Source: a virus. Taken from it: a stretch of DNA of 64,000 nt. Positions 1-64,000 of the stretch are shown one piece after another. Each line of letters begins with the position of its first letter. Position 1 is the first letter of the stretch. A program made the translations under genes and the position numbers. The notes under the pieces are model-generated. The model was not told the origin of the DNA, did no database searches, and saw only the letters and a list, made by a program, of their open reading frames with translations. The stretch lies in IMG/VR virus record IMGVR_UViG_3300032954_000010, positions 1 through 64,000 of that record, one strand, 5' to 3'.

Positions 1-171
1 CATTACCATTCGCACCATTGGGTTTCCCAAGCGGTACACTACATACGATAGGCCAGACAAAAGACGATCTTTTGATTCGCTGTTCGGCAACGCTGAAACA
101 ACAATTATGGCCTCGAACATTTGACGTGCGTAAAAATCGAATGGCTCTGGAACTCGTTCAATGTGCTGCAT
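1..171 (-). CDS. Partial hypothetical protein, C-terminus beyond the window edge
   Basis: An open frame of 57 codons starts at an ATG at 171 and runs off position 1 without a stop. It begins MQHIERVPEPFDFYA and has a hydrophobic stretch (EAIIVVSAL). It lies just downstream of the nuclease gene in the same leftward operon, with a 16-base gap. The ribosome site is weak (GGGAC about 9 bases before the ATG). No family is recognised. The continuous frame and operon position support it being real. Confidence 0.5.
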   Translation of the reverse strand, partial: MQHIERVPEPFDFYARQMFEAIIVVSALPNSESKDRLLSGLSYVVYRLGNPMVRMVM

Positions 172-187
172 CGTATATGTCCCGTTA

Positions 188-880
188 CTACTTTTTTGCA
201 ACGTACCAATGCTCGCAGTCATTGACCGAGCAATAGCCGCATAGCCCACTTTTCGTTTTCACGAACTCACCGCTCTTGCGCTTTTCCAGTATCTCGCCCA
301 TCAGGCGACAGATTGTCTGCCAGGTTTTGGCCGTGTCGGACAGATCGTAAAGCGGGCTGATGCGATTTTCCTTGAGCCACGTATAGCTGCCGACGATCTT
401 CTTGAGCTGTGGATGCTTGGCATGCAGCAGGACGGCGTTGGTCTCCAACTCGAACGGGTCTTCGTAAGTTGACTTCCCCGATTTCCAATCGTTGATATAG
501 GCCGTCTCGCCCTTGACGATTGCCAAGTCCGCCTTGCCGCGGAACCACACTGAGCCGTCCCAGAAACCGACCGCGTAGCCATTGGCATTGATGCCCAGTT
601 TTTGCTCGACGACCGCGCCCGCGCCGTCGAACGGCTTGGCAAAGGTCTCCCATTGCTCCATCGATTGCGGCAGGGGCTTGCCGCCGCCAACACGATACTC
701 GAACGCCGAGTGAATTTCGTTGCCCCATTTCATCTCCGGCGTCTCGACGAACGGCTGGTCTTTTTTGATGTATCTGCGAAACATTTGATGTTCGCAGTTC
801 TTGTAGGCACTCAGAATAGAGTAGGTGCCGACGAACGGGCGCCGGTCGAGAAACGGAGGGATGTCGAGCGCGACGTTCAC
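188..880 (-). CDS. PD-(D/E)XK exonuclease, RecB/Cas4-like, probable Fe-S cluster
   Basis: A 230-residue protein with a GTG start overlapping the previous stop (GTGA). Seen: an N-terminal SYSxLxxYKNCExxxxRRYI-like segment with Cys29; an EIHSAFE helix; then KADLAIV and INDWKSGK, which supply the acid, D-x-K core of the PD-(D/E)XK fold; then a C-terminal cysteine group at about 214, 217 and 222 (CGYC....C). One early and three late cysteines is the arrangement that holds a 4Fe-4S cluster in Cas4 and AddB-type nucleases. The likely role is processing DNA ends during replication or recombination, with the polymerase genes upstream. It is not part of a CRISPR locus: no cas genes or repeats are near. 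The fold call is good; the cluster is inferred from spacing. Confidence 0.8.
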   Translation of the reverse strand: MNVALDIPPFLDRRPFVGTYSILSAYKNCEHQMFRRYIKKDQPFVETPEMKWGNEIHSAFEYRVGGGKPLPQSMEQWETFAKPFDGAGAVVEQKLGINANGYAVGFWDGSVWFRGKADLAIVKGETAYINDWKSGKSTYEDPFELETNAVLLHAKHPQLKKIVGSYTWLKENRISPLYDLSDTAKTWQTICRLMGEILEKRKSGEFVKTKSGLCGYCSVNDCEHWYVAKK

Positions 881-1203
881 GCAAAAATCTTCCCGAGTGC
901 GGTCAGCAGCCGCGCGCGGCCCGGCTTGCCGGCATCTTGCAACATGCCGATCATCTTCTCGAATGCCGGCATGTCGGCTTCCTTCAGCTCGCTCGCCGCA
1001 GCGAGGATGGTTTGCAGATCGAACTTGGGGGCGCGGGTCTTGACCGCGGCCTTCTTGCGCTTCTGCCGTGGCTGCGCGGCGGGCGGTTCCTGCGCGGGAG
1101 TCTCGGCCTTGGCTTTACGCTTCTGCCGCGGCTGCGGCGTTTCCGGCTGAACCGGCGGCGACGGCTGGAAGGGGGCGAAAGGCGTTTGCGGCGTTTCGTT
1201 CAT
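877..1203 (-). CDS. Basic Pro/Ala-rich protein with C-terminal helical domain
   Basis: 108 residues from an ATG at 1203, chosen because GGAG lies 8 bases upstream; an in-frame start further up would run through the preceding gene. The first 60 residues are low-complexity Pro/Gln/Ala with two RQKRK basic clusters; the last 45 (FDLQTILAAASELKEADMPA) look like a helical domain. It overlaps the nuclease start by 4 bases. A disordered basic tail beside replication genes suggests nucleic-acid binding, but no family is recognised. Confidence 0.65.
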   Translation of the reverse strand: MNETPQTPFAPFQPSPPVQPETPQPRQKRKAKAETPAQEPPAAQPRQKRKKAAVKTRAPKFDLQTILAAASELKEADMPAFEKMIGMLQDAGKPGRARLLTALGKIFA

Positions 1204-1366
1204 CGATGGGCTCCACAGGGTTGCAGCGGCATAACCACGTAAGTAATACACTATAGTACGAATGATGTCCAATGGAAATTTCGGCGATGTGCCAGCCACA
1301 TTTTAGGTAGTCAAGCACCTGTTCGTGACGGACTAGGCGATACTCTTTATTTAGAATATCTCTCAC
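1115..1366 (-). CDS. Small conserved-looking protein overlapping its neighbours
   Basis: 83 residues from a GTG at 1366, with AAGGAT about 7 bases upstream, inside the 3-prime end of the polymerase gene. The first 53 residues (VRHEQVLDYLKCGWHI, then SYYSVLLTWLCRC) look like a short phage protein family with a VRHE....YL..GW...W..L.WLC pattern. The remaining 30 residues are Ala-rich and overlap the next gene in another frame, so they may add little. The alternative is that the frame is chance, but the Trp/Cys pattern argues against this. Confidence 0.5.
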   Translation of the reverse strand: MRDILNKEYRLVRHEQVLDYLKCGWHIAEISIGHHSYYSVLLTWLCRCNPVEPIDERNAANAFRPLPAVAAGSAGNAAAAAEA

Positions 1367-2903
1367 CGAGCGATCCTTCGCAATCGAGTGGTATCCCCGG
1401 CAGCCAGTTCGGCGTGCGCTTCATCTCGTTCATGCAGATTTGCAAGTGCTGCTGTTCGCGACCGTCCTTGGGGATCAGCACGACCAGTTCATCGTGCGTC
1501 CGCATGACGATCCTATAGCCAAGCGCCTTGATTCTCAACATTGCTTGCATCATGACGACGCGGGCCAGCCACTGGATGACATTTTCCACAAATTTGGTGT
1601 GATAAAGATCGGTCCAGCCATTGCGCGTGCGGAAGCGCCAATATCCATCCCATTTGAACTCGGCCAATTTGGCACGTTCGTCATCGTCCGGCACATGATA
1701 TTCGAGCGTGTCCTTGGTAATCGGGCGGCCGTAAAATTGCGAGGCAATGCCCACGTAAGGGTCCTTGCCTTCGCGAAAATTCTGAATCACATCTTCCTGG
1801 CCGGCGAGATAATTGAGCAATCTCGCTTCGATCTGCGACAGATCGACCGGTGCCAGCAAAAAACCTTCCGGCGCCATTATCGAACGACGGAGAGGCGAGC
1901 TTTGCTTGGGGTTTTCGGGATCGGTGCGCTTGAAATTCTGCCAGTTAGCACCGTCACCACCGGAGTCTCTCGTCGTGTGAGCGCCAGCGTAGCGCAGGTA
2001 AACCGGCATAGGTCCTCGACGCGCCATCCAGCCCAGCGTCTCGGCGCGCGTTTGCAGGATCGTGGATTTGACGCCGAGACGGGCTTCGGCAAGCGCGCGG
2101 ATTCTATCATTATCATCTTCCAGCAGGTCCCTCATGAACTGATCGGTTTTGGCGAAGGCGTAGATTTGCTTGTTCTTGCCTTCCTTCAACTCGGGTTCCA
2201 CGCCCTCGTCGCGCAGCAACTGCGCGAAGCGGTCGGCGGATTGCAGATCGGCTTCGCTGACATTGAGATCGGCCAGCCGTGTCGTTTTGTTTTTTTCTTC
2301 GTCCAGCCAGAGCTTGCCGAGCAGGTCGATATCGCCGCGCAGGCAAGGCTCGGTAAACAGACGCACGGTCGAGTCGATCACGTCGAACTCCTCGCGCGGA
2401 AAATTCTTGCCGAGAATGTTGAACAACTGCCACGTCAGTTCTACGTCATGGATGGCACCATCCGCCACCTGTTTCTGCACGGCGGGATGCAGCTCATGCC
2501 AGTGCTTGCCCTTGAACAAATTATACGGAACGGTCTTGGCCGCGAGAGCGAAATGCTTGGCAAGCGAGTCGAGACCAACCGACAGATGATTGCCTAAAAG
2601 CAGTCGCGCCATGCTGAGCGTATCGAACCAGAATTTGGGTTTGATGTCGTAATGGTGCGAGAGGATCAAGCCGTCGAATTGTCCGTGATGACAAAGGACG
2701 GCATTATCTTCAAGCGCAATTTTGAAACCCGAATCGCCAAGTTCATCGCCAGGAATCCAAACAGTTTTTGAATCTGGACGCCATTTTACAGCACAACCAT
2801 GTGCTTCGAATCGTGTATCGCGAATGTAGGCTTCGGTCGTCATTTTCGACAACGTGTACTCGTCGTCGAAGTAGGTCTCGAAATCAAGCGTGATGATATT
2901 CAT
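1347..2903 (-). CDS. Family A DNA polymerase with 3'-5' exonuclease, motif B missing
   Basis: 518 residues. The exonuclease domain is complete: Exo I (TLDFETYF, about 6-13), Exo II (HHGQFDGLIL, 72-81, and FDTLSMARLL) and Exo III (HDVELTWQL, 152-160). The polymerase domain has motif A (DLSQIEARLLNYLAGQ, 354-369) and motif C (THDELVV, 469-475), plus the ENV-Q-ARV helix before it. Between YGRPITK (391-397) and the TLEYHVP strand there is no R...K......YG O-helix; family members carry about 100 residues of fingers there. The frame is intact, so this is a clean internal deletion rather than a frameshift. The missing helix binds the incoming dNTP, so polymerase activity is doubtful while exonuclease activity may remain. 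The start overlaps the upstream stop (ATGA). Confidence 0.85.
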   Translation of the reverse strand: MNIITLDFETYFDDEYTLSKMTTEAYIRDTRFEAHGCAVKWRPDSKTVWIPGDELGDSGFKIALEDNAVLCHHGQFDGLILSHHYDIKPKFWFDTLSMARLLLGNHLSVGLDSLAKHFALAAKTVPYNLFKGKHWHELHPAVQKQVADGAIHDVELTWQLFNILGKNFPREEFDVIDSTVRLFTEPCLRGDIDLLGKLWLDEEKNKTTRLADLNVSEADLQSADRFAQLLRDEGVEPELKEGKNKQIYAFAKTDQFMRDLLEDDNDRIRALAEARLGVKSTILQTRAETLGWMARRGPMPVYLRYAGAHTTRDSGGDGANWQNFKRTDPENPKQSSPLRRSIMAPEGFLLAPVDLSQIEARLLNYLAGQEDVIQNFREGKDPYVGIASQFYGRPITKDTLEYHVPDDDERAKLAEFKWDGYWRFRTRNGWTDLYHTKFVENVIQWLARVVMMQAMLRIKALGYRIVMRTHDELVVLIPKDGREQQHLQICMNEMKRTPNWLPGIPLDCEGSLGERYSK

Positions 2904-3253
2904 TCAAACACAAGTCGATAACCGACGCCCCATACTGTCACTATTTTTATGTTCAAGGGCTTTAATTTTTTACGAAGATTACATACAATAACATCGATCG
3001 TTTTTTCTTCGATTTCGCTATCATTACCCCAAACATTTGAAAAAATGGCATCGCGCGTCGCTATTTTTGGAAAAATCTTAAATAGTGTTTCGAACATTAG
3101 TGCGTGTTGTACTGACAAACGTACAACTTTTTTATTGCGTTCGAGATGCAGCAAATCAAACGTAACACCTTCTTTCGTTCGCGCATCTTCAAAAGGACGA
3201 CCACACTCGCTGCAACATTTTTGTACACGAAAATCGCGTTGAACGTATGTCAT
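2900..3253 (-). CDS. OmpR/PhoB-type winged-helix DNA-binding protein with N-terminal Cys motif
   Basis: 117 residues from an ATG at 3253, just after the stop of the HTH gene (TAAAATG). A TTG 18 bases upstream is a possible alternative. Residues 10-35 carry CCSECGRPFED, a possible half zinc site. Residues 45-117 match the PhoB effector domain: RLSVQHALMFETLF, the positioning-helix region, recognition helix KTIDVIVCNLRKKL, and the C-terminal hairpin KIVTVWGVGYRLVFE. No receiver domain is present, so it is not a phosphorelay regulator by itself. It is AT-rich compared with the polymerase next to it, which suggests recent gain. It likely regulates phage or host promoters. Confidence 0.85.
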   Translation of the reverse strand: MTYVQRDFRVQKCCSECGRPFEDARTKEGVTFDLLHLERNKKVVRLSVQHALMFETLFKIFPKIATRDAIFSNVWGNDSEIEEKTIDVIVCNLRKKLKPLNIKIVTVWGVGYRLVFE

Positions 3254-3254
3254 T

Positions 3255-3500
3255 TTATGATTCCCAATCAAAATTTTTGCCCGAATTCAACTGCGCCTCG
3301 ACACCGGCACAGGCCATGCGGAAACGTTGGAACACCCACGGCGCGACCTTGGCAGGCTTGCGCCGCGTCGCATTGGGCGGCGACTGACCGAGCAACATCC
3401 AATACACACTACGCCGGCCGTAGCCGGTCAGCTCGGCCAATTGGTCGGCGGACAAATTGCGTTTATTCATCCAGGCGCGGGCGCGTTCGTATTCGGTCAT
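3255..3500 (-). CDS. HTH regulator, Cro/C1-like, probably leaderless
   Basis: 81 residues beginning MTEYERARAWMNKR. Residues 15-40 (LSADQLAELTGYGRRSVYWML) form a helix-turn-helix with a Gly-containing turn; the tail (VAPWVFQRFRMACAGVEAQL) is helical, as in small phage repressors. The -10 box (TATTTT) of a good promoter ends only 8 bases before the ATG and no Shine-Dalgarno precedes it, so the transcript would begin at or next to the ATG. It heads the leftward replication operon and faces the rightward PrimPol gene. Likely a lysogeny or early-late switch protein. Confidence 0.75.
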   Translation of the reverse strand: MTEYERARAWMNKRNLSADQLAELTGYGRRSVYWMLLGQSPPNATRRKPAKVAPWVFQRFRMACAGVEAQLNSGKNFDWES

Positions 3501-3507
3501 GCGAAAG

Positions 3508-3535
3508 AAAATACACAGCGGCTTTTGCCTGTCAA
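3508..3535 (-). promoter_or_regulatory. Leftward promoter of the regulator/replication operon
   Basis: On the minus strand TTGACA (3535-3530) is separated by 16 bases from TATTTT (3513-3508), inside TGTGTATTTT. It would start transcription at about 3501, at the first base of the HTH gene. It shares its -35 bases with the rightward promoter at 3525-3553. Confidence 0.7.
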
Positions 3536-3553
3536 GGTACTAAATCGTAATAC
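3525..3553 (+). promoter_or_regulatory. Rightward promoter for PrimPol-helicase
   Basis: TTGCCT (3525-3530), 17 bases, TAATAC (3548-3553). The predicted start is near 3560, leaving a leader of about 170 bases before the GTG at 3731. The -35 lies over that of the leftward promoter, so one bound protein could control both. Confidence 0.5.
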
Positions 3554-3576
3554 ATGCAAAACGCAACAAAATTGCG
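3537..3576. promoter_or_regulatory. Candidate operator repeats in the two-way control region
   Basis: Two inverted repeats are seen: GTAcTA..TAaTAC at 3537-3553 (imperfect), lying across the rightward -10, and CGCAA-caaaa-TTGCG at 3562-3576, just downstream of the predicted rightward start. Either could be a binding site for the HTH protein at 3255 or the winged-helix protein at 2900. There is no direct evidence of binding. Confidence 0.35.
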
Positions 3577-3631
3577 CGTGTATTTCTTGACGGTTCCGTG
3601 ACTTTGCGCGACCATCCGTTGCTTTGAAAAA

Positions 3632-3656
3632 GCCGCCCGGCTGGGGGCCAGGCGGC
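3632..3656 (-). terminator. Intrinsic terminator, minus strand
   Basis: On the minus strand GCCGCC..GGC pairs with GCC..GGCGGC through one C/A mismatch, followed at once by TTTTTC. This would stop leftward antisense transcription entering the switch region from the PrimPol side. Confidence 0.5.
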
Positions 3657-3730
3657 GAAGGCGGTCGTCACTGCGAGAGGTAACGGCTCGTATGGTGGCA
3701 CGCCTGCCCAGCGAACGCAAGGGGTAGTCG

Positions 3731-6154
3731 GTGCTGCTCGATCACGCGCTCCAGTACGCCGGCCGCGGATGGCCCGTTTTTCCCCTATCACTGAGCAAGG
3801 TGCCATTTAAAGGCACGCACGGTCACCTCGACGCCTCGACGGATGTACAGACTATCCACCGGCTCTGGAAAGGGCGCCCGAACGCCAATATTGGGCTTGC
3901 CACCGGGCGGATCGTCGTCATCGACCCGGACGGTCCCGAGGCATTCCAGCGCCTGGTGGCGATCGGCGTGCCGCACGGCGGCTGGCCGCGCACCCTGACC
4001 GCCAAGACGCCGCGGGGCGTCCATCTCTACTATCTGGCGCCGGACGGTATCGAGATACGATCCTACAACGAGCCGCGCGCCAAAAAGGGCGATCCCGGCA
4101 TAGATATAAAAGGATCAGGCGGTTATGTCGTCTTGCCGCCAAGCAGGATCAAGAAAGGAACGGAATATTTTGAATATAAATGGCTTTTGGACGTTCCTGT
4201 AGTAACACTTCCGCAATTCGGTCTCGACTGGATCAATTCTCTGAAAGGCATTAAAGATCAAAATGTTAACAATGCTTTTTTGTCAACACCGTTACCGCAT
4301 TATCTGGCCCAATCCAAGCTCAATACCCAACAAAATCAACAGACTATAACCAAACGTGCAAGTGCCGCGCTAGGTCCGGTCTGGAGCGAGCGAGAGGAGG
4401 CGCGTATCCGATCGGCGCTCGCCGCCATCCCGGCTGTCGGCTACGACCGCTGGGTGACGGTCGGCATGGCATTGCATTCCCTCGACTGGGACAGGCCGGA
4501 CGGCACCTCCATCGGCTTCGAGCTGTTCGACGCCTGGAGCGCCAGCGCACCGGAGCTATACAGTCTCGACGGCACCGAGAAGAAATGGGCGTCGTTCGGC
4601 CGCAACGGGCGCGGCGGTGTCGGGCTCGGAACGCTTTACCATCTGGCCGAGCAGCACGGCTGGAATGGGCTGCTGCCACGTGCTGACGACGAACGGGAGG
4701 TGATGTCTCATTCCTCCGACACCGATGCCGGGCCAAATAAGAACGAGCCCCATCCGGTATTCTCTACGCCGGGTGGGGCTTTGCTTAATGGGCAGTTCAA
4801 TGGCGAGTATGCACTGCCCGACGAGCTGTCACGACCGGTCAACGACTCGCCGCTGATCGATCTCAACGCTCGCTATGCCTGCATCGGCGATCTCGGCGGC
4901 AAGTGCCTGGTGTTGGGCTGGGTGCCGTCCAAGGTCGACGACAGCATCAACGTGCCGTCGTTCCAATCGTTCAAGTCGTTCGCCGAGCGCTTCGCCAACC
5001 GCTACATCCGCGTGCGCAAACAGAAAGGCGAGGAGGAAGTCGAGGAGCCGGTACAGATCGGCACCTACTGGCTGAAATGGCGGCGGCGCCGCTCATTCGA
5101 GGGCATCGATCTGGTGCCCAACGCGCCGGAGACCCTGCCGGGCAACATGCTCAATCTGTGGCAAGGCTTTGCTGTCAAGCCTGCGCCGGGCCGGTGGGAA
5201 CGCATGCAGGCACACATCGCCGAGATACTCGCGGAAAGCAATGCCGATTGTCTCGATTACATCACGCGCTGGTCGGCCTGGGCGGTGCAGCATCCCGGCG
5301 AGCGCGCCGAGGTGGCGCTGGTATTTCGCGGCGACAAGGGCGCCGGCAAGGGCACGTTTGCGCACGCCCTGCGCCGCATGTTCGGTCAGCACGGCTTACA
5401 TATTTCCAATGCCAAGCATCTCGTCGGCTCGTTCAACGCGCACTTGCGCAACTGCTTGCTGCTCTACGCCGACGAGGCTTTCTGGGCTGGCGACAAGCAA
5501 GGCGAGTCGGTACTCAAGGCGCTGATCACCGAGCCGGTGCAGATGATCGAGCAAAAGGGCGTCGACGCGCAGCAGTGGAAGAACCGCGTGCATCTGATCA
5601 TGACGGCAAACGCCGAGTGGGTGGTGCCGGCATCACATGACGAGCGGCGCTATGCCGTGTTCAACGTGTCCAATCGGCGATTGAAGGATGAGAAATATTT
5701 TGCCGCGCTGTACAAGGAACTGCGCGAAGGCGGCTTGGCGGCGATGCTGCACGATCTGATGCAAGTCGATCTCAAGGACTGGCACCCGCGCCGCATCCCC
5801 AATACGGAAGCGCTGCGCCAGCAAAAAGCGCGGTCGATGTCATTACAGGAATCGTGGTGGGAGAGTCTGTTGCAGGAAGGCTGCATCCCGGCGGCGCCAA
5901 AGGACACGCCTGACATTGCGATGGCGCATTATCTAATGAACCATGCACGCGACTTCGCGCCGCGTTTGAAAGATTTAAGCTCGGCCGCCCTTGGCCGGTT
6001 TTTGGCCGAGCATGGTTGCATCAAATTGCACCGCGCGACCGGCAACGCCTGGCGCTTCCCCGAGCTGCCGCAGGCAAGGGCGGCATGGGAGCGGCGTTAC
6101 AATGGCTGGAGGTGGGAGATGCAGACCGAGCGGTGGAGCACGAAGCAGCAGTAA
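3731..6154 (+). CDS. PrimPol primase-polymerase fused to SF3 helicase
   Basis: 807 residues from a GTG with AAGGGG upstream. Residues 1-170 form a bifunctional primase/polymerase domain: N-terminal ALQYAGRGWPVFPL, the acidic pair IDPDG (65, 67), the PRGVHLYY histidine (98) and GIDIKGSGGYVVLPPS. Residues 220-320 look like a PriCT-2 domain (IPAVGYDRWVTVGMALHSL). The C-terminal half is a D5/SF3-type helicase with Walker A GDKGAGKGT (about 530-540), Walker B LLLYADEAF (about 577-585) and the sensor segment IMTANAEWVVPASHDERR. The protein would open the duplex and lay down primers. It stands alone in its operon, opposite to the polymerase. This one-protein primase-helicase is usual in phages and plasmids. 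Confidence 0.9.
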   Translation: MLLDHALQYAGRGWPVFPLSLSKVPFKGTHGHLDASTDVQTIHRLWKGRPNANIGLATGRIVVIDPDGPEAFQRLVAIGVPHGGWPRTLTAKTPRGVHLYYLAPDGIEIRSYNEPRAKKGDPGIDIKGSGGYVVLPPSRIKKGTEYFEYKWLLDVPVVTLPQFGLDWINSLKGIKDQNVNNAFLSTPLPHYLAQSKLNTQQNQQTITKRASAALGPVWSEREEARIRSALAAIPAVGYDRWVTVGMALHSLDWDRPDGTSIGFELFDAWSASAPELYSLDGTEKKWASFGRNGRGGVGLGTLYHLAEQHGWNGLLPRADDEREVMSHSSDTDAGPNKNEPHPVFSTPGGALLNGQFNGEYALPDELSRPVNDSPLIDLNARYACIGDLGGKCLVLGWVPSKVDDSINVPSFQSFKSFAERFANRYIRVRKQKGEEEVEEPVQIGTYWLKWRRRRSFEGIDLVPNAPETLPGNMLNLWQGFAVKPAPGRWERMQAHIAEILAESNADCLDYITRWSAWAVQHPGERAEVALVFRGDKGAGKGTFAHALRRMFGQHGLHISNAKHLVGSFNAHLRNCLLLYADEAFWAGDKQGESVLKALITEPVQMIEQKGVDAQQWKNRVHLIMTANAEWVVPASHDERRYAVFNVSNRRLKDEKYFAALYKELREGGLAAMLHDLMQVDLKDWHPRRIPNTEALRQQKARSMSLQESWWESLLQEGCIPAAPKDTPDIAMAHYLMNHARDFAPRLKDLSSAALGRFLAEHGCIKLHRATGNAWRFPELPQARAAWERRYNGWRWEMQTERWSTKQQ

Positions 6155-6161
6155 CTGCTCA

Positions 6162-6347
6162 TTAAGGATCGGCGGATATTCGGTTTATGACATACTCATT
6201 CAGCAAATTGGCAAGATCTTTCTGTGTTGACCTCAAAATATCGAGCTGTGCTCCATCAGTCGTGACAGCCTTATGGGCTGAAATCATATTTAGGATTGCA
6301 CTGGCAAGCGCACCACCGGCTGTCGGGTCTTTCTGTGGTTCGTACAT
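6162..6347 (-). CDS. Small hypothetical protein
   Basis: 61 residues, mostly helical (AILNMISAHKAV, LRSTQKDLANLLNEYV). A strong GGAGGG lies 4 bases before the ATG. Last gene of an eight-gene leftward array and convergent with PrimPol, with 7 bases between stops. No family recognised. Confidence 0.6.
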   Translation of the reverse strand: MYEPQKDPTAGGALASAILNMISAHKAVTTDGAQLDILRSTQKDLANLLNEYVINRISADP

Positions 6348-6385
6348 TTTCCCTCCAATCGTTTATAGCCCATCAACGCGGGCCT

Positions 6386-6544
6386 TTACCTCGTTCCTGA
6401 TACTACCCTATCCGCAAGTCGAAGATCGGCTATTGCCTCCGCAATCAGTTTACTAATTTCTTCTTGCGAGGCGTCTTGCAGCGTTTTTCCCTCGGCTTGG
6501 AGCTGCGCCATCACACAGACCATAACCATGTTCTTATCAATCAT
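6386..6544 (-). CDS. Small hypothetical protein, amphipathic helices
   Basis: 52 residues from an ATG at 6544, preferred over a longer frame because it follows the upstream stop (6552) closely. It begins MIDKNMVMVCVMAQLQAEGK and ends in an acidic-basic helix (EEISKLIAEAIADLRLADRV). No family recognised; second-last gene of the leftward array. Confidence 0.5.
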   Translation of the reverse strand: MIDKNMVMVCVMAQLQAEGKTLQDASQEEISKLIAEAIADLRLADRVVSGTR

Positions 6545-6551
6545 CTGCGGC

Positions 6552-6962
6552 CTATTTTGACTGGCGAGACAAAACATCATCTCGCATTTGCAGTGAGAGT
6601 GTTTTCCCCGCCTCCTCGACTTTGCGCAGCCGCTCGATCTCATTAGCGGCAGTCTCGCAAATTTCGTATGGTACGACGGCGCCGTTGTTGTGTTTCTTCG
6701 GCCACTCTGGGCCGAAAGCTCGTAGTCGTTCTACTATATCCGTCATCTTACGTGCCTCGTCCTCTGATTTATGGGCAACATTAAGCATGTCTTTTTTGTT
6801 CATCGTATCCACAATGCGTTGCGTCTGCTCTCTAACAAACTGTTCGTGCTCTTTGGTGTGGGGCGCGGAGAACGGGAAGGCGTCGCACACCCGAACGCCA
6901 TCGCGTAAGATGCTTAGATAGCCGCCGTGCTTGCCGTAAGTATTATCGTGAAGCTGCCACAT
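6552..6962 (-). CDS. Hypothetical phage early protein with ANEIERLR helix
   Basis: 136 residues. The C-terminal third has ICETAANEIERLRKVEEAG, a helix common at the ends of small phage early proteins. The N-terminal part (GGYLSILRDGVRVCDAFPF) looks like a short beta domain. The start overlaps the upstream small gene by 20 bases. No function assigned. Confidence 0.65.
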   Translation of the reverse strand: MWQLHDNTYGKHGGYLSILRDGVRVCDAFPFSAPHTKEHEQFVREQTQRIVDTMNKKDMLNVAHKSEDEARKMTDIVERLRAFGPEWPKKHNNGAVVPYEICETAANEIERLRKVEEAGKTLSLQMRDDVLSRQSK

Positions 6963-7116
6963 CGAAAGTGCTCCCGTTAACCGAGATTACCCGTCCATCA
7001 CTAAGCATGATTTCGGCTAGTCGCTCGTCAATCCAGCGCTGAAATACCGCGCCCTGAGCGACATAATTGTGCCACCAAACGACGAGATTCCCGCGCTTTA
7101 GGTCTGACTTTTTCAT
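6943..7116 (-). CDS. Small hypothetical protein, 57 residues
   Basis: ATG at 7116 with AGAGG upstream, in frame to a TAA at 6943. It reads MKKSDLKRGNLVVWWHNYVA and continues QGAVFQRWIDERLAE. The KRGNLVVWW start suggests a small beta-barrel-like fold, but that is a guess. It lies 8 bases after the zinc protein stop and overlaps the next gene, as expected in this packed array. Confidence 0.6.
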   Translation of the reverse strand: MKKSDLKRGNLVVWWHNYVAQGAVFQRWIDERLAEIMLSDGRVISVNGSTFDVAASR

Positions 7117-7124
7117 AGTGGCCT

Positions 7125-7292
7125 CTATCTCGTTTTTGACTGTGGCTGCTTTTCAGGTCGGCGGTCGGCGCAGTCAGGACATTGGACGGCGTAAGGTTCC
7201 CAATCGGCGTCATAGACGACATAGCCGCGCCCCTCGCACGTTTTGCAATAGAGCGGGTTGGGGATCATCTCGGGCTGCGCTTCGTGGGGCAT
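7125..7292 (-). CDS. Small zinc-ribbon protein
   Basis: 55 residues: MPHEAQPEMIPNPLYC, then CKTCEGRGYVVYDADW and CPDCADRRPEK. The two CxxC pairs about 21 residues apart make a zinc ribbon, similar to the DnaJ-type CxxCxGxG knuckle. The start is 5 bases after the previous stop. Likely binds nucleic acid or protein; role unknown. Confidence 0.65.
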   Translation of the reverse strand: MPHEAQPEMIPNPLYCKTCEGRGYVVYDADWEPYAVQCPDCADRRPEKQPQSKTR

Positions 7293-7297
7293 CGGGG

Positions 7298-7480
7298 CTA
7301 TTTTGCCTTAAAAACGGTTGCGTTGTCTTGGTATGCGGCGGCAACGCTTCCAGTTAGCGCCGCCATGTTAAGCAGTGCGACGCTTTCTGCATAGTTGCCA
7401 TCCTTCGTCGCCGCATCAGCAGCCTCACGGAGACGCTTTGTCGCGTTCTCCCAGACCTTTGAATGTTCGTGTGCTGTCAT
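7298..7480 (-). CDS. Small helical hypothetical protein
   Basis: 60 residues from an ATG at 7480 (MTAHEHSKVWENATKRLREA). It is nearly all helix with repeated Ala (AADAATKDGNYAESVALLNMAAL), a TPR-like single hairpin. A longer in-frame start would overlap the upstream membrane-protein gene. No family assigned. Confidence 0.55.
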   Translation of the reverse strand: MTAHEHSKVWENATKRLREAADAATKDGNYAESVALLNMAALTGSVAAAYQDNATVFKAK

Positions 7481-7488
7481 GGCGGGCT

Positions 7489-7656
7489 CTATATCCAGAG
7501 ATCGTAAACTATATATGCGGCGAACGCGCAAAGACCCGCCAGCATTCCGGCCATTCCAATAAAAAACACGTAACCGAAGCCTAATGGCATTCCTATTGCA
7601 GCAGTCGGGCCTGCAATCATCAATTCCGTTAGAATAATTTTTTCGACGGTCGTCAT
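7489..7656 (-). CDS. Small membrane protein, two hydrophobic segments
   Basis: 55 residues from an ATG at 7656. The segments IAGPTAAIGMPLGFGYVFF and GMAGMLAGLCAFAAYIV are hydrophobic and could span the membrane. It resembles neither holins nor spanins closely, and it is far from the lysis genes. It could alter the host membrane early in infection. Confidence 0.55.
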   Translation of the reverse strand: MTTVEKIILTELMIAGPTAAIGMPLGFGYVFFIGMAGMLAGLCAFAAYIVYDLWI

Positions 7657-7663
7657 AACCGGC

Positions 7664-7942
7664 CTATCGCTCCAGAACTGGAGTTTCGCTCAGAGCGTCG
7701 ATCATATTGAGAAGATCAAGCCCTTTCGCAATGCGCTTTGCCTCTTCCAGGCCGTCTGTGATGCAAACGGTGAAATATTCACCGGAGTAGCAAACACCTT
7801 CCTTACCGCGGTCTGGATTGGGGCCAAGCACGGCGAAATGAAATTCACTACGCTGCTCAACCACATGGCGTTTACGCACCACCTGATAGTGCGTCGCCTT
7901 GTGCTGCTTGGGATTGGCTTCCTTGATGGCGGCAACTGACAT
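7664..7942 (-). CDS. Hypothetical early protein, first of the leftward array
   Basis: 92 residues from an ATG at 7942 with a strong AAGGGAGA site. It reads MSVAAIKEANPKQHKATHYQ, with a basic N-terminus, a beta-rich middle (EFHFAVLGPNPDRGKEGVCY) and a helical tail (LEEAKRIAKGLDLLNMIDAL). First gene behind the 7967-7996 promoter. No family recognised. Confidence 0.65.
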   Translation of the reverse strand: MSVAAIKEANPKQHKATHYQVVRKRHVVEQRSEFHFAVLGPNPDRGKEGVCYSGEYFTVCITDGLEEAKRIAKGLDLLNMIDALSETPVLER

Positions 7943-7966
7943 GGCCCGTCTCCCTTTTGATGACCG

Positions 7967-7996
7967 TATATAGGCACAGTCAATTTGACTTGTCAA
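7967..7996 (-). promoter_or_regulatory. Leftward promoter of the early array
   Basis: Minus strand TTGACA (7996-7991), 18 bases, TATATA (7972-7967); the predicted start is near 7960, 18 bases before the ATG. The -35 sits in the palindrome TTGACTTGTCAA (7985-7996). Confidence 0.65.
7985..7996. promoter_or_regulatory. Palindrome shared by divergent promoters
   Basis: TTGAC-TT-GTCAA is a perfect 5-base inverted repeat. It holds a -35 on each strand: leftward TTGACA, and rightward TTGACT with a weak -10 (TACCCG at 8008). A protein here would affect both arrays. Confidence 0.45.
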
Positions 7997-8022
7997 GTAA
8001 CCTGTGCTACCCGTATTCGCGA

Positions 8023-8589
8023 ATGAGCACAAAGCCCAATATTCGATCCCTCTGCCATCCCGTCGCCCGACTTGGCGAGGCGGCTCAACTCGCCGCGCTT
8101 ACCGGGGAAATCTACTATTTCAAGGATCGAAAAGAGCTAATCCGCTCGATCCGGCCCGGAACAATCATCGAGGTGGTCGAGGCGTATCTGCTGGCGACAG
8201 ACGGCGGACGGTCGGATTCACGAAAGCGTGACTGGCTGAAAACTGTAGACGAGATCGAGGACAAGGGCGGCATCATTGTCGAGATGCGGACAGGACTGCG
8301 CTCCGATAAGCCCAAGGAATGGCGGCAAGTGCAGGCAATGGCCTTTGAGCAAATCGCCCGTTCCGGCAAGGGCCGCAATTCATCGGCCAACGGCAAGCTA
8401 TCGAAGGGTGCCCCGCGCTGGAACCCGACGCCAGAGCAACGGGACGTGGCGGAGCGGCAATGGTTCAGCCGAAAGCACAAAACCGATGATGAGCGCATGG
8501 CCGCAATTCAGGATAAACTAGGGAAGTCCGCGCCGAGCCGGACGACAATGCGAAAGTATTTTGGCTCGCCATACGCGACCAGGAACTAG
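8023..8589 (+). CDS. Hypothetical protein with possible C-terminal HTH
   Basis: 188 residues from an ATG at 8023 (MSTKPNIRSLCHPVARLGEA). No Shine-Dalgarno is seen, so it may be leaderless. Residues 35-110 (GTIIEVVEAYLLATDG, then DRKRDWLK-like and VEMRTGLRS) loosely recall a resolvase-like domain, and the tail (AIQDKLGKSAPSRTTMRKYF) looks like a helix-turn-helix. The serine expected of a recombinase is not seen. I do not assign an activity; a DNA-binding role is plausible as the first gene of the rightward array. Confidence 0.6.
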   Translation: MSTKPNIRSLCHPVARLGEAAQLAALTGEIYYFKDRKELIRSIRPGTIIEVVEAYLLATDGGRSDSRKRDWLKTVDEIEDKGGIIVEMRTGLRSDKPKEWRQVQAMAFEQIARSGKGRNSSANGKLSKGAPRWNPTPEQRDVAERQWFSRKHKTDDERMAAIQDKLGKSAPSRTTMRKYFGSPYATRN

Positions 8590-8606
8590 AACAGCAGGAG
8601 ATTTTT

Positions 8607-8783
8607 ATGAACCGACGAGAATTGCACGTAGCGGCGCGTTTGATATTTGCGGCGCAATGGGGGCCTTCCGGGTTCAAATATTCTACGAATCGCCGTTCAG
8701 ATTGGCGCTCTAAGGATGCGCGCCGCGCCGTCGAATATCTTGCGACCAAATATGATTTAGTCCGAAAAACAAAGAACCCGTAG
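8607..8783 (+). CDS. Small basic hypothetical protein, 58 residues
   Basis: ATG at 8607 with AGGAG 6 bases upstream, stop at 8783. It reads MNRRELHVAARLIFAAQWGP with a run of Arg/Lys (NRRSDWRSKDARRAVEYLA). Stop and next ribosome site overlap (TAGGAG). No family recognised. Confidence 0.55.
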   Translation: MNRRELHVAARLIFAAQWGPSGFKYSTNRRSDWRSKDARRAVEYLATKYDLVRKTKNP

Positions 8784-8792
8784 GAGTTTGGC

Positions 8793-9197
8793 GTGGCAAA
8801 GACGGCTGACGATATCATGAACAAGATGGGTTTTCCTGCGAGCGAGCAAGGCCACTACGTCACGTTGCTTCGCGCTAGCATCGAACGCCAAGTGCGGGAT
8901 CACGGGCTTGCCGGCGCGAGCTACGGTTCCTGGGCCGGCAACCCAGATGCGGAGGAACGCGCGCGGGCCTTCTTGGAAGTAGAATGGGCTATCGCACACG
9001 GGCACTCATATCAAACGGAATGCCTAGACGACTTTCCTATCAACCGTTATTTCAGCACGCGCGATATGCGCTGGCACTACGAGTTCAAGCCGTGTCGCAT
9101 CGCGCCGTGGCTGCGCGATCAATGGCGCGTGCTTTGGTTTCACTTTCGGGTGACGCGCGACCGGCTGCTAGGTCGCACCAATCCGTTCGCAAATTAG
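8793..9197 (+). CDS. Hypothetical protein
   Basis: 134 residues from a GTG preceded by TAGGAG. The N-terminus (ADDIMNKMGFPASEQGHYV) is helical; the C-terminus is rich in Trp and Arg (WLRDQWRVLWFHFRVTRDRL) and could touch a membrane or nucleic acid. Unknown function. Confidence 0.65.
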   Translation: MAKTADDIMNKMGFPASEQGHYVTLLRASIERQVRDHGLAGASYGSWAGNPDAEERARAFLEVEWAIAHGHSYQTECLDDFPINRYFSTRDMRWHYEFKPCRIAPWLRDQWRVLWFHFRVTRDRLLGRTNPFAN

Positions 9198-9206
9198 GAG
9201 GAATTG

Positions 9207-9431
9207 ATGCCTAGCAATATGCCGCCAGGATATAGCGATGAAGGTAATGCGCCGCCCGAGCGCGGAGAAGAAACAATGCTCTATGAAGAATTGCGCGGTC
9301 TGTTCGATAAATACCGCGCATGGCTAACCAAGAATTTGGAAGATTTTTGGACAGTCGAAGATCAGACGGCCGCCGCGAACATCTGCAACGAGATGGAAAA
9401 ATTACTCGTCAGCATGGAGGGTCCACTTTGA
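9207..9431 (+). CDS. Small acidic hypothetical protein
   Basis: 74 residues from an ATG at 9207 behind TTAGGAGG. The helical part reads LYEELRGLFDKYRAWLTKNL. The stop overlaps the next start (TTTGA). Unknown function. Confidence 0.55.
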   Translation: MPSNMPPGYSDEGNAPPERGEETMLYEELRGLFDKYRAWLTKNLEDFWTVEDQTAAANICNEMEKLLVSMEGPL

Positions 9432-9610
9432 AAATTAAATATTGGTGGTCAGAAGATCGAACGTGGTTTTGCATTCTTATCGATGATGGTGTCAGTAAAG
9501 CAACTGTCAGCTTGACTCCATCGGAGGCTGGCGACTTGGGCGCGGAAGCTATTGCGCCGCCAACAAACGCCGAAACCTTGGCCGTTCTCGCAAATACATT
9601 GAATACTTAG
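9428..9610 (+). CDS. Small hypothetical protein, TTG start
   Basis: 60 residues from a TTG at 9428 with GGAGG 7 bases before it. It reads LKIKYWWSEDRTWFCILIDD then KATVSLTPSEAGDLGAEAIA, a small beta-alpha protein. Overlaps the preceding stop, so translation is probably coupled. Confidence 0.5.
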   Translation: MKIKYWWSEDRTWFCILIDDGVSKATVSLTPSEAGDLGAEAIAPPTNAETLAVLANTLNT

Positions 9611-9621
9611 GAGTGTCGGCG

Positions 9622-9819
9622 GTGCTGATCAATCTATATATGAAAGTGTTGCGCTGGCGATGGGAAAGGTTGACGCGCACGACGATGCGTTCGGGCTTCG
9701 CCTATCTATACATGAGTCATTATCTTAATGAGGAGTGGGAGAAATGCATCGCAGACCCAATCCTGCGATCAAAACTCGGAATTGAAGTCCGCAATAATCC
9801 GAACGCAACTTGCTTTTAG
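9622..9819 (+). CDS. Small basic hypothetical protein
   Basis: 65 residues from a GTG at 9622, chosen over a GTG at 9613 because AGGAG ends at 9613. The N-terminus VLINLYMKVLRWRWERLTR is hydrophobic and basic. Unknown function. Confidence 0.45.
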   Translation: MLINLYMKVLRWRWERLTRTTMRSGFAYLYMSHYLNEEWEKCIADPILRSKLGIEVRNNPNATCF

Positions 9820-9831
9820 GGAGAGTTTGAC

Positions 9832-9996
9832 GTGGCTCATTGGCGCAAGTGCTCAAAGTGTGGACAAGATTTTCAGGTGAGCTATGCCACGCCTGGGAGT
9901 TCTAAATCGCCAATGTGCGAATCGTGCCTCGTAGATGAACTTGAAAATTATCCAGTCTTGCCGCCGCGCGTTCGGCGTAGGACGGAGACAAATTAG
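9832..9996 (+). CDS. Small zinc-ribbon protein, 54 residues
   Basis: GTG at 9832 after GGGAGAG. It reads AHWRKCSKCGQDFQVSYATP and then MCESCLVDELENY. The CxxC pairs about 20 residues apart make a zinc ribbon, and the tail is basic (RVRRRTETN). Second such protein in the early arrays (compare 7125-7292). Confidence 0.6.
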   Translation: MAHWRKCSKCGQDFQVSYATPGSSKSPMCESCLVDELENYPVLPPRVRRRTETN

Positions 9997-10005
9997 GAGA
10001 ATCCA

Positions 10006-10200
10006 ATGCTTGAGATAGATCGCAAAGCGCAGCACCGATTGATGGCACTCGATGCCACCAACAAAATTCAAGAGGCGGTCGGCCTCGACGACAAGTGGAA
10101 GGGACTAATTGAGAACACGATCTATACGCTGTGCGAGGACTGCTACCGGCGCGGCGTTCAATATCCGCCGCTAATCATTCCGCCGCGCGCTTACCGTTGA
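10006..10200 (+). CDS. Small hypothetical protein
   Basis: 64 residues, ATG with TAGGAG upstream. Helical N-terminus (MLEIDRKAQHRLMALDATNK) and a CxxC (LCEDCYRRG). Ends PPLIIPPRAYR. Unknown function. Confidence 0.55.
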   Translation: MLEIDRKAQHRLMALDATNKIQEAVGLDDKWKGLIENTIYTLCEDCYRRGVQYPPLIIPPRAYR

Positions 10201-10217
10201 AACTTTAGGAGTTTGCC

Positions 10218-10529
10218 ATGACGGACATTTCTGGTTGGCCAGAGACGGTCCACATAATGAAAACGCTGGACCGCAATCCCTGGACCGGCGAAGAACGAGA
10301 TTTCCCAGTCGAGCGCATCATGGTGCCGCTGAACGAATATCAAATGGGCAATCTGATCGACGCAATCTCGCAAGCAGAAGATAATGGCGATTGGTTCGGA
10401 GAGTTTTGCGCCATTGTGGCCCGGGCCATGCAGGTCGCCGGCATCAAGCAGCTAACAAGCAATCGGGGTCGCACCTTTACTTTTGAAGACGTGGCCTGCG
10501 GCAGAATCCGCAAATCGACTGACATTTAA
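10218..10529 (+). CDS. Hypothetical protein
   Basis: 103 residues, ATG with TTTAGGAG upstream. The middle (LNEYQMGNLIDAISQAEDNG) is helical and acidic, the tail basic (TSNRGRTFTFEDVACGRIRK). Unknown function. Confidence 0.6.
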   Translation: MTDISGWPETVHIMKTLDRNPWTGEERDFPVERIMVPLNEYQMGNLIDAISQAEDNGDWFGEFCAIVARAMQVAGIKQLTSNRGRTFTFEDVACGRIRKSTDI

Positions 10530-10539
10530 GGAGAATCCG

Positions 10540-10899
10540 GTGCGCGTGATCGTCTGTGGCAGTAGGAATTGGGGCGAGTATCCCGATCAGCGCGAGAAGA
10601 TTTACGCTGCGCTCGACGCTATCCATGCCGAGACGCCAATCACGTTCCTGTGGCACGGCAACGCGAAGGGCGTTGATACTGTCGCCGGAACATGGGGCGA
10701 GATCAAGCAAACGATCTGCGTCTGTCCGGTCCCTGCCGAATGGTCTAAGTATGGCGATCGCGCGGGGCCGATCAGGAACAAAAACATGCTCGGGCAGGGA
10801 ATTGATTTGGTGATCGCCTTTCCTGGCGGTAAGGGCACCACGAATATGATCGCGCAAGCGAAGCGAGCTGGCGTTCCCGTTAAGCAGATAGCAACTTAG
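10540..10899 (+). CDS. DUF2493/YspA-like SLOG-fold protein
   Basis: 119 residues from a GTG after AAGGAG. It has VIVCGSRNWGEYPDQREKIY at the start, WHGNAKGVDTVAGTW in the middle and LVIAFPGGKGTTNMIAQAKR at the end. The G-S-R, H-G-xA-xG-xD and PGGxGT motifs are those of the SLOG superfamily and DUF2493, which is frequent in phages and near mobile genes. Family members are thought to bind nucleotides or nucleotide-derived signals, but the phage role is not settled. It may sense or consume a nucleotide signal in infected cells. Confidence 0.8.
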   Translation: MRVIVCGSRNWGEYPDQREKIYAALDAIHAETPITFLWHGNAKGVDTVAGTWGEIKQTICVCPVPAEWSKYGDRAGPIRNKNMLGQGIDLVIAFPGGKGTTNMIAQAKRAGVPVKQIAT

Positions 10900-10907
10900 G
10901 AGCGGCC

Positions 10908-11483
10908 ATGCGCGACGAAACGACATCCGAGCATATCGCGCGAGACATGCGCGAGGGTCGGTTTCCGCAGCGGTCGGAACCGCAACAAGTTGAAACGCCT
11001 GACGATATCGTTGGTCACAAAACGTTCGACACCGGAGAGACGGACGAGACGACCGGATTCCCAAAGCTGCGCCATGAGCCATTGACGCGCGCCGAGGCAG
11101 ACGCACTGTGGGATGCCTGCAAAGCCGCCGAAGCTGATCGCGCTGCGAGGATGCCGGATGAGACGGCTGCACTCCGTGCCATGCAGGATGCCTACACTCG
11201 GCTCAAAGAGCTTGGATGGCGCGAAGGCATCTATTCACCAAGGGACGGCTCAATCTTCAAAGTGATAGAACTCGGTTCAACTGGCATCTTCGATTGTGAT
11301 TGCCGGGGCGAATGGCCAGATTGCACCTGGACGACCTACGATGAGCGCGACGCTTATCCATCGTCGCAGGCCCCGGCATTGTTCAAACTTTTGCCAGAAG
11401 CGCAGGCCGCATACGATGCGAAGATGGCGGCGGCGAGAGAACGCTACGCTGCCGAGTGTGCGGAAAATCATCACGATATTTAG
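10908..11483 (+). CDS. Hypothetical early protein
   Basis: 191 residues, ATG with TAGGAG upstream. Acidic N-terminus with long helices (LTRAEADALWDACKAAEADR) and a beta-rich C-terminal domain (GWREGIYSPRDGSIFKVIEL, CDCRGEWPDCTW) with a possible CxC site. The RLKELGWREGIYSPRDG pattern is familiar from phage early proteins of unknown role. Confidence 0.65.
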   Translation: MRDETTSEHIARDMREGRFPQRSEPQQVETPDDIVGHKTFDTGETDETTGFPKLRHEPLTRAEADALWDACKAAEADRAARMPDETAALRAMQDAYTRLKELGWREGIYSPRDGSIFKVIELGSTGIFDCDCRGEWPDCTWTTYDERDAYPSSQAPALFKLLPEAQAAYDAKMAAARERYAAECAENHHDI

Positions 11484-11492
11484 GAGGCCGGA

Positions 11493-11738
11493 ATGGACTG
11501 GATCGAGATTGTAGAGGATGGCGAGAATATCACATCCAAAATGCCGCCTGACGAAACCATCGTCGAGGTCAAACTTAAGGACGGCACAATCTGTCCGGCT
11601 TGGTACTCGCAGAATATTCAAGAAGCGGGCGACTGGGATTTCGTGCCGATTGAGCCGGGGACAGATGAGCCTGATTTAATGGCCGATAGCCTCGCTGCGA
11701 ACGTAGCCGCGTGGCGTCCGCTAAACGCCACGATATAG
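11493..11738 (+). CDS. Hypothetical protein, possibly DUF551-like
   Basis: 81 residues, ATG with TAGGAGG. It opens DWIEIVEDGENITSKMPPDE and ends AAWRPLN. The opening W-I-x-x and closing W-x-P-L recall DUF551 proteins of phages, but the match is loose. Unknown function. Confidence 0.5.
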   Translation: MDWIEIVEDGENITSKMPPDETIVEVKLKDGTICPAWYSQNIQEAGDWDFVPIEPGTDEPDLMADSLAANVAAWRPLNATI

Positions 11739-11749
11739 AGGAGCGGATA

Positions 11750-11986
11750 ATGAATAGCGTATGGATTGCCATAATGCTCGTGTGGGGCGACACACCGTTC
11801 ATTCTTGGCCAGCCTGCTATCGTCAGACCTCATGGCCCAGCGGTATTTGTCGAACGTGAGGCTTGCCTTGTTGAATTGGAGAAATGGAAAAAAGACCAGC
11901 CGAAGATTTTCGAGCGAGTGACGATGCCAAACGGCGATCAGTTCATTCCGCAAGCTTCTTGTTTGAAGTATACTATAAATAAATAG
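11750..11986 (+). CDS. Small hypothetical protein with hydrophobic N-terminus
   Basis: 78 residues from an ATG at 11750 behind GAGGAG. The N-terminus MNSVWIAIMLVWGDTPFILG is hydrophobic and could be a membrane anchor or export signal; the rest is polar with two Cys (EACLVEL, ASCLKY) that could form a disulfide. Unknown function. Confidence 0.5.
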   Translation: MNSVWIAIMLVWGDTPFILGQPAIVRPHGPAVFVEREACLVELEKWKKDQPKIFERVTMPNGDQFIPQASCLKYTINK

Positions 11987-11995
11987 GAGCCGATC

Positions 11996-12193
11996 ATGGC
12001 CGTATTTGGCGAGTTCCTCGACCGCATATTCAGCAACGATGCGAAGTGGCCTTCCCGTCCCTGGCATGAAGTCCCGCCGGGATCACGCACACAAGAGCAA
12101 CGTGATGCCTGCGCCGCTGCTGGTTATCGACCTTATATGCCCGTCAGCGGAGCTAATGGAGTTGTGATTCCTGGGCCGTATTCCAAGGATTGA
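11996..12193 (+). CDS. Small hypothetical protein, last of the rightward array
   Basis: 65 residues, ATG behind TAGGAG. It contains PWHEVPPGSRTQEQRDACAA and ends in a Pro/Gly-rich tail. Convergent with the next leftward gene, 24 bases apart. Unknown function. Confidence 0.55.
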   Translation: MAVFGEFLDRIFSNDAKWPSRPWHEVPPGSRTQEQRDACAAAGYRPYMPVSGANGVVIPGPYSKD

Positions 12194-12217
12194 TGACCGC
12201 TGCTAAACAACTGAACG

Positions 12218-12412
12218 CTACTTTTCGTATTCCTCTGCCGTCATTTCGAGTTGACGAATGAATACATCGCCGTCGAATTGAGAATGCCATGGCGACTTAA
12301 TATATGGGCATCCTGGGATTCTCATATCCCATTTTTCTTCCAACACCCAACGGCCTTGATCTATTGGGAATGTGCGGCGATAGATCAAACCCGGCTCGTT
12401 CTTCTCGGTCAT
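12218..12412 (-). CDS. Small hypothetical protein
   Basis: 64 residues: MTEKNEPGLIYRRTFPIDQG, then WVLEEKWDMRIPG and a C-terminal helix (RQLEMTAEEYEK). No clear ribosome site. The 168 bases between it and 12581 show no gene, only short purine-rich stretches. Confidence 0.4.
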   Translation of the reverse strand: MTEKNEPGLIYRRTFPIDQGRWVLEEKWDMRIPGCPYIKSPWHSQFDGDVFIRQLEMTAEEYEK

Positions 12413-12580
12413 TGCTTACGGCCCATATACGATGCTGACTTAACCGTACATCATTGGCGGCGGTAGATTAGGTTCTCTGCCCTCTACTTTCGCTCTTTTC
12501 CTCCTATCGACCACGCACCACCCTCAATGATTTCAAAGGGGTAGATTTAACCATTCGTTACTGCTTCGTACTACGCTCAA

Positions 12581-12667
12581 TTACTCGCCGTGTAAAGCGC
12601 GCGGCGACAGGCGCCAGATCGCCCAGCCCAGCGCCAGGCCGTAGCCGAGATGGTAGAGCACGGTCAC
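12581..12667 (-). CDS. Very small membrane peptide (possible)
   Basis: 28 residues from a GTG at 12667 overlapping the preceding stop (GTGA). It reads VTVLYHLGYGLALGWAIWRL, one hydrophobic segment with a basic end. Only the coupling and the hydrophobic pattern support it. Confidence 0.3.
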   Translation of the reverse strand: MTVLYHLGYGLALGWAIWRLSPRALHGE

Positions 12668-12948
12668 GCCAGCGCTCCGTCCTTTTGCCGCTGGAAGTCG
12701 TCAAGGCCGGCATAATGTGCCCTCGCGGTGCGGATCGTCGCCTGCGGGTGGCGGGTCAGCAGCTCGCGGATCACATTGTCGTGAGCGGCCGAGCTGGCAT
12801 ATAGAGCGCTGCCGGCGGCGCGCAGCAGCACAAAACGGACCTTTGTATGCTCGCGCCACTTGATGCGGGCAAAGCAACCGGCGTCCGCCGCGGCGCGCTC
12901 AACGCGCTTGTCAAAATAAAGGTCGGGGGTCGAGAGGCGGATTTCCAT
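12664..12948 (-). CDS. Hypothetical protein
   Basis: 94 residues from an ATG at 12948 with TAGGAG 10 bases upstream; this is preferred to the GAT-preceded ATG at 12969, which lies on the wrong side of that site. It begins MEIRLSTPDLYFDKRVERAA and ends with a helical stretch (IRELLTRHPQATIRTARAHY). Overlaps the upstream stop as TAATG. Unknown function. Confidence 0.55.
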   Translation of the reverse strand: MEIRLSTPDLYFDKRVERAAADAGCFARIKWREHTKVRFVLLRAAGSALYASSAAHDNVIRELLTRHPQATIRTARAHYAGLDDFQRQKDGALA

Positions 12949-13061
12949 TATTGTATCGCTCCTATCCAATAGCCGATGCAGGCTGCGGCGATCGACAGGC
13001 CGAGAGCTGCGCCGACGATAAAATGACAGACGGCAAGGGCGAGGCGTTCGGGGGTGGTCAT
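12948..13061 (-). CDS. 37-residue membrane peptide
   Basis: ATG at 13061 just after the stop at 13063, in frame to a TAA at 12948. It reads MTTPERLALAVCHFIVGAAL then GLSIAAACIGYWIG: a helix and one long hydrophobic segment. It overlaps both neighbours, which suggests coupled translation. Confidence 0.5.
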   Translation of the reverse strand: MTTPERLALAVCHFIVGAALGLSIAAACIGYWIGAIQ

Positions 13062-13062
13062 A

Positions 13063-13527
13063 TTACAGCCACCGATGTTTGAGTGCGTAGCCGGCGCACT
13101 CAAACCATTCGCGTCCGGGCTTGTTCCAATTCGGCTTTTCTTTCTTGCCGCCTTGATGCCAGTAGAACTTATCGGCGTTGTAGATTGCCTTGCGCAACGC
13201 GTTTGCTTCCTTGCCCGTTCCTGTCTCGGCTTCTTGGCCAAATAGAGCATAGCCAAGCGAATGGACGATGTGAAAACCCATGTCCATGCCACAACCGCCG
13301 ACGCGCATGCCGTCGCCGCGTGACGCGCGCGGCAAACCGAGTACCACGCTCACGGAATAATTCGGGTGCAGCGCTTCGCCGTCGCGCAAGATAACTACGC
13401 GAATATCGCGAGACATGCCTGAACGGCTAACGTGATCCAGAATAGTGTGGACCGTATCGCCGGGCTTGAGCCATTTCCTGAGTTGTGCCTTCGCTTCAGC
13501 GATTTCCGTTTTGCTGTATTTTGTCAT
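13063..13527 (-). CDS. Hypothetical protein
   Basis: 154 residues from an ATG at 13527 in the leader AACCTGGAAGGTCAAGGATC, a variant of the leader used by the next two upstream genes. N-terminal helix (SKTEIAEAKAQLRKWLKPGD), then a beta-rich part with TVHTILDHVSRSGMSRDIRV and GGCGMDMGFHIVHSLGYALF. The pattern KPGDTV.TI..HVS.SGM.R.I is familiar from phage proteins of unknown role. Confidence 0.65.
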   Translation of the reverse strand: MTKYSKTEIAEAKAQLRKWLKPGDTVHTILDHVSRSGMSRDIRVVILRDGEALHPNYSVSVVLGLPRASRGDGMRVGGCGMDMGFHIVHSLGYALFGQEAETGTGKEANALRKAIYNADKFYWHQGGKKEKPNWNKPGREWFECAGYALKHRWL

Positions 13528-13556
13528 GATCCTTGACCTTCCAGGTTCGGGGTGAA

Positions 13557-13967
13557 TTATTGCTTGGCGCGACGGACGCGGCAATAATCGCCAGCGCCGC
13601 AGTAGTACGTGCCAACATATCGGACGTTATTAATCCCCATAAATTCGATCGAGCGGCGTTTGTCGCCCATGTTGCCGCGGTATTCGTGGCCCAGCCGACA
13701 CCACTCCGATAGGGCTTGGCCCATCCACGTCGTCACCTGCTTATTCTCGCGGCGAACATAGGCAAAGTATTGGATAGGCGGGTCATGGAGGAACTCAAAT
13801 ACCTCCAGGTTGGACGTTTCCGTATTTGTCGGCGCCACAATGCCGGCCGCCGCAAGTTCTTCTGTACGGTATGCGTTTGTCTTGTGATCTTTCAGCCAAG
13901 CACGTACCGCTTCGTGCCGCGCGCGAATATCGGCCGCCTCGTATCTTGTAATTGGGGAATTGTGCAT
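13557..13967 (-). CDS. Hypothetical protein
   Basis: 136 residues, ATG at 13967 with GGAGGTCA upstream. The N-terminal half is helical (YEAADIRARHEAVRAWLKDH), the second half beta-rich with three Cys (WCRLGHEYRGN, YYCGAGDYC). It may fold as a small beta domain. No family recognised. Confidence 0.6.
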   Translation of the reverse strand: MHNSPITRYEAADIRARHEAVRAWLKDHKTNAYRTEELAAAGIVAPTNTETSNLEVFEFLHDPPIQYFAYVRRENKQVTTWMGQALSEWCRLGHEYRGNMGDKRRSIEFMGINNVRYVGTYYCGAGDYCRVRRAKQ

Positions 13968-13999
13968 TTTGTGACCTCCAAGGGTTCAACGGTTGATAG

Positions 14000-14026
14000 A
14001 GAATACACGGGGAGAGGGGGAGTCAA
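14000..14026 (-). promoter_or_regulatory. Leftward promoter for 13967-13063 genes
   Basis: Minus strand TTGACT (14026-14021), 15 bases, TATTCT (14005-14000) within GTGTATTCT. It lies between the coiled-coil gene and the gene at 13557. Confidence 0.5.
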
Positions 14027-14388
14027 GCTTTGTGTCGCTCCAGTGCTTTTTTAGCAATATCGAGCTGGCGCGCGATAGCGTCGAGATCGGCTGCGTCGTA
14101 GAACGTGGCCGGGCCGGCGCCCGCGCGGTTCTTGTTGATCGACGCCAGAATATCCCACGCCAGTTGCGTTTGCTCGGTCAATTGTTCCAGTTCTTCGCGC
14201 AAGTTGTCTCGATCCGCTTCCAGCTCGTTAACTTGATTTTCAAGCTTTTCGATCTCGTCCGGCGCTTCTAGTAGGTCGCGCAAGTCATCAAGCGCGTCGA
14301 TCACGGCGGGCGGTTGCTTGGCGCGAATCGCCTGGTCGCGCAAATAAGCGACCGTTTCCTCCGGCTGCGTGTTGTAGTGGAAACGCAT
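14023..14388 (-). CDS. Coiled-coil hypothetical protein
   Basis: 121 residues, ATG at 14388 with GGAGGTCA upstream. Residues 35-85 are a strong coiled coil (EIEKLENQVNELEADRDNLR, then EELEQLTEQTQLA). The ends are helical. Probably dimerises; role unknown. First gene of its leftward group. Confidence 0.65.
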   Translation of the reverse strand: MRFHYNTQPEETVAYLRDQAIRAKQPPAVIDALDDLRDLLEAPDEIEKLENQVNELEADRDNLREELEQLTEQTQLAWDILASINKNRAGAGPATFYDAADLDAIARQLDIAKKALERHKA

Positions 14389-14440
14389 TTTTGACCTCCA
14401 AGGGTTCGATTGGCGCAGGATTGTTGCGCGTGACGTGCAT

Positions 14441-14468
14441 AAGATACACAAAAGTGAGAGGAAGGCAA
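14441..14468 (-). promoter_or_regulatory. Leftward promoter for the coiled-coil gene
   Basis: Minus strand TTGCCT (14468-14463), 16 bases, TATCTT (14446-14441) in a TGTGTATCTT context. About 50 bases before the ATG. Confidence 0.45.
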
Positions 14469-14814
14469 GGAAAAATTGGGTAATTATGTTGCGTTTGTAA
14501 TGCGGGGATTAGTCGAATGTTGCGCGGCTTGTTGGCCCTGTTCCACTGTTTTAGAAGCGATAGCGGAAAATGCTTCAAGGTTCAGCCTATTGTTCAAGAT
14601 TATACCATTGTTTTTATTATATAAATGAATATTTGAATAGACTGAATAGGGTTAAAAAGCCCAATGAATTTTTACACAGTTTACTTCCATGCTTAAAAAA
14701 ATATATCCTAATCAAAAACAAGTGTTCAATCGTCATCTATTCAGCCTGCAAGAAAACACAAAATTTGCGTAACGCGGCAAAGCGTGATAGAAAGCCCCAT
14801 AACAGGAGGCTTTC
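14469..14814. other. AT-rich noncoding region
   Basis: About 345 bases with no convincing gene. From about 14590 to 14760 the sequence is strongly AT-rich (runs such as TTTTTATTATATAAATGAATA), unlike the GC-rich surroundings, with short repeats TTGAATAGA/CTGAATAGG. It could hold promoters for the rightward gene at 14815 or a replication origin. No ordered iterons are visible. Confidence 0.4.
14790..14814 (+). promoter_or_regulatory. Hairpin over the ribosome-binding site
   Basis: GAAAGCC (14790-14796) pairs with GGCTTTC (14808-14814), leaving an 11-base loop that holds most of AGGAGG. The ATG follows at 14815. Folding would hide part of the ribosome site, so start of translation may be controlled. 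Confidence 0.35.
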
Positions 14815-15207
14815 ATGCTGATAGTCGGCACGCATAGTTGGAAAAACGAGGTAAAACGGTGGCAGGCGCCGATCGACTTTGAGACCTGGCGCGCGGAAGT
14901 ATGCGGCAGGATGGCCGGCGACCATTTGCCGTTGCGAGAGTATTATGAGGCTTGTTGGGACGCTGCTGATTGTAATGAGTATTTGCTCGTTAACGGGATG
15001 CTTAAAACACCGCCAAAGCGCCGCGTGGTTACGCTCGATGTCGAGACGGTCAACAAACGATTTGCGGTGTGTCTGTGGCGCGAGTGCCATAAGCTATTGA
15101 CGCGACGCCTCACGCCAGAGGCGCGGAAGCTCGTTTGCGATATGCGGGTCAAAATGCAGGTACGAGCGGGAATAGAAATATTGGGCAAACCGGATGATGG
15201 GGCTTGA
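14815..15207 (+). CDS. Hypothetical protein
   Basis: 130 residues: MLIVGTHSWKNEVKRWQAPI, a Trp-rich middle (FETWRAEVCGRMAGDHLPLR, EYYEACWDAADCNEYLL) and a basic helical end (ECHKLLTRRLTPEARKLVCD). AGGAGG lies 5 bases before the ATG. No family recognised. Confidence 0.6.
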   Translation: MLIVGTHSWKNEVKRWQAPIDFETWRAEVCGRMAGDHLPLREYYEACWDAADCNEYLLVNGMLKTPPKRRVVTLDVETVNKRFAVCLWRECHKLLTRRLTPEARKLVCDMRVKMQVRAGIEILGKPDDGA

Positions 15208-15232
15208 CAACTCAGAATGTAGCAAATACATT
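15204..15232 (+). promoter_or_regulatory. Promoter for 15270 gene
   Basis: GGCTTGACA (-35 TTGACA at 15204-15209), 17 bases, TACATT (15227-15232). One of the repeated CTTGACA promoters. Confidence 0.65.
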
Positions 15233-15269
15233 GCGCGGGTGAGGTTGAACCCGAGCCCAGGAGGCCAGC

Positions 15270-15497
15270 ATGCATAAGCCTTATTTTAGCGAAGGATCGG
15301 AAGCGATGCTTGCGCTTGAAGCGATGGTCGATAAAGTCGGCCTCGCTAATGTGCTTTACGCGCTCGCGCACATTTCCAATGCAAAGGCCGAGCATTTACA
15401 AACGAATTGGCAGGATGCAAGCGGTGCACAATGGTGGGAGCAACGCGCGCGAAAGCTTGACGATTTAGCGGCGAAGCCTTTCATGCACGACGCTTGA
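15270..15497 (+). CDS. Small helical protein
   Basis: 75 residues, ATG behind CAGGAGG. It is helical throughout (AMLALEAMVDKVGLANVLYA, NAKAEHLQTNWQDASGAQWW). It has its own promoter and is the only gene of its unit. A similar pattern (V.KVGL.NVL.AL..I...KAEHL..NW.D......W) is common in alphaproteobacterial prophages; role unknown. Confidence 0.65.
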   Translation: MHKPYFSEGSEAMLALEAMVDKVGLANVLYALAHISNAKAEHLQTNWQDASGAQWWEQRARKLDDLAAKPFMHDA

Positions 15498-15506
15498 AAA
15501 CAACAT

Positions 15507-15851
15507 TTAGCAGGAGGCAAGCGGTCGGTTAATCGCCGGCCGTTTTGCTTTGGCGCGTGCATACGCGGCTTGGCGCTTTTCGATCTTGTTTTCTAGCAAG
15601 TCCCAAGCCCATATTGGCGCCGGGCGGTATCCTTGGCGCCAGTCTCTGATTTGGGTGTAGGTGGCGCGGTTATCGAGCGCGCGTCGCATTGCTGCGCGGC
15701 GGCCGTCACGTCGCCCAGTGCGATCGCGTCGTGCCGGTAAGTCGAGATAGGTTAATAACAATTCTTCGAAATTAGAACGATACGCTACCGCGGCAGGGAA
15801 CCGTGCAACGTGTTTGAGCTGCGCGCGATCGTCTTTCAAGTGTTCATCCAT
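15507..15851 (-). CDS. Probable HTH DNA-binding protein
   Basis: 114 residues. The middle is very basic (LPARRDRTGRRDGRRAAMRR), followed by YTQIRDWRQGYRPAPIWAWD, which fits a helix-turn-helix in which the W-R-x-G-xxxxP turn precedes the last helix (LLENKIEKR). No ribosome site before the ATG; a TAGATT lies 7 bases upstream, so it may be leaderless. Convergent with the preceding gene, with a weak terminator-like repeat between. Confidence 0.5.
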   Translation of the reverse strand: MDEHLKDDRAQLKHVARFPAAVAYRSNFEELLLTYLDLPARRDRTGRRDGRRAAMRRALDNRATYTQIRDWRQGYRPAPIWAWDLLENKIEKRQAAYARAKAKRPAINRPLASC

Positions 15852-16187
15852 TCACAAAATCTACCGCACGGCCGCCGATCCCCGCAAGCCCTCTCGATCG
15901 CCGACCTGGCGCCAGCTCCCCAGACCCGCGAATCAGCCGAAACGTTCTTTTGACAATGTTCGGATCGGAGGCCGGACGGCGCAAAACGCCGTGAAAACGC
16001 AATCCAAGGCGCCTCTAACTATTTTTGAGGGCTAAAAATGCTCGATTTCGCCGGCCTGGCGCTGTCCACATTGCGGACTCGGCCGGTTCGCGGCCCGGTT
16101 GTGCGCGAATTTTTTGCAACTCGATCGGACCAACGCAAAGAAAAAATAAGGTCACGCAGTGCTCTGCCGCCGCAGAAAAAATTTTCC
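15852..16187. other. Intergenic region, no supported gene
   Basis: About 330 bases. A frame open from 16038 joins the next gene, but the promoter at 16188 and the ribosome site at 16234 fit a later start. The TTGACA at 15950 has no -10 box at a useful distance. Confidence 0.4.
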
Positions 16188-16215
16188 TTGACAGCGTACT
16201 ACTGTGTATTATGCT
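16188..16215 (+). promoter_or_regulatory. Promoter for 16245 gene
   Basis: CCTTGACA (-35 at 16188-16193), 16 bases, TATGCT (16210-16215). The ATG follows 30 bases later with GGAG upstream. Confidence 0.65.
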
Positions 16216-16244
16216 CCGCGCTCCTGCCCCCTGGAGCTTCAAAA

Positions 16245-16505
16245 ATGTCTGCCTCGTTCTGTTGGGAAATTGTCAAGCCAACTCGGTCCAAAAGCTTTTC
16301 TTGTGGCACGTCGAGCGATGTTGATGCGTTAAAGAAAACTTTTGGAGATCAAATAACAAATAAAGACATCCAGATGCTGCGTGCTATGCACCGCGCGACG
16401 CGAGCCGAGAAATCCTTGTGGGGTGAAATCGCTGACACGCTTGAACGGCTAGAGGGCGGTAATTATGAGCAGCCGGTAGTGCTTAAGATTTGGGTGGAAT
16501 ACTAA
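16245..16505 (+). CDS. Hypothetical protein
   Basis: 86 residues from an ATG at 16245, chosen because GGAG lies 9 bases upstream and a promoter 30 bases before; an ATG at 16038 is in frame but would be upstream of that promoter. The C-terminal two thirds are helical (ITNKDIQMLRAMHRATRAEK, SLWGEIADTLERLEGG). Unknown function. Confidence 0.5.
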   Translation: MSASFCWEIVKPTRSKSFSCGTSSDVDALKKTFGDQITNKDIQMLRAMHRATRAEKSLWGEIADTLERLEGGNYEQPVVLKIWVEY

Positions 16506-16562
16506 ATGTCAGAACGGCTAATCATACTACCCTCTCAACCCGCAGCAGGAGGTGACAAGTGA
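16506..16562 (+). CDS. 18-residue peptide, possible coupling ORF
   Basis: ATG right after the previous TAA; reads MSERLIILPSQPAAGGDK and stops over the next GTG (AAGTGAG). It may only serve to bring ribosomes to the next gene. Confidence 0.3.
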   Translation: MSERLIILPSQPAAGGDK

Positions 16563-16732
16563 GCAAGCGCATCACTCTTTCGGATCGAGAGTGTCAGGTG
16601 CTTTGTGCGGTGATTTACTATATGATGACACACGCGCAAGGTTTAGGCCAAGAAGGACGTTGCCTCGTTCAAATCGCCGGTACTGAACTGCGTGCTTTGC
16701 GAAGTAGATTGCTCAGGGACGCTGACAAGTGA
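16559..16732 (+). CDS. Small hypothetical protein, 57 residues
   Basis: GTG at 16559 behind CAGGAGG. It reads VSKRITLSDRECQVLCAVIY, a likely HTH-like helical start, with MMTHAQGLGQEGRC and a basic end (ELRALRSRLLRDADK). Stop overlaps the next GTG. Confidence 0.5.
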   Translation: MSKRITLSDRECQVLCAVIYYMMTHAQGLGQEGRCLVQIAGTELRALRSRLLRDADK

Positions 16733-16956
16733 TTCCCCGCCGCTCCTTCCTTCTCGGCCTCGGTTCGCTCATCGCGGCGCCTGCCATCGTGCGCGCGTCT
16801 TCGCTCATGCCGGTGCGCGGCATCATCATGGATGTGCCGGCTTGGACGCCGCAATTAATGTTTTTTAGCGGGCGATACTGGTGGGTCGAGAATGGAATTG
16901 AAATTCACTATTCTGCCAAGGTGGATCGTTTTGTTACCGAGACAATACAAGCATGA
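16729..16956 (+). CDS. Small exported protein with twin-arginine signal
   Basis: 75 residues from a GTG overlapping the previous stop. The N-terminus IPRRSFLLGLGSLIAAPAIV is a textbook Tat signal (RRSFL then a hydrophobic core, cut near VRA-S). The mature part is about 50 residues with WTPQLMFFSGRYWWVENG. It could be a small cell-envelope protein. It opens a run of export-signal genes. Confidence 0.6.
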   Translation: MIPRRSFLLGLGSLIAAPAIVRASSLMPVRGIIMDVPAWTPQLMFFSGRYWWVENGIEIHYSAKVDRFVTETIQA

Positions 16957-17264
16957 TTCTCAAAAAATCCCACCGCACTCAGCCTCTCCCCGAGCACGTC
17001 GAGACGCACACGACGCAGCTTCTGCTTTATCCCAAGGGTGATCCCAAGCTCGTGCCGGGCTCGACCGCTTACCTAGTCAACCACGTCTCGCCGGCCGAGA
17101 CCTATCTGTTAGAACGGGACGAGAAGACCAAGGACCTGTTTGGCACGCCGCTGGTCTATTCGGTGGGGCACAGCCCCGATGCCAGTTTCCTGCGTCTGCA
17201 TCCCACGCCCGATCGCGATTATTTTGCGGTGTTCAGGTACAACCCGGCGGCGCGTGAAATTTAG
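16953..17264 (+). CDS. Hypothetical protein
   Basis: 103 residues, ATG overlapping the previous stop. Beta-rich (TTQLLLYPKGDPKLVPGSTA, YLVNHVSPAETYLL), no signal peptide. No family recognised. Confidence 0.55.
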   Translation: MILKKSHRTQPLPEHVETHTTQLLLYPKGDPKLVPGSTAYLVNHVSPAETYLLERDEKTKDLFGTPLVYSVGHSPDASFLRLHPTPDRDYFAVFRYNPAAREI

Positions 17265-17277
17265 GGCTTGACAAGCC
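17265..17277. repeat. Palindrome GGCTTGACAAGCC
   Basis: Perfect 6-base inverted repeat around one A, containing the CTTGACA box but with no -10 at 15-19 bases. It may be an operator site. Confidence 0.3.
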
Positions 17278-17341
17278 GGTTTTGCCTTGCGCAGCGGCCC
17301 ATGCTAGGTTCCCTCGATCGTCCTCGATGGAGCCGATGGCC

Positions 17342-18190
17342 ATGCGCCGTTTTTTGTTTTTAGCGTTCCTTCTGTTCGCTTCCCCCGCCTTCGCGCAAAC
17401 GAGTGTCTTGATGAATTGGAAGGCGGCGGGTGGCAACACGCCGGTCGCGACCGGCAACCCGCTGCCGGTCAATATCGTTGCTGGCGGTGGATCGGGCGGC
17501 ACGTCGGCAACCGACGAATCGGCTTTCACGCACGGCGCGACGGCGTTGACGCCTGTTGGCGGCGTCTACTGGGTCTCCATTCCAAACCTGGCCGATGGAG
17601 AGACCGGCGCCGCGGCGATGACCACAGCTCGCTCCGTCCACGTCCTCGACGATAACTCGGCTGCGCTGCTGGCCGCCGCTCAATCCGCCATCCCCGGCTA
17701 CTACGCCACAGCCTACAATACATGCAGCCAAGTCAGCGGCACCACAGCGCCCATCTGCGTCGATCTCAATGGCAATATGTACGCCAACATCAGTCGATAT
17801 ATGCAGGCGTTGGGTTCGCCTTCGACTTCGCTGATGATGCCAGTGCAAGGCGGCTCGAAAGGTGGTCTTGCCGTCGTCAACGGCGGCAGCTTCTATCAAG
17901 CGGTTGCCGCTTCGCAGACCGGAACAGTTCTGCAATCGTCTACCGGGGCAACGGGTGACTACCTCTCACATTGCGTGATCTATCCCGCTTCGACTTCGCC
18001 TGGCGTCGTCACAGTGTTCGACGGTAGCAACACGGCGGCCAACTCAGCGATCTTATTCCCCGGTGGCTCGTCGAGCCTTTCCAATCTTGCCCCTATTCCA
18101 ATCCCGGTCGGGGCCGTCAGTAAGAACGGCGCATGGGAGGTTACGACCGGCGCAAACGTCTCCGTCGTCTGCTACGGAAAGTTTAGCTGA
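17342..18190 (+). CDS. Exported fibre-like protein
   Basis: 282 residues from an ATG at 17342 with GGAG 9 bases upstream; ATGs at 17327 and 17336 are possible. Residues 1-19 (MRRFLFLAFLLFASPAFAQ) are a Sec signal peptide with an AFA-Q cut. The rest is beta-rich, Gly/Ser/Thr/Ala-rich, with LPVNIVAGGGSGG and a C-terminal GAWEVTTGANVSVVCYGKF, as seen in phage fibre or head-decoration proteins. It heads a run of four genes with overlapping starts and stops. Confidence 0.6.
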   Translation: MRRFLFLAFLLFASPAFAQTSVLMNWKAAGGNTPVATGNPLPVNIVAGGGSGGTSATDESAFTHGATALTPVGGVYWVSIPNLADGETGAAAMTTARSVHVLDDNSAALLAAAQSAIPGYYATAYNTCSQVSGTTAPICVDLNGNMYANISRYMQALGSPSTSLMMPVQGGSKGGLAVVNGGSFYQAVAASQTGTVLQSSTGATGDYLSHCVIYPASTSPGVVTVFDGSNTAANSAILFPGGSSSLSNLAPIPIPVGAVSKNGAWEVTTGANVSVVCYGKFS

Positions 18191-19590
18191 TGCGTAAGGC
18201 TGTCTTTGCCCTTTTTGCCGGGCTGCTATTCTGTGCGCAGACCATGCTGCCCGGTTTCCCGCCGGGTTTATTTGGCAATCGCGCATATTTGAGCGGTAGT
18301 GGCGGCGGCTCTCTCTCTTGCAGCTATACGCCGGTCACGGCGGCCACCTACAACGTCGCCTATACGGGCGCGACTCCGTCGGCTTCAGGCGGCACGCCCT
18401 CCTACACGTTCTCGAACACCGGGTCACTGCCTCCGGGATTCTCGATCAATTCCAGCACCGGCGTCATCAGTGGCACTGATACGGTCGATTCGAGTGGTGC
18501 GACCTATCCCGGCATCCAGGTCAGCGTCACCGACAGCCTGAGTAATACGGCCAACTGTGGTGGATCGTTCACGATTACCGTCGCAGGCGGCAGCGTCATA
18601 AAGAGCATTCATCAATATTCGATCACAATCGCAGCGTCATCGCTGACCAACACAGCGACGATTACGTCGGTCACGACCGCAAACACCGTCATCATATGGC
18701 AGGGAACCACCAGCACCTCCTCAACTTCTGGGGCCTATAATCGCGCCGCTGTTCGGTTGACTTTGACGAACAGCACGACGGTCACGGCAACTCGCGAGAA
18801 CAACAGCGACTCGACCACGATTAACTTCACGGTCGTCGAGTTTGCCTCCGGCGTGAACTCGATCCAGGCCGGGACGATTACCGTTGCATCGGGTAGTGCG
18901 TCGAACACGGCAACGATTAGCGCGGTCGGAGCAAACGCCTTCGTTCTCTACCTCGGAGAGAGCACAGCCGGAACGAACGGCTATAGCGACAGCGTGGGTG
19001 CGGTCCAGCTTACTAATTCGACGACGGTGACGGCATTTGCCGTCAACACCGCCGTTGCAAAGACCGTCAGCTACATGGTGGCCGACCTCGACACCACGGT
19101 TGTCGACGGGGTGCCGCGAAGTTTTGCCTCGACATTTGCCGGAAGCACGACATCTGACGCCACCACGATCACGTCAGTAGACACGACCAGGAGCGTCGTT
19201 TTCCCAAATGGAAACGTGCCTGCCGCGACGCAAGTTGCCGACAGGTGTCAATATGTTCTGACCCTGACGAATGCGACGACGGTCACCGGCGTTCGCGCTG
19301 GCGGAACGGGGATTTCACGCACTTACTACGGAACGGTGGTCCAATTTGCCGCTAGCGCCGTCAACAGTTTGCAATCCGGTACGATTGCTCTTTCGTCGCC
19401 TACGGCTACGATCACCTCAGTAAATACAGCGAAAGCTGTCGCTGTTATGACTGGATTTAATTCGTCAACAGCCACGACACCGAATGCAGTCTTCCCAGAT
19501 TTGACGCTAACAAATTCGACCACTGTGACCGCAACAGTAACGACTGGAACCACCACAAACGTCGGCTGGTCCGCTCTTGAGTTCAAATGA
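18190..19590 (+). CDS. Exported Ig-like protein with four tandem repeats
   Basis: 466 residues. A signal peptide (MRKAVFALFAGLLFCAQTML) is followed by GFPPGLFGNRAYLSG. Residues 45-130 form a putative Ig domain of the cadherin/He_PIG type (SLPPGFSINSSTGVISGT). Residues 138-466 are about four repeats of 80-90 residues, each with SIQAGTITVASGSASNTATI-like, then LTLTNSTTVTATR-like and VVEFA-like segments. This is an elongated adhesin-like protein, probably extracellular. Its start overlaps the previous stop (TGATG). Confidence 0.65.
   Translation: MRKAVFALFAGLLFCAQTMLPGFPPGLFGNRAYLSGSGGGSLSCSYTPVTAATYNVAYTGATPSASGGTPSYTFSNTGSLPPGFSINSSTGVISGTDTVDSSGATYPGIQVSVTDSLSNTANCGGSFTITVAGGSVIKSIHQYSITIAASSLTNTATITSVTTANTVIIWQGTTSTSSTSGAYNRAAVRLTLTNSTTVTATRENNSDSTTINFTVVEFASGVNSIQAGTITVASGSASNTATISAVGANAFVLYLGESTAGTNGYSDSVGAVQLTNSTTVTAFAVNTAVAKTVSYMVADLDTTVVDGVPRSFASTFAGSTTSDATTITSVDTTRSVVFPNGNVPAATQVADRCQYVLTLTNATTVTGVRAGGTGISRTYYGTVVQFAASAVNSLQSGTIALSSPTATITSVNTAKAVAVMTGFNSSTATTPNAVFPDLTLTNSTTVTATVTTGTTTNVGWSALEFK
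18600..19587 (+). repeat. Four tandem protein repeats in the Ig-like protein
   Basis: Each unit of about 240-270 bases encodes a TITxxSxxATIxSV block, then LTNSTTVTA, then a VVEFA or equivalent end block. DNA similarity is highest in the TTGACnAACAGCACGACGGTCAC stretch, so recent duplication or gene conversion is likely. Confidence 0.5.
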
Positions 19591-20738
19591 TGGGCCGCAA
19601 ACTAATCCTCCCGCGGAGAAAGATTTTGCGGGCTGCGTTGTGTGCCGCCCCATTTGTACTTCTTTCCAAGCCAAGCAAAGCTTGGTTTCCGCACGGAGTG
19701 GCGTCTACGGTTGACACTTTACTTGTCGTCGTCGCGGGCGATAGCAATACAGGATCAGGTCAATTTTTTAATGCGACCTACGACACCACGCGACCGAATC
19801 TTTATCAATTTCTACACGGGCATACGACAGCCCTAGCGCAAGAGCCGCTGGACATGATTTCCCCGGCGGGGGCGAATGAAGTTGGCTCGACGACACGGTT
19901 GTGTCAGTTTTTGATCGACAATGGCCATGTGCCCGCTGGGGTTGTCCGTATCGTCATGCTGCCGACCGGCTGGGGCGGAACTGGACTTTCGCTCGCTGCC
20001 GGTAATACCGGATATTGGAATGTCGCTGGCTCACGCCAGGCCCTCGATGGCGTTGCTGGGAGTATCACGAACGGATCGGCCGCTGGCTTCAACGGGCTCT
20101 ACGGCATGATAAATGCCGCCAAGGCGACTTATCCGAACAACAAGATTTGGTTTTTTAATTGGATCGAAGGAGCAAACGACGGCAGTTGGGTTTCGCCGAA
20201 TTGGACGAACGCGATGATCGCCCTGTGGGCAGAGGTGCGCGGCGTCTACGCCGATGCTATCAATGCTCCGATCCTGGTGACGGGAGTTCCGCCGGATAAA
20301 TATAATCAATATCTGGGGAACGTGAACAATTACCACATGCTCGGCGAGCAGGCGGCAATCGGCAGCAGTGTCTCGAAAGCCTATTACGTCGATCCATCGT
20401 CTCCCACGGTGCTGCATTCCTATCTCGGAAATGCATTTATTCATTTCAACGCGGCTGCTGCGCGCGGCGGCGTGACGAATTTCAACACGAGCGGCTATGC
20501 GTGGTCATCCGGTGCGACCTACAACACGGTGGCCGTCGGGGCTGGCGATAACAACGTAGCGGTCGGATCGGACAATTATCTTTACACGACGCTGATTGAC
20601 GGAAACATTGGCAATGATCCGTCTGGCAATGCTTTCCCGGCTAAGTGGCGTCAGAACTACAGCGCGACGGAAACCATTTCCGATTCCGACTGCCTTGCCT
20701 ACCGTCAATATCAAGCTCTTTTGAGCGCAGGCTTCTGA
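19587..20738 (+). CDS. Exported SGNH-type esterase-like protein
   Basis: 383 residues, overlapping the previous stop. The N-terminus has PRRKILRAALCAAPFVLL, a Tat-like signal, then WFPHG. Block I is VVVAGDSNTGSG (Ser nucleophile in GDSN), a middle block has WFFNWIEGANDG (Gly-Asn region), and YLGNAFIHFNAAA supplies the late His. These are the blocks of SGNH hydrolases (sialate 9-O-acetylesterase-like). Likely activity: removing acetyl groups from a surface or capsular polysaccharide. The C-terminal 80 residues (TYNTVAVGAGDNNVAVGSDN) may bind carbohydrate. Its partner is the next gene, with the same WFPHG after the signal. Confidence 0.7.
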   Translation: MMGRKLILPRRKILRAALCAAPFVLLSKPSKAWFPHGVASTVDTLLVVVAGDSNTGSGQFFNATYDTTRPNLYQFLHGHTTALAQEPLDMISPAGANEVGSTTRLCQFLIDNGHVPAGVVRIVMLPTGWGGTGLSLAAGNTGYWNVAGSRQALDGVAGSITNGSAAGFNGLYGMINAAKATYPNNKIWFFNWIEGANDGSWVSPNWTNAMIALWAEVRGVYADAINAPILVTGVPPDKYNQYLGNVNNYHMLGEQAAIGSSVSKAYYVDPSSPTVLHSYLGNAFIHFNAAAARGGVTNFNTSGYAWSSGATYNTVAVGAGDNNVAVGSDNYLYTTLIDGNIGNDPSGNAFPAKWRQNYSATETISDSDCLAYRQYQALLSAGF

Positions 20739-23731
20739 TGAAGATACTACGCAACATCGCTTTATCCCTTGCGCTGCTGTTCCTGAGCGGCTGGTTTCCG
20801 CACGGCTATGTGCAGACCGTCACGACAGAGCGCCTCAAGATCGGCGACGGCGGCTGGGCCGTCGGCATGGACATCGCCAACGACGGCTCGCGCATCATGC
20901 GCACCGACATTGGCCAAGGATACGTCTGGCCGGTAGGTGCGACAGCATGGAAGCCCTGCATCACCGCATCGTCGATGGCGGGGACGATCTTCGCTCCTGG
21001 CGGAGCAACCGGCCTTCTCGGCAACGGCCCGTGGGAGATGGTGTTCGCGCCAAGCGACTCACAGCGCATCTATATGCTCTACGGCGAGTATCGCAACTCG
21101 GTCGTCCTGCATCTATTCCGCAGCACCGATCAATGCGCGTCGTGGCAGGAGCTAACGAACTTCCCAGCCAACTCGTCTGCGGACGCTGGCGGTAGCACGA
21201 ACCGCGTCAGCGGCCAGAAGATCGTCGTCGATCCCAACAATGAAAACGTCATCTATGTCAGTAATTCGGTGGATGGAGTCTATCGCTCGACCAATGCCGG
21301 GGCGGCAGCGGGAAGCGTCGCTTTTACGAAGATCTCGCCCTTCGTTCCTTCCGGGCAAGAGGTCGGCGATGCCGGGATGGCCATCGACGGCAATTCTGGA
21401 ACGACGACGCTCGGCGGAGCGACGGTCAGCAAAAACGTCTATATTCCAAGCTATGGCAAGGGCATCTATGCCAGCACAGACGGTGGCAATTCTTATTCAG
21501 CGATTTCCGGCGGCGCTCCCACCAAGACAATCACGTTTTCAACGACAGCGACGAACACCTGCATCCTCGTCACCGTCGATATTTTTAACAGTACTGCGCC
21601 ATCGACGATAAGCACGATTTCAGATACCAGCGGTCTTACCTGGACGCGGCGCACGCAATTGGCTGGTTCCGGCACCCACGATATTGAGGTGTGGTACGCC
21701 GTCTCGGGGGCTGTGCAGACCAACGATCAGATCACGCTCACTTATACGAACTTCACGACCGGCATCGATCAATCGGTGATTACGGTTCTGGCCGTGGAAG
21801 GGTGCAACACTTCGTCGCCCTTCGACGCTCATGCTGGCTTGCCGGCAAAAAGCGCCTCTGCTGCTCCCACGATAAGCACCTCGAACGCGAACGATCTCAT
21901 TTTTGTGTTCGACGTTTCCAATTCGGCGACGCCGGACGCTGGGTACACTTGCCTCGGTACGTGCGGAACGTCGAACACTTACATCGAATATAAAATAGTC
22001 TCGGCAACGCAGACCTCGATCAATCCGGGTAGCGTCGGCGCTTCGCTTCAACGCGGTTGGACAACGGACGCGCTCCAGCAAGCGGGCGGCGGCACGCTGC
22101 TCGTTGAAACGTCAGGCGTCGTGCAATCAGGTGGCGTGGACCCCCCGCTGACGCCTTACCAAGTTCTGCACGGCAAAATAGGGTGCGACGGGATTTACTA
22201 CGTCACGGACTCTGACGCGCATGGCTGGAAATGGGACGGCGCGAGTTGGACACAACTGCTGCCGATCCTGGGCGGCTCCGCTGGCCAATATCTCGTCAAC
22301 ATCATGCCAGCACCCTCGCCGCATTGCAGTCGCATCTCGGTCGCGGCCTACACGTTCACGCAGCACAATATGAGCGAGGACGACGGCGCAACGTGGATCG
22401 GCTACAAGAACGATTTAAGCGGCGGCAGCGGCGTGACGGTTAGCTCCGCGACCGTTCCTTGGTACGTGGGAGACGGCCCGCACTCGCTTCAATCTGGCGA
22501 CGGCAAATATAATCCGACCACCGGCTATCTCGAAATATCGACCGGCTTTTGCTACTATTACGCCGACATGCCCGCGAGCACTGCTGGTTTCGTCCGCTAT
22601 GCGATGTGCAACGGAGCGGAGTCGCAGGTTCCTTACCTCATAACGTCGGTGCCAGGAGGACACACTTTCTTCCAGGGTCTCGACATTGGAATGTGGGCGG
22701 ACCTCAGCACAAGCACCTACCCGACGCAGGGCCTGCCGCTTTTAGATTATATCGGCGGTCTCTGCGCAGCGTGGTCGATGGACTATGCGGGGCAAAGCCC
22801 GTCCAACATGGCGGTGATGTGCAATGAGGCTCTCGGGATAGAAAATAGCAGCTATTCCACGAGCGGAGGCGCGACCCAAAGCGACTGGCATCTATTTGGC
22901 GGCTCAACGAATCCGTATCAAACGCAAGCTTCGGCTATTGCCGCTGGTTATACTCCGCCGTTGCCAGTGAGCGGGCAAACGGGCGGTAGCATAGCGATGA
23001 ATGCGACCGATCCCACGAACATCATTTGGGCGCAATTAAACACTGACGGCAGGCTTTATGTCACGACCGATGGCATGAGTGCGCCGATTACATGGAGCCT
23101 CATTCCGCAGTCGTCTTTTTCAGGCGCGCCATCGTCGGCTCCCTACGGCTGGAGCATTGGTGCCTCGGGTTACAACAGAATTGCGGTAATTTCCGACAAG
23201 GTAGATGCGGACACCTTCTATGCCTACAATTCGGTGACGCCGGGGCTTTACAAGACGACCAACAAAGGCAGCACTTGGTCGTTGATTTATTCAGGCACGC
23301 TTACCGGCGAGACTGGCTATTTGCAGCTTTGGGCAGTTCCTGGATTTTCCGGGTATCTCTACGTGATCTCAGGCTACGACGGCAATTCAGCAACCGCCGG
23401 GAGCTACATGAAGTATTCCACGGACCACGGTGCGTCGTGGACGGCCTGTCCGAACGTCCTGAATGTCAGAAGCATGGGGTTTGGCAAGGCACCCCCTGCC
23501 AGCGGTACAGGTCATCCAACGATAGTCATCAACGGCTGGGTCGGCGGCGTGCAGGGGCTTTACGAATCTGAGGACGATTGCCAGACGTGGCGCCCCCTCG
23601 GCTCTGGACAGCCGGCAAATGACACTTGGAATCAGACCGCGCAGATCGTGGGTGGTGACATAAACAACTACGGCGTATTCTATACGGGACAGGCATGGGG
23701 AAGCGGCTTTACCAAGATCACGTTGCACTGA
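20738..23731 (+). CDS. Exported Asp-box beta-propeller, GH74-like, with inserted domain
   Basis: 997 residues from an ATG overlapping the previous stop. Signal peptide MKILRNIALSLALLFLSG, then WFPHG. The start (KIGDGGWAVGMDIANDGSRI, then RTDIGQGYVWPVG) resembles the first blade of GH74 glycoside hydrolases. Asp-box motifs S-T-D/N-x-G-x-S/T-W recur: FRSTDQCASW, YRSTNAG, YASTDGGNSY, KTTNKGSTW, KYSTDHGASW. Residues 255-460 form an inserted, Thr-rich beta domain with two Cys pairs, not part of the propeller. GH74 enzymes cut xyloglucan; a phage depolymerase of this fold could attack host or plant-like glucan. The catalytic Asp residues were not located with certainty. Confidence 0.7.
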   Translation: MKILRNIALSLALLFLSGWFPHGYVQTVTTERLKIGDGGWAVGMDIANDGSRIMRTDIGQGYVWPVGATAWKPCITASSMAGTIFAPGGATGLLGNGPWEMVFAPSDSQRIYMLYGEYRNSVVLHLFRSTDQCASWQELTNFPANSSADAGGSTNRVSGQKIVVDPNNENVIYVSNSVDGVYRSTNAGAAAGSVAFTKISPFVPSGQEVGDAGMAIDGNSGTTTLGGATVSKNVYIPSYGKGIYASTDGGNSYSAISGGAPTKTITFSTTATNTCILVTVDIFNSTAPSTISTISDTSGLTWTRRTQLAGSGTHDIEVWYAVSGAVQTNDQITLTYTNFTTGIDQSVITVLAVEGCNTSSPFDAHAGLPAKSASAAPTISTSNANDLIFVFDVSNSATPDAGYTCLGTCGTSNTYIEYKIVSATQTSINPGSVGASLQRGWTTDALQQAGGGTLLVETSGVVQSGGVDPPLTPYQVLHGKIGCDGIYYVTDSDAHGWKWDGASWTQLLPILGGSAGQYLVNIMPAPSPHCSRISVAAYTFTQHNMSEDDGATWIGYKNDLSGGSGVTVSSATVPWYVGDGPHSLQSGDGKYNPTTGYLEISTGFCYYYADMPASTAGFVRYAMCNGAESQVPYLITSVPGGHTFFQGLDIGMWADLSTSTYPTQGLPLLDYIGGLCAAWSMDYAGQSPSNMAVMCNEALGIENSSYSTSGGATQSDWHLFGGSTNPYQTQASAIAAGYTPPLPVSGQTGGSIAMNATDPTNIIWAQLNTDGRLYVTTDGMSAPITWSLIPQSSFSGAPSSAPYGWSIGASGYNRIAVISDKVDADTFYAYNSVTPGLYKTTNKGSTWSLIYSGTLTGETGYLQLWAVPGFSGYLYVISGYDGNSATAGSYMKYSTDHGASWTACPNVLNVRSMGFGKAPPASGTGHPTIVINGWVGGVQGLYESEDDCQTWRPLGSGQPANDTWNQTAQIVGGDINNYGVFYTGQAWGSGFTKITLH

Positions 23732-23838
23732 TGATCCACCCCATCATCCTCGCCGTCATGCTGTGGTGGACGCCGAGCATGTTATGGATGGGCTGGGCTT
23801 GCTGGTTGTCGCGGCTTGACAACCGTACTCTTTCGTAG
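23731..23838 (+). CDS. 35-residue membrane peptide
   Basis: ATG overlapping the previous stop (TGATG), stop at 23838. It reads MIHPIILAVMLWWTPSMLWM then GWACWLSRLDNRTLS: one hydrophobic, Trp-rich segment. It sits just upstream of the lysis genes. Its last codons hold the next promoter. Confidence 0.4.
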   Translation: MIHPIILAVMLWWTPSMLWMGWACWLSRLDNRTLS

Positions 23839-23844
23839 CACATT
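23816..23844 (+). promoter_or_regulatory. Promoter of the lysis cluster
   Basis: GGCTTGACA (-35 at 23816-23821), 17 bases, CACATT (23839-23844). The -10 is weak but the -35 context matches the other CTTGACA sites. Confidence 0.45.
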
Positions 23845-23850
23845 CCGCTG

Positions 23851-24015
23851 ATGACCAAGGTCGGTGATCGTGGTTTGCGCATGTCGTCGGGCGAGGTTCG
23901 TCACTTTCGCTCCAAGGGAGCGCGTGATCGCTTCGAGCGCGTGGCCGAGGCGGTGAGACATGGTTGGAAACCGACGCGCGGCAAGCGGCGCAGCCGTAGA
24001 GGAAGGCGCAGGTAA
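23851..24015 (+). CDS. Small very basic protein
   Basis: 54 residues from an ATG at 23851, overlapping the endolysin start (TAATG). It reads MTKVGDRGLRMSSGEVRHFR and ends in an Arg-rich tail (PTRGKRRSRRGRRR). Likely binds nucleic acid or a charged cell-wall polymer. The coupling with the endolysin argues for a real gene. Confidence 0.5.
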   Translation: MTKVGDRGLRMSSGEVRHFRSKGARDRFERVAEAVRHGWKPTRGKRRSRRGRRR

Positions 24016-24521
24016 TGCAGACTTCTCCGGTCGGCCGCAAGTTCATCGAAGGATTCGAAGGTCTTTTTCTCGAAGCCTATGACGATGCTAACGATCGCAT
24101 CGTGCAGCGCGGCGATATCGTGCGTGGCACGCTGACGATCGGCTACGGACACACCACCGCAGCAGGGCCTCCTGCGGTTTATGTCGGCATGACCATCACC
24201 AAAGACCAGGCTGATGCCATGCTGGCGGCCGATCTGGCTTCGGTCGAGATCGAGGTGCAGCATCTTGTCAAGGTGCCGCTCAATCAGAACCAGTTCGATG
24301 CGCTGGTATCGTTCCAATACAATACCGGCTGGCTCGCGCATCCGCAGTGTTCGTTATTGCGACAATTGAACGCCGGCAACTACGATCTGGCCGATACCGA
24401 TTTCATGCTGTATGATGAGGCGCAGGGCAAGGTGCTGGCCGGGCTCGAACGCCGCCGCGCAGCCGAGAAGGAATTGTTCGCGGCGCCTGTTTCGGCGCAA
24501 GTTGCACAGGAGAGCACATGA
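24015..24521 (+). CDS. Endolysin, GH24 lysozyme
   Basis: 168 residues, T4-lysozyme type. The catalytic Glu sits in GRKFIEGFEGLFLEAYDD, the Asp/Thr region is GTLTIGYGHTTAAGPP, and the fold ends with NQFDALVSFQYNTGW and a helical end (LAGLERRRAAEKELF). It cuts the glycan strands of peptidoglycan. No signal peptide, so release depends on a holin, probably the next gene, which overlaps its stop. Confidence 0.9.
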   Translation: MQTSPVGRKFIEGFEGLFLEAYDDANDRIVQRGDIVRGTLTIGYGHTTAAGPPAVYVGMTITKDQADAMLAADLASVEIEVQHLVKVPLNQNQFDALVSFQYNTGWLAHPQCSLLRQLNAGNYDLADTDFMLYDEAQGKVLAGLERRRAAEKELFAAPVSAQVAQEST

Positions 24522-24757
24522 CGATTTCCCCGCGGGTAGGAATCTGGATCAGCGTGATCGCGGCGCTGCTGTCTTTCGTCGCCATTAGCACGGCGCAGCT
24601 CACGACACTTTTTGACGCCGCGACGGCAAACCACATTACGGCATGGGCTGCATTTCTCGGCGGCGCCATCAACGCGGTCAATGCCGTGCTGCACATGATC
24701 CCTTCGGCATCGACGCCGCAAGCGCTCGCTCAATTCCCCCTTGGACCGAAAACCTGA
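24518..24757 (+). CDS. Holin-like membrane protein
   Basis: 79 residues, overlapping the endolysin stop. Segments GIWISVIAALLSFVAISTAQ and ITAWAAFLGGAINAVNAVLH are hydrophobic, giving two membrane spans with a short loop, as in class II holins. Position after the endolysin supports a role in lysis timing. The family is not confirmed. Confidence 0.65.
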   Translation: MTISPRVGIWISVIAALLSFVAISTAQLTTLFDAATANHITAWAAFLGGAINAVNAVLHMIPSASTPQALAQFPLGPKT

Positions 24758-24770
24758 GAAGGACTTCACG

Positions 24771-25277
24771 ATGACCGATACCTCGACGCCGAATATCTTT
24801 CAGCAGATCGAAGCTGCGTTGTCCGCCGACTGGCAGAAAGTGACGGCCGTGTTCCAACAGGCGGAGGCTTTCGCCGCCGACTTTCTCGGCAAGGTCTCGG
24901 CCGGCGCCGAGATTCTGATTCAGGATATCGAAGGCGCGGCGAGCTACGTCGCCGGCAACTTGACAACCATCCAGGCCGGCATCAGCGCGGCCGGCGCCTT
25001 GGCCAATACCGTGGCGCCAAACAATACCACGGTGCAGAAAGCTGTCGCCGATCTCAACACGGCGGCGAGCGATGTTGCCGATCTGCACGCTGCGTTGACC
25101 TCCGGCTCGTCTTCCAACGATCCCGAGATCGTCACCAAGGCTGTTACCGCCATCAACGCGGTCAACCAGCTTTCGCAGATCGCCAGCGCGGTCAGCAGCT
25201 CGCTCGGCACGTTGGCCGCCAACTCGCCGACCGCCACATCGGCCGTGACTGCCGCTGCACCGCCGCCGACCGCCTGA
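24771..25277 (+). CDS. Ala-rich helical protein
   Basis: 168 residues, ATG with GAAGGA upstream. Nearly all helix and rich in Ala/Val/Thr (QQIEAALSADWQKVTAVFQQ, ITTIQ-like, AVTAINAVNQLSQIASAVSS). It may be a secreted or virion protein, or act with the lysis genes. Overlaps the next start (TGATG). Confidence 0.55.
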   Translation: MTDTSTPNIFQQIEAALSADWQKVTAVFQQAEAFAADFLGKVSAGAEILIQDIEGAASYVAGNLTTIQAGISAAGALANTVAPNNTTVQKAVADLNTAASDVADLHAALTSGSSSNDPEIVTKAVTAINAVNQLSQIASAVSSSLGTLAANSPTATSAVTAAAPPPTA

Positions 25278-25540
25278 TGCGACTTTATTCGCCCGCATGG
25301 ATCATCGTCGCCGGAGTCGTGCTGGCGCATGCGACCGGCGTGATCGACGTGACCAGTAAGATATTGGGCGGCATCGACTCGTCGGCCAACGCCATTCTCG
25401 ACATGCGCAAGGTCGTCCCTCAACTCGGAGCCGTCATCCATGAATCTGCTGCCTCTCGTGGGGTTCTATTGGCGAAGAAGCCAGGATATCGAAAAGCTGG
25501 TCGGGTCGGGTCACAGCGGCGACTCGCATCTGATCACTGA
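25277..25540 (+). CDS. Hypothetical membrane protein, overlapping next gene
   Basis: 87 residues. Residues 1-20 (RLYSPAWIIVAGVVLAHATG) are a hydrophobic anchor. Residues 56-87 are read in a second frame of the next gene, and their basic Ser/Arg-rich character suggests they are not conserved. The real end could be an earlier frameshift or the overlap may be true. Confidence 0.4.
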   Translation: MRLYSPAWIIVAGVVLAHATGVIDVTSKILGGIDSSANAILDMRKVVPQLGAVIHESAASRGVLLAKKPGYRKAGRVGSQRRLASDH

Positions 25541-25706
25541 CCTGCTCGAAGCCAACGCGCCGCTGCTGAAGAAATATTGGCCCGCGCTCAACGAGAATGG
25601 GCTGCTCGACGACGCCCTAGCGACGCTGAAAGAGGTGCTCGCGCCGCCGGCCTCGGCCCCAACCGACGGCAACATCCAAGGTCAGCAGGGGGCGGGCGCA
25701 ACTTGA
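25440..25706 (+). CDS. Hypothetical protein
   Basis: 88 residues from an ATG with GGAG 9 bases upstream. N-terminus MNLLPLVGFYWRRSQDIEKL, then HLITDLLEANAPLLKKYW and a Pro/Ala tail. The overlap with the previous gene is 101 bases, as can happen in nested spanin pairs, but no lipobox is seen. Unknown. Confidence 0.5.
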   Translation: MNLLPLVGFYWRRSQDIEKLVGSGHSGDSHLITDLLEANAPLLKKYWPALNENGLLDDALATLKEVLAPPASAPTDGNIQGQQGAGAT

Positions 25707-25732
25707 CAAAAGTTCCGTCTCTATAGAATGTT
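25703..25732 (+). promoter_or_regulatory. Promoter for the spanin-like gene
   Basis: AACTTGACA (-35 at 25703-25708) with a TATAGAAT region (25722-25729) or AATGTT at 18 bases. The ATG is at 25765. Confidence 0.5.
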
Positions 25733-25764
25733 AGTCCCGCGCTCGCAGTAGACGACATTATTGC

Positions 25765-26184
25765 ATGGCTTGGTGGGATCGGCTTGCCGTTTACAAGCGC
25801 ATCACTTTATTTGCCACGATGATTTCGGCGGTCATTGCCGCGCTGTTTGCCGTCGCCAATGTTCTTCAAGCGGGTGAACCGCATTGGATCGCGACGCGCA
25901 GTTTTGTCAGGATGACGGTCGCCGAAACCAGCAGCAAAATCGCGCAAAGCGAAAACCAGTTGAAGACGCGGCAGGTCCAGACCGAGTTGCAGGTTTTGCA
26001 GGGCCGCGTCGAGGCTATCAAGTCCAAGATCAGCGATCGCGAGCTGTTGTTGCAGCAGCCGGATGGGCCGCCGCAATATAAAAATCTGATATCGCAACAG
26101 GTTGATGAATTCAAAGAGCGATTGAAAATACTACAGGCGCAGACCGACGATTTGCGGCGCGAGCTGGCGGGTCGCCAACCGTGA
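25765..26184 (+). CDS. Membrane-anchored coiled-coil protein, inner spanin-like
   Basis: 139 residues: residues 12-35 (ITLFATMISAVIAALFAVAN) span the membrane, and residues 55-135 are a coiled coil (SKIAQSENQLKTRQVQTELQ, QVDEFKERLKILQAQTDDLR). An N-terminal anchor with a periplasmic coiled coil is the design of i-spanins. No matching outer-membrane lipoprotein lies nested in it; the one at 33972 is far off. Own promoter. Confidence 0.5.
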   Translation: MAWWDRLAVYKRITLFATMISAVIAALFAVANVLQAGEPHWIATRSFVRMTVAETSSKIAQSENQLKTRQVQTELQVLQGRVEAIKSKISDRELLLQQPDGPPQYKNLISQQVDEFKERLKILQAQTDDLRRELAGRQP

Positions 26185-26292
26185 TTTGACGGCTTTTCAT
26201 AAATCTGCCATCATAAAATATTCCCCAACAAATTGTGCTTGTCAGGAGGTCAAGCGAGACGCTGTTTTGTAGTCAACAACAAAGAGGCAACC

Positions 26293-26823
26293 ATGAAATC
26301 CAAGATCATGGCAGCTATTGCTGTCGTACTGCTCGCTATCGTCTCGACTTCGGCGCAGGCAAAACACAGGCATCATTACCGGCATCACTATCATCACGCT
26401 CGCGTCGTCTCGCACCAGATACATTGCGGGCGATTTGGTTGTGACGATCGCGTGGTCGCACGCAGCGAACGCTTCGTGGAGCGTTTTGAGACGGTCGCCG
26501 ATGAAGGCCGCATCGTTGGCGGGCGTCCCGCCGGCTGCCCGCATGCGTTCTGCGGCTGCGGCACCAGTCTGCATATTTTTGGCCGCATCATCCCCGAGCT
26601 GAACCTGGCGGCCAACTGGCGGCGTTTTCCGCCCGCCTATCCTGCGCCCGGCATGGTGGCTTGGCGCTGGGGGCACGTTTTTGCCATCGAGAGCGTCAAT
26701 GGCGACGGCACGGTAATCGCCTACGATCCCAACAGCGGCGGGCATCGGACACGCATTCACACCGTCAGCCTGCGCGGCTATCATGTGGTCAATCCGCACG
26801 GCGAGAGACTGGCGTCAAGATAG
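26293..26823 (+). CDS. Exported CHAP/NlpC-like protein, host-type
   Basis: 176 residues. Signal peptide (MKSKIMAAIAVVLLAIVSTS, cut near AQA-K), then a His-rich stretch (HRHHYRHHYHH). The core has GCPHAFCGCGTSLHIFG, WRWGHVFAIESVNGDG and AYDPNSGGHRTRIHTVSLRG. A Cys early, His in G-H-V-F and Asn in D-P-N-S-G-G fit a papain-like CHAP/NlpC fold, which cuts peptidoglycan peptides. I associate proteins of this pattern with Bradyrhizobium. In a phage it could aid lysis or be cargo taken from a host. Confidence 0.6.
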   Translation: MKSKIMAAIAVVLLAIVSTSAQAKHRHHYRHHYHHARVVSHQIHCGRFGCDDRVVARSERFVERFETVADEGRIVGGRPAGCPHAFCGCGTSLHIFGRIIPELNLAANWRRFPPAYPAPGMVAWRWGHVFAIESVNGDGTVIAYDPNSGGHRTRIHTVSLRGYHVVNPHGERLASR

Positions 26824-26826
26824 CGC

Positions 26827-26855
26827 TTGACAATCGTAATCGTGTGTATTCTACT
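26827..26855 (+). promoter_or_regulatory. Promoter of the glycan cargo region
   Basis: GCGCTTGACA (-35 at 26827-26832); -10 TCTACT at 17 bases (26850-26855) or TATTCT (26847-26852). It directly follows the stop at 26823. Confidence 0.6.
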
Positions 26856-26939
26856 CGGCACCGTTCGGCGGGGTCGTCCCCCAGATTGCGTCGAACGGTG
26901 CCGGGCAGCACACCCCCCATCCCCTCCCCGCTGCCCGGC
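26856..26939 (+). promoter_or_regulatory. Two overlapping hairpins in a structured leader
   Basis: First stem: CGGCACCGTTCG (26856-26867) with CGAACGGTGCCG (26892-26903), 12 perfect pairs. Second stem: GCCGGGCAGC (26900-26909) with GCTGCCCGGC (26930-26939), 10 perfect pairs around a C-rich loop. They share bases 26900-26903, so they cannot both close fully. The region is noncoding, 20 bases before the next ATG. Confidence 0.6.
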
Positions 26940-26959
26940 ACACTAACCTTGGAGCAAGG

Positions 26960-27151
26960 ATGCCGCAATCCGATGTGCGCGAACGTCTCAAGGATGCAGC
27001 AGCCGAGTTCAGCGATCTCGTTCGCTCCGGCGCGACCAAGGAACAGCTTCTCAACGGCGCCAACGGCAAGCGCGGCCTCAATCATCTCAACGAGCTGTTC
27101 ATGATGCTGCCCCAAGGGCCGAACAAGGCGGAGTTCAGGATCAAGGAATGA
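26960..27151 (+). CDS. Small helical protein
   Basis: 63 residues, ATG with GGAGCAAGG upstream. It reads MPQSDVRERLKDAAAEFSDL, then LLNGANGKRGLNHLNELFMM. Two or three helices. It overlaps the RHH gene (ATGA), which suggests a coupled pair, possibly toxin-antitoxin-like in layout, but no toxin motif is seen. Confidence 0.55.
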   Translation: MPQSDVRERLKDAAAEFSDLVRSGATKEQLLNGANGKRGLNHLNELFMMLPQGPNKAEFRIKE

Positions 27152-27336
27152 GACGTAAATCCAAACGCGAGCCGTTGCAGGTCACATCGTTCCGCCTGCC
27201 GCTCGACGTAAAAACATTTCTGCATGGGGAAGCGGTTTCGAAAGACAGGACCATGAGCTACGTCCTTGTCGAGATCGTGCGGCTCTACATGAATTATCTC
27301 GCCGAGCAAGCCAAGCAGCCTAAAGTCAAGAAATAA
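27148..27336 (+). CDS. Ribbon-helix-helix regulator, Arc/MetJ-like
   Basis: 62 residues. Basic N-terminus (RRKSKREPLQ), then the ribbon VTSFRLPLDV and helices KTFLHGEAVSKDRTMSYVLV and EIVRLYMNYLAEQAKQ. This is the RHH fold, which dimerises and binds an operator with its beta strand. It is coupled to the gene before and may control the promoter at 26827. Confidence 0.75.
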   Translation: MRRKSKREPLQVTSFRLPLDVKTFLHGEAVSKDRTMSYVLVEIVRLYMNYLAEQAKQPKVKK

Positions 27337-27352
27337 AACTGCGGGAAGTCCG

Positions 27353-28372
27353 ATGCGAACAGCCCTGATCACGACAACGATAAACGTACCGCGCGTGCTC
27401 AAATTGTATCGCAAATTTGGGCCGGACGTGCAGTTCTTCGTCGCCGCGGACGAGAAGACGCCGCGCCATGCCTACGAGTTCTGCGCCGACATCCCCAAAT
27501 GCGAGATTTATTCGCCCGAACGGCAGCGCGAGCTGGGCTATGAGTGCTCGGCGCTGATTGGTTGGAACTGCGTGCAGCGTCGCAACATTGCGCTGCTCGA
27601 AGCGGTGAAGTGGGGCGCGGAAGTTATTGTGACTATCGACGACGATAATGCCGCCCTCGATGTTGGTTATTTCAATCATATCAGATGGACGTTCATGCGC
27701 CCTTATTCCGGGCTCGAAGCGCAGTCGCTTTCCGGTTGGTTCGATCCTGGCTGTCTACTCGTGCCGCAAACCAAGCATCGTGGCTTCCCGATTGCGATCA
27801 AATCTGAGCCGGTTTTCGAATCGATTGTCGACGCCAAGATCGGCGTCGTTGCCGGGTTGTGCCTGGGCGATCCAGACGTGGATTCAATTACGCGCATCGC
27901 GACTGCACCGGTCATTCATTCCGTTTCCGAACTGGCTCGCGCGGGCGTTGCCGTCAATATTTTTTGCAAGACTGTGTTCAACTCGCAAAACACTGCCTTC
28001 ATCCGCGAACTGGCTCCGGCGATGTTCATGATGCCGGGTATTGGCCGGTACGATGACATCTACGCTTCGCTGATCTGTCAGCGCGTCATGCGCGAACGAG
28101 GGCTGCACGTTCATTTTGACCAGCCGTTTGTATGGCAGCAGCGCAACCAGCATAATCTGCTCGGCGATCTGCGTGCCGAGATCGACGGCATGGAACATAT
28201 TGTAGAATTTGCGCAGTTTCTCGACGATGTGCCGGCGACATTTTTCCTGCAAGGCCCGTGTATCCCGACGCTGCGGGAGACTTATCAGGCGGCGAAAGAG
28301 GAACACTATCTGCCGGCCCTTTCGCTCGAAGCGGCGCTGGCTTTCCTCAACGATATCGAGAAAATTCTGTGA
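27353..28372 (+). CDS. Glycosyltransferase, STELLO/RGP-like
   Basis: 339 residues. It has VFVAADEKTPRH-like start (FFVAADEKTPRHAYEFCADI), SALIGWNCVQRRNIALLEAV and a DXD-type site IVTIDDDNAAL. The W-N-x-x-Q-R-R-N-I pattern with the following acidic site is that of the DUF288/STELLO and reversibly-glycosylated-protein group, which use NDP-sugars. It is the first enzyme of the sugar cluster. Acceptor unknown. Confidence 0.7.
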   Translation: MRTALITTTINVPRVLKLYRKFGPDVQFFVAADEKTPRHAYEFCADIPKCEIYSPERQRELGYECSALIGWNCVQRRNIALLEAVKWGAEVIVTIDDDNAALDVGYFNHIRWTFMRPYSGLEAQSLSGWFDPGCLLVPQTKHRGFPIAIKSEPVFESIVDAKIGVVAGLCLGDPDVDSITRIATAPVIHSVSELARAGVAVNIFCKTVFNSQNTAFIRELAPAMFMMPGIGRYDDIYASLICQRVMRERGLHVHFDQPFVWQQRNQHNLLGDLRAEIDGMEHIVEFAQFLDDVPATFFLQGPCIPTLRETYQAAKEEHYLPALSLEAALAFLNDIEKIL

Positions 28373-28905
28373 TAAAAATATTGCCCCCGCAAAAATATTT
28401 GAAAGAGTGTTTTCGATATGATTCGAAAACAGGGAAATTATTTTGGAAAAAACGCCCACTTCGACATTTTGCAAATAGTAAGCTGTTTAAAATGTATAAC
28501 ACGAGATGGGCTAGTCGAGAAGCTTTGAATTTTAGTGAACCCGGAGACTATAAATATGGTTCGCTTGATGGCACGACTTTAGCGGCGCATCGTGTTATAT
28601 GGAAAATTGTAACGGGAGAAGAACCTCCAAGAATACTTGATCACAAAGATAGAGATAAACAAAATAATCGATTTAAAAATCTGCGAGCAGCCGATGGTTC
28701 ACAAAACGCGTTAAATCGCAATCTTACAAAAGCTAATACAAGCGGAAGAACCGGAGTCAGTTACAATAAAAGAGATCGTAAATGGCTTGTGCAGTTAGGG
28801 TTTAATTATAGGGTTCTTTTTGGCGGACTATTTAAAAATAAACAAGATGCTATTAAAGCGAGAAACACGCTTGAAAAGAAATTTTTTGGAGAATTTTCTC
28901 AATGA
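28369..28905 (+). CDS. HNH homing endonuclease with AP2-like domain
   Basis: 178 residues from a GTG overlapping the previous stop. Residues 1-40 have YLKECFRYDSKTGKLFWKK, typical of this family; the HNH core is AHRVIWKIVTGEEPPRILDH then KDRDKQNNRFKNLRAADGSQ; residues 125-178 (RTGVSYNKRDRKWLVQLGFN) form an AP2-like DNA-binding domain. The gene is strongly AT-rich and packed between two transferase genes with 4-base overlaps on both sides, as a free-standing mobile endonuclease. Confidence 0.85.
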   Translation: MIKILPPQKYLKECFRYDSKTGKLFWKKRPLRHFANSKLFKMYNTRWASREALNFSEPGDYKYGSLDGTTLAAHRVIWKIVTGEEPPRILDHKDRDKQNNRFKNLRAADGSQNALNRNLTKANTSGRTGVSYNKRDRKWLVQLGFNYRVLFGGLFKNKQDAIKARNTLEKKFFGEFSQ

Positions 28906-30206
28906 AAATGGCACTATCTTTGTTGACGGCTAATAAGCCCGAGCTGGTCGCCCAGTCGGCCAAGCCCTTGCTGGCGGGCGCTGTTGCTAATAAATATCAT
29001 CTGTTTGTCGTCGACGGATCGACCAGCGATGTAAACGAGCAGGCGATCTGGGATTTGACGTGGCCTGCCGGTCACATGCACGCCAATGTGCGCGGCGGTG
29101 CCGGAGCGGCCATCGTCTACGCGCTGAGCATGATGCTGGCGCACGAGGAGAACTACAGCCATGTGGCGCTCGTCGAAAGCGACGTGCTTCTTCTTGACGG
29201 CTGGCTCGATTGCCTTGATCTGTTTGATCTTGGCAGGACCGTTGGGCTCGAAGTGGGGGCTGTCAGCGCACGTTGCTACGTGGATCGAGTTCTATTCCAG
29301 GAAGATCGTTTTGCCGTGATGCACAATCTCGGCGCGGGGATGATCGTGCTGACGCGCGAGGCCGCGCGAATTGTGCTGGACACGTTCCGAACCGCATGGT
29401 CGACTGATAACCGCCGCATTTTTGCACAACTGGCGGGTCTCGATATCGGTTCGTTCTGGGCGTTCCGCACCAATGAGCATTATCTGACGGCAGATTGGCA
29501 TTGGGAAGCCGCGCTTGCGGCGCGTGGCTTGGCGGCCTTGGCCCTGACGCCTTCTCCGGTCGAGATGATCGGGCAAAATTCGCCCTTGGCCGAGCAGGGA
29601 TTGACGATTGCGACGGGACCGGTCGAGGAGCGGAGAGACAGTATTGCGTTGGGGGTCTATGCAAATCAGCTCGCGCGCGTCGGCTGCGCATCCCCGGATC
29701 AATTGTTGCTTTCTGTCGACACCAAATTTCATTTCGACCCCAACACTGGCACCCAGACAATCTTTCCGCATCAGATGGAAATGCTTGGCGGCAATTATTG
29801 GGGCGATTGGCGGTTACAGGAAGCGCGTGGATGGGGCACGTTTGCTTGGCGGGCCGGCGACGGCACCGGTTTGAAGGAAATCGAGCAGGCGACCCATGGA
29901 TTTTACACAAAGAACACGTTGAGCGTCCCTGTCTTCGGTCCCTGTGCCGTGCTCATGTCGGGCGGCAAGACCGGCGGTAAGATGGAAGTGATCGACATGC
30001 AATCCGGCTTCAAAGCCGCACCTGAACTGCCGCCGGAGGAAGGACACGGCGTTCTGCAATTGATGGTGCCGGGTGGCATGAATTATCGATCTTTGCGAAT
30101 CAACGCCTTGACGCCGGGTGTTGTCTTCTATGGCATCCAGTCGCGCGAAAAGCAGCCCTATCTGCCGAACATTTCCTTCAACCACTCGATGTTGCCGCCA
30201 GCATGA
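28902..30206 (+). CDS. Putative glycosyltransferase, GT-A-like
   Basis: 434 residues. N-terminal domain: MALSLLTANKPELVAQSAKP, LFVVDGSTSD, GGAGAAIVYALSMMLAHEEN and a VALVESDVLLLDGWLD acidic site (D-x-D-like). The layout matches a GT2-like GT-A fold. The C-terminal 200 residues (IFPHQMEMLGGNYWGDWRLQ, TKNTLSVPVFGPCAVLMSGG) are unlike standard transferases and may bind an acceptor. Family not certain. Confidence 0.6.
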   Translation: MKMALSLLTANKPELVAQSAKPLLAGAVANKYHLFVVDGSTSDVNEQAIWDLTWPAGHMHANVRGGAGAAIVYALSMMLAHEENYSHVALVESDVLLLDGWLDCLDLFDLGRTVGLEVGAVSARCYVDRVLFQEDRFAVMHNLGAGMIVLTREAARIVLDTFRTAWSTDNRRIFAQLAGLDIGSFWAFRTNEHYLTADWHWEAALAARGLAALALTPSPVEMIGQNSPLAEQGLTIATGPVEERRDSIALGVYANQLARVGCASPDQLLLSVDTKFHFDPNTGTQTIFPHQMEMLGGNYWGDWRLQEARGWGTFAWRAGDGTGLKEIEQATHGFYTKNTLSVPVFGPCAVLMSGGKTGGKMEVIDMQSGFKAAPELPPEEGHGVLQLMVPGGMNYRSLRINALTPGVVFYGIQSREKQPYLPNISFNHSMLPPA

Positions 30207-32227
30207 TGATACGCGCTTTGATTACCGGCATAACCGGCATGGTCGGCTCGCATCTGGCTGACTATCTGCTCGCCAACACCGGCTGGAATATCTATGGCAT
30301 GACGCGATGGCGCAGCCCGCTCGCCAATCTAGAACAGCATTTTGGTCGCATCGAGAAAGGCGACCGGTTGTTCCTGCTCAATGGCGATCTGCGCGATAGT
30401 TCGTCGCTGCGTCATGTCGTGCAAACCGCGCGCCCCGATTTTGTCTTTCATCTTGCCGCTCAATCGTTCCCGCAGACCAGCTTCAAATCGCCGATCGATA
30501 CCTACGAGACCAACATCATCGGTACTTGCCGCCTGTTGGAGACACTGTGGGAGTATGTGCCGGACGCGACCATTCATGTCTGCGCCTCGTCGGAAGTCTT
30601 CGGTCGCGTATCCAAGGACGAGATACCGATCCACGAGGATTGCCGGTTTCATCCAGCCTCGCCTTATGCCATCTCCAAATGTGGGACCGATCTGATCGGG
30701 CGCTTCTATGCCGAGGCTTACGGCATGAACGTACAGACGACACGGCTGTTTAGTCACAGTGTTAGTCGTTGGACACCAGTTATTTTGCGCGATAGTTGTA
30801 GCGGTTTAATTGATATAAAATATATTTCAGAATTACGAGAAGCTGGGAAACGTGGAGGATATTTTTCAGGCCGATTCTTGGAAGATGGTACACAACTTTG
30901 GGATTTCACGCGGCATAATCTTGAAGTATGGAATAACGGATGCTGGACAAAAATAAAACATCTGTCGTGCCACCCAATTCGAAATAACAAGATGCTTGAA
31001 ATTGCCACTCGTTCGGGCTCTGTTGACGTAACTGATAATCATTCTGTGATAGGAATGGAAGGACAAGAACTCGTTGCAGCAAATTTGGCGAAAGGAGACA
31101 AGCTAAAAGTTACTGAATTGCCAATTTCAGAGGAAACCGATTTGCCTGAAGAACTGGCATGGTTGTACGGTTTTTTTGTTTCGGAAGGTTGTTTGACTCA
31201 TGGGAAAATTAGAATTGATAATAAGAAAAAAGAATTGCTTGATCGTTGTCGATCCGCGCTATTAAAATTTTTAGCGTGTGATTCTTACTATACTACAGGT
31301 CGTCACGGCGTACTACGAATTACAGTCAGAAAACCTGAGCGCTTTGTTCAATATTTTATCGATTGTTATGCTAAGGATCACAATAAGCGTATCCCAAAAA
31401 TTATTTTGAACGCTTCTCACAAGGCAAAATTAGCTTTTTTACGAGGATACAATGCTGGGGATGGACGATTAAATCATCCTACTTTGGTTAGTGAATTTTT
31501 AGATTTTAAAACAAAATCGCCCATTTTAGCGATGGGTCTTTTCGTTTTGGCGGAAGAAGTTTTGCGTGTTCGAGTAAGATTAACAATCGAACATCGAGCG
31601 CAAGCCCGTTATTATGGAGTACGACCGCTGAATCAAGTAGTAAGCGGAAAAGGCAAACACCTTCTCAGAGATTCGAATGAGATAATTAAAATTACGGAAC
31701 TTCCATACGAAGGTGAAGTATGGGATTTTGAAACAGAGAACCACTGGTTTAACGCAGGAATTGGCGGGTTGATAGTGCATAACACAGGGCCGCGCCGCGG
31801 CGATGTCTTTGTCGAGTCGTCGTTCGCCAAGCAAATCGTGATGATCGAGCGCGGCTTGATCGAGCCGGTGATCCGCGTCGGCAATCTCAACTCGATGCGG
31901 ACCTGGCTCGATGTGCGTGACGTGACGCGAGCTTACCACTTGCTGCTGACCAAGGACCCCATTATTGGCGCTTATTACAACATCGGCGGCGAGTATTCGT
32001 GTACGGTCGGCGATATGCTTAACGCGCTGCTGGGCATGACGGACGTGAAACCGCGCATCGAGCAGGACCCGGCGCGCATGCGGCCCATCGATGCCGACCT
32101 GCAAATTCCAAACACGCTCAAATTCCGTAAGCATACCGGCTGGCAGCCTGAGATTCCCTTCCGGCAGACCGTGCAGGACCTGCTTGACTATTGGCGCAAC
32201 AACAAGATTCCGGTGCTGTACCGATGA
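30203..32227 (+). CDS. GDP-mannose 4,6-dehydratase interrupted by an intein
   Basis: 674 residues including a 342-residue intein; the spliced enzyme would be about 332. Extein N-part: TGITGMVGSHLADYL (Gly-rich NAD site), LAAQSF, SSEVFGR, and the catalytic Y-x-x-x-K in SPYAISKCGTDLIG. The C-part restarts TGPRRGDVFVESSFAKQIVM and has the substrate region RTWLDVRDVTRAYHLLL. The intein lies between His in LFSH and Thr in TGPRRG, the family's conserved R-x-F-N-H-x-x-x-R-R-G loop. The product oxidises GDP-mannose to GDP-4-keto-6-deoxymannose. Start overlaps the previous stop (ATGATG). Confidence 0.9.
   Translation: MMIRALITGITGMVGSHLADYLLANTGWNIYGMTRWRSPLANLEQHFGRIEKGDRLFLLNGDLRDSSSLRHVVQTARPDFVFHLAAQSFPQTSFKSPIDTYETNIIGTCRLLETLWEYVPDATIHVCASSEVFGRVSKDEIPIHEDCRFHPASPYAISKCGTDLIGRFYAEAYGMNVQTTRLFSHSVSRWTPVILRDSCSGLIDIKYISELREAGKRGGYFSGRFLEDGTQLWDFTRHNLEVWNNGCWTKIKHLSCHPIRNNKMLEIATRSGSVDVTDNHSVIGMEGQELVAANLAKGDKLKVTELPISEETDLPEELAWLYGFFVSEGCLTHGKIRIDNKKKELLDRCRSALLKFLACDSYYTTGRHGVLRITVRKPERFVQYFIDCYAKDHNKRIPKIILNASHKAKLAFLRGYNAGDGRLNHPTLVSEFLDFKTKSPILAMGLFVLAEEVLRVRVRLTIEHRAQARYYGVRPLNQVVSGKGKHLLRDSNEIIKITELPYEGEVWDFETENHWFNAGIGGLIVHNTGPRRGDVFVESSFAKQIVMIERGLIEPVIRVGNLNSMRTWLDVRDVTRAYHLLLTKDPIIGAYYNIGGEYSCTVGDMLNALLGMTDVKPRIEQDPARMRPIDADLQIPNTLKFRKHTGWQPEIPFRQTVQDLLDYWRNNKIPVLYR
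30758..31783 (+). mobile_element. Intein with LAGLIDADG endonuclease domain
   Basis: 342 residues, in frame. Block A: SVSRWTPVILRD (Ser1). Block B: VDVTDNHSVIG (T-x-x-H). Endonuclease motifs: ELAWLYGFFVSEGCL near 31155 and KLAFLRGYNAGDGRL near 31425. Block F: GEVWDFETENHWFNAG; block G: GLIVHN, ending in His-Asn, followed by Thr (+1). All residues needed for splicing are present, with hydroxyl nucleophiles at both ends. The DNA is far more AT-rich than the flanking gene, as expected of a recent arrival. Confidence 0.92.
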
Positions 32228-32559
32228 CATGGAAAGTATACCTAGAAAATTTAGTTAATTTCGGCCAGCTTGGTTATCGTATGTACGTTGGCAAAAAAAA
32301 TGCCGATGGAACAAGTGACTTTTTATTTGGCCCTTCAATTATACATTTGGAGGCAAATCATTTTATCCCGCAAGAAAAAGCCTTTTTGGATGACAGTGGA
32401 CCTTATCGAGTAGACGTTAGAAATTTTTTACAAGCGATGTCAGATACCGCATGGGAAATCGGTATAAAACCCAAACAAATTGAAGACAATTCTAACGAAT
32501 TAAAAGCAACCAAGTATCATCTTGAGGATATGCGACAACTGGCGGGTATAAAGAAATGA
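32224..32559 (+). CDS. AT-rich hypothetical protein
   Basis: 111 residues from an ATG overlapping the previous stop. It has NFGQLGYRMYVGKKNADGTS, SIIHLEANHFIPQEKAFLDD and a helical end (KYHLEDMRQLAGIKK). AT-rich like the intein and HNH genes, but no nuclease motif is seen. Unknown. Confidence 0.5.
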   Translation: MTWKVYLENLVNFGQLGYRMYVGKKNADGTSDFLFGPSIIHLEANHFIPQEKAFLDDSGPYRVDVRNFLQAMSDTAWEIGIKPKQIEDNSNELKATKYHLEDMRQLAGIKK

Positions 32560-32981
32560 CCGAACGTAAATATCTGCCGACGTTGGCTGAATTGATCGAT
32601 CGTTTGAGCATCATCATGCTCAAAAGCATTTTCATTTCTGAAAATCGGCAGGCATACCGCGAGGAAATGGCGCTGATTGAGCATGATATCGGGGCACTGC
32701 TCGCTGGTAAGCAACTTGGCGCTCTCGATGTTCGTGCCATCATGGCGATCATGCTGACGAACAGATTCATATGGGAAAATGAAAGTCGAGCGCGCGCCGG
32801 AGGGGATGACCAGGATAAATTGCTAAAACTTACGCATTCCGTTAACGGCGCCCGCAATACCGCCAAGAACGTTTTATCGAAGCGGCTTGGCGATCGGCTC
32901 GACTTAAAAATTGACTGCCTTGCCGCGAACTTGCCGCCGGAATTTGGCAAATGGCAGATATTTGAGGAGGGCGAGGTATGA
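32556..32981 (+). CDS. Sugar-cluster helical protein, unknown role
   Basis: 141 residues, overlapping both neighbours by 4 bases. Residues 6-45 (YLPTLAELIDRLSIIMLKSI, then EEMALIEHDIGALLAG) and 68-141 are helical. The E-L-I-D-R-L-S-I pattern recalls short proteins seen beside sugar-nucleotide genes. I cannot assign a reaction. Coupled expression ties it to the dehydratase and epimerase. Confidence 0.5.
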   Translation: MTERKYLPTLAELIDRLSIIMLKSIFISENRQAYREEMALIEHDIGALLAGKQLGALDVRAIMAIMLTNRFIWENESRARAGGDDQDKLLKLTHSVNGARNTAKNVLSKRLGDRLDLKIDCLAANLPPEFGKWQIFEEGEV

Positions 32982-33952
32982 AACGCGCCCTCGTTCTCGG
33001 AGCCTCGGGGCTGATCGGCTCACATCTCGTGACCCGGCTCAAGGAAGACGGCTATAACGTCGTCGGCGTATCTCGAAGTCGCCCCTTGATGAACGACGCC
33101 GACGAATATATCGAGGTCGATCTGCGCGCCGTGTCGCCGTCCGATACGCTTTTCAAGGGTGTCGATCGCCTCTATCAGCTCGCCTGCGAGGTCGGCGGCA
33201 TTGGCTACATTGCTGATAAGGCCAATGAAGTCGAGATGTTGCGCAACTCGACTCAGATCGACATGGCGGTGCTCGAAGCTTGTCGTTATCAGCAATTGCG
33301 CGGGCGGCGGTCGCCCAAGATTTTTTTTGCCTCGTCGGCTTGCGTCTACAATAAGCCAAACAAGCGGTTTTATGCCGAGAGCGACGCCTATCCGGCCAAC
33401 TGCGCCAATGAGTTCGCGTGGCAGAAACTGTTTGCCGAACGGCTTTATCAGGCTTACGCGCGCAATTGCGGCATGGACATTCGTATCGGCCGCCTGTTCA
33501 ACACCTACGGTATCGGCATGGCCTGGCAAGGCGGGCGCGAGAAGTCGGTGGCGGCACTTTGCCGCAAGATCGCAGAGGCCGAGGATAATGGCGTCATCGA
33601 GGTCTGGGGCAGCGGCGAGCAGACGCGCTCCTACATGCACGTCGACGATGCCGTGGAGGGCATATGCCGCTTGATGGATTATCCGGCGCCGAACGCGGGC
33701 GAGCCTTTGAACATCGGGCCGACGCAGGAAGTCACCATCAAGGACCTGATTCGCACGATCAGCGCCATTGCCGGCAAGCATGTCTTTTCCCGCTTCGGCG
33801 ACGGCCCTTCGGGCGTATCCAAGATTTGCTCGGATAATGCATGGATCAGGACAAAACTGCATTGGCAGCCGGAAATCCCGATTGAGGAAGGGCTGAAAGA
33901 GGTCTATCCGTGGATCGAAAAACAAGTGCTTGACTTGCGTACGCAAACGTAA
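32978..33952 (+). CDS. NDP-sugar epimerase, GDP-mannose 3,5-epimerase-like
   Basis: 324 residues. NAD site RALVLGASGLIGSHLV, EVGGIGYIADK, SSACVYNKPNKR, then EFAWQKLFAERLYQAY, GRLFNTYGIGMAW and YMHVDDAVEGICRL. The active-site Y-x-x-x-K of extended short-chain enzymes would fall on F-A-W-Q-K, so the Tyr is Phe (TTC for TAC). Retained: Lys and the SSA Ser/Thr region. Family members epimerise or reduce GDP-4-keto sugars. With Phe it may be slower or bind without acting, unless another residue takes over. Function uncertain. Confidence 0.75.
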   Translation: MKRALVLGASGLIGSHLVTRLKEDGYNVVGVSRSRPLMNDADEYIEVDLRAVSPSDTLFKGVDRLYQLACEVGGIGYIADKANEVEMLRNSTQIDMAVLEACRYQQLRGRRSPKIFFASSACVYNKPNKRFYAESDAYPANCANEFAWQKLFAERLYQAYARNCGMDIRIGRLFNTYGIGMAWQGGREKSVAALCRKIAEAEDNGVIEVWGSGEQTRSYMHVDDAVEGICRLMDYPAPNAGEPLNIGPTQEVTIKDLIRTISAIAGKHVFSRFGDGPSGVSKICSDNAWIRTKLHWQPEIPIEEGLKEVYPWIEKQVLDLRTQT

Positions 33953-33958
33953 TACGTT
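33930..33958 (+). promoter_or_regulatory. Promoter for lipoprotein and recombinase
   Basis: GTGCTTGACT (-35 at 33930-33935), 17 bases, TACGTT (33953-33958), partly inside the epimerase gene. Confidence 0.6.
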
Positions 33959-33971
33959 ATAGGAGTTGTCC

Positions 33972-34076
33972 ATGCGTCTCGTTCTCGCGATCCTGATCTG
34001 CACGCTGTTGACCGGTTGTGTCGACGGCAGCACCGGTAAGTTCTTCATCTGCGGGGTAACGACGCATTGTAAATAA
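33972..34076 (+). CDS. Small lipoprotein
   Basis: 34 residues from an ATG behind TAGGAG. It reads MRLVLAILICTLLTGCVDGS, with a lipobox (LLTGC) cut before Cys; the mature part has only 19 residues with two further Cys. It could be an entry-exclusion factor or, much less likely, an outer spanin. It is separated from the lysis genes. Confidence 0.6.
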   Translation: MRLVLAILICTLLTGCVDGSTGKFFICGVTTHCK

Positions 34077-34087
34077 TGGAGGGGGTC

Positions 34088-34801
34088 ATGCTGCTCGGAT
34101 ATGCCCGCGTTTCCACGACCGAACAGGCCGCCGACAACCGCTACTCGCTGGAAGGCCAGGAAAAGATCATCCGCGGCTACGCGATGGCCAAGGGTTTCAG
34201 CCAGTTCGATACCGCCGTCTATATCGATCCGGGCATCAGCGCCTCGATCCCCTTGCGCAACCGGCCGAACGGCAAGAAGCTTCTGGAAGACGCCAAGCAC
34301 GGCGATACCATTATTGCCTCGAAACTCGACCGCATGTTCCGCTCGGCTTCCGACGCGCTCAACATGGCAGAGATTTTCAAGGAAAAGGGCATCGATCTCG
34401 TGCTGTTCGATCTCGGCTCCGAACCGATCAATGCCAGCGGCCTGGCGCAGTTTTTCTTCACCATTATCGCCGCCGTGGCGCAACTTGAACGAACCCTCAT
34501 TCGCGAAAGGATGATCGGTGGCAAGAAAGCGAAGAAAGCGAAAGGCGGCCATATCGGCGGGAAGACGCCTTACGGATACCGAGTTGTTGGCCAAGGTCGC
34601 GACGCTCGGCTCGAAGCGGTTGAGGAAGAACAAAGGGTTATTGCAAAGGTTAAGGAGATCGTCAGTGATCGGCCTTATCTCACGTCGTCATACACCAAGA
34701 GCCTGCTCGATGAAGCGGGGATGACGGCGCGCAACGGCAAACCATTCTACACCATGCAGGTCCGGCGCATCATCGATCAGGTGCTCAGTGCTCCTCACTG
34801 A
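34088..34801 (+). CDS. Small serine recombinase (resolvase/invertase family)
   Basis: 237 residues from an ATG with GGAGGGGG upstream; an ATG 12 bases before is possible but lacks this spacing. Catalytic region: LGYARVSTTEQAADN (Ser nucleophile), LDRMFRSASDALNM and INASGLAQFFFTIIAAVAQL. The linker E helix (LERTLIRERMIGGKKAKK) is followed by GGHIGGKTPYGYRV and a C-terminal DNA-binding helix set (YTKSLLDEAGMTARNGKPFY). It is too short for a large serine integrase. It may resolve multimers, invert a segment, or integrate in a limited way. Confidence 0.85.
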   Translation: MLLGYARVSTTEQAADNRYSLEGQEKIIRGYAMAKGFSQFDTAVYIDPGISASIPLRNRPNGKKLLEDAKHGDTIIASKLDRMFRSASDALNMAEIFKEKGIDLVLFDLGSEPINASGLAQFFFTIIAAVAQLERTLIRERMIGGKKAKKAKGGHIGGKTPYGYRVVGQGRDARLEAVEEEQRVIAKVKEIVSDRPYLTSSYTKSLLDEAGMTARNGKPFYTMQVRRIIDQVLSAPH

Positions 34802-34817
34802 TTTCGAACTGGAGTGC

Positions 34818-34994
34818 ATGCGGGTTTGCACGCACTGCCGGAAAGCCAAGGAAATGGAAGAAGCGAAGCAACCGGGACACTCGCTGCGCTATCGCAAAGA
34901 TACCGGCGAATGGGTCCACGATTTCGTGCGCGGCGAGATGTTTCAACACGTTTATTGCGTGGCTACTCCACTGAGGAAAACGCATCGTGGGTGA
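34818..34994 (+). CDS. Small Cys-rich protein
   Basis: 58 residues from an ATG with GGAG 5 bases upstream. It reads MRVCTHCRKAKEMEEAKQPG and later HDFVRGEMFQHVYCVATPLR. A CxxC with later His and Cys could bind zinc. Starts just after the recombinase and overlaps the next start. Unknown. Confidence 0.5.
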   Translation: MRVCTHCRKAKEMEEAKQPGHSLRYRKDTGEWVHDFVRGEMFQHVYCVATPLRKTHRG

Positions 34995-36381
34995 CAGAAA
35001 AACGGCCGAGTTGCTGTTCAATCAGGCTGTGACGAGCGCCAACGACCGCTCCAAGCCTGAGTATCTTCAACACGCCTACCAACTTTTTTGCTCGGCGGTC
35101 TACACCGACCCGACATGGGCCACCGCGTTGTACCAAGCCGGCAATAATGCTTCCGATCTCAACCATTACCCCGCTGCTCTTGCCTGCTGGCGCCGCGCGC
35201 TCGAATGCGAGATGCCGGATACCGGTGAGCAGAACGCGACCGAGGCGGCGCGCGGCAAGGTAATGTGCAATCTCGGCTGGCGCCTGGAATCCATCGGCGA
35301 GACGATGGAAGCGCTGGAGTGGAGCGAACGGGCCGTCAAGGTCGATCCCGAGCTGTCTTTTGCGTGGCTTAATCTGTCGATCGTGCAGACACGGCTTGGT
35401 CGTTTGGAGGAAGCTGTCAAGTCGGCGCGCAGGGCGCACGAGATGTCGCCCGACGATGCGAACATTGAGATGGGTTTGGCGTTTGCGCTGCTGTTCAACC
35501 GCAATCTGGCCGAAGGCTTCAAGCATTTCGAATCGCGGTGGAGCGCCAAGCTGGTCAATTTCACCAAATATCCTTATGAGAAGTGGCTGGGCGAGCCCGG
35601 CAAGACGTTGTTTTTGGTCTCGGATCAGGGGCTCGGCGATACGCTCAGCATGTGTCGGTTCTTGCGCGAGACATGCAGGCGCTCACGCTATGTGCATGCC
35701 GCCGTGCATCCCGAATTGTTGCGGCTGTTGCAGTATGTCATGCTCGACGTGACCAATCTCAATCTGCTGCCGCAGCCCTGTACGTTCCCGGCGGCGGATG
35801 CCTGGACGACCTTCGTCAGCCTGCCGTTTGCCTTGGGCCTGACCGACGAGGAGATTAGGAACACGCCGCAGATCGAGTACGAAGCGCCGCGCAGCAACGC
35901 CAAGCAATGGAAGATGCCGGACAGGAAACTCCACATTGGCATCACCTGGCGCGGCTCGGCATTGAACGAGATGAACGAGTGGCGCTCCATTCCGCTGATG
36001 CAATTCCTGGATTTGTACAAGGTGCCGGGTGTGCAGCTTTACAGTTTGCAGGTTGACGCCAACAAGCAGCAACTGCACGACTTTGGCTGTGCGCCAATAA
36101 TTAAAGATTTGTCAGGTTATATTCGGGACATCACCGATACCTGTTCCTTCTTGCGCGATCTCGATCTGGTGGTAGGCTGCGACTCGGCACTCGGTCACAT
36201 CTGTACCATGATGCGCAAGGAATACTGGCTCGGCTATGCTTGGATGGCGCGCGATTATCGGGTTGGGTTCGACGGCTCCGACCAGCTCTGGTCGAAGTAC
36301 AAGGTGTTCAGTCAAGGGCCGGATCGGCAGTGGAAGCCGGTATTCGATCAGATGGTTGAGGCGTTGAAAAAGCGTGTATGA
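34987..36381 (+). CDS. TPR protein with glycosyltransferase-like C-terminus
   Basis: 464 residues, GTG start behind GAGG. Residues 20-190 hold TPR repeats (WATALYQAGNNASDLNHYPA, CNLGWRLESIGETMEALEWS, AWLNLSIVQTRLGRLEEAVK). Residues 200-460 resemble the GT9/GT41-like domain that follows TPRs in bacterial and phage proteins (LFLVSDQGLGDTLSMCRFLR, LVVGCDSALGHICTMMRKEY). It would transfer a sugar to a protein or glycan. Third transferase-like gene in the region. Confidence 0.7.
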   Translation: MGDRKTAELLFNQAVTSANDRSKPEYLQHAYQLFCSAVYTDPTWATALYQAGNNASDLNHYPAALACWRRALECEMPDTGEQNATEAARGKVMCNLGWRLESIGETMEALEWSERAVKVDPELSFAWLNLSIVQTRLGRLEEAVKSARRAHEMSPDDANIEMGLAFALLFNRNLAEGFKHFESRWSAKLVNFTKYPYEKWLGEPGKTLFLVSDQGLGDTLSMCRFLRETCRRSRYVHAAVHPELLRLLQYVMLDVTNLNLLPQPCTFPAADAWTTFVSLPFALGLTDEEIRNTPQIEYEAPRSNAKQWKMPDRKLHIGITWRGSALNEMNEWRSIPLMQFLDLYKVPGVQLYSLQVDANKQQLHDFGCAPIIKDLSGYIRDITDTCSFLRDLDLVVGCDSALGHICTMMRKEYWLGYAWMARDYRVGFDGSDQLWSKYKVFSQGPDRQWKPVFDQMVEALKKRV

Positions 36382-36742
36382 TCCATTTGATCCAAATATT
36401 TGGGTGGAGGAAGCACACGAATTTCGGATTTACGCCGATGATCGAGCACAAATTTATGCTGTCGTTGATGAGATCGACTACCACTACCTGATTCAATGGC
36501 GCTGGACATGGATACAAAATCGAAAAAAATTATACTTGCGGCGTTCTGTCGGACGGACAAACCGCAGTGTATATTTGCACCGGGAAGTAACGCAACGTGC
36601 TTTCGGCGGGCCGCCGACGCGAAGCCGAAGAATATCTGATCATCTCGACGGCGACAGTCTGAATTGTCGAAGGTCAAACTTCCGATGGGCTACTAAAAGG
36701 CAGAACAACAAAAACCGTTTCGGAGCGCATGCAAGTGTCTAA
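36374..36742 (+). CDS. Short HNH endonuclease
   Basis: 122 residues from a GTG overlapping the previous stop. N-terminus HEFRIYADDRAQIYAVVDEI; HNH core LHREVTQRAFGG then ISDHLDGDSLNCRRSNFRWA with QNNKNR. The His and D-H-x-D-G-D...N-R-x-S-N are the family's metal and catalytic residues. The AP2 domain is absent. Probably a mobile endonuclease next to a transferase gene. Confidence 0.8.
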   Translation: MYDPFDPNIWVEEAHEFRIYADDRAQIYAVVDEIDYHYLIQWRWTWIQNRKKLYLRRSVGRTNRSVYLHREVTQRAFGGPPTRSRRISDHLDGDSLNCRRSNFRWATKRQNNKNRFGAHASV

Positions 36743-37136
36743 TCTTTCACAGGACGAATTTACTGTTTTGCTGCTCGCCGCCGAGGGCGAGTCCATGATC
36801 CCGATTGGCCGCTGGGAAGCGCCAATTCTGGCGCTCGCCGAACGCGGCCTGCTGCACAAAAATGATCAGGTGAACTATGCCATCACATTGGAGGGCCGTA
36901 AGGCGTGCGCCGAACGAAACCGCGAGGATAACGCCCTTTTGCGTCCGCTTCTGGAAAGCGCTGGCCGGATTAACAATGCGCGCACACAGGCTCAGCAGTC
37001 CGTTGAGCAGGCTGCGCAGTGCCTTGCGACGGCTGCCAAGTCCTCGGCCATAGCGACCGGCGACGACGTAAAGGTATCGTTGCGTGAATGGAGCAGGGTC
37101 GCGCTCGAACGCGCCTTGGTGTTGATCGATGGCTGA
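36729..37136 (+). CDS. Hypothetical protein, winged-helix-like N-terminus
   Basis: 135 residues, starting inside the HNH gene end. Residues 5-60 (LSQDEFTVLLLAAEGESMIP, ILALAERGLLHKNDQVNYAI) fit a small winged helix; the rest is helical and Ala-rich. No family recognised. Confidence 0.5.
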   Translation: MQVSNLSQDEFTVLLLAAEGESMIPIGRWEAPILALAERGLLHKNDQVNYAITLEGRKACAERNREDNALLRPLLESAGRINNARTQAQQSVEQAAQCLATAAKSSAIATGDDVKVSLREWSRVALERALVLIDG

Positions 37137-37461
37137 ACGCAAGGCGCTTGTCGTCGCCTTCGACAATTCCGACAAGATGTTTTTCGAGAACCACAAGGAC
37201 CGGCAGGCGCATATTCGCTTGCCGTTTCAGGGCGAGGCGGCTGGCGAGTTTTTTGCGTTGGGCGATCATCAGCGCACGCGGCGCCGCATCCTGATCTGGC
37301 GCGTGCCACGCGACAGTCCCTACTATCATCCTGTGAAGCAGCCGTTCCTCAAGATACCGTTCCTTTGTTTTTCCGATGAAAGTATCGAGGACAGCGACGA
37401 GGTGTTGCTGCCGATCATCGCGATGATCATGGCGGAGCAGGCGCAAGTGCAAGGAGTGTAA
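37129..37461 (+). CDS. Hypothetical protein
   Basis: 110 residues, overlapping the previous gene by 8 bases. Beta-rich (KALVVAFDNSDKMFFENHKD, RQAHIRLPFQGEAAGEFFAL). Unknown role, close to the terminase. Confidence 0.5.
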   Translation: MAERKALVVAFDNSDKMFFENHKDRQAHIRLPFQGEAAGEFFALGDHQRTRRRILIWRVPRDSPYYHPVKQPFLKIPFLCFSDESIEDSDEVLLPIIAMIMAEQAQVQGV

Positions 37462-37463
37462 TC

Positions 37464-37676
37464 ATGGCATGGAACCGGCACGTCTATTCGTCGAACGTTT
37501 CGGAAGTTGGTTACGATCCTGAAACCAAGGAACTGCTGATCACTTGGACGAAGGGCAAGCGATCGATCTACTCCGGCGTGCCCGAGGAACTGGCCGAGCA
37601 GTTGGCCAACGCGCCGTCTGTCGGCAGCATGCTGAACACGGAGATCAAACCCTATTATGTCCACAGATACGCCTGA
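37464..37676 (+). CDS. KTSC domain protein
   Basis: 70 residues. SSNVSEVGYDPETKELLITW, KRSIYSGVPEEL, then LANAPSVGSMLNTEIKPYYV. The pattern V-S-S-N....G-Y-D....L-x-I-x-F/W and Y-x-G-V-P followed by A-P-S-x-G is the KTSC domain, found alone or at the end of lysyl-tRNA synthetases and in phages. Likely binds RNA or protein; phage role unknown. Confidence 0.8.
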   Translation: MAWNRHVYSSNVSEVGYDPETKELLITWTKGKRSIYSGVPEELAEQLANAPSVGSMLNTEIKPYYVHRYA

Positions 37677-37929
37677 AGAAAATTCCAATCGGTCGTTGTT
37701 ATTTACGCAAATGGCGGTGCGGATCGAATCAAATAAAACCCAGTCTTTTGGCGGGGCCTTTGTTGTTGTGCCCCCGTCAGAAGGTGGCGAAATTTTGGAT
37801 ACGTTAATCTTGGATAATCGGCAAGATGCCGCTCAGTTCTGGATGCTGCTCAAGACCAAATGCGACATCGCTCTCGGCGAACTGGATCAAAAACAGAGGA
37901 CACAAGCCACTTTCGGGCGGGGACGATAG
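37657..37929 (+). CDS. Hypothetical protein upstream of terminase
   Basis: 90 residues, ATG inside the previous gene end. Sequence TPEENSNRSLLFTQMAVRIE, FGGAFVVVPPSEGGEILDTL, then a helical region. No clear family; a small terminase subunit would sit here, but no HTH is seen. Confidence 0.45.
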   Translation: MSTDTPEENSNRSLLFTQMAVRIESNKTQSFGGAFVVVPPSEGGEILDTLILDNRQDAAQFWMLLKTKCDIALGELDQKQRTQATFGRGR

Positions 37930-37945
37930 TCGCTAGTATTACTTC

Positions 37946-39856
37946 ATGCCCGGCTGGTCCCATGCCAAACGTGAACGTGTCGAACTGGCTTTTTACCAGT
38001 TTCTCAACCGCTGTTTCGTAAACAGCAAGGATTACGGCCGCATCTGCCTCGGCGAAAATCTTTACGAAGGGCAGCGCCGCGCGATCACCGAGATTTTCGA
38101 TGCGCTCGAAGAAGACATCCACGATATCTATATTCTCAAAGCGCGCCAGCTCGGAATTTCGACTCTTTTCCGCGCGCTGACTGTTTTCTTGCTCGGCATT
38201 TTTAAGGGTCTGAAGGGGGCGATTGTTTTTGATACCGATAACAACAAGGCAAACGCGCGCAGCGAGCTTGAGACCATCATCAATGATCTGCCGCGGTCGC
38301 TGAAATTTCCCAAGATTAAATCAAACAACCGGGCTGGATTGACGCTGGAGAGTGACAGCCAGGTGTTGTTCATGTCGGCGGGCGTTAAGAAATCCAAGTC
38401 GAGCGGCACGCTCGGTCGATCTGTTGGTCTATCAGTGTCGCATGCATCCGAATTATGTTCGTGGGAAAACGACGAGGGGCTCGAAGCTTTCAAGCAGGCA
38501 TTGTCCGATGTAAATCCTGACCGGCTTTATCTTTGGGAATCAACTGCTCGCGGCTTCAATCGTTGGCATGAAATGTGGCAGGAGGCTCGTAAGGATACTG
38601 CACATTGCCGTTGTATTTTTATCGGGTGGTGGGGCAAGGATTCGCAGCGCATTGATCGCTCGCATCCCGATTTTGATGTGTATGGCACGATGCCGCCGAG
38701 CGAGAAGGAAGCCGAGAAGATCAGGCTGGTGCGTGATCGCTACGGCGTCGAGATCACGCCGGAAATGCTGGCTTGGATCAGACGCAAGTATGATCCGACA
38801 GCGCAGGCGGAAGGCGATGCCGATCCTGAGTTTGAAGGCTCGACCACGCGCATCCAGGAACAGCCGTGGATCGAGGAAGAAGCTTTTCAGCAGACCGGTG
38901 CGATTTTTTTCTCGGCGGAGAAGCTGACGGAGGTTACGCACCGCGATGTCAGCAACAAATTTCACTCATATTTTTACAGCGTTGGGCAGGAGTTCGTCGA
39001 CACGCACATCATCAAGGCGCCGAACGCCAAGATGGCCGAGTTGAAAGTTTGGGAAGAACCGGACCCGGATGGCTATTATGTGATCGGCTGCGACCCGGCG
39101 TTCGGCGAGAACGAGTTGAATGATCGTTCCGCCATCCAGGTTGATCGCTGCTATGCCGATGGGCTCGATCAGGTTGCCGAATATGCTTCGCCGCTGGTGC
39201 GGACGGAACAATTGGCGTGGGTGCTTGCTTCGCTCATGGGCTGGTATGGCAGCGGGCCAAATTCACAAGTCAAATATGCGCTCGAACTCAATGGTCCCGG
39301 CACCGCGGTCTTTACCGAATTGCGTTCGCTCAAGCATCAGATCGAGTCGCATTCCTATCTTGACAACCAGTTGCAGGAACGCGGGCTCAAGGACATCTTT
39401 CGCAATGTCAAGACCTATATTTACACGCGCGCCGATGCGATACAGGGCGGTTTCAATCTGCATGTAAAAACTACAGCCGCGTTGAAGATTACTTTCATGG
39501 AGCGGCTTCGCGACGCTTTGTCGAGCGGCAAATTGCGCGTTCGCTCGCTGGATTTGGTCGAGGAAATGAAGACCATTGCGCGCGAGGGCGATACGATCAA
39601 GGCGCCGGGCTCAATGAAGGATGACCGCGTGTTGGCGGCCTCCTTTGCCGTGCATTGTTGGGAAACCGGTCCTAGACGCATCCTGATGGCGGCCAACCGG
39701 ACACGCGAATCGGAAGCGGCGCGCAAGCGGTTGACGATTACCGATCAGGTCAATCTCTATCAGGCCAACCAGTTACAGCACTTTTTCGATCAGAAAAGGC
39801 GTGCTAGGCTCAATATGCAGCGCGAGTTGACCAAGCGTTCGTGGCGATATCGATAG
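37946..39856 (+). CDS. Terminase large subunit
   Basis: 636 residues. ATPase: LKARQLGISTLFRALTVFLL is the deviant Walker A, HASELCSWENDEG the Walker B region (E), and ESTARGFNRW the coupling motif. Nuclease: IGCDPAFGENELNDRSAIQV and later KDDRVLAASFAVHCW supply the metal-binding acids. It packs DNA into the prohead. Start of the rightward late operon. The upstream gene is not a clear small subunit. Confidence 0.9.
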   Translation: MPGWSHAKRERVELAFYQFLNRCFVNSKDYGRICLGENLYEGQRRAITEIFDALEEDIHDIYILKARQLGISTLFRALTVFLLGIFKGLKGAIVFDTDNNKANARSELETIINDLPRSLKFPKIKSNNRAGLTLESDSQVLFMSAGVKKSKSSGTLGRSVGLSVSHASELCSWENDEGLEAFKQALSDVNPDRLYLWESTARGFNRWHEMWQEARKDTAHCRCIFIGWWGKDSQRIDRSHPDFDVYGTMPPSEKEAEKIRLVRDRYGVEITPEMLAWIRRKYDPTAQAEGDADPEFEGSTTRIQEQPWIEEEAFQQTGAIFFSAEKLTEVTHRDVSNKFHSYFYSVGQEFVDTHIIKAPNAKMAELKVWEEPDPDGYYVIGCDPAFGENELNDRSAIQVDRCYADGLDQVAEYASPLVRTEQLAWVLASLMGWYGSGPNSQVKYALELNGPGTAVFTELRSLKHQIESHSYLDNQLQERGLKDIFRNVKTYIYTRADAIQGGFNLHVKTTAALKITFMERLRDALSSGKLRVRSLDLVEEMKTIAREGDTIKAPGSMKDDRVLAASFAVHCWETGPRRILMAANRTRESEAARKRLTITDQVNLYQANQLQHFFDQKRRARLNMQRELTKRSWRYR

Positions 39857-39864
39857 AGATTTTG

Positions 39865-40473
39865 ATGCCCCAAGCGTCTGTTTATGATTCTCTCGGTGTA
39901 AATCCGACACAGTTAACGGCGCTGCCTGAAATGCCGGCTACTTCTCAGCGCACGCCGACTGTTTTTGATCAAGCACTTTCTCAATATCCTATTCTTAAAA
40001 ATGTAGGGGTCGTACCAAAGTTTTCGGAAGGACAAGGCAATGACAACATGCTGGAGTTTTGGCCTCCAGGAGAAAAAGGCGACGCCGATAGTCCCCGACC
40101 AGCGGAATTGCCTGCTGATAAGCCCGGTGTTGAAATATACAGCGATAAAACGCGGCCAATCGATATTTTGGGTGATGTAGTTTCCCATCACCTTGTTAAA
40201 ACTGACCCTAAAATAGCGGCTGTCTATAAGCAATTTCAGCAATCATTGACCCCGCAACAGCAGCAGATTCTACAAGAACAATATAAATGGGCGGTGGAGA
40301 AAGAAGGTGAACAGCGACCGTTTGCAGAATGGTTGCAATCGAGTGGTTTACCGGCGTATTTTAGGGGATATGCTTTTAAGCAATGGCCTGATGAGTTCAA
40401 TCAGAGGGCTTACACGCCGGAGCAGCGGCAAATGTTCGATCAAATGCTTCAATATTTGCAAACAGGAAAATGA
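39865..40473 (+). CDS. Hypothetical virion-region protein
   Basis: 202 residues from an ATG at 39865 (a frame starting at 39841 overlaps the terminase end). N-terminal third Pro-rich, C-terminal part helical (QSLTPQQQQILQEQYKWAVE, SGLPAYFRGYAFKQWPDEFN, TPEQRQMFDQMLQYLQ). AT-richer than neighbours. Could be a structural or assembly protein; family not known to me. Confidence 0.55.
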   Translation: MPQASVYDSLGVNPTQLTALPEMPATSQRTPTVFDQALSQYPILKNVGVVPKFSEGQGNDNMLEFWPPGEKGDADSPRPAELPADKPGVEIYSDKTRPIDILGDVVSHHLVKTDPKIAAVYKQFQQSLTPQQQQILQEQYKWAVEKEGEQRPFAEWLQSSGLPAYFRGYAFKQWPDEFNQRAYTPEQRQMFDQMLQYLQTGK

Positions 40474-41018
40474 ATATGGCTTTTGCGCTTCGTTGCCCGG
40501 ATTGCCGGCGTTCGTTTCGCTGGGATGCTTCCAAACCGTTTCCCCGCCATTGCCAGTTTGACGACTGCCGCGCCGATATGGGCGAGGAAAAGGACGATAG
40601 CGTGATATGCCTGCCGGCGTTTTTGACCGCCAAGGGCAAATCGGTCGATAAGGTCTACCGCGATCACGAAGCTGCTTCCATCGTGCGCGCGGAAAAAGCC
40701 GCCGAGCTGGCGGGCGTGCCGGTATCGGAAATGTCGGATTTGAAGATCACCGATATCCGCGGCGGCACCTATGAGGGCGAGACTGCGATCAAGCCGGTCG
40801 TCAACGAAGTGACGCAACACATGGATATGGTCAATGCCAGAGGCGGCCAATTGGGCTGGCAGGGCTCGAATGCGGTGGAATATAGTGCCGCCGTGCAGAC
40901 GGGACCTTTCCCCAACATGGGTGCCAAGGTGAGATCGGCGATCCACGCGGCCAACGGCTCGGTATCCGACCGCCCGGCGCTTGAGACGCAGCAGCCCGGT
41001 TACCGGTATCGCGGATGA
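40470..41018 (+). CDS. Zinc-finger virion-region protein
   Basis: 182 residues. N-terminal CPDCRRSFRWDASKPFPRHC and CQFDDC form a zinc site. The rest is mixed and ends YRYRG. Overlaps the portal start (ATGA). Perhaps an assembly factor. Confidence 0.55.
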   Translation: MNMAFALRCPDCRRSFRWDASKPFPRHCQFDDCRADMGEEKDDSVICLPAFLTAKGKSVDKVYRDHEAASIVRAEKAAELAGVPVSEMSDLKITDIRGGTYEGETAIKPVVNEVTQHMDMVNARGGQLGWQGSNAVEYSAAVQTGPFPNMGAKVRSAIHAANGSVSDRPALETQQPGYRYRG

Positions 41019-42739
41019 TCCCCGTCCCATCCAACAAGCGCGACCTGCTGCCTTTCGCCAAGCAATTGATCGACGATTGCCGCGTGTCGGTCGGCATGCG
41101 TTCGTCCTATTACCGGCAACTCAACCAGATTGCCGAGACCGGACGCTATGACGGCGGCAAGTCGCTCATCAACATGCTCAATGCGCATCTGACGCGCACC
41201 GCCGACTATCTGTTCAGCCCGGTCGAATTGAAATTTACCATCGATTTCGGGCGGCCGAAGCGCAAGCTCGACTATGATCGCGCGCAAGCCGTCGCCAAGG
41301 AACTGACGCGGACATGGGATCGTAACAGCACCGACATGACGTTCGGTCGCGGTGTCAAGGAATCCCTTAAATATGGCGCAACGATCCTCAAGCAGTGGCC
41401 GCAAATGGAGGGCTCTGTAGAGCATGAGCATCCGGTCTATTACGACAAGCTGGTGATGCCGTGGCAGTTTGGCGTCTATCGCGAGGATGAAAACCGGCTC
41501 GATCGTCAGGAGGCGTTGTGCGAGACGATCATGCTGACGCTGCCGGAGGTGTGGCGGCGCATCTGCCATCTGCCCGACGCGATCAAACTCTATGAAAAGA
41601 TCAAGGCCAACTCGCGCACCGGCACCGCCGCGCCCGGCACCGACAGCAACCAGCATTGGGTGTTGTCCGCTTCGCCGCTGAACACGTCCGGCGTCGAGGG
41701 CACGGTGCAGCCCGGCGGCATCGTGCAGGTCACCAGCGCTGCAAATTATGGCATCATGGGGCCGGTCATCGCGCCCGCGCTTGTCTGCATGCACGAACTA
41801 TGGGTCAGGGATGAAACCGACTACGTGACCATTCAGCTCATCGAGCCGGATATCCTGATCGCGCCGCTGCACAAGAAGTCCAATCTGCTCGGCATCGAGG
41901 GCACGCAGCCTTATCGGCTGATCCAGCCCAACGAAGTCACTAACTGGTTCTGGGGTCGCAGCGAACTGGTTGATCTGATCGAGCCGCAAGGGCTTTTGTC
42001 GACGTGGTGCGATGATACCAAGCGACTGATGGGCTTGCAGATCGACAAAATCCTTGGATTCACGGGCGATGCGGGCATAACCGACGAAATTTATGCCCAA
42101 ATGCGCCTTTCGGGTTTTGCCAATCTGCCGCAAGGCGCCGATATCAAGGATATCACGCCAAAACTGCCGGCCGAATTGATCCCGATGCTCAAGTTCTGCA
42201 TCGAGATGATCAATACGCTCGGCGGTTTTCCCGAAATCATGCAGGGCAAGGGCGAGCCGGGCGTGCGCGCGGGCTCGCATGCCGACACGCTGATGAAAAC
42301 CGCGTCGCCGTCGTTGCGCGACCGCTCATTGCTGGTGGAGCGTCAGTTGGCGATTGCCGCTGACCTGACCTTGCAGATGATGGAAGCCAAGGATGACGAG
42401 TATTATTGGACGAGCGCCGACAAGCCGATCGACGATGTGGAGAACAGCAAGTTCTTATTGACCGAATTGCCGGAGGATTGGCGTGTCACGGTCGACAGTC
42501 ATTCGTCTAGCCCCGTTTTCGCCGACGAGAATACGCAATTAATCTTCCAAGCGTTCAAGGCGCACGTCGTCACGCCCGAATACGTGCTCGACACGCTGCC
42601 GTTCCCGCATAAGGAACTGGCCAAAGTGCAATTGCGCGAAATGCAGGAGCGCCAGATGCAGCAGATGCAGTTGCTGCTCAAGCAGGACCCGGAGACGGCA
42701 AACAAGCTGCTCCAGAAACAGGTTGGCCTGCACCGTTAG
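41015..42739 (+). CDS. Portal protein
   Basis: 574 residues, the length expected of podovirus connectors. Helical N-terminus (NKRDLLPFAKQLIDDCRVSV), membrane-free middle with beta segments, and a C-terminal helical part (GSHADTLMKTASPSLRDRSL, LVERQLAIAADLTLQMMEAK) ending in a Gln/Met-rich coil (EMQERQMQQMQLLLKQ). Position after terminase and before scaffold and capsid supports the call. It forms the dodecameric ring for DNA passage. Confidence 0.85.
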   Translation: MIPVPSNKRDLLPFAKQLIDDCRVSVGMRSSYYRQLNQIAETGRYDGGKSLINMLNAHLTRTADYLFSPVELKFTIDFGRPKRKLDYDRAQAVAKELTRTWDRNSTDMTFGRGVKESLKYGATILKQWPQMEGSVEHEHPVYYDKLVMPWQFGVYREDENRLDRQEALCETIMLTLPEVWRRICHLPDAIKLYEKIKANSRTGTAAPGTDSNQHWVLSASPLNTSGVEGTVQPGGIVQVTSAANYGIMGPVIAPALVCMHELWVRDETDYVTIQLIEPDILIAPLHKKSNLLGIEGTQPYRLIQPNEVTNWFWGRSELVDLIEPQGLLSTWCDDTKRLMGLQIDKILGFTGDAGITDEIYAQMRLSGFANLPQGADIKDITPKLPAELIPMLKFCIEMINTLGGFPEIMQGKGEPGVRAGSHADTLMKTASPSLRDRSLLVERQLAIAADLTLQMMEAKDDEYYWTSADKPIDDVENSKFLLTELPEDWRVTVDSHSSSPVFADENTQLIFQAFKAHVVTPEYVLDTLPFPHKELAKVQLREMQERQMQQMQLLLKQDPETANKLLQKQVGLHR

Positions 42740-43089
42740 TTGCGCGGCAAGGCGCCCATCGGATCGAGCATGCGCGGGCCGTTCATCATCGAAGCGGCGC
42801 GCAGGCCCGGATCGCCCTGCGCGGCTTTTTGCGCCATGACGTTGACGCGCTGCTGATGCAGAAATAGTTCGACGTTCGCCATCTTGGCTTTGTCGAGGTC
42901 TTCGAACATCAAGCCAACGATATAATCACCCCCGCTAAATTCTTGCCCAAAGTCATCGGTGATTCGCCGGCAGGGTTCTTTGCCGAGCTTGGCATGTTCA
43001 AGAAGCGTGAAATCGGCTTTTGCTTTTTCTTCGTCTTTATAAAGCAGACGCCAAACGGTGTTGCCGAGCGCGATGTTGACGCAAAACAT
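42736..43089 (-). CDS. Hypothetical protein, reversed in the late operon
   Basis: 117 residues: MFCVNIALGNTVWRLLYKDE, then EHAKLGKEPCRRITDDFGQE and GGDYIVGLMFEDLDKAKMAN. It overlaps the portal end by 4 bases on the other strand and follows the HTH gene by one base, so the two are one leftward unit. No family recognised. Confidence 0.55.
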   Translation of the reverse strand: MFCVNIALGNTVWRLLYKDEEKAKADFTLLEHAKLGKEPCRRITDDFGQEFSGGDYIVGLMFEDLDKAKMANVELFLHQQRVNVMAQKAAQGDPGLRAASMMNGPRMLDPMGALPRN

Positions 43090-43090
43090 T

Positions 43091-43306
43091 TTATTTTCCT
43101 GCCTTGGTTTCTATCCACGCAACGAATTGTTCGGTGGGGATGCGGATGCACTGACTGGTGATGCGTCGGCGCGGCGGGCCGCCTTTGTCGGGAGATCGTT
43201 TTAAGTAGCGGCCGAAAGTTTTGTACGACACTCCGATGTAGTCGGCGGCTTCCTTGATGGTGAAAAATGGTTTGGCAAGATTGCCGGTGGCCTTCGTTGT
43301 CGCCAT
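43091..43306 (-). CDS. Excisionase-like HTH protein
   Basis: 71 residues from an ATG at 43306 (a TTG at 43324 is possible). FFTIKEAADYIGVSYKTFGR is a MerR/AlpA-type helix-turn-helix, followed by a basic wing (PPRRRITSQCIRI) and helix (PTEQFVAWIETKAGK). Such proteins act as excisionases or regulators of prophage genes. Being alone with one partner against the late operon suggests a control element. Confidence 0.7.
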   Translation of the reverse strand: MATTKATGNLAKPFFTIKEAADYIGVSYKTFGRYLKRSPDKGGPPRRRITSQCIRIPTEQFVAWIETKAGK

Positions 43307-43345
43307 TTGCGGTTCTTTGCTCAACTAAACACCTAGTATGACGAC

Positions 43346-43374
43346 AAAGTACAATAAAAGGTGCCATCGCGCAA
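43346..43374 (-). promoter_or_regulatory. Weak leftward promoter for the excisionase-like gene
   Basis: Minus strand TTGCGC (43374-43369), 17 bases, TACTTT (43351-43346). CATACT nearby is a second -10 option. Modest match. Confidence 0.35.
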
Positions 43375-43466
43375 TAGTATTTTTCCCTGCAAAAACCGAT
43401 GGTTCCACGCCGGAGTTTTCGTAAGTCTTTCACCCCTCCGGCCTTTGAACGTGGAAGGGTCCGTCA

Positions 43467-43520
43467 ATGACCTTCGAGCGCATCGCGTATCGGCGCGGCC
43501 GGAAGCACAAGCGTAAGTAA
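43467..43520 (+). CDS. 17-residue basic peptide (possible)
   Basis: ATG with GGAAGG 8 bases upstream; reads MTFERIAYRRGRKHKRK. Its last nine residues carry seven positive charges. Too short to assign; kept because of the ribosome site. Confidence 0.25.
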   Translation: MTFERIAYRRGRKHKRK

Positions 43521-43528
43521 CCGGCTCA

Positions 43529-43900
43529 ATGCCAGTCACAGCCCCAGCCGCCCCGCAGCAACAGCAAGCACAAGCCCCAGCAGGCGTGTCCCAGGCAACT
43601 GGGCCTACTCCGAACAAAGGCTATGAGGCTGCTGCTGCGCAGCGGCTGGGGCTGATCATCAAGCAATTGGAAGCGATTATCCCGATGGCCGGTGCCACTA
43701 CCGACATCGGCAAAGCCTGTCTCGAAGCCCTGAACAAGCTGGTGAAGTTCGTGCCGTCCGGCTCGGTCAATCCGGCCGCCGAGAAGAACAACATCGAGAG
43801 CATGGCGATGAAGAACGCGCAGCAGAACGCGCAGATGCAGGCGCTGAAACAGCAGCAGGGTGCGCAGCCGCAGCCTGCGCAGATGCCGAAGGCCGCGTGA
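43529..43900 (+). CDS. Virion-associated hypothetical protein
   Basis: 123 residues. Pro/Gln/Ala-rich N-terminus, then helical LGLIIKQLEAIIPMAGATTD and IGKACLEALNKLVKFVP, then Gln-rich end. The helical core between disordered Gln-rich arms occurs in head proteins of podoviruses. Overlaps the next start (TGATG). Confidence 0.55.
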   Translation: MPVTAPAAPQQQQAQAPAGVSQATGPTPNKGYEAAAAQRLGLIIKQLEAIIPMAGATTDIGKACLEALNKLVKFVPSGSVNPAAEKNNIESMAMKNAQQNAQMQALKQQQGAQPQPAQMPKAA

Positions 43901-44070
43901 TGGAAATCAAGCGCAACATTTTCGAATCTCCCGCTAAAATGCCGGCCGGCTATCAGCCGGTCGCGGTCGAGATGCCCGAGCCTAACGTCAACGACCGCAC
44001 TTTGCCGGGGCACACAAAAACCGATAACCATGTCGTGCATGCGCGCTCGCCGCGCGTCGGCGAGAAGTAA
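43900..44070 (+). CDS. Small hypothetical protein, 56 residues
   Basis: Starts on the previous stop and ends at a TAA at 44070. MEIKRNIFESPAKMPAGYQP, VEMPEPNVNDRTLPGH. Mostly disordered; may be a minor head protein. Confidence 0.5.
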   Translation: MEIKRNIFESPAKMPAGYQPVAVEMPEPNVNDRTLPGHTKTDNHVVHARSPRVGEK

Positions 44071-44082
44071 GGAGGACTGCAA

Positions 44083-44271
44083 ATGTCCAACGTCAATATT
44101 TTCCAGAACAGTTCGAAGTCGGTGCCCGAGAGCGACGAGCAGATCGTCCGCATCGACATGACCAAGAGCGACATCGGCGGGCGCAAGAGCCATCTGCCGG
44201 CCGGCATGAAGGCCGACAAGATGTCGATCAGCCACGTTCCGAACGCCAGCGCGATGCCGGGGAATAAATAA
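44083..44271 (+). CDS. Small hypothetical protein
   Basis: 62 residues, ATG behind AAGGAGG. MSNVNIFQNSSKSVPESDEQ, then DIGGRKSHLPAGMKADKMSI. Shares a short extended style with the gene before. Stop overlaps the next start. Confidence 0.5.
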   Translation: MSNVNIFQNSSKSVPESDEQIVRIDMTKSDIGGRKSHLPAGMKADKMSISHVPNASAMPGNK

Positions 44272-44864
44272 TGGCAAACGTCGAGGTGGATGAGGTCGAT
44301 CTTCAGCGCTTGCGCAAGCAGGACCAGACCGTTCACGCGCTGTTGGCCAATCCCAAGGCCAAGCGCAAGATTCTCGAAGCGTACAAGGACGTTGTTCCCG
44401 ACGCTAAGATTCCCGAGCTGGAGATCGAGGAAGCGGCCAAGGCTCCGGTCATGGAGCTTCAGAAGCAGGTCAGCGAACTCCAGAAGAAACTCGACGACGA
44501 CAAGGCCGAGCGCGAGAAAGAGGCCAAACTGAGCGCGCTCACCAATTCCGTCGAGAGCGGCATCGCCAAATTGCGGCGCGATGGCTGGACCGATGATGGC
44601 ATCGCCGAAGTGCGCAAGCTGATGGATGAGCGCGGCATCATCGATCCCGAGATCGCCGCGGCGTATTACGAGAAACAGCATCCGCCGCAGGCCCCGGCAA
44701 CACCGAGCGGCGTGGGCGGCTGGAATTTCATGGAGCCGGCGGCTGACGAGGATGCCTATGTCAAGGCGATCACCGCCAGCAAGTCGGCCGCCGAGAACGA
44801 CCAGCTCGTGATGCGCGAGGCAGCCAAGGCGTTGCAGGAATTTCGGGGCGCTCAGCGCCGTTGA
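44271..44864 (+). CDS. Scaffold protein
   Basis: 197 residues, highly charged and helical: VHALLANPKAKRKILEAYKD, then MELQKQVSELQKKLDDDKAE (coiled coil), and a C-terminal NFMEPAADEDAYVKAITAS region. Acidic coiled-coil protein directly before the capsid gene is the usual scaffold. Internal scaffold, not found in mature virions. Confidence 0.75.
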   Translation: MANVEVDEVDLQRLRKQDQTVHALLANPKAKRKILEAYKDVVPDAKIPELEIEEAAKAPVMELQKQVSELQKKLDDDKAEREKEAKLSALTNSVESGIAKLRRDGWTDDGIAEVRKLMDERGIIDPEIAAAYYEKQHPPQAPATPSGVGGWNFMEPAADEDAYVKAITASKSAAENDQLVMREAAKALQEFRGAQRR

Positions 44865-44881
44865 TCAAGAGGAGTTGAACA

Positions 44882-45925
44882 GTGCCGCTTCCAGGTCTGG
44901 GCGTCGCGCCGCAATCAGGGGCGCTTTATAACGAATTGGCTGCCGTGACTCGGCGCGCATTCGTTCCGCGTCTTTTCGTGCAGATTTACTACTCCTCGCC
45001 GACTTTATTCTACATGATGGGCAACGCGCAGCGCGCGGCCGGCGGCTTGAACCAGGTGACGATCCCGATGCAGGGCCAGTCGATGGTGCAAGGCCAGTGG
45101 ACCGGCTATGGCGGCGGCTTCAACTCGCCCGTCATCACTCCCGGAGTGCAAAACGGGCAGTGGAACCTCGCTTATTGGGTCGTGCCCGTGCCGCTGCCCT
45201 TCGGCGAGACAATCATCCAGGCGACCGACCGCGAGATCAGTCTGCTCAAGGCACGCATGAACGACGTGCGCGCCATCACCACGCAGAACATGGCGAGCAA
45301 GTTGTTCACCAACAACTCGGCCAATCCGTTGATGCCAAACTCGTTCCTCGACGCCTACGACAACGGCACCAATTTCCCGACTTACGGCGGCATCTCGCGT
45401 AACGCCGCCGGCAACTCGGCGTTCAAGGGCCAATACATCGCCGCGACATCGATCAACAGCGGCTCGGTGGCGACTACTGGCTTCAATCGCTCCAACATGG
45501 CGACGACGTTGCAGCAGATCACGACCAACGCGGGCGGCGAGGCACCGACCTTCGTGGTCATGAATCCCGGCGACTACGCCACGCTCAACATCGACTTCAT
45601 CGGCCAGGAGAATATCTACGTCAATCCCGGCGCCACCTACACGATGGACACGTCGGCACGGTCATCGTTCCCGAACCTCAACGTCTCGGGCATCCCGATC
45701 TTCTCCGACTTCTTCTGTCCGAAGGGCAGCGCCTTCTTCGTCAACGTCAAATACACGTCGATGTATCTGTCGGAAGACGCGGCGTTCGATTTCAGCGGGT
45801 TCTACTCGCTGGTGCCGCTCGGCCAGATCGGTCAACAGGGCGTCGTGGTGGTTGGCTACGATATCATCTGCGCCAAATCGGTTTCCGGCGCGTGGGTCTA
45901 CGGCATCGGAGGCGCTGCTTTTTAA
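44882..45925 (+). CDS. Major capsid protein
   Basis: 347 residues from a GTG behind GAGGAG. N-terminal arm PLPGLGVAPQSGALYNELAA, then LFYMMGNAQRAAGGLNQVTI, and a C-terminal FVVMNPGDYATLNIDFIGQE region with beta domains, compatible with the HK97 fold. Size and position after scaffold support the call. High expression expected. Confidence 0.85.
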   Translation: MPLPGLGVAPQSGALYNELAAVTRRAFVPRLFVQIYYSSPTLFYMMGNAQRAAGGLNQVTIPMQGQSMVQGQWTGYGGGFNSPVITPGVQNGQWNLAYWVVPVPLPFGETIIQATDREISLLKARMNDVRAITTQNMASKLFTNNSANPLMPNSFLDAYDNGTNFPTYGGISRNAAGNSAFKGQYIAATSINSGSVATTGFNRSNMATTLQQITTNAGGEAPTFVVMNPGDYATLNIDFIGQENIYVNPGATYTMDTSARSSFPNLNVSGIPIFSDFFCPKGSAFFVNVKYTSMYLSEDAAFDFSGFYSLVPLGQIGQQGVVVVGYDIICAKSVSGAWVYGIGGAAF

Positions 45926-45937
45926 GCGAGGACAACA

Positions 45938-47110
45938 ATGACGCAGCATATCGCAGGTCCGGGGCTTGGGCTTCCACTTCCCCAGAACCTTTACCCTTCA
46001 GAACTTCAAAACGCGCCGCCCGATTGCAGCAACAACCGCATCGCGCTGGCGCCTGGCGACACGCTGCCGATCCCGGCCGGCGATTGGCTGGTCAACACCG
46101 GCATGTATTGCGTTCTCCAGTTTCTCGATCCGATCACCGGCACTTGGGCGATGGGTCCGAACGCGGGCTGGAACGGCGGCCAGCAGTTCGTCATCAGCGA
46201 CGGCTTCAACGTGCGCGTCGCCAACCTGCTCGGTTGTCCGATCAGCGCCTCGATCACCTCGGGCGGCAGCAATTACGTGCAGTCGACGACCACGATTTCG
46301 GCGACGCCCGGCAACTCGACCTGGGTGCCGATCGTCGGCGGCGCGTTGACACCGACCGTGATCTCGGCAGGCGCCGGCTATGGCGTCGCGCCCGAGATTT
46401 TCCTGCCGGCTCCCGCTCCCGCGTCGAACAATCCGAACGGCGTCGGCGGCATTCAGGCGACGGCCTGGGCCAATATCTCCAGCGGCACGCTGGCGCTGTC
46501 GACCGGTGTCAGCATGACCAATCCGGGTGCCGGCTACTCGACGCCCTTCACCATTGCGTTGCAGCCGTCGCCGACCGACCCGAACCTGTCAACCGGCATC
46601 ACGATGGCGACCGTGGTGTTCTCGCTGACCAATTCCGGCTCGATCACGGGCGCGCTTTGCACCAATCCAGGCGCTCCGCTGAGCAACCCGAACCAGTTCA
46701 CCCTGTCGGTGACCGGCGCGGGCTCACAGGCGACGCTGGTCGGCAACGTCATGCAGACCGTGACCACGGCGAGCGTGTCGACGCTGGGCGTCGGCTACGG
46801 CACTGTTGCCGCCTTGCTGACGACGGTCGGCGGCGTTCCGCTGGCCGGCTCGATCACCAACAACCCGGATTATCTCGGACTCGCCTGGCGTCCGCGTCCG
46901 GCGCAGATCGGCTTGACCGTGACCGGCGCCAATACGCTCGGCACGCAGACCGGGACGATCTATGACGGCGGCCTGTTCGTTACCAGCGCGGCGCCGAACT
47001 GGGTCATCCAGACCTCGCCGCTGGCCGGCGGCAGCGTAACCACGACTGCCATCATCGGTCTGACGATGGGCAGCCGCCCGGATATCGTGACGTTGCAACC
47101 GGCGCCGTAA
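45938..47110 (+). CDS. Structural protein with GxGY repeats, putative decoration protein
   Basis: 390 residues. N-terminal domain (APGDTLPIPAGDWLVNTGMY, FLDPITGTWAMGPN) then repeated beta units: ISAGAGYGVAPEI, MTNPGAGYSTPFTI, VSTLGVGYGTVAA, with Gly-Ser linkers. No catalytic motif. Directly after the capsid gene, so probably a head decoration or fibre protein. Same repeats occur in two tail genes. Confidence 0.6.
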   Translation: MTQHIAGPGLGLPLPQNLYPSELQNAPPDCSNNRIALAPGDTLPIPAGDWLVNTGMYCVLQFLDPITGTWAMGPNAGWNGGQQFVISDGFNVRVANLLGCPISASITSGGSNYVQSTTTISATPGNSTWVPIVGGALTPTVISAGAGYGVAPEIFLPAPAPASNNPNGVGGIQATAWANISSGTLALSTGVSMTNPGAGYSTPFTIALQPSPTDPNLSTGITMATVVFSLTNSGSITGALCTNPGAPLSNPNQFTLSVTGAGSQATLVGNVMQTVTTASVSTLGVGYGTVAALLTTVGGVPLAGSITNNPDYLGLAWRPRPAQIGLTVTGANTLGTQTGTIYDGGLFVTSAAPNWVIQTSPLAGGSVTTTAIIGLTMGSRPDIVTLQPAP

Positions 47111-47335
47111 ATGGCGGAGACCTATAGCCTCGCAGCAACTGGCCAGCGTTCCGGCCAGTTGTTTGCCGTTTCCAATATCAAGGTTGGCGACAGCGCGGGG
47201 CTCGTCGGATCGCAACAGAACGCAATGGCGCAAAACACGCCGGTCATGTGCAAAAATCCAGATGGATCGAAGTCGTGGTACACGATCGATGCCGAGCGCA
47301 GCACGGCGTCGAGTGTTGTTTTGAAGGCGGTCTAG
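47111..47335 (+). CDS. Small structural protein
   Basis: 74 residues, starting right after the previous stop. QRSGQLFAVSNIKVGDSAGL, MCKNPDGSKSWYTIDAERST. Beta-rich; unknown. Confidence 0.5.
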   Translation: MAETYSLAATGQRSGQLFAVSNIKVGDSAGLVGSQQNAMAQNTPVMCKNPDGSKSWYTIDAERSTASSVVLKAV

Positions 47336-47366
47336 CCTTAGAACAATTGGCAGAGGAGCATCTGCC

Positions 47367-48113
47367 TTGCTGACCGCCTACCTCAACGCCACGCGCCTGC
47401 TTCTGCAAAATCCGAGTGCTCCGACCACCTTGTACTCGGACGCCGATCTGACAAGTTACATCAACACGGCGCGCGGGCAGCTCGCGGGCGAGGCCGAGTG
47501 CATCCGCGTGATCGGCACGATCTCGACGGTTGCCGGCCAGCAAGCCTATAATTTTTCGAGTATCGACACCGGCACCTCGGCGACGAACGGCGTCCAGGGC
47601 GCGATCAATGTGCGTCGCGTCAGCTACAATGTGGCATCTGGCACGCGCTGGATACCGCCGCGGCCGTGGGAGTGGTTCGACCTCTATGTGCTGAATGACC
47701 CGGTGCCGCAGGCAGGTCCGCCGACCGTTTGGAGTCAATATGGGCAGGGCTCGGCTCCGGGCGCGACTGGTTCGGTATCGAGCGGCAGTTTCTACATCAA
47801 CACGCCAGATATCGTCTATACGCTCAATTGCGATTGCACCTGCTATCCGATTCCGCTGGCTGATGACACGACAAAGGAAGCAATTCCTTATCTATGGACC
47901 GATTGTGTGCCGTTCTTCGCCGCCTATTGGGCCTATCTGTCGGCGCAGACCGGTGCGCGGCAGGCCGATGCTGAGCGCATGTATAATCACTATCAGACAT
48001 TCCTCGATCGCGCCCGCAAGGCGGCCAATCCGGCGGTTGGGCGCTGGCAATACAGTCAGGCGCAGGACCCGGCGCAGGCCGCCAAGTTTGGCATCAAGAC
48101 GGGGGCCGCCTGA
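47367..48113 (+). CDS. Head-tail adaptor-like protein, first of a paralog pair
   Basis: 248 residues from a TTG behind GAGGAG. N-terminus NATRLLLQNPSAPTTLYSDA, DLTSYINTARGQLAGEAECI; C-terminal KEAIPYLWTDCVPFFAAYWA. The same skeleton appears in the next gene, so this is an adaptor type protein joining portal to tail tube, as in podoviruses (gp4/gp11-like). Function inferred from position. Confidence 0.65.
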   Translation: MLTAYLNATRLLLQNPSAPTTLYSDADLTSYINTARGQLAGEAECIRVIGTISTVAGQQAYNFSSIDTGTSATNGVQGAINVRRVSYNVASGTRWIPPRPWEWFDLYVLNDPVPQAGPPTVWSQYGQGSAPGATGSVSSGSFYINTPDIVYTLNCDCTCYPIPLADDTTKEAIPYLWTDCVPFFAAYWAYLSAQTGARQADAERMYNHYQTFLDRARKAANPAVGRWQYSQAQDPAQAAKFGIKTGAA

Positions 48114-49036
48114 TGCCGCTCAATGACTACCTTCAGCAGACGCAGCGCTTTATGCGCGAGCAGAAGCAGGATTTCCTCAATCCCGACGATCTCGTGAGTT
48201 ACATCAACCGCGGGCGGCGCGAGGTGGCCCTGCGCACGCAATGTATCCGCCGCCTGACGCCTTCGGCCGGAGTGATCACCGGCTACAGCGTGACGGCGCA
48301 GGGCTCGGGCTATTCGAACGCGCCGACGCTTGCCGTCAGCGCACCCGACTTTCCGAATGGCATGCTGCCTTATCCGAACGGCAGTCAGGCGACGGCAAGT
48401 GCGACGGTACAGGGCGGCGCGATCACGAATGTCTACAGCGAGTATGGTGGAAGTGGTTACTTCGAGCCTGAGTTGACGATCACCGACTCGACCGGCTCGG
48501 GCGCCGAAGCGACGCCGATTGTATCCGGCATCAATCTGCTCAATCAGGGACAGGAGCAGTATGCGTTTTCCGACATCGACCTGAGCGGCAATCCGGGTTG
48601 CGAGTCGGTCTATTTCGTGCGCGGCATCTCGATTATCTATTCCGGTTATCGCTACTCGCTGGAGCAGATGGCCTTCACGCGCTACCAGATTTATCGCGCT
48701 TATCCGTATCAATATCAGTACACGCCTGCGATTTTCAGCCAGTATGGTCAAGGCACGGCTGGTTCCTATTTCGTCTACCCGCTGCCTTCGCAAGCGTTGC
48801 AGGCCGAGCTTGATTGCCAGTGTCTGCCGTCCGATCTGATCGACAATCAGAGCTATGAAGCGATTCCCGATCCGTGGACCGATGCGGTGCCGTATTTTGC
48901 CGCGCATTTTGCGATGGCCGAAATCGGCAACCTCAATGCCAGCAAGTTCTATCTCGAACTCTATGAGAAATTCGCGCTCAGCTATTCGCAGTTTACCCGC
49001 ATCGGCCGCGCCTTGAACTCCTATGGACGGCCATAA
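48113..49036 (+). CDS. Head-tail adaptor-like protein with inserted GxGY domain
   Basis: 307 residues, overlapping both neighbours. N-terminus YLQQTQRFMREQKQDFLNPD, LVSYINRGRREVALRTQCIR matches the previous gene; C-terminus YEAIPDPWTDAVPYFAAHFA likewise. Between them, residues 50-145 carry VTAQGSGYSNAPTLAV and GGSGYFEPELTI repeats that the paralog lacks. So a repeat domain was inserted into an adaptor gene after duplication. Confidence 0.65.
   Translation: MPLNDYLQQTQRFMREQKQDFLNPDDLVSYINRGRREVALRTQCIRRLTPSAGVITGYSVTAQGSGYSNAPTLAVSAPDFPNGMLPYPNGSQATASATVQGGAITNVYSEYGGSGYFEPELTITDSTGSGAEATPIVSGINLLNQGQEQYAFSDIDLSGNPGCESVYFVRGISIIYSGYRYSLEQMAFTRYQIYRAYPYQYQYTPAIFSQYGQGTAGSYFVYPLPSQALQAELDCQCLPSDLIDNQSYEAIPDPWTDAVPYFAAHFAMAEIGNLNASKFYLELYEKFALSYSQFTRIGRALNSYGRP
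48270..48540 (+). repeat. GxGYxxAP repeat module inside adaptor gene
   Basis: Two units, absent from the paralog at 47367-48113. Same module as in 46240-46900 and 49540-50005. Confidence 0.6.
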
Positions 49037-51090
49037 TGGGCGACAAATTCAAAGTTGATCCTGCCTCGCCCGAACAGGGCAATCCCTATTTGCCGACCGG
49101 CCCTAACCAGCCGCTGGTGATGGAGGAGTTCAATGGCATCAACACCTCGACAACCCGTCCCGGCGTCGACGAAAAGCAGATGTGGTGGTGCGACGGCTTC
49201 ATGCCGCTCGGGCGCATGTTCCTGCGCACCATGTACGGCATTGGGCCGCCGCTATGGACGCGCCCGCCCGGCGGATCGATCGCCTTTTTCGATTTCGCCA
49301 ATATCGGTCCCGTGCCGATCATGGTCGGCGTCCATGCCGATGGCGGCGTATGGCAGATCAACACGGCGACTGGTGCTGCCGTGCATTTCCTGCCCGATGG
49401 CACAATCCTGCAACCCACGCGCACGACGATGGGCATCAGCCAGTGGGGCTCGCAATACGTCCTGATCGTCGCGCAGCAGACAAACGGCTATTTCATCTGG
49501 GATGGCGCTGTCGCTTATCAGGCCGGCACTCTTGCGCCCAATGTCACGATCACCAATGTCGGTGACGGTTATACCTCGGCGCCGACCGTCACCGCTTACG
49601 GCGGCAGCGGCACGGGCGCTTCATTCCTGGCAACCGTCGCCAACGGTGAAGTGACGGGTATCACCGTCACCAATGCCGGGATGGGCTATATCGCGACCGA
49701 TGTCATCGGGCTTGCTTTTTCCGGCGGCGGCATTTCGGACAAGACGGCCATCCTGCAACCGGTCATTTCCGGCGGCACGATATCGTCGGTCTCGGTAGTC
49801 AATCACGGTGCCGGTTATGTCAGCGCTATTGCCGTTGTGGAGGGCGGCGGTGGTTCGGGTGGCTCGCTGACGCTTGGCGTGTCGAGCGGCACCATCTCGT
49901 CGGTGACAATCTCCGCGCCCGGCGCGGGTTACGTCACGGCGCCGACCGTTCTGGTCAACGATGCTGCCAATCCGGTGGCGTCGGCGACCGCCAACCTGAT
50001 GCCGTTCGGCATTTCCGGCAACTCGATCGAGACCTATTCGGGTCGCGTGTGGATTTCCAACGGTCCGACAGTGACGTGGAGCGCGCCCGGCTCGTTCTCA
50101 GACTTCTCTAGCGCCAGCGGCGGCGGCAATTTTACATCGTCCGACAGTTTCCTGCGCGTCGGCTATACGCAGCTCAGACAGACTAATGGCTTCCTTTATC
50201 TCATCGGCGACTCGTCGGTGAATTACATTTCCGGCGTACAGACTTCAGGCTCGCCGCTGGTGACGACATTCACCAACCAGAACGCCGACCCGGAAGTGGG
50301 CACGCCCTGGCCGGGCACCGTCGATGTGTTCGGCCGCAATATCCTGTTCGCCAATGCCTTCGGCGCGCATGTCAGTTATGGTGCGGCGGTCACCAAGATC
50401 AGCGAGGCGCTTGATGGCGTCTATAACACGGTGCCTAATTTCGCCGCACTGACGCCGAGCGCGGCCAAGGCGATCATCTTCGGCAAGAAGGTCTGGATGT
50501 TGCTGCTGCCGATCATCGATCCGGTGAGCGGCGAGCAGCGCAACAAACTGTTCATGTGGAACGGCAAGATTTGGTGGTCGTCGCCGCAGGATGTCGAACT
50601 GGTTTTCGTGCAGCATCAGGAGATCAACTCGGTCATCACCGCCTATGGTACGGACGGCAATGCCGTGTACCCGCTGTTTTCGCAGCCCTCGACCGCATTC
50701 CAGAAGATCGTGCAGTCCAAGATGTGGGCAACGCCGGTCGGCTATCAGATGACCAAGGCGACCAACCGCTTCTGGGGCCTGTTTCAGTATTTCAGCGCCA
50801 ACAGTCCCGATGTCACCATCGACATCGACAGCGAGAACGACTCCGACGAGCATATTATCACGTCGGGACCGCCGGATTTGATCTGGCGCAACAATTCCAA
50901 TGGCATTATCTCGTGGCTCAATGCTTCCAACAATCCGATCATCTGGACTCGCAATGGCTTGGCGGCGGCGGAACCGGAAGCGGTGGCGCAGAACGGCGTG
51001 CTGATGGGCATGACGTTGAAAACCAATTCGGATGACATGGCGATCGTGTCGGCCATGATCGACGCGCAACTCGTAGGATATCGAGGCTGA
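49036..51090 (+). CDS. Tail hub/stabilisation-like protein with GxGY repeats
   Basis: 684 residues. N-terminus QPLVMEEFNGINTSTTRPGV, MWWCDGFMPLGRMFLRTMYG; a repeat part at residues 168-320 with ITNVGDGYTSAPTVTAY, VTNAGMGYIATDV, VVNHGAGYVSAIAVV and ISAPGAGYVTAPTVLV; then a propeller-like part (SGRVWISNGPTVTWSAPGS, GVQTSGSPLVTTFTNQ). Such long proteins after adaptors act as tail tube or stabilisation proteins in podoviruses. Confidence 0.65.
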   Translation: MGDKFKVDPASPEQGNPYLPTGPNQPLVMEEFNGINTSTTRPGVDEKQMWWCDGFMPLGRMFLRTMYGIGPPLWTRPPGGSIAFFDFANIGPVPIMVGVHADGGVWQINTATGAAVHFLPDGTILQPTRTTMGISQWGSQYVLIVAQQTNGYFIWDGAVAYQAGTLAPNVTITNVGDGYTSAPTVTAYGGSGTGASFLATVANGEVTGITVTNAGMGYIATDVIGLAFSGGGISDKTAILQPVISGGTISSVSVVNHGAGYVSAIAVVEGGGGSGGSLTLGVSSGTISSVTISAPGAGYVTAPTVLVNDAANPVASATANLMPFGISGNSIETYSGRVWISNGPTVTWSAPGSFSDFSSASGGGNFTSSDSFLRVGYTQLRQTNGFLYLIGDSSVNYISGVQTSGSPLVTTFTNQNADPEVGTPWPGTVDVFGRNILFANAFGAHVSYGAAVTKISEALDGVYNTVPNFAALTPSAAKAIIFGKKVWMLLLPIIDPVSGEQRNKLFMWNGKIWWSSPQDVELVFVQHQEINSVITAYGTDGNAVYPLFSQPSTAFQKIVQSKMWATPVGYQMTKATNRFWGLFQYFSANSPDVTIDIDSENDSDEHIITSGPPDLIWRNNSNGIISWLNASNNPIIWTRNGLAAAEPEAVAQNGVLMGMTLKTNSDDMAIVSAMIDAQLVGYRG
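49540..50005 (+). repeat. Four GxGY repeat units in the tail protein
   Basis: Units of about 115 bases: VTITNVGDGYTSAPTVT, ITVTNAGMGYIATDV, VSVVNHGAGYVSAI, VTISAPGAGYVTAPTV, separated by Gly/Ser-rich loops. Confidence 0.6.
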
Positions 51091-51093
51091 GCA

Positions 51094-52257
51094 ATGGCAC
51101 TGCCAACCACTTTCGCCAATCTGACGACCGCAACGGGTCAGCAACTCGACAACAATTTCCAGGCTGTCGGTGCGCTGGTGACGGTGCAATGCACGGCTGC
51201 CGGCACCAATGCCATATCGCTGACGCCTGCCGCCAATGCGCCTGCGGTGACCGCCTATAATCTGCCTTACCCGGTGAAATTCGGCTTTGTCGGTTTTACG
51301 ACTTCAACCGGCTCGGTGACCTTGCAGGTCGGCAGCTTGGCTGCGCTGCCCGTCTATACGCCGGCCGGCGCGCAGGCAGCGGGCGGCGATATTGTGCAGG
51401 GATTCTATTACGAGGTGGCCTATGTGGTCGCCAGCACCTACAACTCGGGCAATGGCGCTTTTGTCATCACCAATCCACTGCCGCTTGCCGGATCGTCGCC
51501 TGTCGATCTTGGCGAAACCCGCGGGTTAATAGTCACCAATAACGCTAGCACGCCCAACACCAAGATCGATATCACGGCCAGCCGGGCGATCATGGTGACA
51601 AGCGCCGGCCTGCCTGTTTTTGCCAGCAGCGTCTCCGTCACGATCGATCTGACGACGACAGGTGCGAACGGCATGGACACCGGATCGCGGCCGACCAGCG
51701 GCTGGGTCTACAATTATTTGATCTCGACCGGGCTTGTGACGGCTGGATTGGCTACCGCAACGTCGCCAACCTCGGGCGGCCCGACGATGCCGACCGGATA
51801 CAACTATGCCTGCTATGTCGGTGCCATGTATTGCGACAGTTCGCAGAATTTGAAACGCAGCCGGCAGGACGGCGACGCGGCACAATATATAGTGACATCC
51901 GCAACCAATACGGCGGCAGCACCGAATATTGCCAATGGGACCGCCGGATCATATTCAGCGACCACGCCAACTTATGCCAGCGTATCGGTTTCTGCCTTTG
52001 TACCGGCAACGACTAAATCTATTCGGATCATTGCCACAACAAGATGGAATAACGGTTCGATTGCGCACGTACTTGTTGCGCCAAACACGTCGTATAGCGG
52101 CAACGTTTCGACCAATTTTCCGCCGTTGACGCTCGATACCGAGAACACGAGCGGAGAAGCCATATTTTTGGTGGAAGCGGCTGCCATTGCGTGGGTATCG
52201 GACGCGGCAGGCGGTGGAATATCGTGCCTTGGCTGGACCGACTACTATTCGAGATGA
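51094..52257 (+). CDS. Hypothetical structural protein
   Basis: 387 residues. FANLTTATGQQLDNNFQAVG at the start is typical of phage tail or fibre N-termini (A-x-L-T-x-A-x-G-x-x-L-D-x-N-F). Then beta-rich parts (VKFGFVGFTTSTGSVTLQVG) and YYSR at the end. Probably a fibre or tail tip component. Start has GAGGCTGAGC upstream. Confidence 0.55.
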   Translation: MALPTTFANLTTATGQQLDNNFQAVGALVTVQCTAAGTNAISLTPAANAPAVTAYNLPYPVKFGFVGFTTSTGSVTLQVGSLAALPVYTPAGAQAAGGDIVQGFYYEVAYVVASTYNSGNGAFVITNPLPLAGSSPVDLGETRGLIVTNNASTPNTKIDITASRAIMVTSAGLPVFASSVSVTIDLTTTGANGMDTGSRPTSGWVYNYLISTGLVTAGLATATSPTSGGPTMPTGYNYACYVGAMYCDSSQNLKRSRQDGDAAQYIVTSATNTAAAPNIANGTAGSYSATTPTYASVSVSAFVPATTKSIRIIATTRWNNGSIAHVLVAPNTSYSGNVSTNFPPLTLDTENTSGEAIFLVEAAAIAWVSDAAGGGISCLGWTDYYSR

Positions 52258-52601
52258 GCATGAGCGCGATTGCTGCCCTGTTCAACGTGCCGTCGACGGA
52301 AGGTGAACTGAACGAGTGGTCGTTCGCGCACGCCGCGCACCACATCGACATTAACCGGCTTATCTACCAGAAGACCGGCGCGGTATTGCAATCCTACGTG
52401 CTCGACCCGTTCGATCCCGACAACGCGGGGGTTTGGCTCTATCAGCATCAATTGATGCACCAGGCGTTCGATCAGTTGCTCGGCATTTCCGGCTACGACT
52501 TGCTGGATGTCGATTTGAAGGATAGAAATGAATTTGCCGGCTGGATATGGTTGAATGCCCAGGAGCATTACCAGGCCGCCAATACGTTGGAGCTAGGCTA
52601 A
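52254..52601 (+). CDS. Hypothetical protein
   Basis: 115 residues from an ATG at 52254 overlapping the previous stop. SMSAIAALFNVPSTEGELNE, FAHAAHHIDINRLIYQKTGA. Helical, with a His/Trp-rich middle. No family. Confidence 0.5.
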   Translation: MSMSAIAALFNVPSTEGELNEWSFAHAAHHIDINRLIYQKTGAVLQSYVLDPFDPDNAGVWLYQHQLMHQAFDQLLGISGYDLLDVDLKDRNEFAGWIWLNAQEHYQAANTLELG

Positions 52602-53062
52602 TGGCTGAACCCGCCTTGAAACTCGTCTCTCCCGCCCCCGTCATCCGCAAATTCGACACCGCCGATCTGTCGAAGCACGGCGGTTGGATCATTCCGCGCA
52701 TGATGAAAAGCTTCCCGCATCTCAACGAGCGCGGCGCGGCGACGTTCCTGCAAAACATCAACTACAACAACGAGTATCTGTTTCTCTACAGCGAGACCGG
52801 CGTTGCCGTGGCACAAGTCATGTCGGCGCACTCGCTCGATATGAGTCCGATCGTCTACGAGCGCTTTGTCTGGGTCGAGGATCGCGAGAACCAGGGACAG
52901 ATCAAGGTCGCGGCGGAGTTCTATACCGAGTTCTACCGCTGGGCCAAGACGCTCGGCGCGACCGTTATCATCGTCGAGGAAAATACCGATGTGCCGCACG
53001 ATATGATCAAGGAAAAACTGGGGCGCATTTTCACAAGACAGCAGCAGTTCGCCCGCACATGA
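52601..53062 (+). CDS. GNAT-like acyltransferase fold protein
   Basis: 153 residues from an ATG directly after the previous stop. LFLYSETGVAVAQVMSAHSL, VYERFVWVEDRENQGQIKVA and AKTLGATVIIVEENTDVPHD fit the beta-alpha pattern of GNAT proteins, though the R/Q-x-x-G-x-G/A acyl-CoA loop is weak. Phages have such pairs before internal virion genes; the reaction is unknown. Confidence 0.5.
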   Translation: MAEPALKLVSPAPVIRKFDTADLSKHGGWIIPRMMKSFPHLNERGAATFLQNINYNNEYLFLYSETGVAVAQVMSAHSLDMSPIVYERFVWVEDRENQGQIKVAAEFYTEFYRWAKTLGATVIIVEENTDVPHDMIKEKLGRIFTRQQQFART

Positions 53063-53550
53063 GAGAAGACCTGCATGGCGACGTGAAGCCGCGCGAATTT
53101 GCTCCGCGAATATCGCATATCCGCGTCTGCACGGCGGCCGATATCGACTGGCTGATGGAGCTTGCCAAGACGCGATATGAAGCGGCCGACTATGACGAAG
53201 CGGCGGTGCGCGCATGGCTATTGGAGCGTTTCAACGAGCCGACGATGGTATTCATGCGGGGCAAGCACTCGTTCGGCTGCTGCAATCTGGCCCGACGTTA
53301 TATGGCGCCCAATCGCTTGCAGGCATATTTGACGGTATTGGCATCCTACCCGGTCAATCACCTGTCGCTCGAACCGCTGCGCATCGGCGAAGCGCTATGC
53401 GACTGGGCGCGCAGCAAGGGTGCCTCCAAATTCTGGTTTTCGGACGTGACCGGCAACGATCTAGCGCCGCTGGTGACGCGGCTCAACGGGCGTTTTGCCG
53501 GGCGCAATTATGTGGTAGATTTGGACGATAAATCAGGCCGCTACGGCTGA
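53059..53550 (+). CDS. GNAT-like protein, second of a pair
   Basis: 163 residues, ATG overlapping the previous stop. ISHIRVCTAADIDWLMELAK, AWLLERFNEPTMVFMRGKHS, and LEPLRIGEALCDWARSKGAS in which GEALCDWA replaces the acyl-CoA loop. Probably related to the gene before. Role unknown. Confidence 0.5.
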   Translation: MREDLHGDVKPREFAPRISHIRVCTAADIDWLMELAKTRYEAADYDEAAVRAWLLERFNEPTMVFMRGKHSFGCCNLARRYMAPNRLQAYLTVLASYPVNHLSLEPLRIGEALCDWARSKGASKFWFSDVTGNDLAPLVTRLNGRFAGRNYVVDLDDKSGRYG

Positions 53551-53562
53551 CAGGAGTACATC

Positions 53563-54660
53563 ATGGGCGTCGATCCCATCAGTCTCGGCGTGGAAGGCGA
53601 GGCCGCATCTAAGGCAGCGCCCGCGCTCGCAGGAGGTGCCAAGGGTGCCGAAACGGCCGGCGGCGTGGGCGCGGGCCTGGCGGGTGCAGCCGACGTGCTG
53701 GCGCCGGCTACGGGCGTTGGCGCGGCAACCGGCGCTGGGGCTTTGACCGGCCTGGATGCCTTGGCGGCCGGCCTGACGCCTTCCGGCGGCTCGTTCGTCG
53801 GCCTTCCCGATGTGGCCAGCGCCGCGACGGGGGCCGAAGCAGGAGCGGCGGGGGGTGCTCTCGCGGCCCCGACCGGGCCTGCACCCGCCGCCCCGACCGC
53901 AGCGGCTGTTGCCCCTCCACCGGGCGTTTCCTCGCCGCTGGGGGTCGATCCGACCGCCGCGCTTGGCGCCAATGCCCCCAGCCCGCTTGACACGGCCGCC
54001 TATCCGGCAGGACCGATCGGAGCGCCGGGCACCGCCGCGGCAACGCCCGTTGCGGGGGCAGCGCCTAGCGGCAGCACCGGTTTTCTCGATACGCTGCAAA
54101 GCTCCCTGGCACCGAGCAAGTTGGCGGCCGGCATCGGCGAGTCGGTTGCCAAGAACCCGCTCGGCTTGGCGCTCGCGGCCGGCGGGCTCGGCTACAACGT
54201 CTTACAAGGCCAAAAACAGTCAGATGCCGTCAAGGCGCTGCAATCGGAAGCGCAGCAGCAGGGCGCGACCGGCGCGCAACTGGAAGGCTACCTGACCAGC
54301 GGTACGCTGCCGCCAGGCTTGCAGCAAAGCGTCGATCTAGCGGTCAAGAATGCCAAGGCATCGGCCATCTCCAACATGGCGTCGCAGGGCCTGTCGACCG
54401 ACCCGAAGAAGAACACGGCACTGGCCGCCGAGCTGGCGGCGATCGACCAGCAAGTGCCGATCCTCACCGCGCAGATCGGCGAGCAACTGCTGCAATCGGG
54501 GCAGGCGGCGAGCGGCCTTGCCAGCAATCTCTATACGTCGCTGGCCAATATCGACCAGACGCAGACCGCCGCGATCGGCAAGTCCATCGCCGCGATGGCG
54601 GCGGCGCTGTCCGGCAAGCAGCAAATCCCCGGCACCAATATCTCCGTCAGCACCGGTTAA
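53563..54660 (+). CDS. Ala/Gly/Pro-rich virion protein
   Basis: 365 residues. Residues 1-170 are low-complexity Ala/Gly/Pro (VLAPATGVGAATGAGALTGL). Residues 195-365 are helical (SDAVKALQSEAQQQGATGAQ, LAAIDQQVPILTAQIGEQLL). The design, disordered then helical, matches podovirus internal or ejection proteins. Start behind AGGAG. Confidence 0.55.
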   Translation: MGVDPISLGVEGEAASKAAPALAGGAKGAETAGGVGAGLAGAADVLAPATGVGAATGAGALTGLDALAAGLTPSGGSFVGLPDVASAATGAEAGAAGGALAAPTGPAPAAPTAAAVAPPPGVSSPLGVDPTAALGANAPSPLDTAAYPAGPIGAPGTAAATPVAGAAPSGSTGFLDTLQSSLAPSKLAAGIGESVAKNPLGLALAAGGLGYNVLQGQKQSDAVKALQSEAQQQGATGAQLEGYLTSGTLPPGLQQSVDLAVKNAKASAISNMASQGLSTDPKKNTALAAELAAIDQQVPILTAQIGEQLLQSGQAASGLASNLYTSLANIDQTQTAAIGKSIAAMAAALSGKQQIPGTNISVSTG

Positions 54661-54663
54661 GAT

Positions 54664-56205
54664 ATGGCCGAAACGGCAGTTGCCCGCGTCGATCCCAACC
54701 CTTACGCCGGGCTGGGCTTCGACGATTCGAAGATGAAGGAAGTGACGGGCAAACTTGCCGACATCAAGCGGCAGGAGATCGCCGCCGACAGCCGCATCGC
54801 CGGGCAACTGGGCGGCCTGACCAGCAAGGCGATGCCCAGGCTGGAGGAGATGTCGCGCAACGCAGGCGTCGAGGCGGAAAAGCTCAAGCCCTGGGATGCC
54901 GAGCACGAGGCGGCCAAGCGGCAGACCGACCCTATCGAAGCGTTTGGCTCGCTCGGCTCTGTCTTCGGTATCCTTGCGTCGGCTTTTACTCATGCTCCGA
55001 TGGAGAACGCGCTGAATGCATCGGCGGCGGCAATCAATGCCATTAAGGCCGGCAATGCCGAGGACTACAATCGTGCCTACAAGGCGTGGGAGGCCAATAC
55101 CAAACAGGCGCTGGAGCGGCATCAGATCGAGCACGCGGCGTTCGAGGATGCCGTGACGCTGCTCAAGACCAACATGGAAGCGGGCATGAACCAGATGCGG
55201 CTCAATGCCGTGCGCTTCGGCAACCAGAAGGACCTGGCATTACTTGAAGCGGGCATGAGCAAGGAACTGTTCGAGTATAAGGCATCGCAGCAGAAAGTGG
55301 CGCTCGAATTGCAGGAGGCAATGCCCAAGATCACGGAAGCCAACGCCGAGATGGCACATCTGTTCTCGCTTGGCTACGATCCAAAAAACCCGCAATCCGA
55401 GCAAAGTCAGAAGGCATTCATCGAGTTTAAGAAGTGGCAGGCCGAGCAAAAACTGGCCGAACGCGGTGTCACCTCGCTCAGCAAGGAAGACGCGATGGAG
55501 GTTGCCCGGCGCGCGGCAGTCTACGAAGCCGAGGGCATGGATCACGCGGCGGCCTTCGACAAGGCGCGTTCCGAGATCGCGATGGCGGCCAAGAAAGGCA
55601 GCAGCCGCGTTGCCAAGCCCGAGGAGGAAGCAACCCGCATCCGCGCCGAAGAATTGCTCAAAGCCAATCCCGGCATGTCCAAGGCAACGGCCTTGGAGCA
55701 GGCGGCGCACGAGTTCAAGGTCAAGACGGCGGCGCCGAGCGGCAATCGCATGGACGATCTCAAATCGCGCGAGAACAAGATCGACGTGATCGAGACCAAT
55801 ATCGACCATCTCGACGAGATGCTGTTGAAGCATCATGCCATCGCCGGCATCGGCGGCAAGATCACGCGCACGAGCGAAGCGATCGGCAATATTCTCGGGT
55901 CGAGCGCAACGGATCGCGCGCAGTTCCGCCGCTGGATACTGGAGATTCAGGAAACGCTACCGTCCGTGCTCAACGACCGCTCGGGGCGGCCGATCTCGTC
56001 GGAAGCCGAGAAGATCGAGGGCATCGTCGCGGGTCTTGCGGCCGGCGATACCAACGCCAATACGCTGCGCGCCTATGACGAGTTGCGCCCGCTCCTGAAA
56101 ACGCTCAAGAAGCAGTTGCGCGAACGGCGCGGCGAGGCGTTCGAAGGCGACGGCAAATCGGCCGCGCCCAAGGCGCCGTGGGAACATGATCCGATAGCAC
56201 AATGA
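54664..56205 (+). CDS. Internal virion protein, helical
   Basis: 513 residues, starting 4 bases after the previous stop. Long helices (VTGKLADIKRQEIAADSRIA, LLEAGMSKELFEYKASQQKV, EEEATRIRAEELLKANPGMS). It likely passes with DNA through the envelope as part of an ejection complex. Based on size and position. Confidence 0.6.
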   Translation: MAETAVARVDPNPYAGLGFDDSKMKEVTGKLADIKRQEIAADSRIAGQLGGLTSKAMPRLEEMSRNAGVEAEKLKPWDAEHEAAKRQTDPIEAFGSLGSVFGILASAFTHAPMENALNASAAAINAIKAGNAEDYNRAYKAWEANTKQALERHQIEHAAFEDAVTLLKTNMEAGMNQMRLNAVRFGNQKDLALLEAGMSKELFEYKASQQKVALELQEAMPKITEANAEMAHLFSLGYDPKNPQSEQSQKAFIEFKKWQAEQKLAERGVTSLSKEDAMEVARRAAVYEAEGMDHAAAFDKARSEIAMAAKKGSSRVAKPEEEATRIRAEELLKANPGMSKATALEQAAHEFKVKTAAPSGNRMDDLKSRENKIDVIETNIDHLDEMLLKHHAIAGIGGKITRTSEAIGNILGSSATDRAQFRRWILEIQETLPSVLNDRSGRPISSEAEKIEGIVAGLAAGDTNANTLRAYDELRPLLKTLKKQLRERRGEAFEGDGKSAAPKAPWEHDPIAQ

Positions 56206-59069
56206 GCGATGTCGGCTACATTGGTTTTGACCAGCCTGCCAAGGACTTGACGCCAACGGTCAAGGACGAGGCCGGTTACGAGAAAGTGCCGGCCGGGGCC
56301 AAGTATTATGATCCCGAGGGCAAGACCCGTTTCAAGCCAATCAAGAACGATGCCGACTACCGGGCGATCCCGGAAGGCGCGCAATATGCCGATCCCAACG
56401 GCACAATCCGGCAAAAACCCAAGTTCGAGGGCATCGATTTCACGGCACAGACGCTCTACGACATGAGCATCACGCCGACTGAAAAACGCAAGGCGCTGGA
56501 ACGTACCTATCCCGGCAAGGTCAAGGAAGACCAGGAAGGTCTGTACGTCGAGGACAACGGTAAATTCCGTCGTCCCGGCCGTGGGATGTCGGCGGTAACC
56601 GGCTTTGCGGCGGAGGCTGCCGGGCCGACGGTTGGTGCGGTGCTCGGTGCGCTTGGCACGCGCAGTCCGATCGGCGGTGCCGGCGGCGCGATGCTGGGAC
56701 AGACCTTCAACGATGTCGTGTTGCAGTTGTCCGGCATCTATGATCGCACGCTGCCCGAGGAGGCGGCCAACATGGCGCTGGCCGGCATGGGTGCGCTTGT
56801 TGGCACGGGCGTCGGGCGCGGCATCGCGACAATGGTGCCCGCGGCCAAGGCAGGCGTATCGAGCGTGACTGCCGCGCTGCCTTCGCTGGCTGCCAAGTTC
56901 CTCGGCGCCGCGCCGCAAGAAACAAGAATGGCGCGGGAACTCGCCGAGAAAGGCGTGCAAGTTCCGCCCTCGGCCTGGGCACATGAGGCGCCGCACTTGC
57001 AAAACATTGTCGAGGTGTTTGATCCGGCGTTCCGCACCAACAAGCCGTTGCGCGAGTCGGCGGCCGAGCATTACGAAAAAAGTGCAACGAAAGTGCTCGA
57101 CGATCTCGGCGTAAAGCGCGAGGAGTCGTTGCTGACGCCCAAGACCGCGGTGCCGACGATCCCGGCCGGCGAAAAGATCATGCAGCGCACGCTGGCTGAG
57201 TCGGCCGCCGCCGATCAGGCATTGAAAACTGCTCTGGAAAAGCGCGCCGCCGACCTGCAAGCCGGCCTGCCGGAAAAGATGGCGCAGCGTGAGGCGCTGA
57301 CCAATGCCGCCGAGGCATCGCGCGTGCAGGCGCAAAAACTGATCGACGAGAGTTTCAAATCCATTCAGGTGGAAGCTGACCACGCCATGAAAGTGGCGGA
57401 AGCGGGTGCCAATACCGGTGAGCTATGGGAGCGCATCGGGCAGAAACTGGCGCTGGTGCGGCATGGTATCGGCGAACGCGCGCGCTACTGGTATGATCGT
57501 TATAATCAAATGACGGCAGGACACACCGTTAGCAGTCAAGAATTGGCCGATAGCGCACAGCAGATGCTCGACGAGTTGCCTGCGGAGTTCAAGGCGCGTA
57601 ACCCCGCGCTTGTACAAAAACTTGCAAAACTTGGCGGACAAAAAGATGAAACTGTTGAAATTTCACGCTTTGGCGGTGAAGCTTACAACCCGGAACTTAA
57701 AGCCGCCGAACAATTGACTTACGGAGAACTGCACAATCTTCGTTCCCTGTTCCGTGGCTCAGCCGATTGGTATACGCTTTCGTCGGATTTCAAGAATGGC
57801 GCACTAAAGCGATTTTCCAAGGAAATCGATCGTCTCATTCACGATCCAGACGCGCCCGAGCAAATTAAAATTGCCGGGCAGTTCCTTGATAAAGTCGACA
57901 AATGGTACGGCCACAATATCTCGATCTTCGAGGCACAGCAGATCAAGGCCATCATGAAGGGACTGGAGGCGGGCGAGCCAGCCGATCCCAAGAATCTCTA
58001 CAAGGCGCTGATCAAGGAAGGCCACAGCGATCTCATCCGTCGCGTCAAGGATATGGTCGGCCCCAATTTGTGGTCCGGCGTCAAGGCGGCCGATACGCAA
58101 GCGATGCTGGATGCTTCCAAGAGCCTGACGCCCGGCGAAATCGACGCGCGCAAGTTTGCCCGCGAGGTGCTTGAGCGTTATCGCAGTAACACGCTCGAAA
58201 TCGTGCATGGCAAGGAAGCATCGGAAAAACTGCTGGCGCAAGCCCGCGCCATCGAGCAATTGGACGGCCGCCTGCCGATCCCGGCAAAGTCCGACGACAC
58301 CATGACGCAGGTCATCGCGCGAGCACGGCTTGCCGCCGACGAGGCCAAGGCCGCGGGCGCCAAGGACCCGCTCGGCACGCTGAACAAGGAAATGAAGAAA
58401 ATCAAGGCTGAGCACTCGCGCGAACTGGCGAAGACGCGCGCCGAGCGCCGCAATGATCCGCTTGGTTTCCTTTATGACCCGACAACCGGCGCATCCGAGG
58501 CGGTCAACAAGATACTGGGCGATGAGGACCTGATTCTCGCCGCTGCCGCGCGTTTTGGCGACAAGAGCCCAGAGTTCAACATGCTGCGGCAAGTCTATGC
58601 GCAGCGCGTTCTGGAAAACACGCTGCGACCGAGTACCAAACTGGAGAAGATCGCGCCGGAAGTGCAGCAACTGATGTTCTCCGGCACGACGCTGCATCAG
58701 CTCCAGGTGCTTGCCAAGGAGATGGATTTCCTGATGACGCGGCGTGGTATGGCGCAGTCCACGGCGGGTGGCATGTCGGCGATGGCCAAGGTGGAGCATC
58801 CGACGACCAATATTCCCGTGGCTCGCGGCATCGTCAAATTCGTGCCGGGCTTGAACCCGGCTATGCGCTTTGTTCACGGCAAGTTCTATCAACTGATTAC
58901 CGATCTCATTACCTCGCCAACAACGTTGCGCTGGATCGAGAAGGGATTAACTTCCGGCACGCCGGAAGAACAGGCTGCGGTGCGCGCCATCCTGCAAAAG
59001 CACTTGCAGCGCGGCGCCGCGATGGGTGCCGGCGCGGGCGAAGCGGTCGAACAGGGCGGTATCGAATGA
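56202..59069 (+). CDS. Large internal/ejection protein
   Basis: 955 residues, overlapping the previous stop. Residues 25-75 hold two repeats: VPAGAKYYDPEGKTRFKP and IPEGAQYADPNGTIRQKP. Residues 130-240 are Gly/Ala-rich hydrophobic (AEAAGPTVGAVLGALGTRSP, MALAGMGALVGTGVGRGIAT), possibly membrane-inserting. The rest is helical. Podoviruses eject proteins of this size to make a channel; no lytic domain was seen here. Confidence 0.65.
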   Translation: MSDVGYIGFDQPAKDLTPTVKDEAGYEKVPAGAKYYDPEGKTRFKPIKNDADYRAIPEGAQYADPNGTIRQKPKFEGIDFTAQTLYDMSITPTEKRKALERTYPGKVKEDQEGLYVEDNGKFRRPGRGMSAVTGFAAEAAGPTVGAVLGALGTRSPIGGAGGAMLGQTFNDVVLQLSGIYDRTLPEEAANMALAGMGALVGTGVGRGIATMVPAAKAGVSSVTAALPSLAAKFLGAAPQETRMARELAEKGVQVPPSAWAHEAPHLQNIVEVFDPAFRTNKPLRESAAEHYEKSATKVLDDLGVKREESLLTPKTAVPTIPAGEKIMQRTLAESAAADQALKTALEKRAADLQAGLPEKMAQREALTNAAEASRVQAQKLIDESFKSIQVEADHAMKVAEAGANTGELWERIGQKLALVRHGIGERARYWYDRYNQMTAGHTVSSQELADSAQQMLDELPAEFKARNPALVQKLAKLGGQKDETVEISRFGGEAYNPELKAAEQLTYGELHNLRSLFRGSADWYTLSSDFKNGALKRFSKEIDRLIHDPDAPEQIKIAGQFLDKVDKWYGHNISIFEAQQIKAIMKGLEAGEPADPKNLYKALIKEGHSDLIRRVKDMVGPNLWSGVKAADTQAMLDASKSLTPGEIDARKFAREVLERYRSNTLEIVHGKEASEKLLAQARAIEQLDGRLPIPAKSDDTMTQVIARARLAADEAKAAGAKDPLGTLNKEMKKIKAEHSRELAKTRAERRNDPLGFLYDPTTGASEAVNKILGDEDLILAAAARFGDKSPEFNMLRQVYAQRVLENTLRPSTKLEKIAPEVQQLMFSGTTLHQLQVLAKEMDFLMTRRGMAQSTAGGMSAMAKVEHPTTNIPVARGIVKFVPGLNPAMRFVHGKFYQLITDLITSPTTLRWIEKGLTSGTPEEQAAVRAILQKHLQRGAAMGAGAGEAVEQGGIE

Positions 59070-59326
59070 GTCTGAAAGCTATTCTCGATACTTGGGCGGA
59101 GAAATTGTCCGCCAAAGCGGCCGAAAAGGACACGCCGTTACAAGAAAGCACCGACGCCTTCAAGGCGGTCACCGCCTATTTTGCCGCCACCCAGAAGCGT
59201 GGTAAGAAATCCGGCGACGATGACGAGCCCGCCGATACGGGCGGCTTCAGCTTTGTGCAAAGCGACGAGGTGATCAATGGCGCCCCCGGACAACGTGCGA
59301 AAGTTCGAACCCGTCGAGATTCATGA
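59066..59326 (+). CDS. Small hypothetical protein
   Basis: 86 residues, overlapping the previous stop. SLKAILDTWAEKLSAKAAEK, then KAVTAYFAATQKRGKKSGDD. Helical N-terminus, acidic tail. Unknown. Confidence 0.5.
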   Translation: MSLKAILDTWAEKLSAKAAEKDTPLQESTDAFKAVTAYFAATQKRGKKSGDDDEPADTGGFSFVQSDEVINGAPGQRAKVRTRRDS

Positions 59327-59573
59327 AGAACAACCGAACCCTGCACTGGCGCGAGCAGCGAATGCCGCCGCCATCTCGGCTCTAGCTCTCGGCCTGAAGA
59401 CGCTTTCGCAGCGCGCCATTGCCGGCAGCCGGGCGCTGTTCACGCTGGTTTCGGTCGGCTCGTGCTTCTGGTTGTGGAACAACACGCCCGATCCGAGCGT
59501 CACCCAAATTGCCTCGCTCACGCTCTACGCCGTCTTCATTCTGGCCGCCAATTACATCGTGCGGAGAATTTGA
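59277..59573 (+). CDS. Small membrane protein, possible second holin
   Basis: 98 residues, ATG inside the previous gene with GAGG upstream. Residues 50-70 (ALFTLVSVGSCFWLWNNT) and 78-95 (IASLTLYAVFILAANYIV) are hydrophobic. Two spans with a short loop could be a holin or a virion membrane protein. A 50-base overlap suggests coupling. Confidence 0.5.
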   Translation: MAPPDNVRKFEPVEIHEEQPNPALARAANAAAISALALGLKTLSQRAIAGSRALFTLVSVGSCFWLWNNTPDPSVTQIASLTLYAVFILAANYIVRRI

Positions 59574-60052
59574 TGACGGGCGTGCTGCAAAGCGGCAACA
59601 TTACGCCGGGACACGTCGTAACATGGGCGACCGATGGCGTGATTCAGGACGGTGGCGCGTTGCAGGCCACCAAGCAGGTTCTCGCCACTCTGCTCAGCGC
59701 CGACTTCAACTCCATCGCCGACCAGCCTTTGCTATTGCCTTCATCGATGACCGCTTTTGCGATCACCGGCATCATCGTTACCAATTCCCAGATTTCGCTG
59801 ACCACGGCATCGGGCGGGTTTTACCCGCAAACATCCAAGGGCGGCACGGCGATCGTCGCCAATAGCCAGGTCTATTCGTCGCTGACCGGCGCCACCAAAT
59901 TGCTCAACTGCACGATCGAGGCCACCGCGCTCGCAACTTATTATACGCGCGGCAATGTACCCGATTGGGCGATCTATCTGTCGCTGACGGTCGCGCAGGG
60001 CATTAACGCAACAGCCGATGTGTACCTTTTAGGCACTGATTTGACTGCATAA
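59573..60052 (+). CDS. Fibre-related protein
   Basis: 159 residues, ATG overlapping the previous stop. The start SGNITPGHVVTWATDGVIQD matches the start of the next protein. The rest is beta-rich (LLLPSSMTAFAITGIIVTNS). Likely a fibre connector or trimer unit. Confidence 0.6.
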   Translation: MTGVLQSGNITPGHVVTWATDGVIQDGGALQATKQVLATLLSADFNSIADQPLLLPSSMTAFAITGIIVTNSQISLTTASGGFYPQTSKGGTAIVANSQVYSSLTGATKLLNCTIEATALATYYTRGNVPDWAIYLSLTVAQGINATADVYLLGTDLTA

Positions 60053-60061
60053 GGACTTCTC

Positions 60062-61969
60062 ATGAAACGCTCTATTGTTTTGCTGGCAGCGTTGTTGTCG
60101 GCAAGCCCCGCATTGTGTGCGCAGTCGGTCACCCAATCGGGCAACGTCACGCCCAATCATGTCTCGATCTGGGCGACCAACGGTGTCATCAAGGATGGCG
60201 GCACGGCATCCAATCCGCTTGCCACGTCGTTCGGGGTAGTCGGCGGCCAGATTTGCGTCAATAGCGGGCCTACCACGGGTGCCTACAACGCACTTTGCTT
60301 TGCCGCAACGCCGACGGGCGGCACAGTCAGCATCTACAACTATGCCGGTGCGACCGGCGGCCTGTCGTTCGTCGTCAACGGCGTCACGCAGGGATTCCCG
60401 ACGATCCCGGTGCCGACAACGACCAACGATGCTGTCTGTTTCGGCAATACATCCGGCCAACTGGTCGATTGTAGTCCCTCGGGCATCTGGAAAGGTACAG
60501 CGATAGGACTTGGTTATGGCGGTCTGGGCGGCAGTCAGTCGGCGGCGACGGTGGGGCAAGTGCCGGTCTTCCCCGGCTCGGGCGGTGCCGCAGTGCCCGG
60601 TTCTGTCTCGGATATTGCCGGCATCATTACGCTCGCGCAAGGCGGTCTTGGCGCGAGTCAGGCATCGGCCGCTGCCAACAGCGTGCCGGTTTTTCCGGGC
60701 TCGGGCGGCGCGGCGTCGCCGACGACGCTCAGCTCCATTTTTGGCTCGCCTCCGGCGATCGGCGGCACGGCCGCCGCGGCAGGCAAGTTCACGACGCTCC
60801 AGGCTACCGGCAACCTCACAACCAATGTCACCGGCTCGACGCAATGCCTGCACGCCAACAGTTCGGGTGTCGTCAGCGGCACGAGCACGGATTGCAATCC
60901 GGTTGCGGGATCGGATACGCAAATTCAATTCAACAATTCGGGTGCCTTTGGAGCGAGTGCCAATTTTACATGGAATGGGTCGGCGACCACAATTACGATT
61001 GACTCAATAACATCGAGCATCCTGCAAGATGCTTCGTCTTCGCAAGACAAGCTAACGATGGGGGCGGCATCGAGCGTCAATCTCAATGGTCTTGCTGCTG
61101 CTCCTGGTGCGCAGATAAAGTTCACGCCAAACGCCTCTCATAGCAATAACACGTTCGATATTCAGGCGGTTAACGCCCTGCTGCAACTTGACGGCAATGG
61201 TGGTGCCATCGACCCCCAAATTCTACTGGCCGATGTATCCTATGCCGTCATTCCCTATCCCGGCGGCAACCATAAGGGCGGTATCGGCTTTCTCGGCCGC
61301 GCTCGCGCTGGCGCTGGCGCTCCAGTTGAATTCAATTTCGGCGTCAATGATGCTTTAAGCGGATCGCCGGCAGGCAATGAGCAGTCAGTCGCGATCAACA
61401 TCTACAGCGTTGCTACGCTGGGCGACCAACAGAACGGTGTTTTCTTTTTCAGCGGCACCGGAACAAATTCGCTCGGCGGGACAATGACGGCAACGACTGC
61501 CGGTCATCGCTTGGGTGAAATTGGCGTTACAGGGTCATTGCCAGATGGTAACTTCACTCAGACCGAAAGCGGTTCCATCAACTGGTATGCTGATACGACG
61601 TTTTCTGGCACGACGATTGATGGTAGCTACACCGCGCTGACAAATGAGGTGCATCGTCTTGCTGTTGCCGCTTCATCAGCCGAAAGCATCGTTGGCGGCT
61701 GGTATTCGCCCGGTACGTTGGCAGTCGGCGCCTGGGCTGATCATGGCAATAGTTTTACCGGCGGTCCCGGCACTATCACGATTAAAGATGGCGGCAGCGC
61801 CTCGTCACTTTCGGGTGCTACCATTATTACCGCTGCCAGCGGGCAACTGCATCTTTATAGCTCGGTTGTCGGCAGCGGGGCTTATGTTCTTACTCAATCC
61901 GGCGCCATTACCGGCGGGCATCATGCCTGCTGGAATGCCAATGGCATTCTGGTCGATTGCGGGAGCTGA
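60062..61969 (+). CDS. Tail fibre-like protein with signal peptide
   Basis: 635 residues. N-terminus KRSIVLLAALLSASPALCAQ is a Sec signal peptide, unusual for a tail fibre. Then SGNVTPNHVSIWATNGVIKD, as in the gene before. Residues 155-230 hold GGLGGSQSAATVGQVPVFPG and GGLGASQASAAANSVPVFPG, two repeats of a fibre motif. The end HHACWNANGILVDC recurs in weaker form earlier (VCFGNTSGQLVDC), with paired Cys. It could be the receptor-binding protein. Confidence 0.6.
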   Translation: MKRSIVLLAALLSASPALCAQSVTQSGNVTPNHVSIWATNGVIKDGGTASNPLATSFGVVGGQICVNSGPTTGAYNALCFAATPTGGTVSIYNYAGATGGLSFVVNGVTQGFPTIPVPTTTNDAVCFGNTSGQLVDCSPSGIWKGTAIGLGYGGLGGSQSAATVGQVPVFPGSGGAAVPGSVSDIAGIITLAQGGLGASQASAAANSVPVFPGSGGAASPTTLSSIFGSPPAIGGTAAAAGKFTTLQATGNLTTNVTGSTQCLHANSSGVVSGTSTDCNPVAGSDTQIQFNNSGAFGASANFTWNGSATTITIDSITSSILQDASSSQDKLTMGAASSVNLNGLAAAPGAQIKFTPNASHSNNTFDIQAVNALLQLDGNGGAIDPQILLADVSYAVIPYPGGNHKGGIGFLGRARAGAGAPVEFNFGVNDALSGSPAGNEQSVAINIYSVATLGDQQNGVFFFSGTGTNSLGGTMTATTAGHRLGEIGVTGSLPDGNFTQTESGSINWYADTTFSGTTIDGSYTALTNEVHRLAVAASSAESIVGGWYSPGTLAVGAWADHGNSFTGGPGTITIKDGGSASSLSGATIITAASGQLHLYSSVVGSGAYVLTQSGAITGGHHACWNANGILVDCGS

Positions 61970-61970
61970 C

Positions 61971-62180
61971 ATGAAATATCTTTTCGTCGTTATCCTTCTC
62001 TTTTTTGCCGTACCGGCTCTAGCCCAGCAGCCGACTCCTACGGGCCAGCAATATTGCGGTCAGATGGTCGGTAACATGACGATGCAGATCACTGTATTGT
62101 TGGATGAAGTTGCAAAACTGAAGAAGGAACTGGCCGAGGCCAAAAAAGAGCCTAAGCCAGATGCCAAGCAAAAACCCTAA
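61971..62180 (+). CDS. Small exported coiled-coil protein
   Basis: 69 residues, ATG right after the previous stop. Signal peptide (MKYLFVVILLFFAVPALAQ), then TGQQYCGQMVGNMTMQITVL and a Lys/Glu coil (EVAKLKKELAEAKKEPK). Could be an adhesion or spanin-related protein. Confidence 0.5.
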   Translation: MKYLFVVILLFFAVPALAQQPTPTGQQYCGQMVGNMTMQITVLLDEVAKLKKELAEAKKEPKPDAKQKP

Positions 62181-62189
62181 GATGGCCAG

Positions 62190-63224
62190 TTATTTCTGCC
62201 CGAACAGGTTTTGCAGTGTGTTCTGCAAGTCCGCGTTGGGCGGGGCACCTTGCTGGATGCCGAAATTGCCGTTGGGCTGGCCTTGTGCTTGAGCCGCAGG
62301 ACCGCCGGGCAGGAAAGGCGCTTGCACGGTTGGCGCAGGCGTAACGGCAGCTTGCTGTGACGCGGCTTCAGCGATATTGCGGCGCCGACGCCGAGGCTGT
62401 TCAGGCTGTGAAGGCTGCTGCGGCTGCGCAGAAGGCACAAACGCTTGGGCCGGCGCAGTCTGCTGCGGCAAATGCTCGATCTGCGCCGGTTGGACAGGCG
62501 CCGGCAGCATACCTTCGCGCGGCAGGTCGGTGCGCCCGACCATCGCATCCGTCGCATGCGTCGCCGCCAGTTTCTCGCGCTGGCCGAACGATGCCTCGTC
62601 GATGTAGCCGATGGCGACGAACTGAAGGGTGCCGATCACGCCGGCTTCGAACGAAATGCGCGTCGTCACGTCGCACACGTCGATCTGCTGGCCGACGAAC
62701 TTATTGAGGTAACCGCGCAGATTGGTGCGGCTGTTGGGCGGCACGCGCAGCAGGAACGGCATTTCGTAACCGGGCACCAGGATTGCAATTTTCTGGATGT
62801 CAGCGCAAGCCTTGACGCCCTTGCCGCTCACCGCCGAGACCTTGGAGCCCCAGGCAGCCTGCGGGCAGGAGGCGCAGGTCGCCGACTGCGGCTTGGCCGC
62901 GTTGCGCGACGGCGCGACGCCATTATCGGAGAAGCAGGCCGGCGGCTCGTACTGGTTGGCACTCGGATCGAACGGCTTGTCGTAGAAAATCTTGGAGGTG
63001 CGCTCCAGCGCGTCGATGATCACGCAGTCGATGTAAGGACCGGTCTTGGGATTGTAGGTCTGCACCGGGATTTCGTCACCGGCCGCGTCGATCAGCGATA
63101 GCCGGTTGCCCATGATCGAGAGGAACGGCGGCGAGCCGACGCCGAGATTGCCGACGAGGGTTTGCGCGAGGCCCTTGGACTGACGGTTTTGCAGGTAAGC
63201 CGGGAGCTGATTGGTCATTGTCAT
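62190..63224 (-). CDS. Probable phage ssDNA-binding protein
   Basis: 344 residues. Residues 100-140 have FYDKPFDPSANQYEPPACFS, DNGVAPSRNAAKPQSATCAS and CPQAAWGSKVSAVSGKGVKA: a four-Cys zinc-like group and an S-D-N-G pattern seen in phage proteins near replication genes. Residues 145-215 are beta-rich (IAILVPGYEMPFLLRVPPNS). The tail from 235 is Pro/Gln/Ala-rich and ends in an acidic-poor AGNQLF-like stretch (TLQNLFGQK). I infer a single-stranded-DNA-binding role from the layout; it is not proven. Confidence 0.6.
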   Translation of the reverse strand: MTMTNQLPAYLQNRQSKGLAQTLVGNLGVGSPPFLSIMGNRLSLIDAAGDEIPVQTYNPKTGPYIDCVIIDALERTSKIFYDKPFDPSANQYEPPACFSDNGVAPSRNAAKPQSATCASCPQAAWGSKVSAVSGKGVKACADIQKIAILVPGYEMPFLLRVPPNSRTNLRGYLNKFVGQQIDVCDVTTRISFEAGVIGTLQFVAIGYIDEASFGQREKLAATHATDAMVGRTDLPREGMLPAPVQPAQIEHLPQQTAPAQAFVPSAQPQQPSQPEQPRRRRRNIAEAASQQAAVTPAPTVQAPFLPGGPAAQAQGQPNGNFGIQQGAPPNADLQNTLQNLFGQK

Positions 63225-63616
63225 GCCTTTCGGATGGAAAAACGAATGATTGATGAAGTCTCGATGTTGGGCGGCAACGCGCCGTCATGCGCGTCCATGT
63301 ATTCCGTCAGCGCATCCTTGAGCGGCGGGCCGATCTTGAGCATGGCACCGCGACGATCCCAATCCTCCAGTATCCAATCCAGATATTTGGTTTCGTCAAG
63401 GATTTTTGGTGTGATGATGGTCGAGAGGATGGCGGTACCGGTGTCAGTCTTGAATGACTTGATGCCCTGCTCGGTCATCGTCGCCGTGATCCGCGCCTGC
63501 AATTGTTCCAGTTTCTCGTTGTAAGGCTTGCAATAGTCGCTGAACAGCTTCGACTGCTGATCGAGATGGGCTCGTATCTGCTGATGCTCGGCGACGAGGG
63601 CGGCGATGTCGGTCAT
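63221..63616 (-). CDS. Hypothetical protein upstream of the SSB-like gene
   Basis: 131 residues from an ATG at 63616, preferred to the ATG 6 bases before because AGGA lies 7 bases from it. Helical N-terminus (VAEHQQIRAHLDQQSKLFSD, YNEKLEQLQARITATMTEQG), then FKTDTGTAILSTIITPKILD. Pairs with the SSB-like gene by overlap; perhaps its partner. Confidence 0.6.
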   Translation of the reverse strand: MTDIAALVAEHQQIRAHLDQQSKLFSDYCKPYNEKLEQLQARITATMTEQGIKSFKTDTGTAILSTIITPKILDETKYLDWILEDWDRRGAMLKIGPPLKDALTEYMDAHDGALPPNIETSSIIRFSIRKA

Positions 63617-63656
63617 AAACATATCCTAACAGGCATTAAAAACGTAGTCAACTGTA

Positions 63657-64000
63657 TTATACACGAGCAAATTCCCCAAAAAGCTCTTTGGCACGTTTCT
63701 TATAAGCTTGATATCCGGCAATTGGATCATCGAAGTCGCCCAAGTGAAAACGTTTGTTGTGGCTACCGACTCTAACACGCCATTTACCGTTAGGACGGCG
63801 CGTTACTCCTTTGAATCCCGAAGTATTATTGATTCTCAATCGCGTATTGGCTTGATTAAGAAAATCGTCGGCTAACCGAAGATTCTTCCATTTATTGTCG
63901 TGTTTGATCAAATTCTTATGTTCAACGTCTTCCTCGGGCATAATACCTGTTACGTAAAACCATGCGAGTCTATGTCCTTTATACTCACGATTCAGAATTT
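63657..64000 (-). CDS. HNH endonuclease with AP2-like domain, N-terminus beyond the window
   Basis: Frame open to the edge: GHRLAWFYVTGIMPEEDVEH, then KNLIKHDNKWKNLRLADDFL (HNH core, H...N), then NTSGFKGVTRRPNGKWRVRV (AP2-like). About 114 codons are present; the full gene starts beyond 64000. AT-rich. Same family as 28369-28905. Confidence 0.85.
   Translation of the reverse strand, partial: ILNREYKGHRLAWFYVTGIMPEEDVEHKNLIKHDNKWKNLRLADDFLNQANTRLRINNTSGFKGVTRRPNGKWRVRVGSHNKRFHLGDFDDPIAGYQAYKKRAKELFGEFARV

Follow-up and report, generated by a model that had tools for sequence, protein, structure and literature searches.

A predicted mobile class 1 LAGLIDADG intein in the active-site loop of a phage GDP-sugar 4,6-dehydratase

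Background

What is the long in-frame segment that interrupts a sugar-nucleotide dehydratase gene in a virus, and does it splice and move? The gene is found on IMG/VR virus record IMGVR_UViG_3300032954_000010 (66,452 bases), positions 1-64,000 of which form the window, the whole 64,000-nucleotide stretch analyzed here. A first-pass annotation had described the segment as a complete LAGLIDADG intein inside a phage GDP-mannose 4,6-dehydratase; its attribution to a phage holds, and the record has genes for a terminase, a DNA polymerase and a primase. A survey, as quoted in PMC5784728, places more than 60% of inteins in replication, recombination and repair proteins.

Identification of the insert and its splicing blocks

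A single open frame of 674 aa (30203-32227, + strand) spans both the dehydratase and the insert, the latter being a stop-free, in-frame segment of 342 aa (residues 186-527; 30758-31783). Pfam searches with this frame recovered GDP_Man_Dehyd split into two parts, one on each side of the insert, and in the insert itself matches to LAGLIDADG_3 (1.3e-8) and Intein_splicing (5.3e-7; 30.0 bits, below the Pfam gathering cut-off of 35.8). Taking out the 342 residues leaves a 332-aa enzyme whose alignment to solved dehydratases runs ungapped across the junction. The N-extein (residues 1-185; 30203-30757, +) constitutes the Rossmann half of the dehydratase with its GxxGxxG, S129/S130-E131 and Y155xxxK159 motifs, and the C-extein, which begins at Thr+1 (TGPRRG...; 31784-32227, +, including the stop), carries R189/R190 (spliced-enzyme numbering), the arginines of the loop. 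The GC content of the intein is 0.39 versus 0.56 and 0.59 in the flanks.

A search for inteins at the same insertion site, one of the checks proposed in the first-pass annotation, yielded 11 further alleles at the identical boundary ([TN]H^S...HN^TGP, where ^ marks a splice junction), two from viral contigs (L002, L003) and nine from bacterial genomes spanning four or more phyla. Splicing block A (SVSRWTPVILRD; 30758-30793) opens with the nucleophile Ser1; block B (31010-31051) supplies T92-x-x-H95 (VTDNHS); block F (EVWDFETENHWFNA; 31715-31756) supplies D323 and H329, which lie within the stretch EVWDFETENHWF; and block G (GIGGLIVHN; 31757-31783) ends in H341-N342, followed by Thr+1. Interspersed between blocks B and F are LAGLIDADG motif 1 (LAWLYGFFVSEG; 31154-31189), detected with Pfam LAGLIDADG_3 and bearing the acid E143, and motif 2 (LAFLRGYNAGDG; 31430-31465), located by alignment to PI-PkoII and bearing the acid D235 (all on the + strand). 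The residues S1, T92, H95, E143, D235, D323, H329, H341, N342 and the Thr at +1 are invariant in the 12 alleles (window intein included), across which 82 positions are invariant.

The T-x-x-H of block B and the Asp/His of block F (T92, H95, D323, H329) form the class 1 pattern and not that of the class 3 Cys. Likewise, S1, the penultimate H341, the C-terminal N342 and T+1 agree with the class 1 definition, namely Cys/Ser/Thr at position 1, Cys/Ser/Thr at +1, a C-terminal Asn and usually a penultimate His (PMC4031507). The Ser1/Thr+1 pair, singled out in the first-pass annotation as unusual, is standard class 1 chemistry within this definition and recurs in the viral PolB intein L004. Given that the identical boundary is seen in 12 independent records, and that 22 phage homologues have an unbroken loop, the insert is far beyond chance. 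All residues named in the first-pass annotation are present and its exact boundaries hold, and on these sequence comparisons 30758-31783 is a real, complete intein that is very probably active in splicing.

Predicted fold and comparison with known inteins

An AlphaFold model of the intein (10 alleles in the alignment; pLDDT 84, pTM 0.86) has its best match in PI-PkoII (2cw7), with Z 28.9 over 316 residues, and aligns over its whole length also with TliVMA (Z 27.7), PhoVMA (25.1) and PI-PfuI (21.9). Both ends of the model match mini-inteins (5o9i, Z 19.2; 7oec, 18.5; 4o1s, 18.4), indicating a Hint fold, and its center (residues 129-293) matches I-DmoI (Z 15.3 over 147 residues), indicating a LAGLIDADG fold. 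The corresponding model of the unspliced precursor was weak (pLDDT 73, pTM 0.51) and was left out of the analysis. Together the conserved blocks and the modeled fold confirm the prediction of a class 1 intein with a two-motif LAGLIDADG homing endonuclease.

PI-PkoII (the Pko Pol-2 intein) is the closest solved structure by both sequence and fold and shares the Hint and LAGLIDADG regions along the whole aligned length, but it resides in an archaeal DNA polymerase, is 537 aa long and is 24% identical. In the virus collections searched, the nearest inteins outside sugar-nucleotide enzymes are the PolB inteins L004 (viral) and L005 (LR756508.1), which also combine Ser1, a C-terminal Asn and Thr+1, but have a DNA polymerase as host and are about 24-25% identical to the window intein. 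The rarity that had been ascribed to an intein in a sugar-nucleotide enzyme was overstated: full-length 'type II' gmd inteins were already published from Thermosynechococcus sp. TA-1/CL-1 and relatives (PMC9403480), and allelic or neighboring-site inteins occur in several phyla. The Thermosynechococcus inteins are similarly full-length, with a homing endonuclease, and are found in the same enzyme family; unlike the phage-borne window intein they lie on a cyanobacterial chromosome, at a site not stated in PMC9403480, and their host is gmd, whereas the window host is probably of another dehydratase subfamily. As a mobile element the window intein is hence of an ordinary kind, and its type of host gene, though less usual, is already reported.

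The host dehydratase and its gene neighborhood

The spliced 332-aa protein matches the PDB entries 7us5 (6.6e-95) and 1db3 (1.3e-39), and also 2pk3, with no gap through the junction; this alignment to GMD structures had been proposed in the first-pass annotation, and it supports the product of 332 residues predicted there. The best solved relative, 7us5, which has no intein, is a GDP-D-glycero-D-manno-heptose 4,6-dehydratase. The GxxGxxG, S/T-E and YxxxK motifs and the loop arginine (motif list in PMC3584063) are all present in the spliced protein, and the NCBIfam gmd equivalog TIGR01472 scores 147.8 bits against a cut-off of 415, on the unspliced frame only. We take the host to be an extended-SDR GDP-sugar 4,6-dehydratase, probably of a subfamily other than classical gmd. 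Since a GDP-heptose dehydratase is the closest entry in the PDB, the substrate is not fixed as GDP-mannose, and may be either GDP-mannose or a GDP-heptose; the earlier designation as a GDP-mannose 4,6-dehydratase stands as regards the dehydratase motifs and is not settled as regards GMD identity.

The flanks rejoin across the conserved loop, as had been claimed, but in the window phage this loop reads R-L-F-S-H^T-G-P-R-R-G in place of the R-x-F-N-H given earlier. Arg190 of a GMD is required for orienting the substrate and NADP+ (PMC3584063), and its equivalent in the spliced phage enzyme is R190, an assignment made from the shared Y155/K159 numbering and a 1db3 alignment that is gapless between those residues. 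R190 lies four residues after Thr+1, in agreement with the proposed insertion in the active-site loop. Because the insert lies between the S-S-E/YxxxK half and the arginines of the loop, including R190 just beyond it, the unspliced precursor is very probably inactive, and we infer that enzyme activity depends on splicing.

Downstream of the dehydratase is a gene for a GDP-L-fucose-synthase-like sugar-nucleotide epimerase/reductase (32978-33952, +; Pfam Epimerase, 6.4e-43; PHROG 540; NCBIfam GDPFucSynFcl, 4.9e-31, under the equivalog cut-off), which perhaps acts on the dehydratase product. Right after the dehydratase gene there is a 122-aa frame without a known family (32191-32559, +) and with low GC (about 0.38), and just downstream of the sugar genes a short serine recombinase of 241 aa with a Resolvase N-terminal domain (34076-34801, +). 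A free-standing HNH endonuclease gene (28258-28905, +; PHROG 99, Pfam HNH_3) lies some 1.3 kb upstream from the dehydratase gene, within an island of low GC (about 0.35-0.41), and is probably a second homing element of this sugar cluster. Rfam detected no RNA elements near the locus. A Pfam Intein_splicing search of the phage genome recovered no further inteins, a result that says little because the same search overlooked the 342-aa intein.

Alleles, empty sites and mobility

The bacterial alleles L006-L012 are on contigs labeled Desulfobacteraceae, Omnitrophica, Syntrophaceae, Nealsonbacteria and Rokubacteria, and a phylum scan of the Rokubacteria group added two more, for a total of 5 of 95 genomes. 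No allele beyond the known one was found in the Omnitrophica group (285 genomes scanned), the group of L008 (395) or that of L009 (380), and the plasmids searched had no related intein. These hosts are named from MAGs, so any one assignment might reflect a binning error or a prophage. The 11 alleles are about 46-61% identical to the window intein, and their exteins 43-64% to the window extein.

A search of viral contigs with the N-extein alone gave 22 contigs at 57-70% identity; in all 22 of these close phage homologues the intein is absent and the loop uninterrupted (R-M-F/G-T-H-T-G-P-R-R-G), showing the intein to be dispensable and its occurrence sporadic. The same 22 proteins rule out that the 342 residues are a conserved non-splicing domain, the case that the first-pass annotation had named as counting against an intein. 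An insert that no longer splices, or does so only on a signal and thereby switches phage sugar synthesis, is nevertheless conceivable given its location at the active site, the long branch of the phage extein (0.58 versus 0.13 for L013) and the conditional splicing known for other inteins. We regard it as very improbable, since every splicing residue is invariant in the 12 alleles, the enzyme retains its catalytic S-E-Y-K and loop residues, the empty-site relatives show the insert to be dispensable, and there is no pointer to a sensor. The sharp fall in GC at both borders might also raise the prospect of an assembly chimera, with the intein of another gene joined to the dehydratase, to which we assign a negligible probability: the frame is single with exact junctions, low GC is common to most alleles, and the recurrence of this junction in 12 records, drawn from assemblies unrelated to each other, rules a chimera out. 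As most alleles have low GC, the GC drop is likewise weak evidence for recency.

The remaining alternative, a non-mobile intein inherited vertically in the dehydratase lineage, we consider marginally less probable still than a degenerate or regulatory insert. It would account for the five Rokubacteria-group alleles, in which intein (74-82%) and extein (66-83%) identities are similar, and for the intein GC being nearer that of the flanks in the three such alleles checked; moreover, the AU test does not reject a single clade of all exteins that carry an intein (p 0.118). It is at odds with the 22 empty nearest phage homologues and with the extein tree, on which the occupied state requires at least three changes, their direction not being told by the tree. 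It is also at odds with the affinities of the window and L006 alleles. The nearest rows to the window extein are intein-free phage proteins (L013, 68%), and its nearest intein-bearing relative, L006, is 64% identical in the extein and 57% in the intein. With L007 and L008, L006 shares 69-70% identity in the intein but only 51-54% in the extein. The extein tree sets both the window and L006 among intein-free phage proteins, and a clade of the two inteins, picked for the AU test after the identities had been seen, costs 22.9 log units and is disfavored (AU p 0.011). Between the window and L006, intein and extein relationships disagree, which is what homing would predict.

For the endonuclease part, dN/dS is about 0.05-0.18 in pairs with computable dS, values that are rough as dS is near saturation; these low ratios and the invariance of E143 and D235 suggest that the endonuclease is maintained. 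The distribution of occupied and empty sites is consistent with cleavage of the empty allele by this enzyme.

In light of the above, we propose with high confidence that the locus encodes a mobile class 1 LAGLIDADG intein in the active-site loop of a phage-encoded extended-SDR GDP-sugar 4,6-dehydratase, splicing to a 332-residue enzyme. The 674-residue precursor would be translated; judging from the invariant residues and the fold, Ser1 would then take over the N-extein via an N-O acyl shift aided by the block B Thr/His, Thr+1 would attack the ester, and Asn342 would cyclize with His341 assisting, leaving the flanks joined as ...RLFSH-TGPRRG.... The distribution further suggests that the endonuclease could cut empty-site dehydratase alleles in co-infecting phages or hosts, after which recombination repair would copy the intein into the cut allele.

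Related inteins at neighboring codons of the loop

Related LAGLIDADG inteins, the GMD-b inteins, occupy the same GMD loop in bacteria and one virus, but unlike the window intein they are one codon downstream, in classical GMD (FNHE^SPRRG), with Ser, Thr or Cys at position 1. Ser1 is seen in L042 (1381-2409) and L043 (1495-2526), from two Omnitrophica-group genomes (ILFNHE^S...HN^SPRRG), Thr1 in L051 (1255-2424, - strand), and Cys1 in both the viral L054 (2998-4140), which ends in Ser-Asn, and L040, a partial copy cut by the contig end. The Thr1 of L051 and the C-terminal Ser-Asn of L054, without a penultimate His, are unusual. One codon earlier than the window site, a UDP-sugar-type extended SDR carries the 465-aa LAGLIDADG intein L046 (826-2220; RIFN^S...HN^TYGP). 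The genome with L046 falls in the Patescibacteria-like group to which L009 belongs, and a further genome from this group has an intein in an FtsH-like AAA protease (L047; VVAA^SVTGDT...SN^TNRPD). Searches of viral contigs recovered one relative of L051, namely L054, and none of L042 or L046.

The GMD-a and GMD-b inteins fall together in the best tree with support of only 64/58, at which a single origin is not shown. Across three enzyme types, inteins are found at three codon positions next to one another (FTH^TGP in the heptose/mannose-type dehydratase, FNHE^SP in classical GMD and RIFN^TYGP in the UDP-sugar-type SDR), in phages and several bacterial phyla. We consider it more likely than not that inteins have repeatedly targeted the catalytic loop (F-[TNS]-[HT]-x-x-P) of extended-SDR sugar-nucleotide enzymes, and phages could plausibly have carried them.

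Conclusions

Intein-bearing genes of this type can pass for oversized or broken dehydratases in annotation, which calls for practical caution. Occupied and empty sites within the allele family form a naturally occurring series usable for homing tests. As a cross-phylum and phage-borne family in a surface-sugar enzyme, it extends the range of intein host genes and suggests that inteins choose their hosts by conserved ligand loops as well, rather than by DNA metabolism alone.
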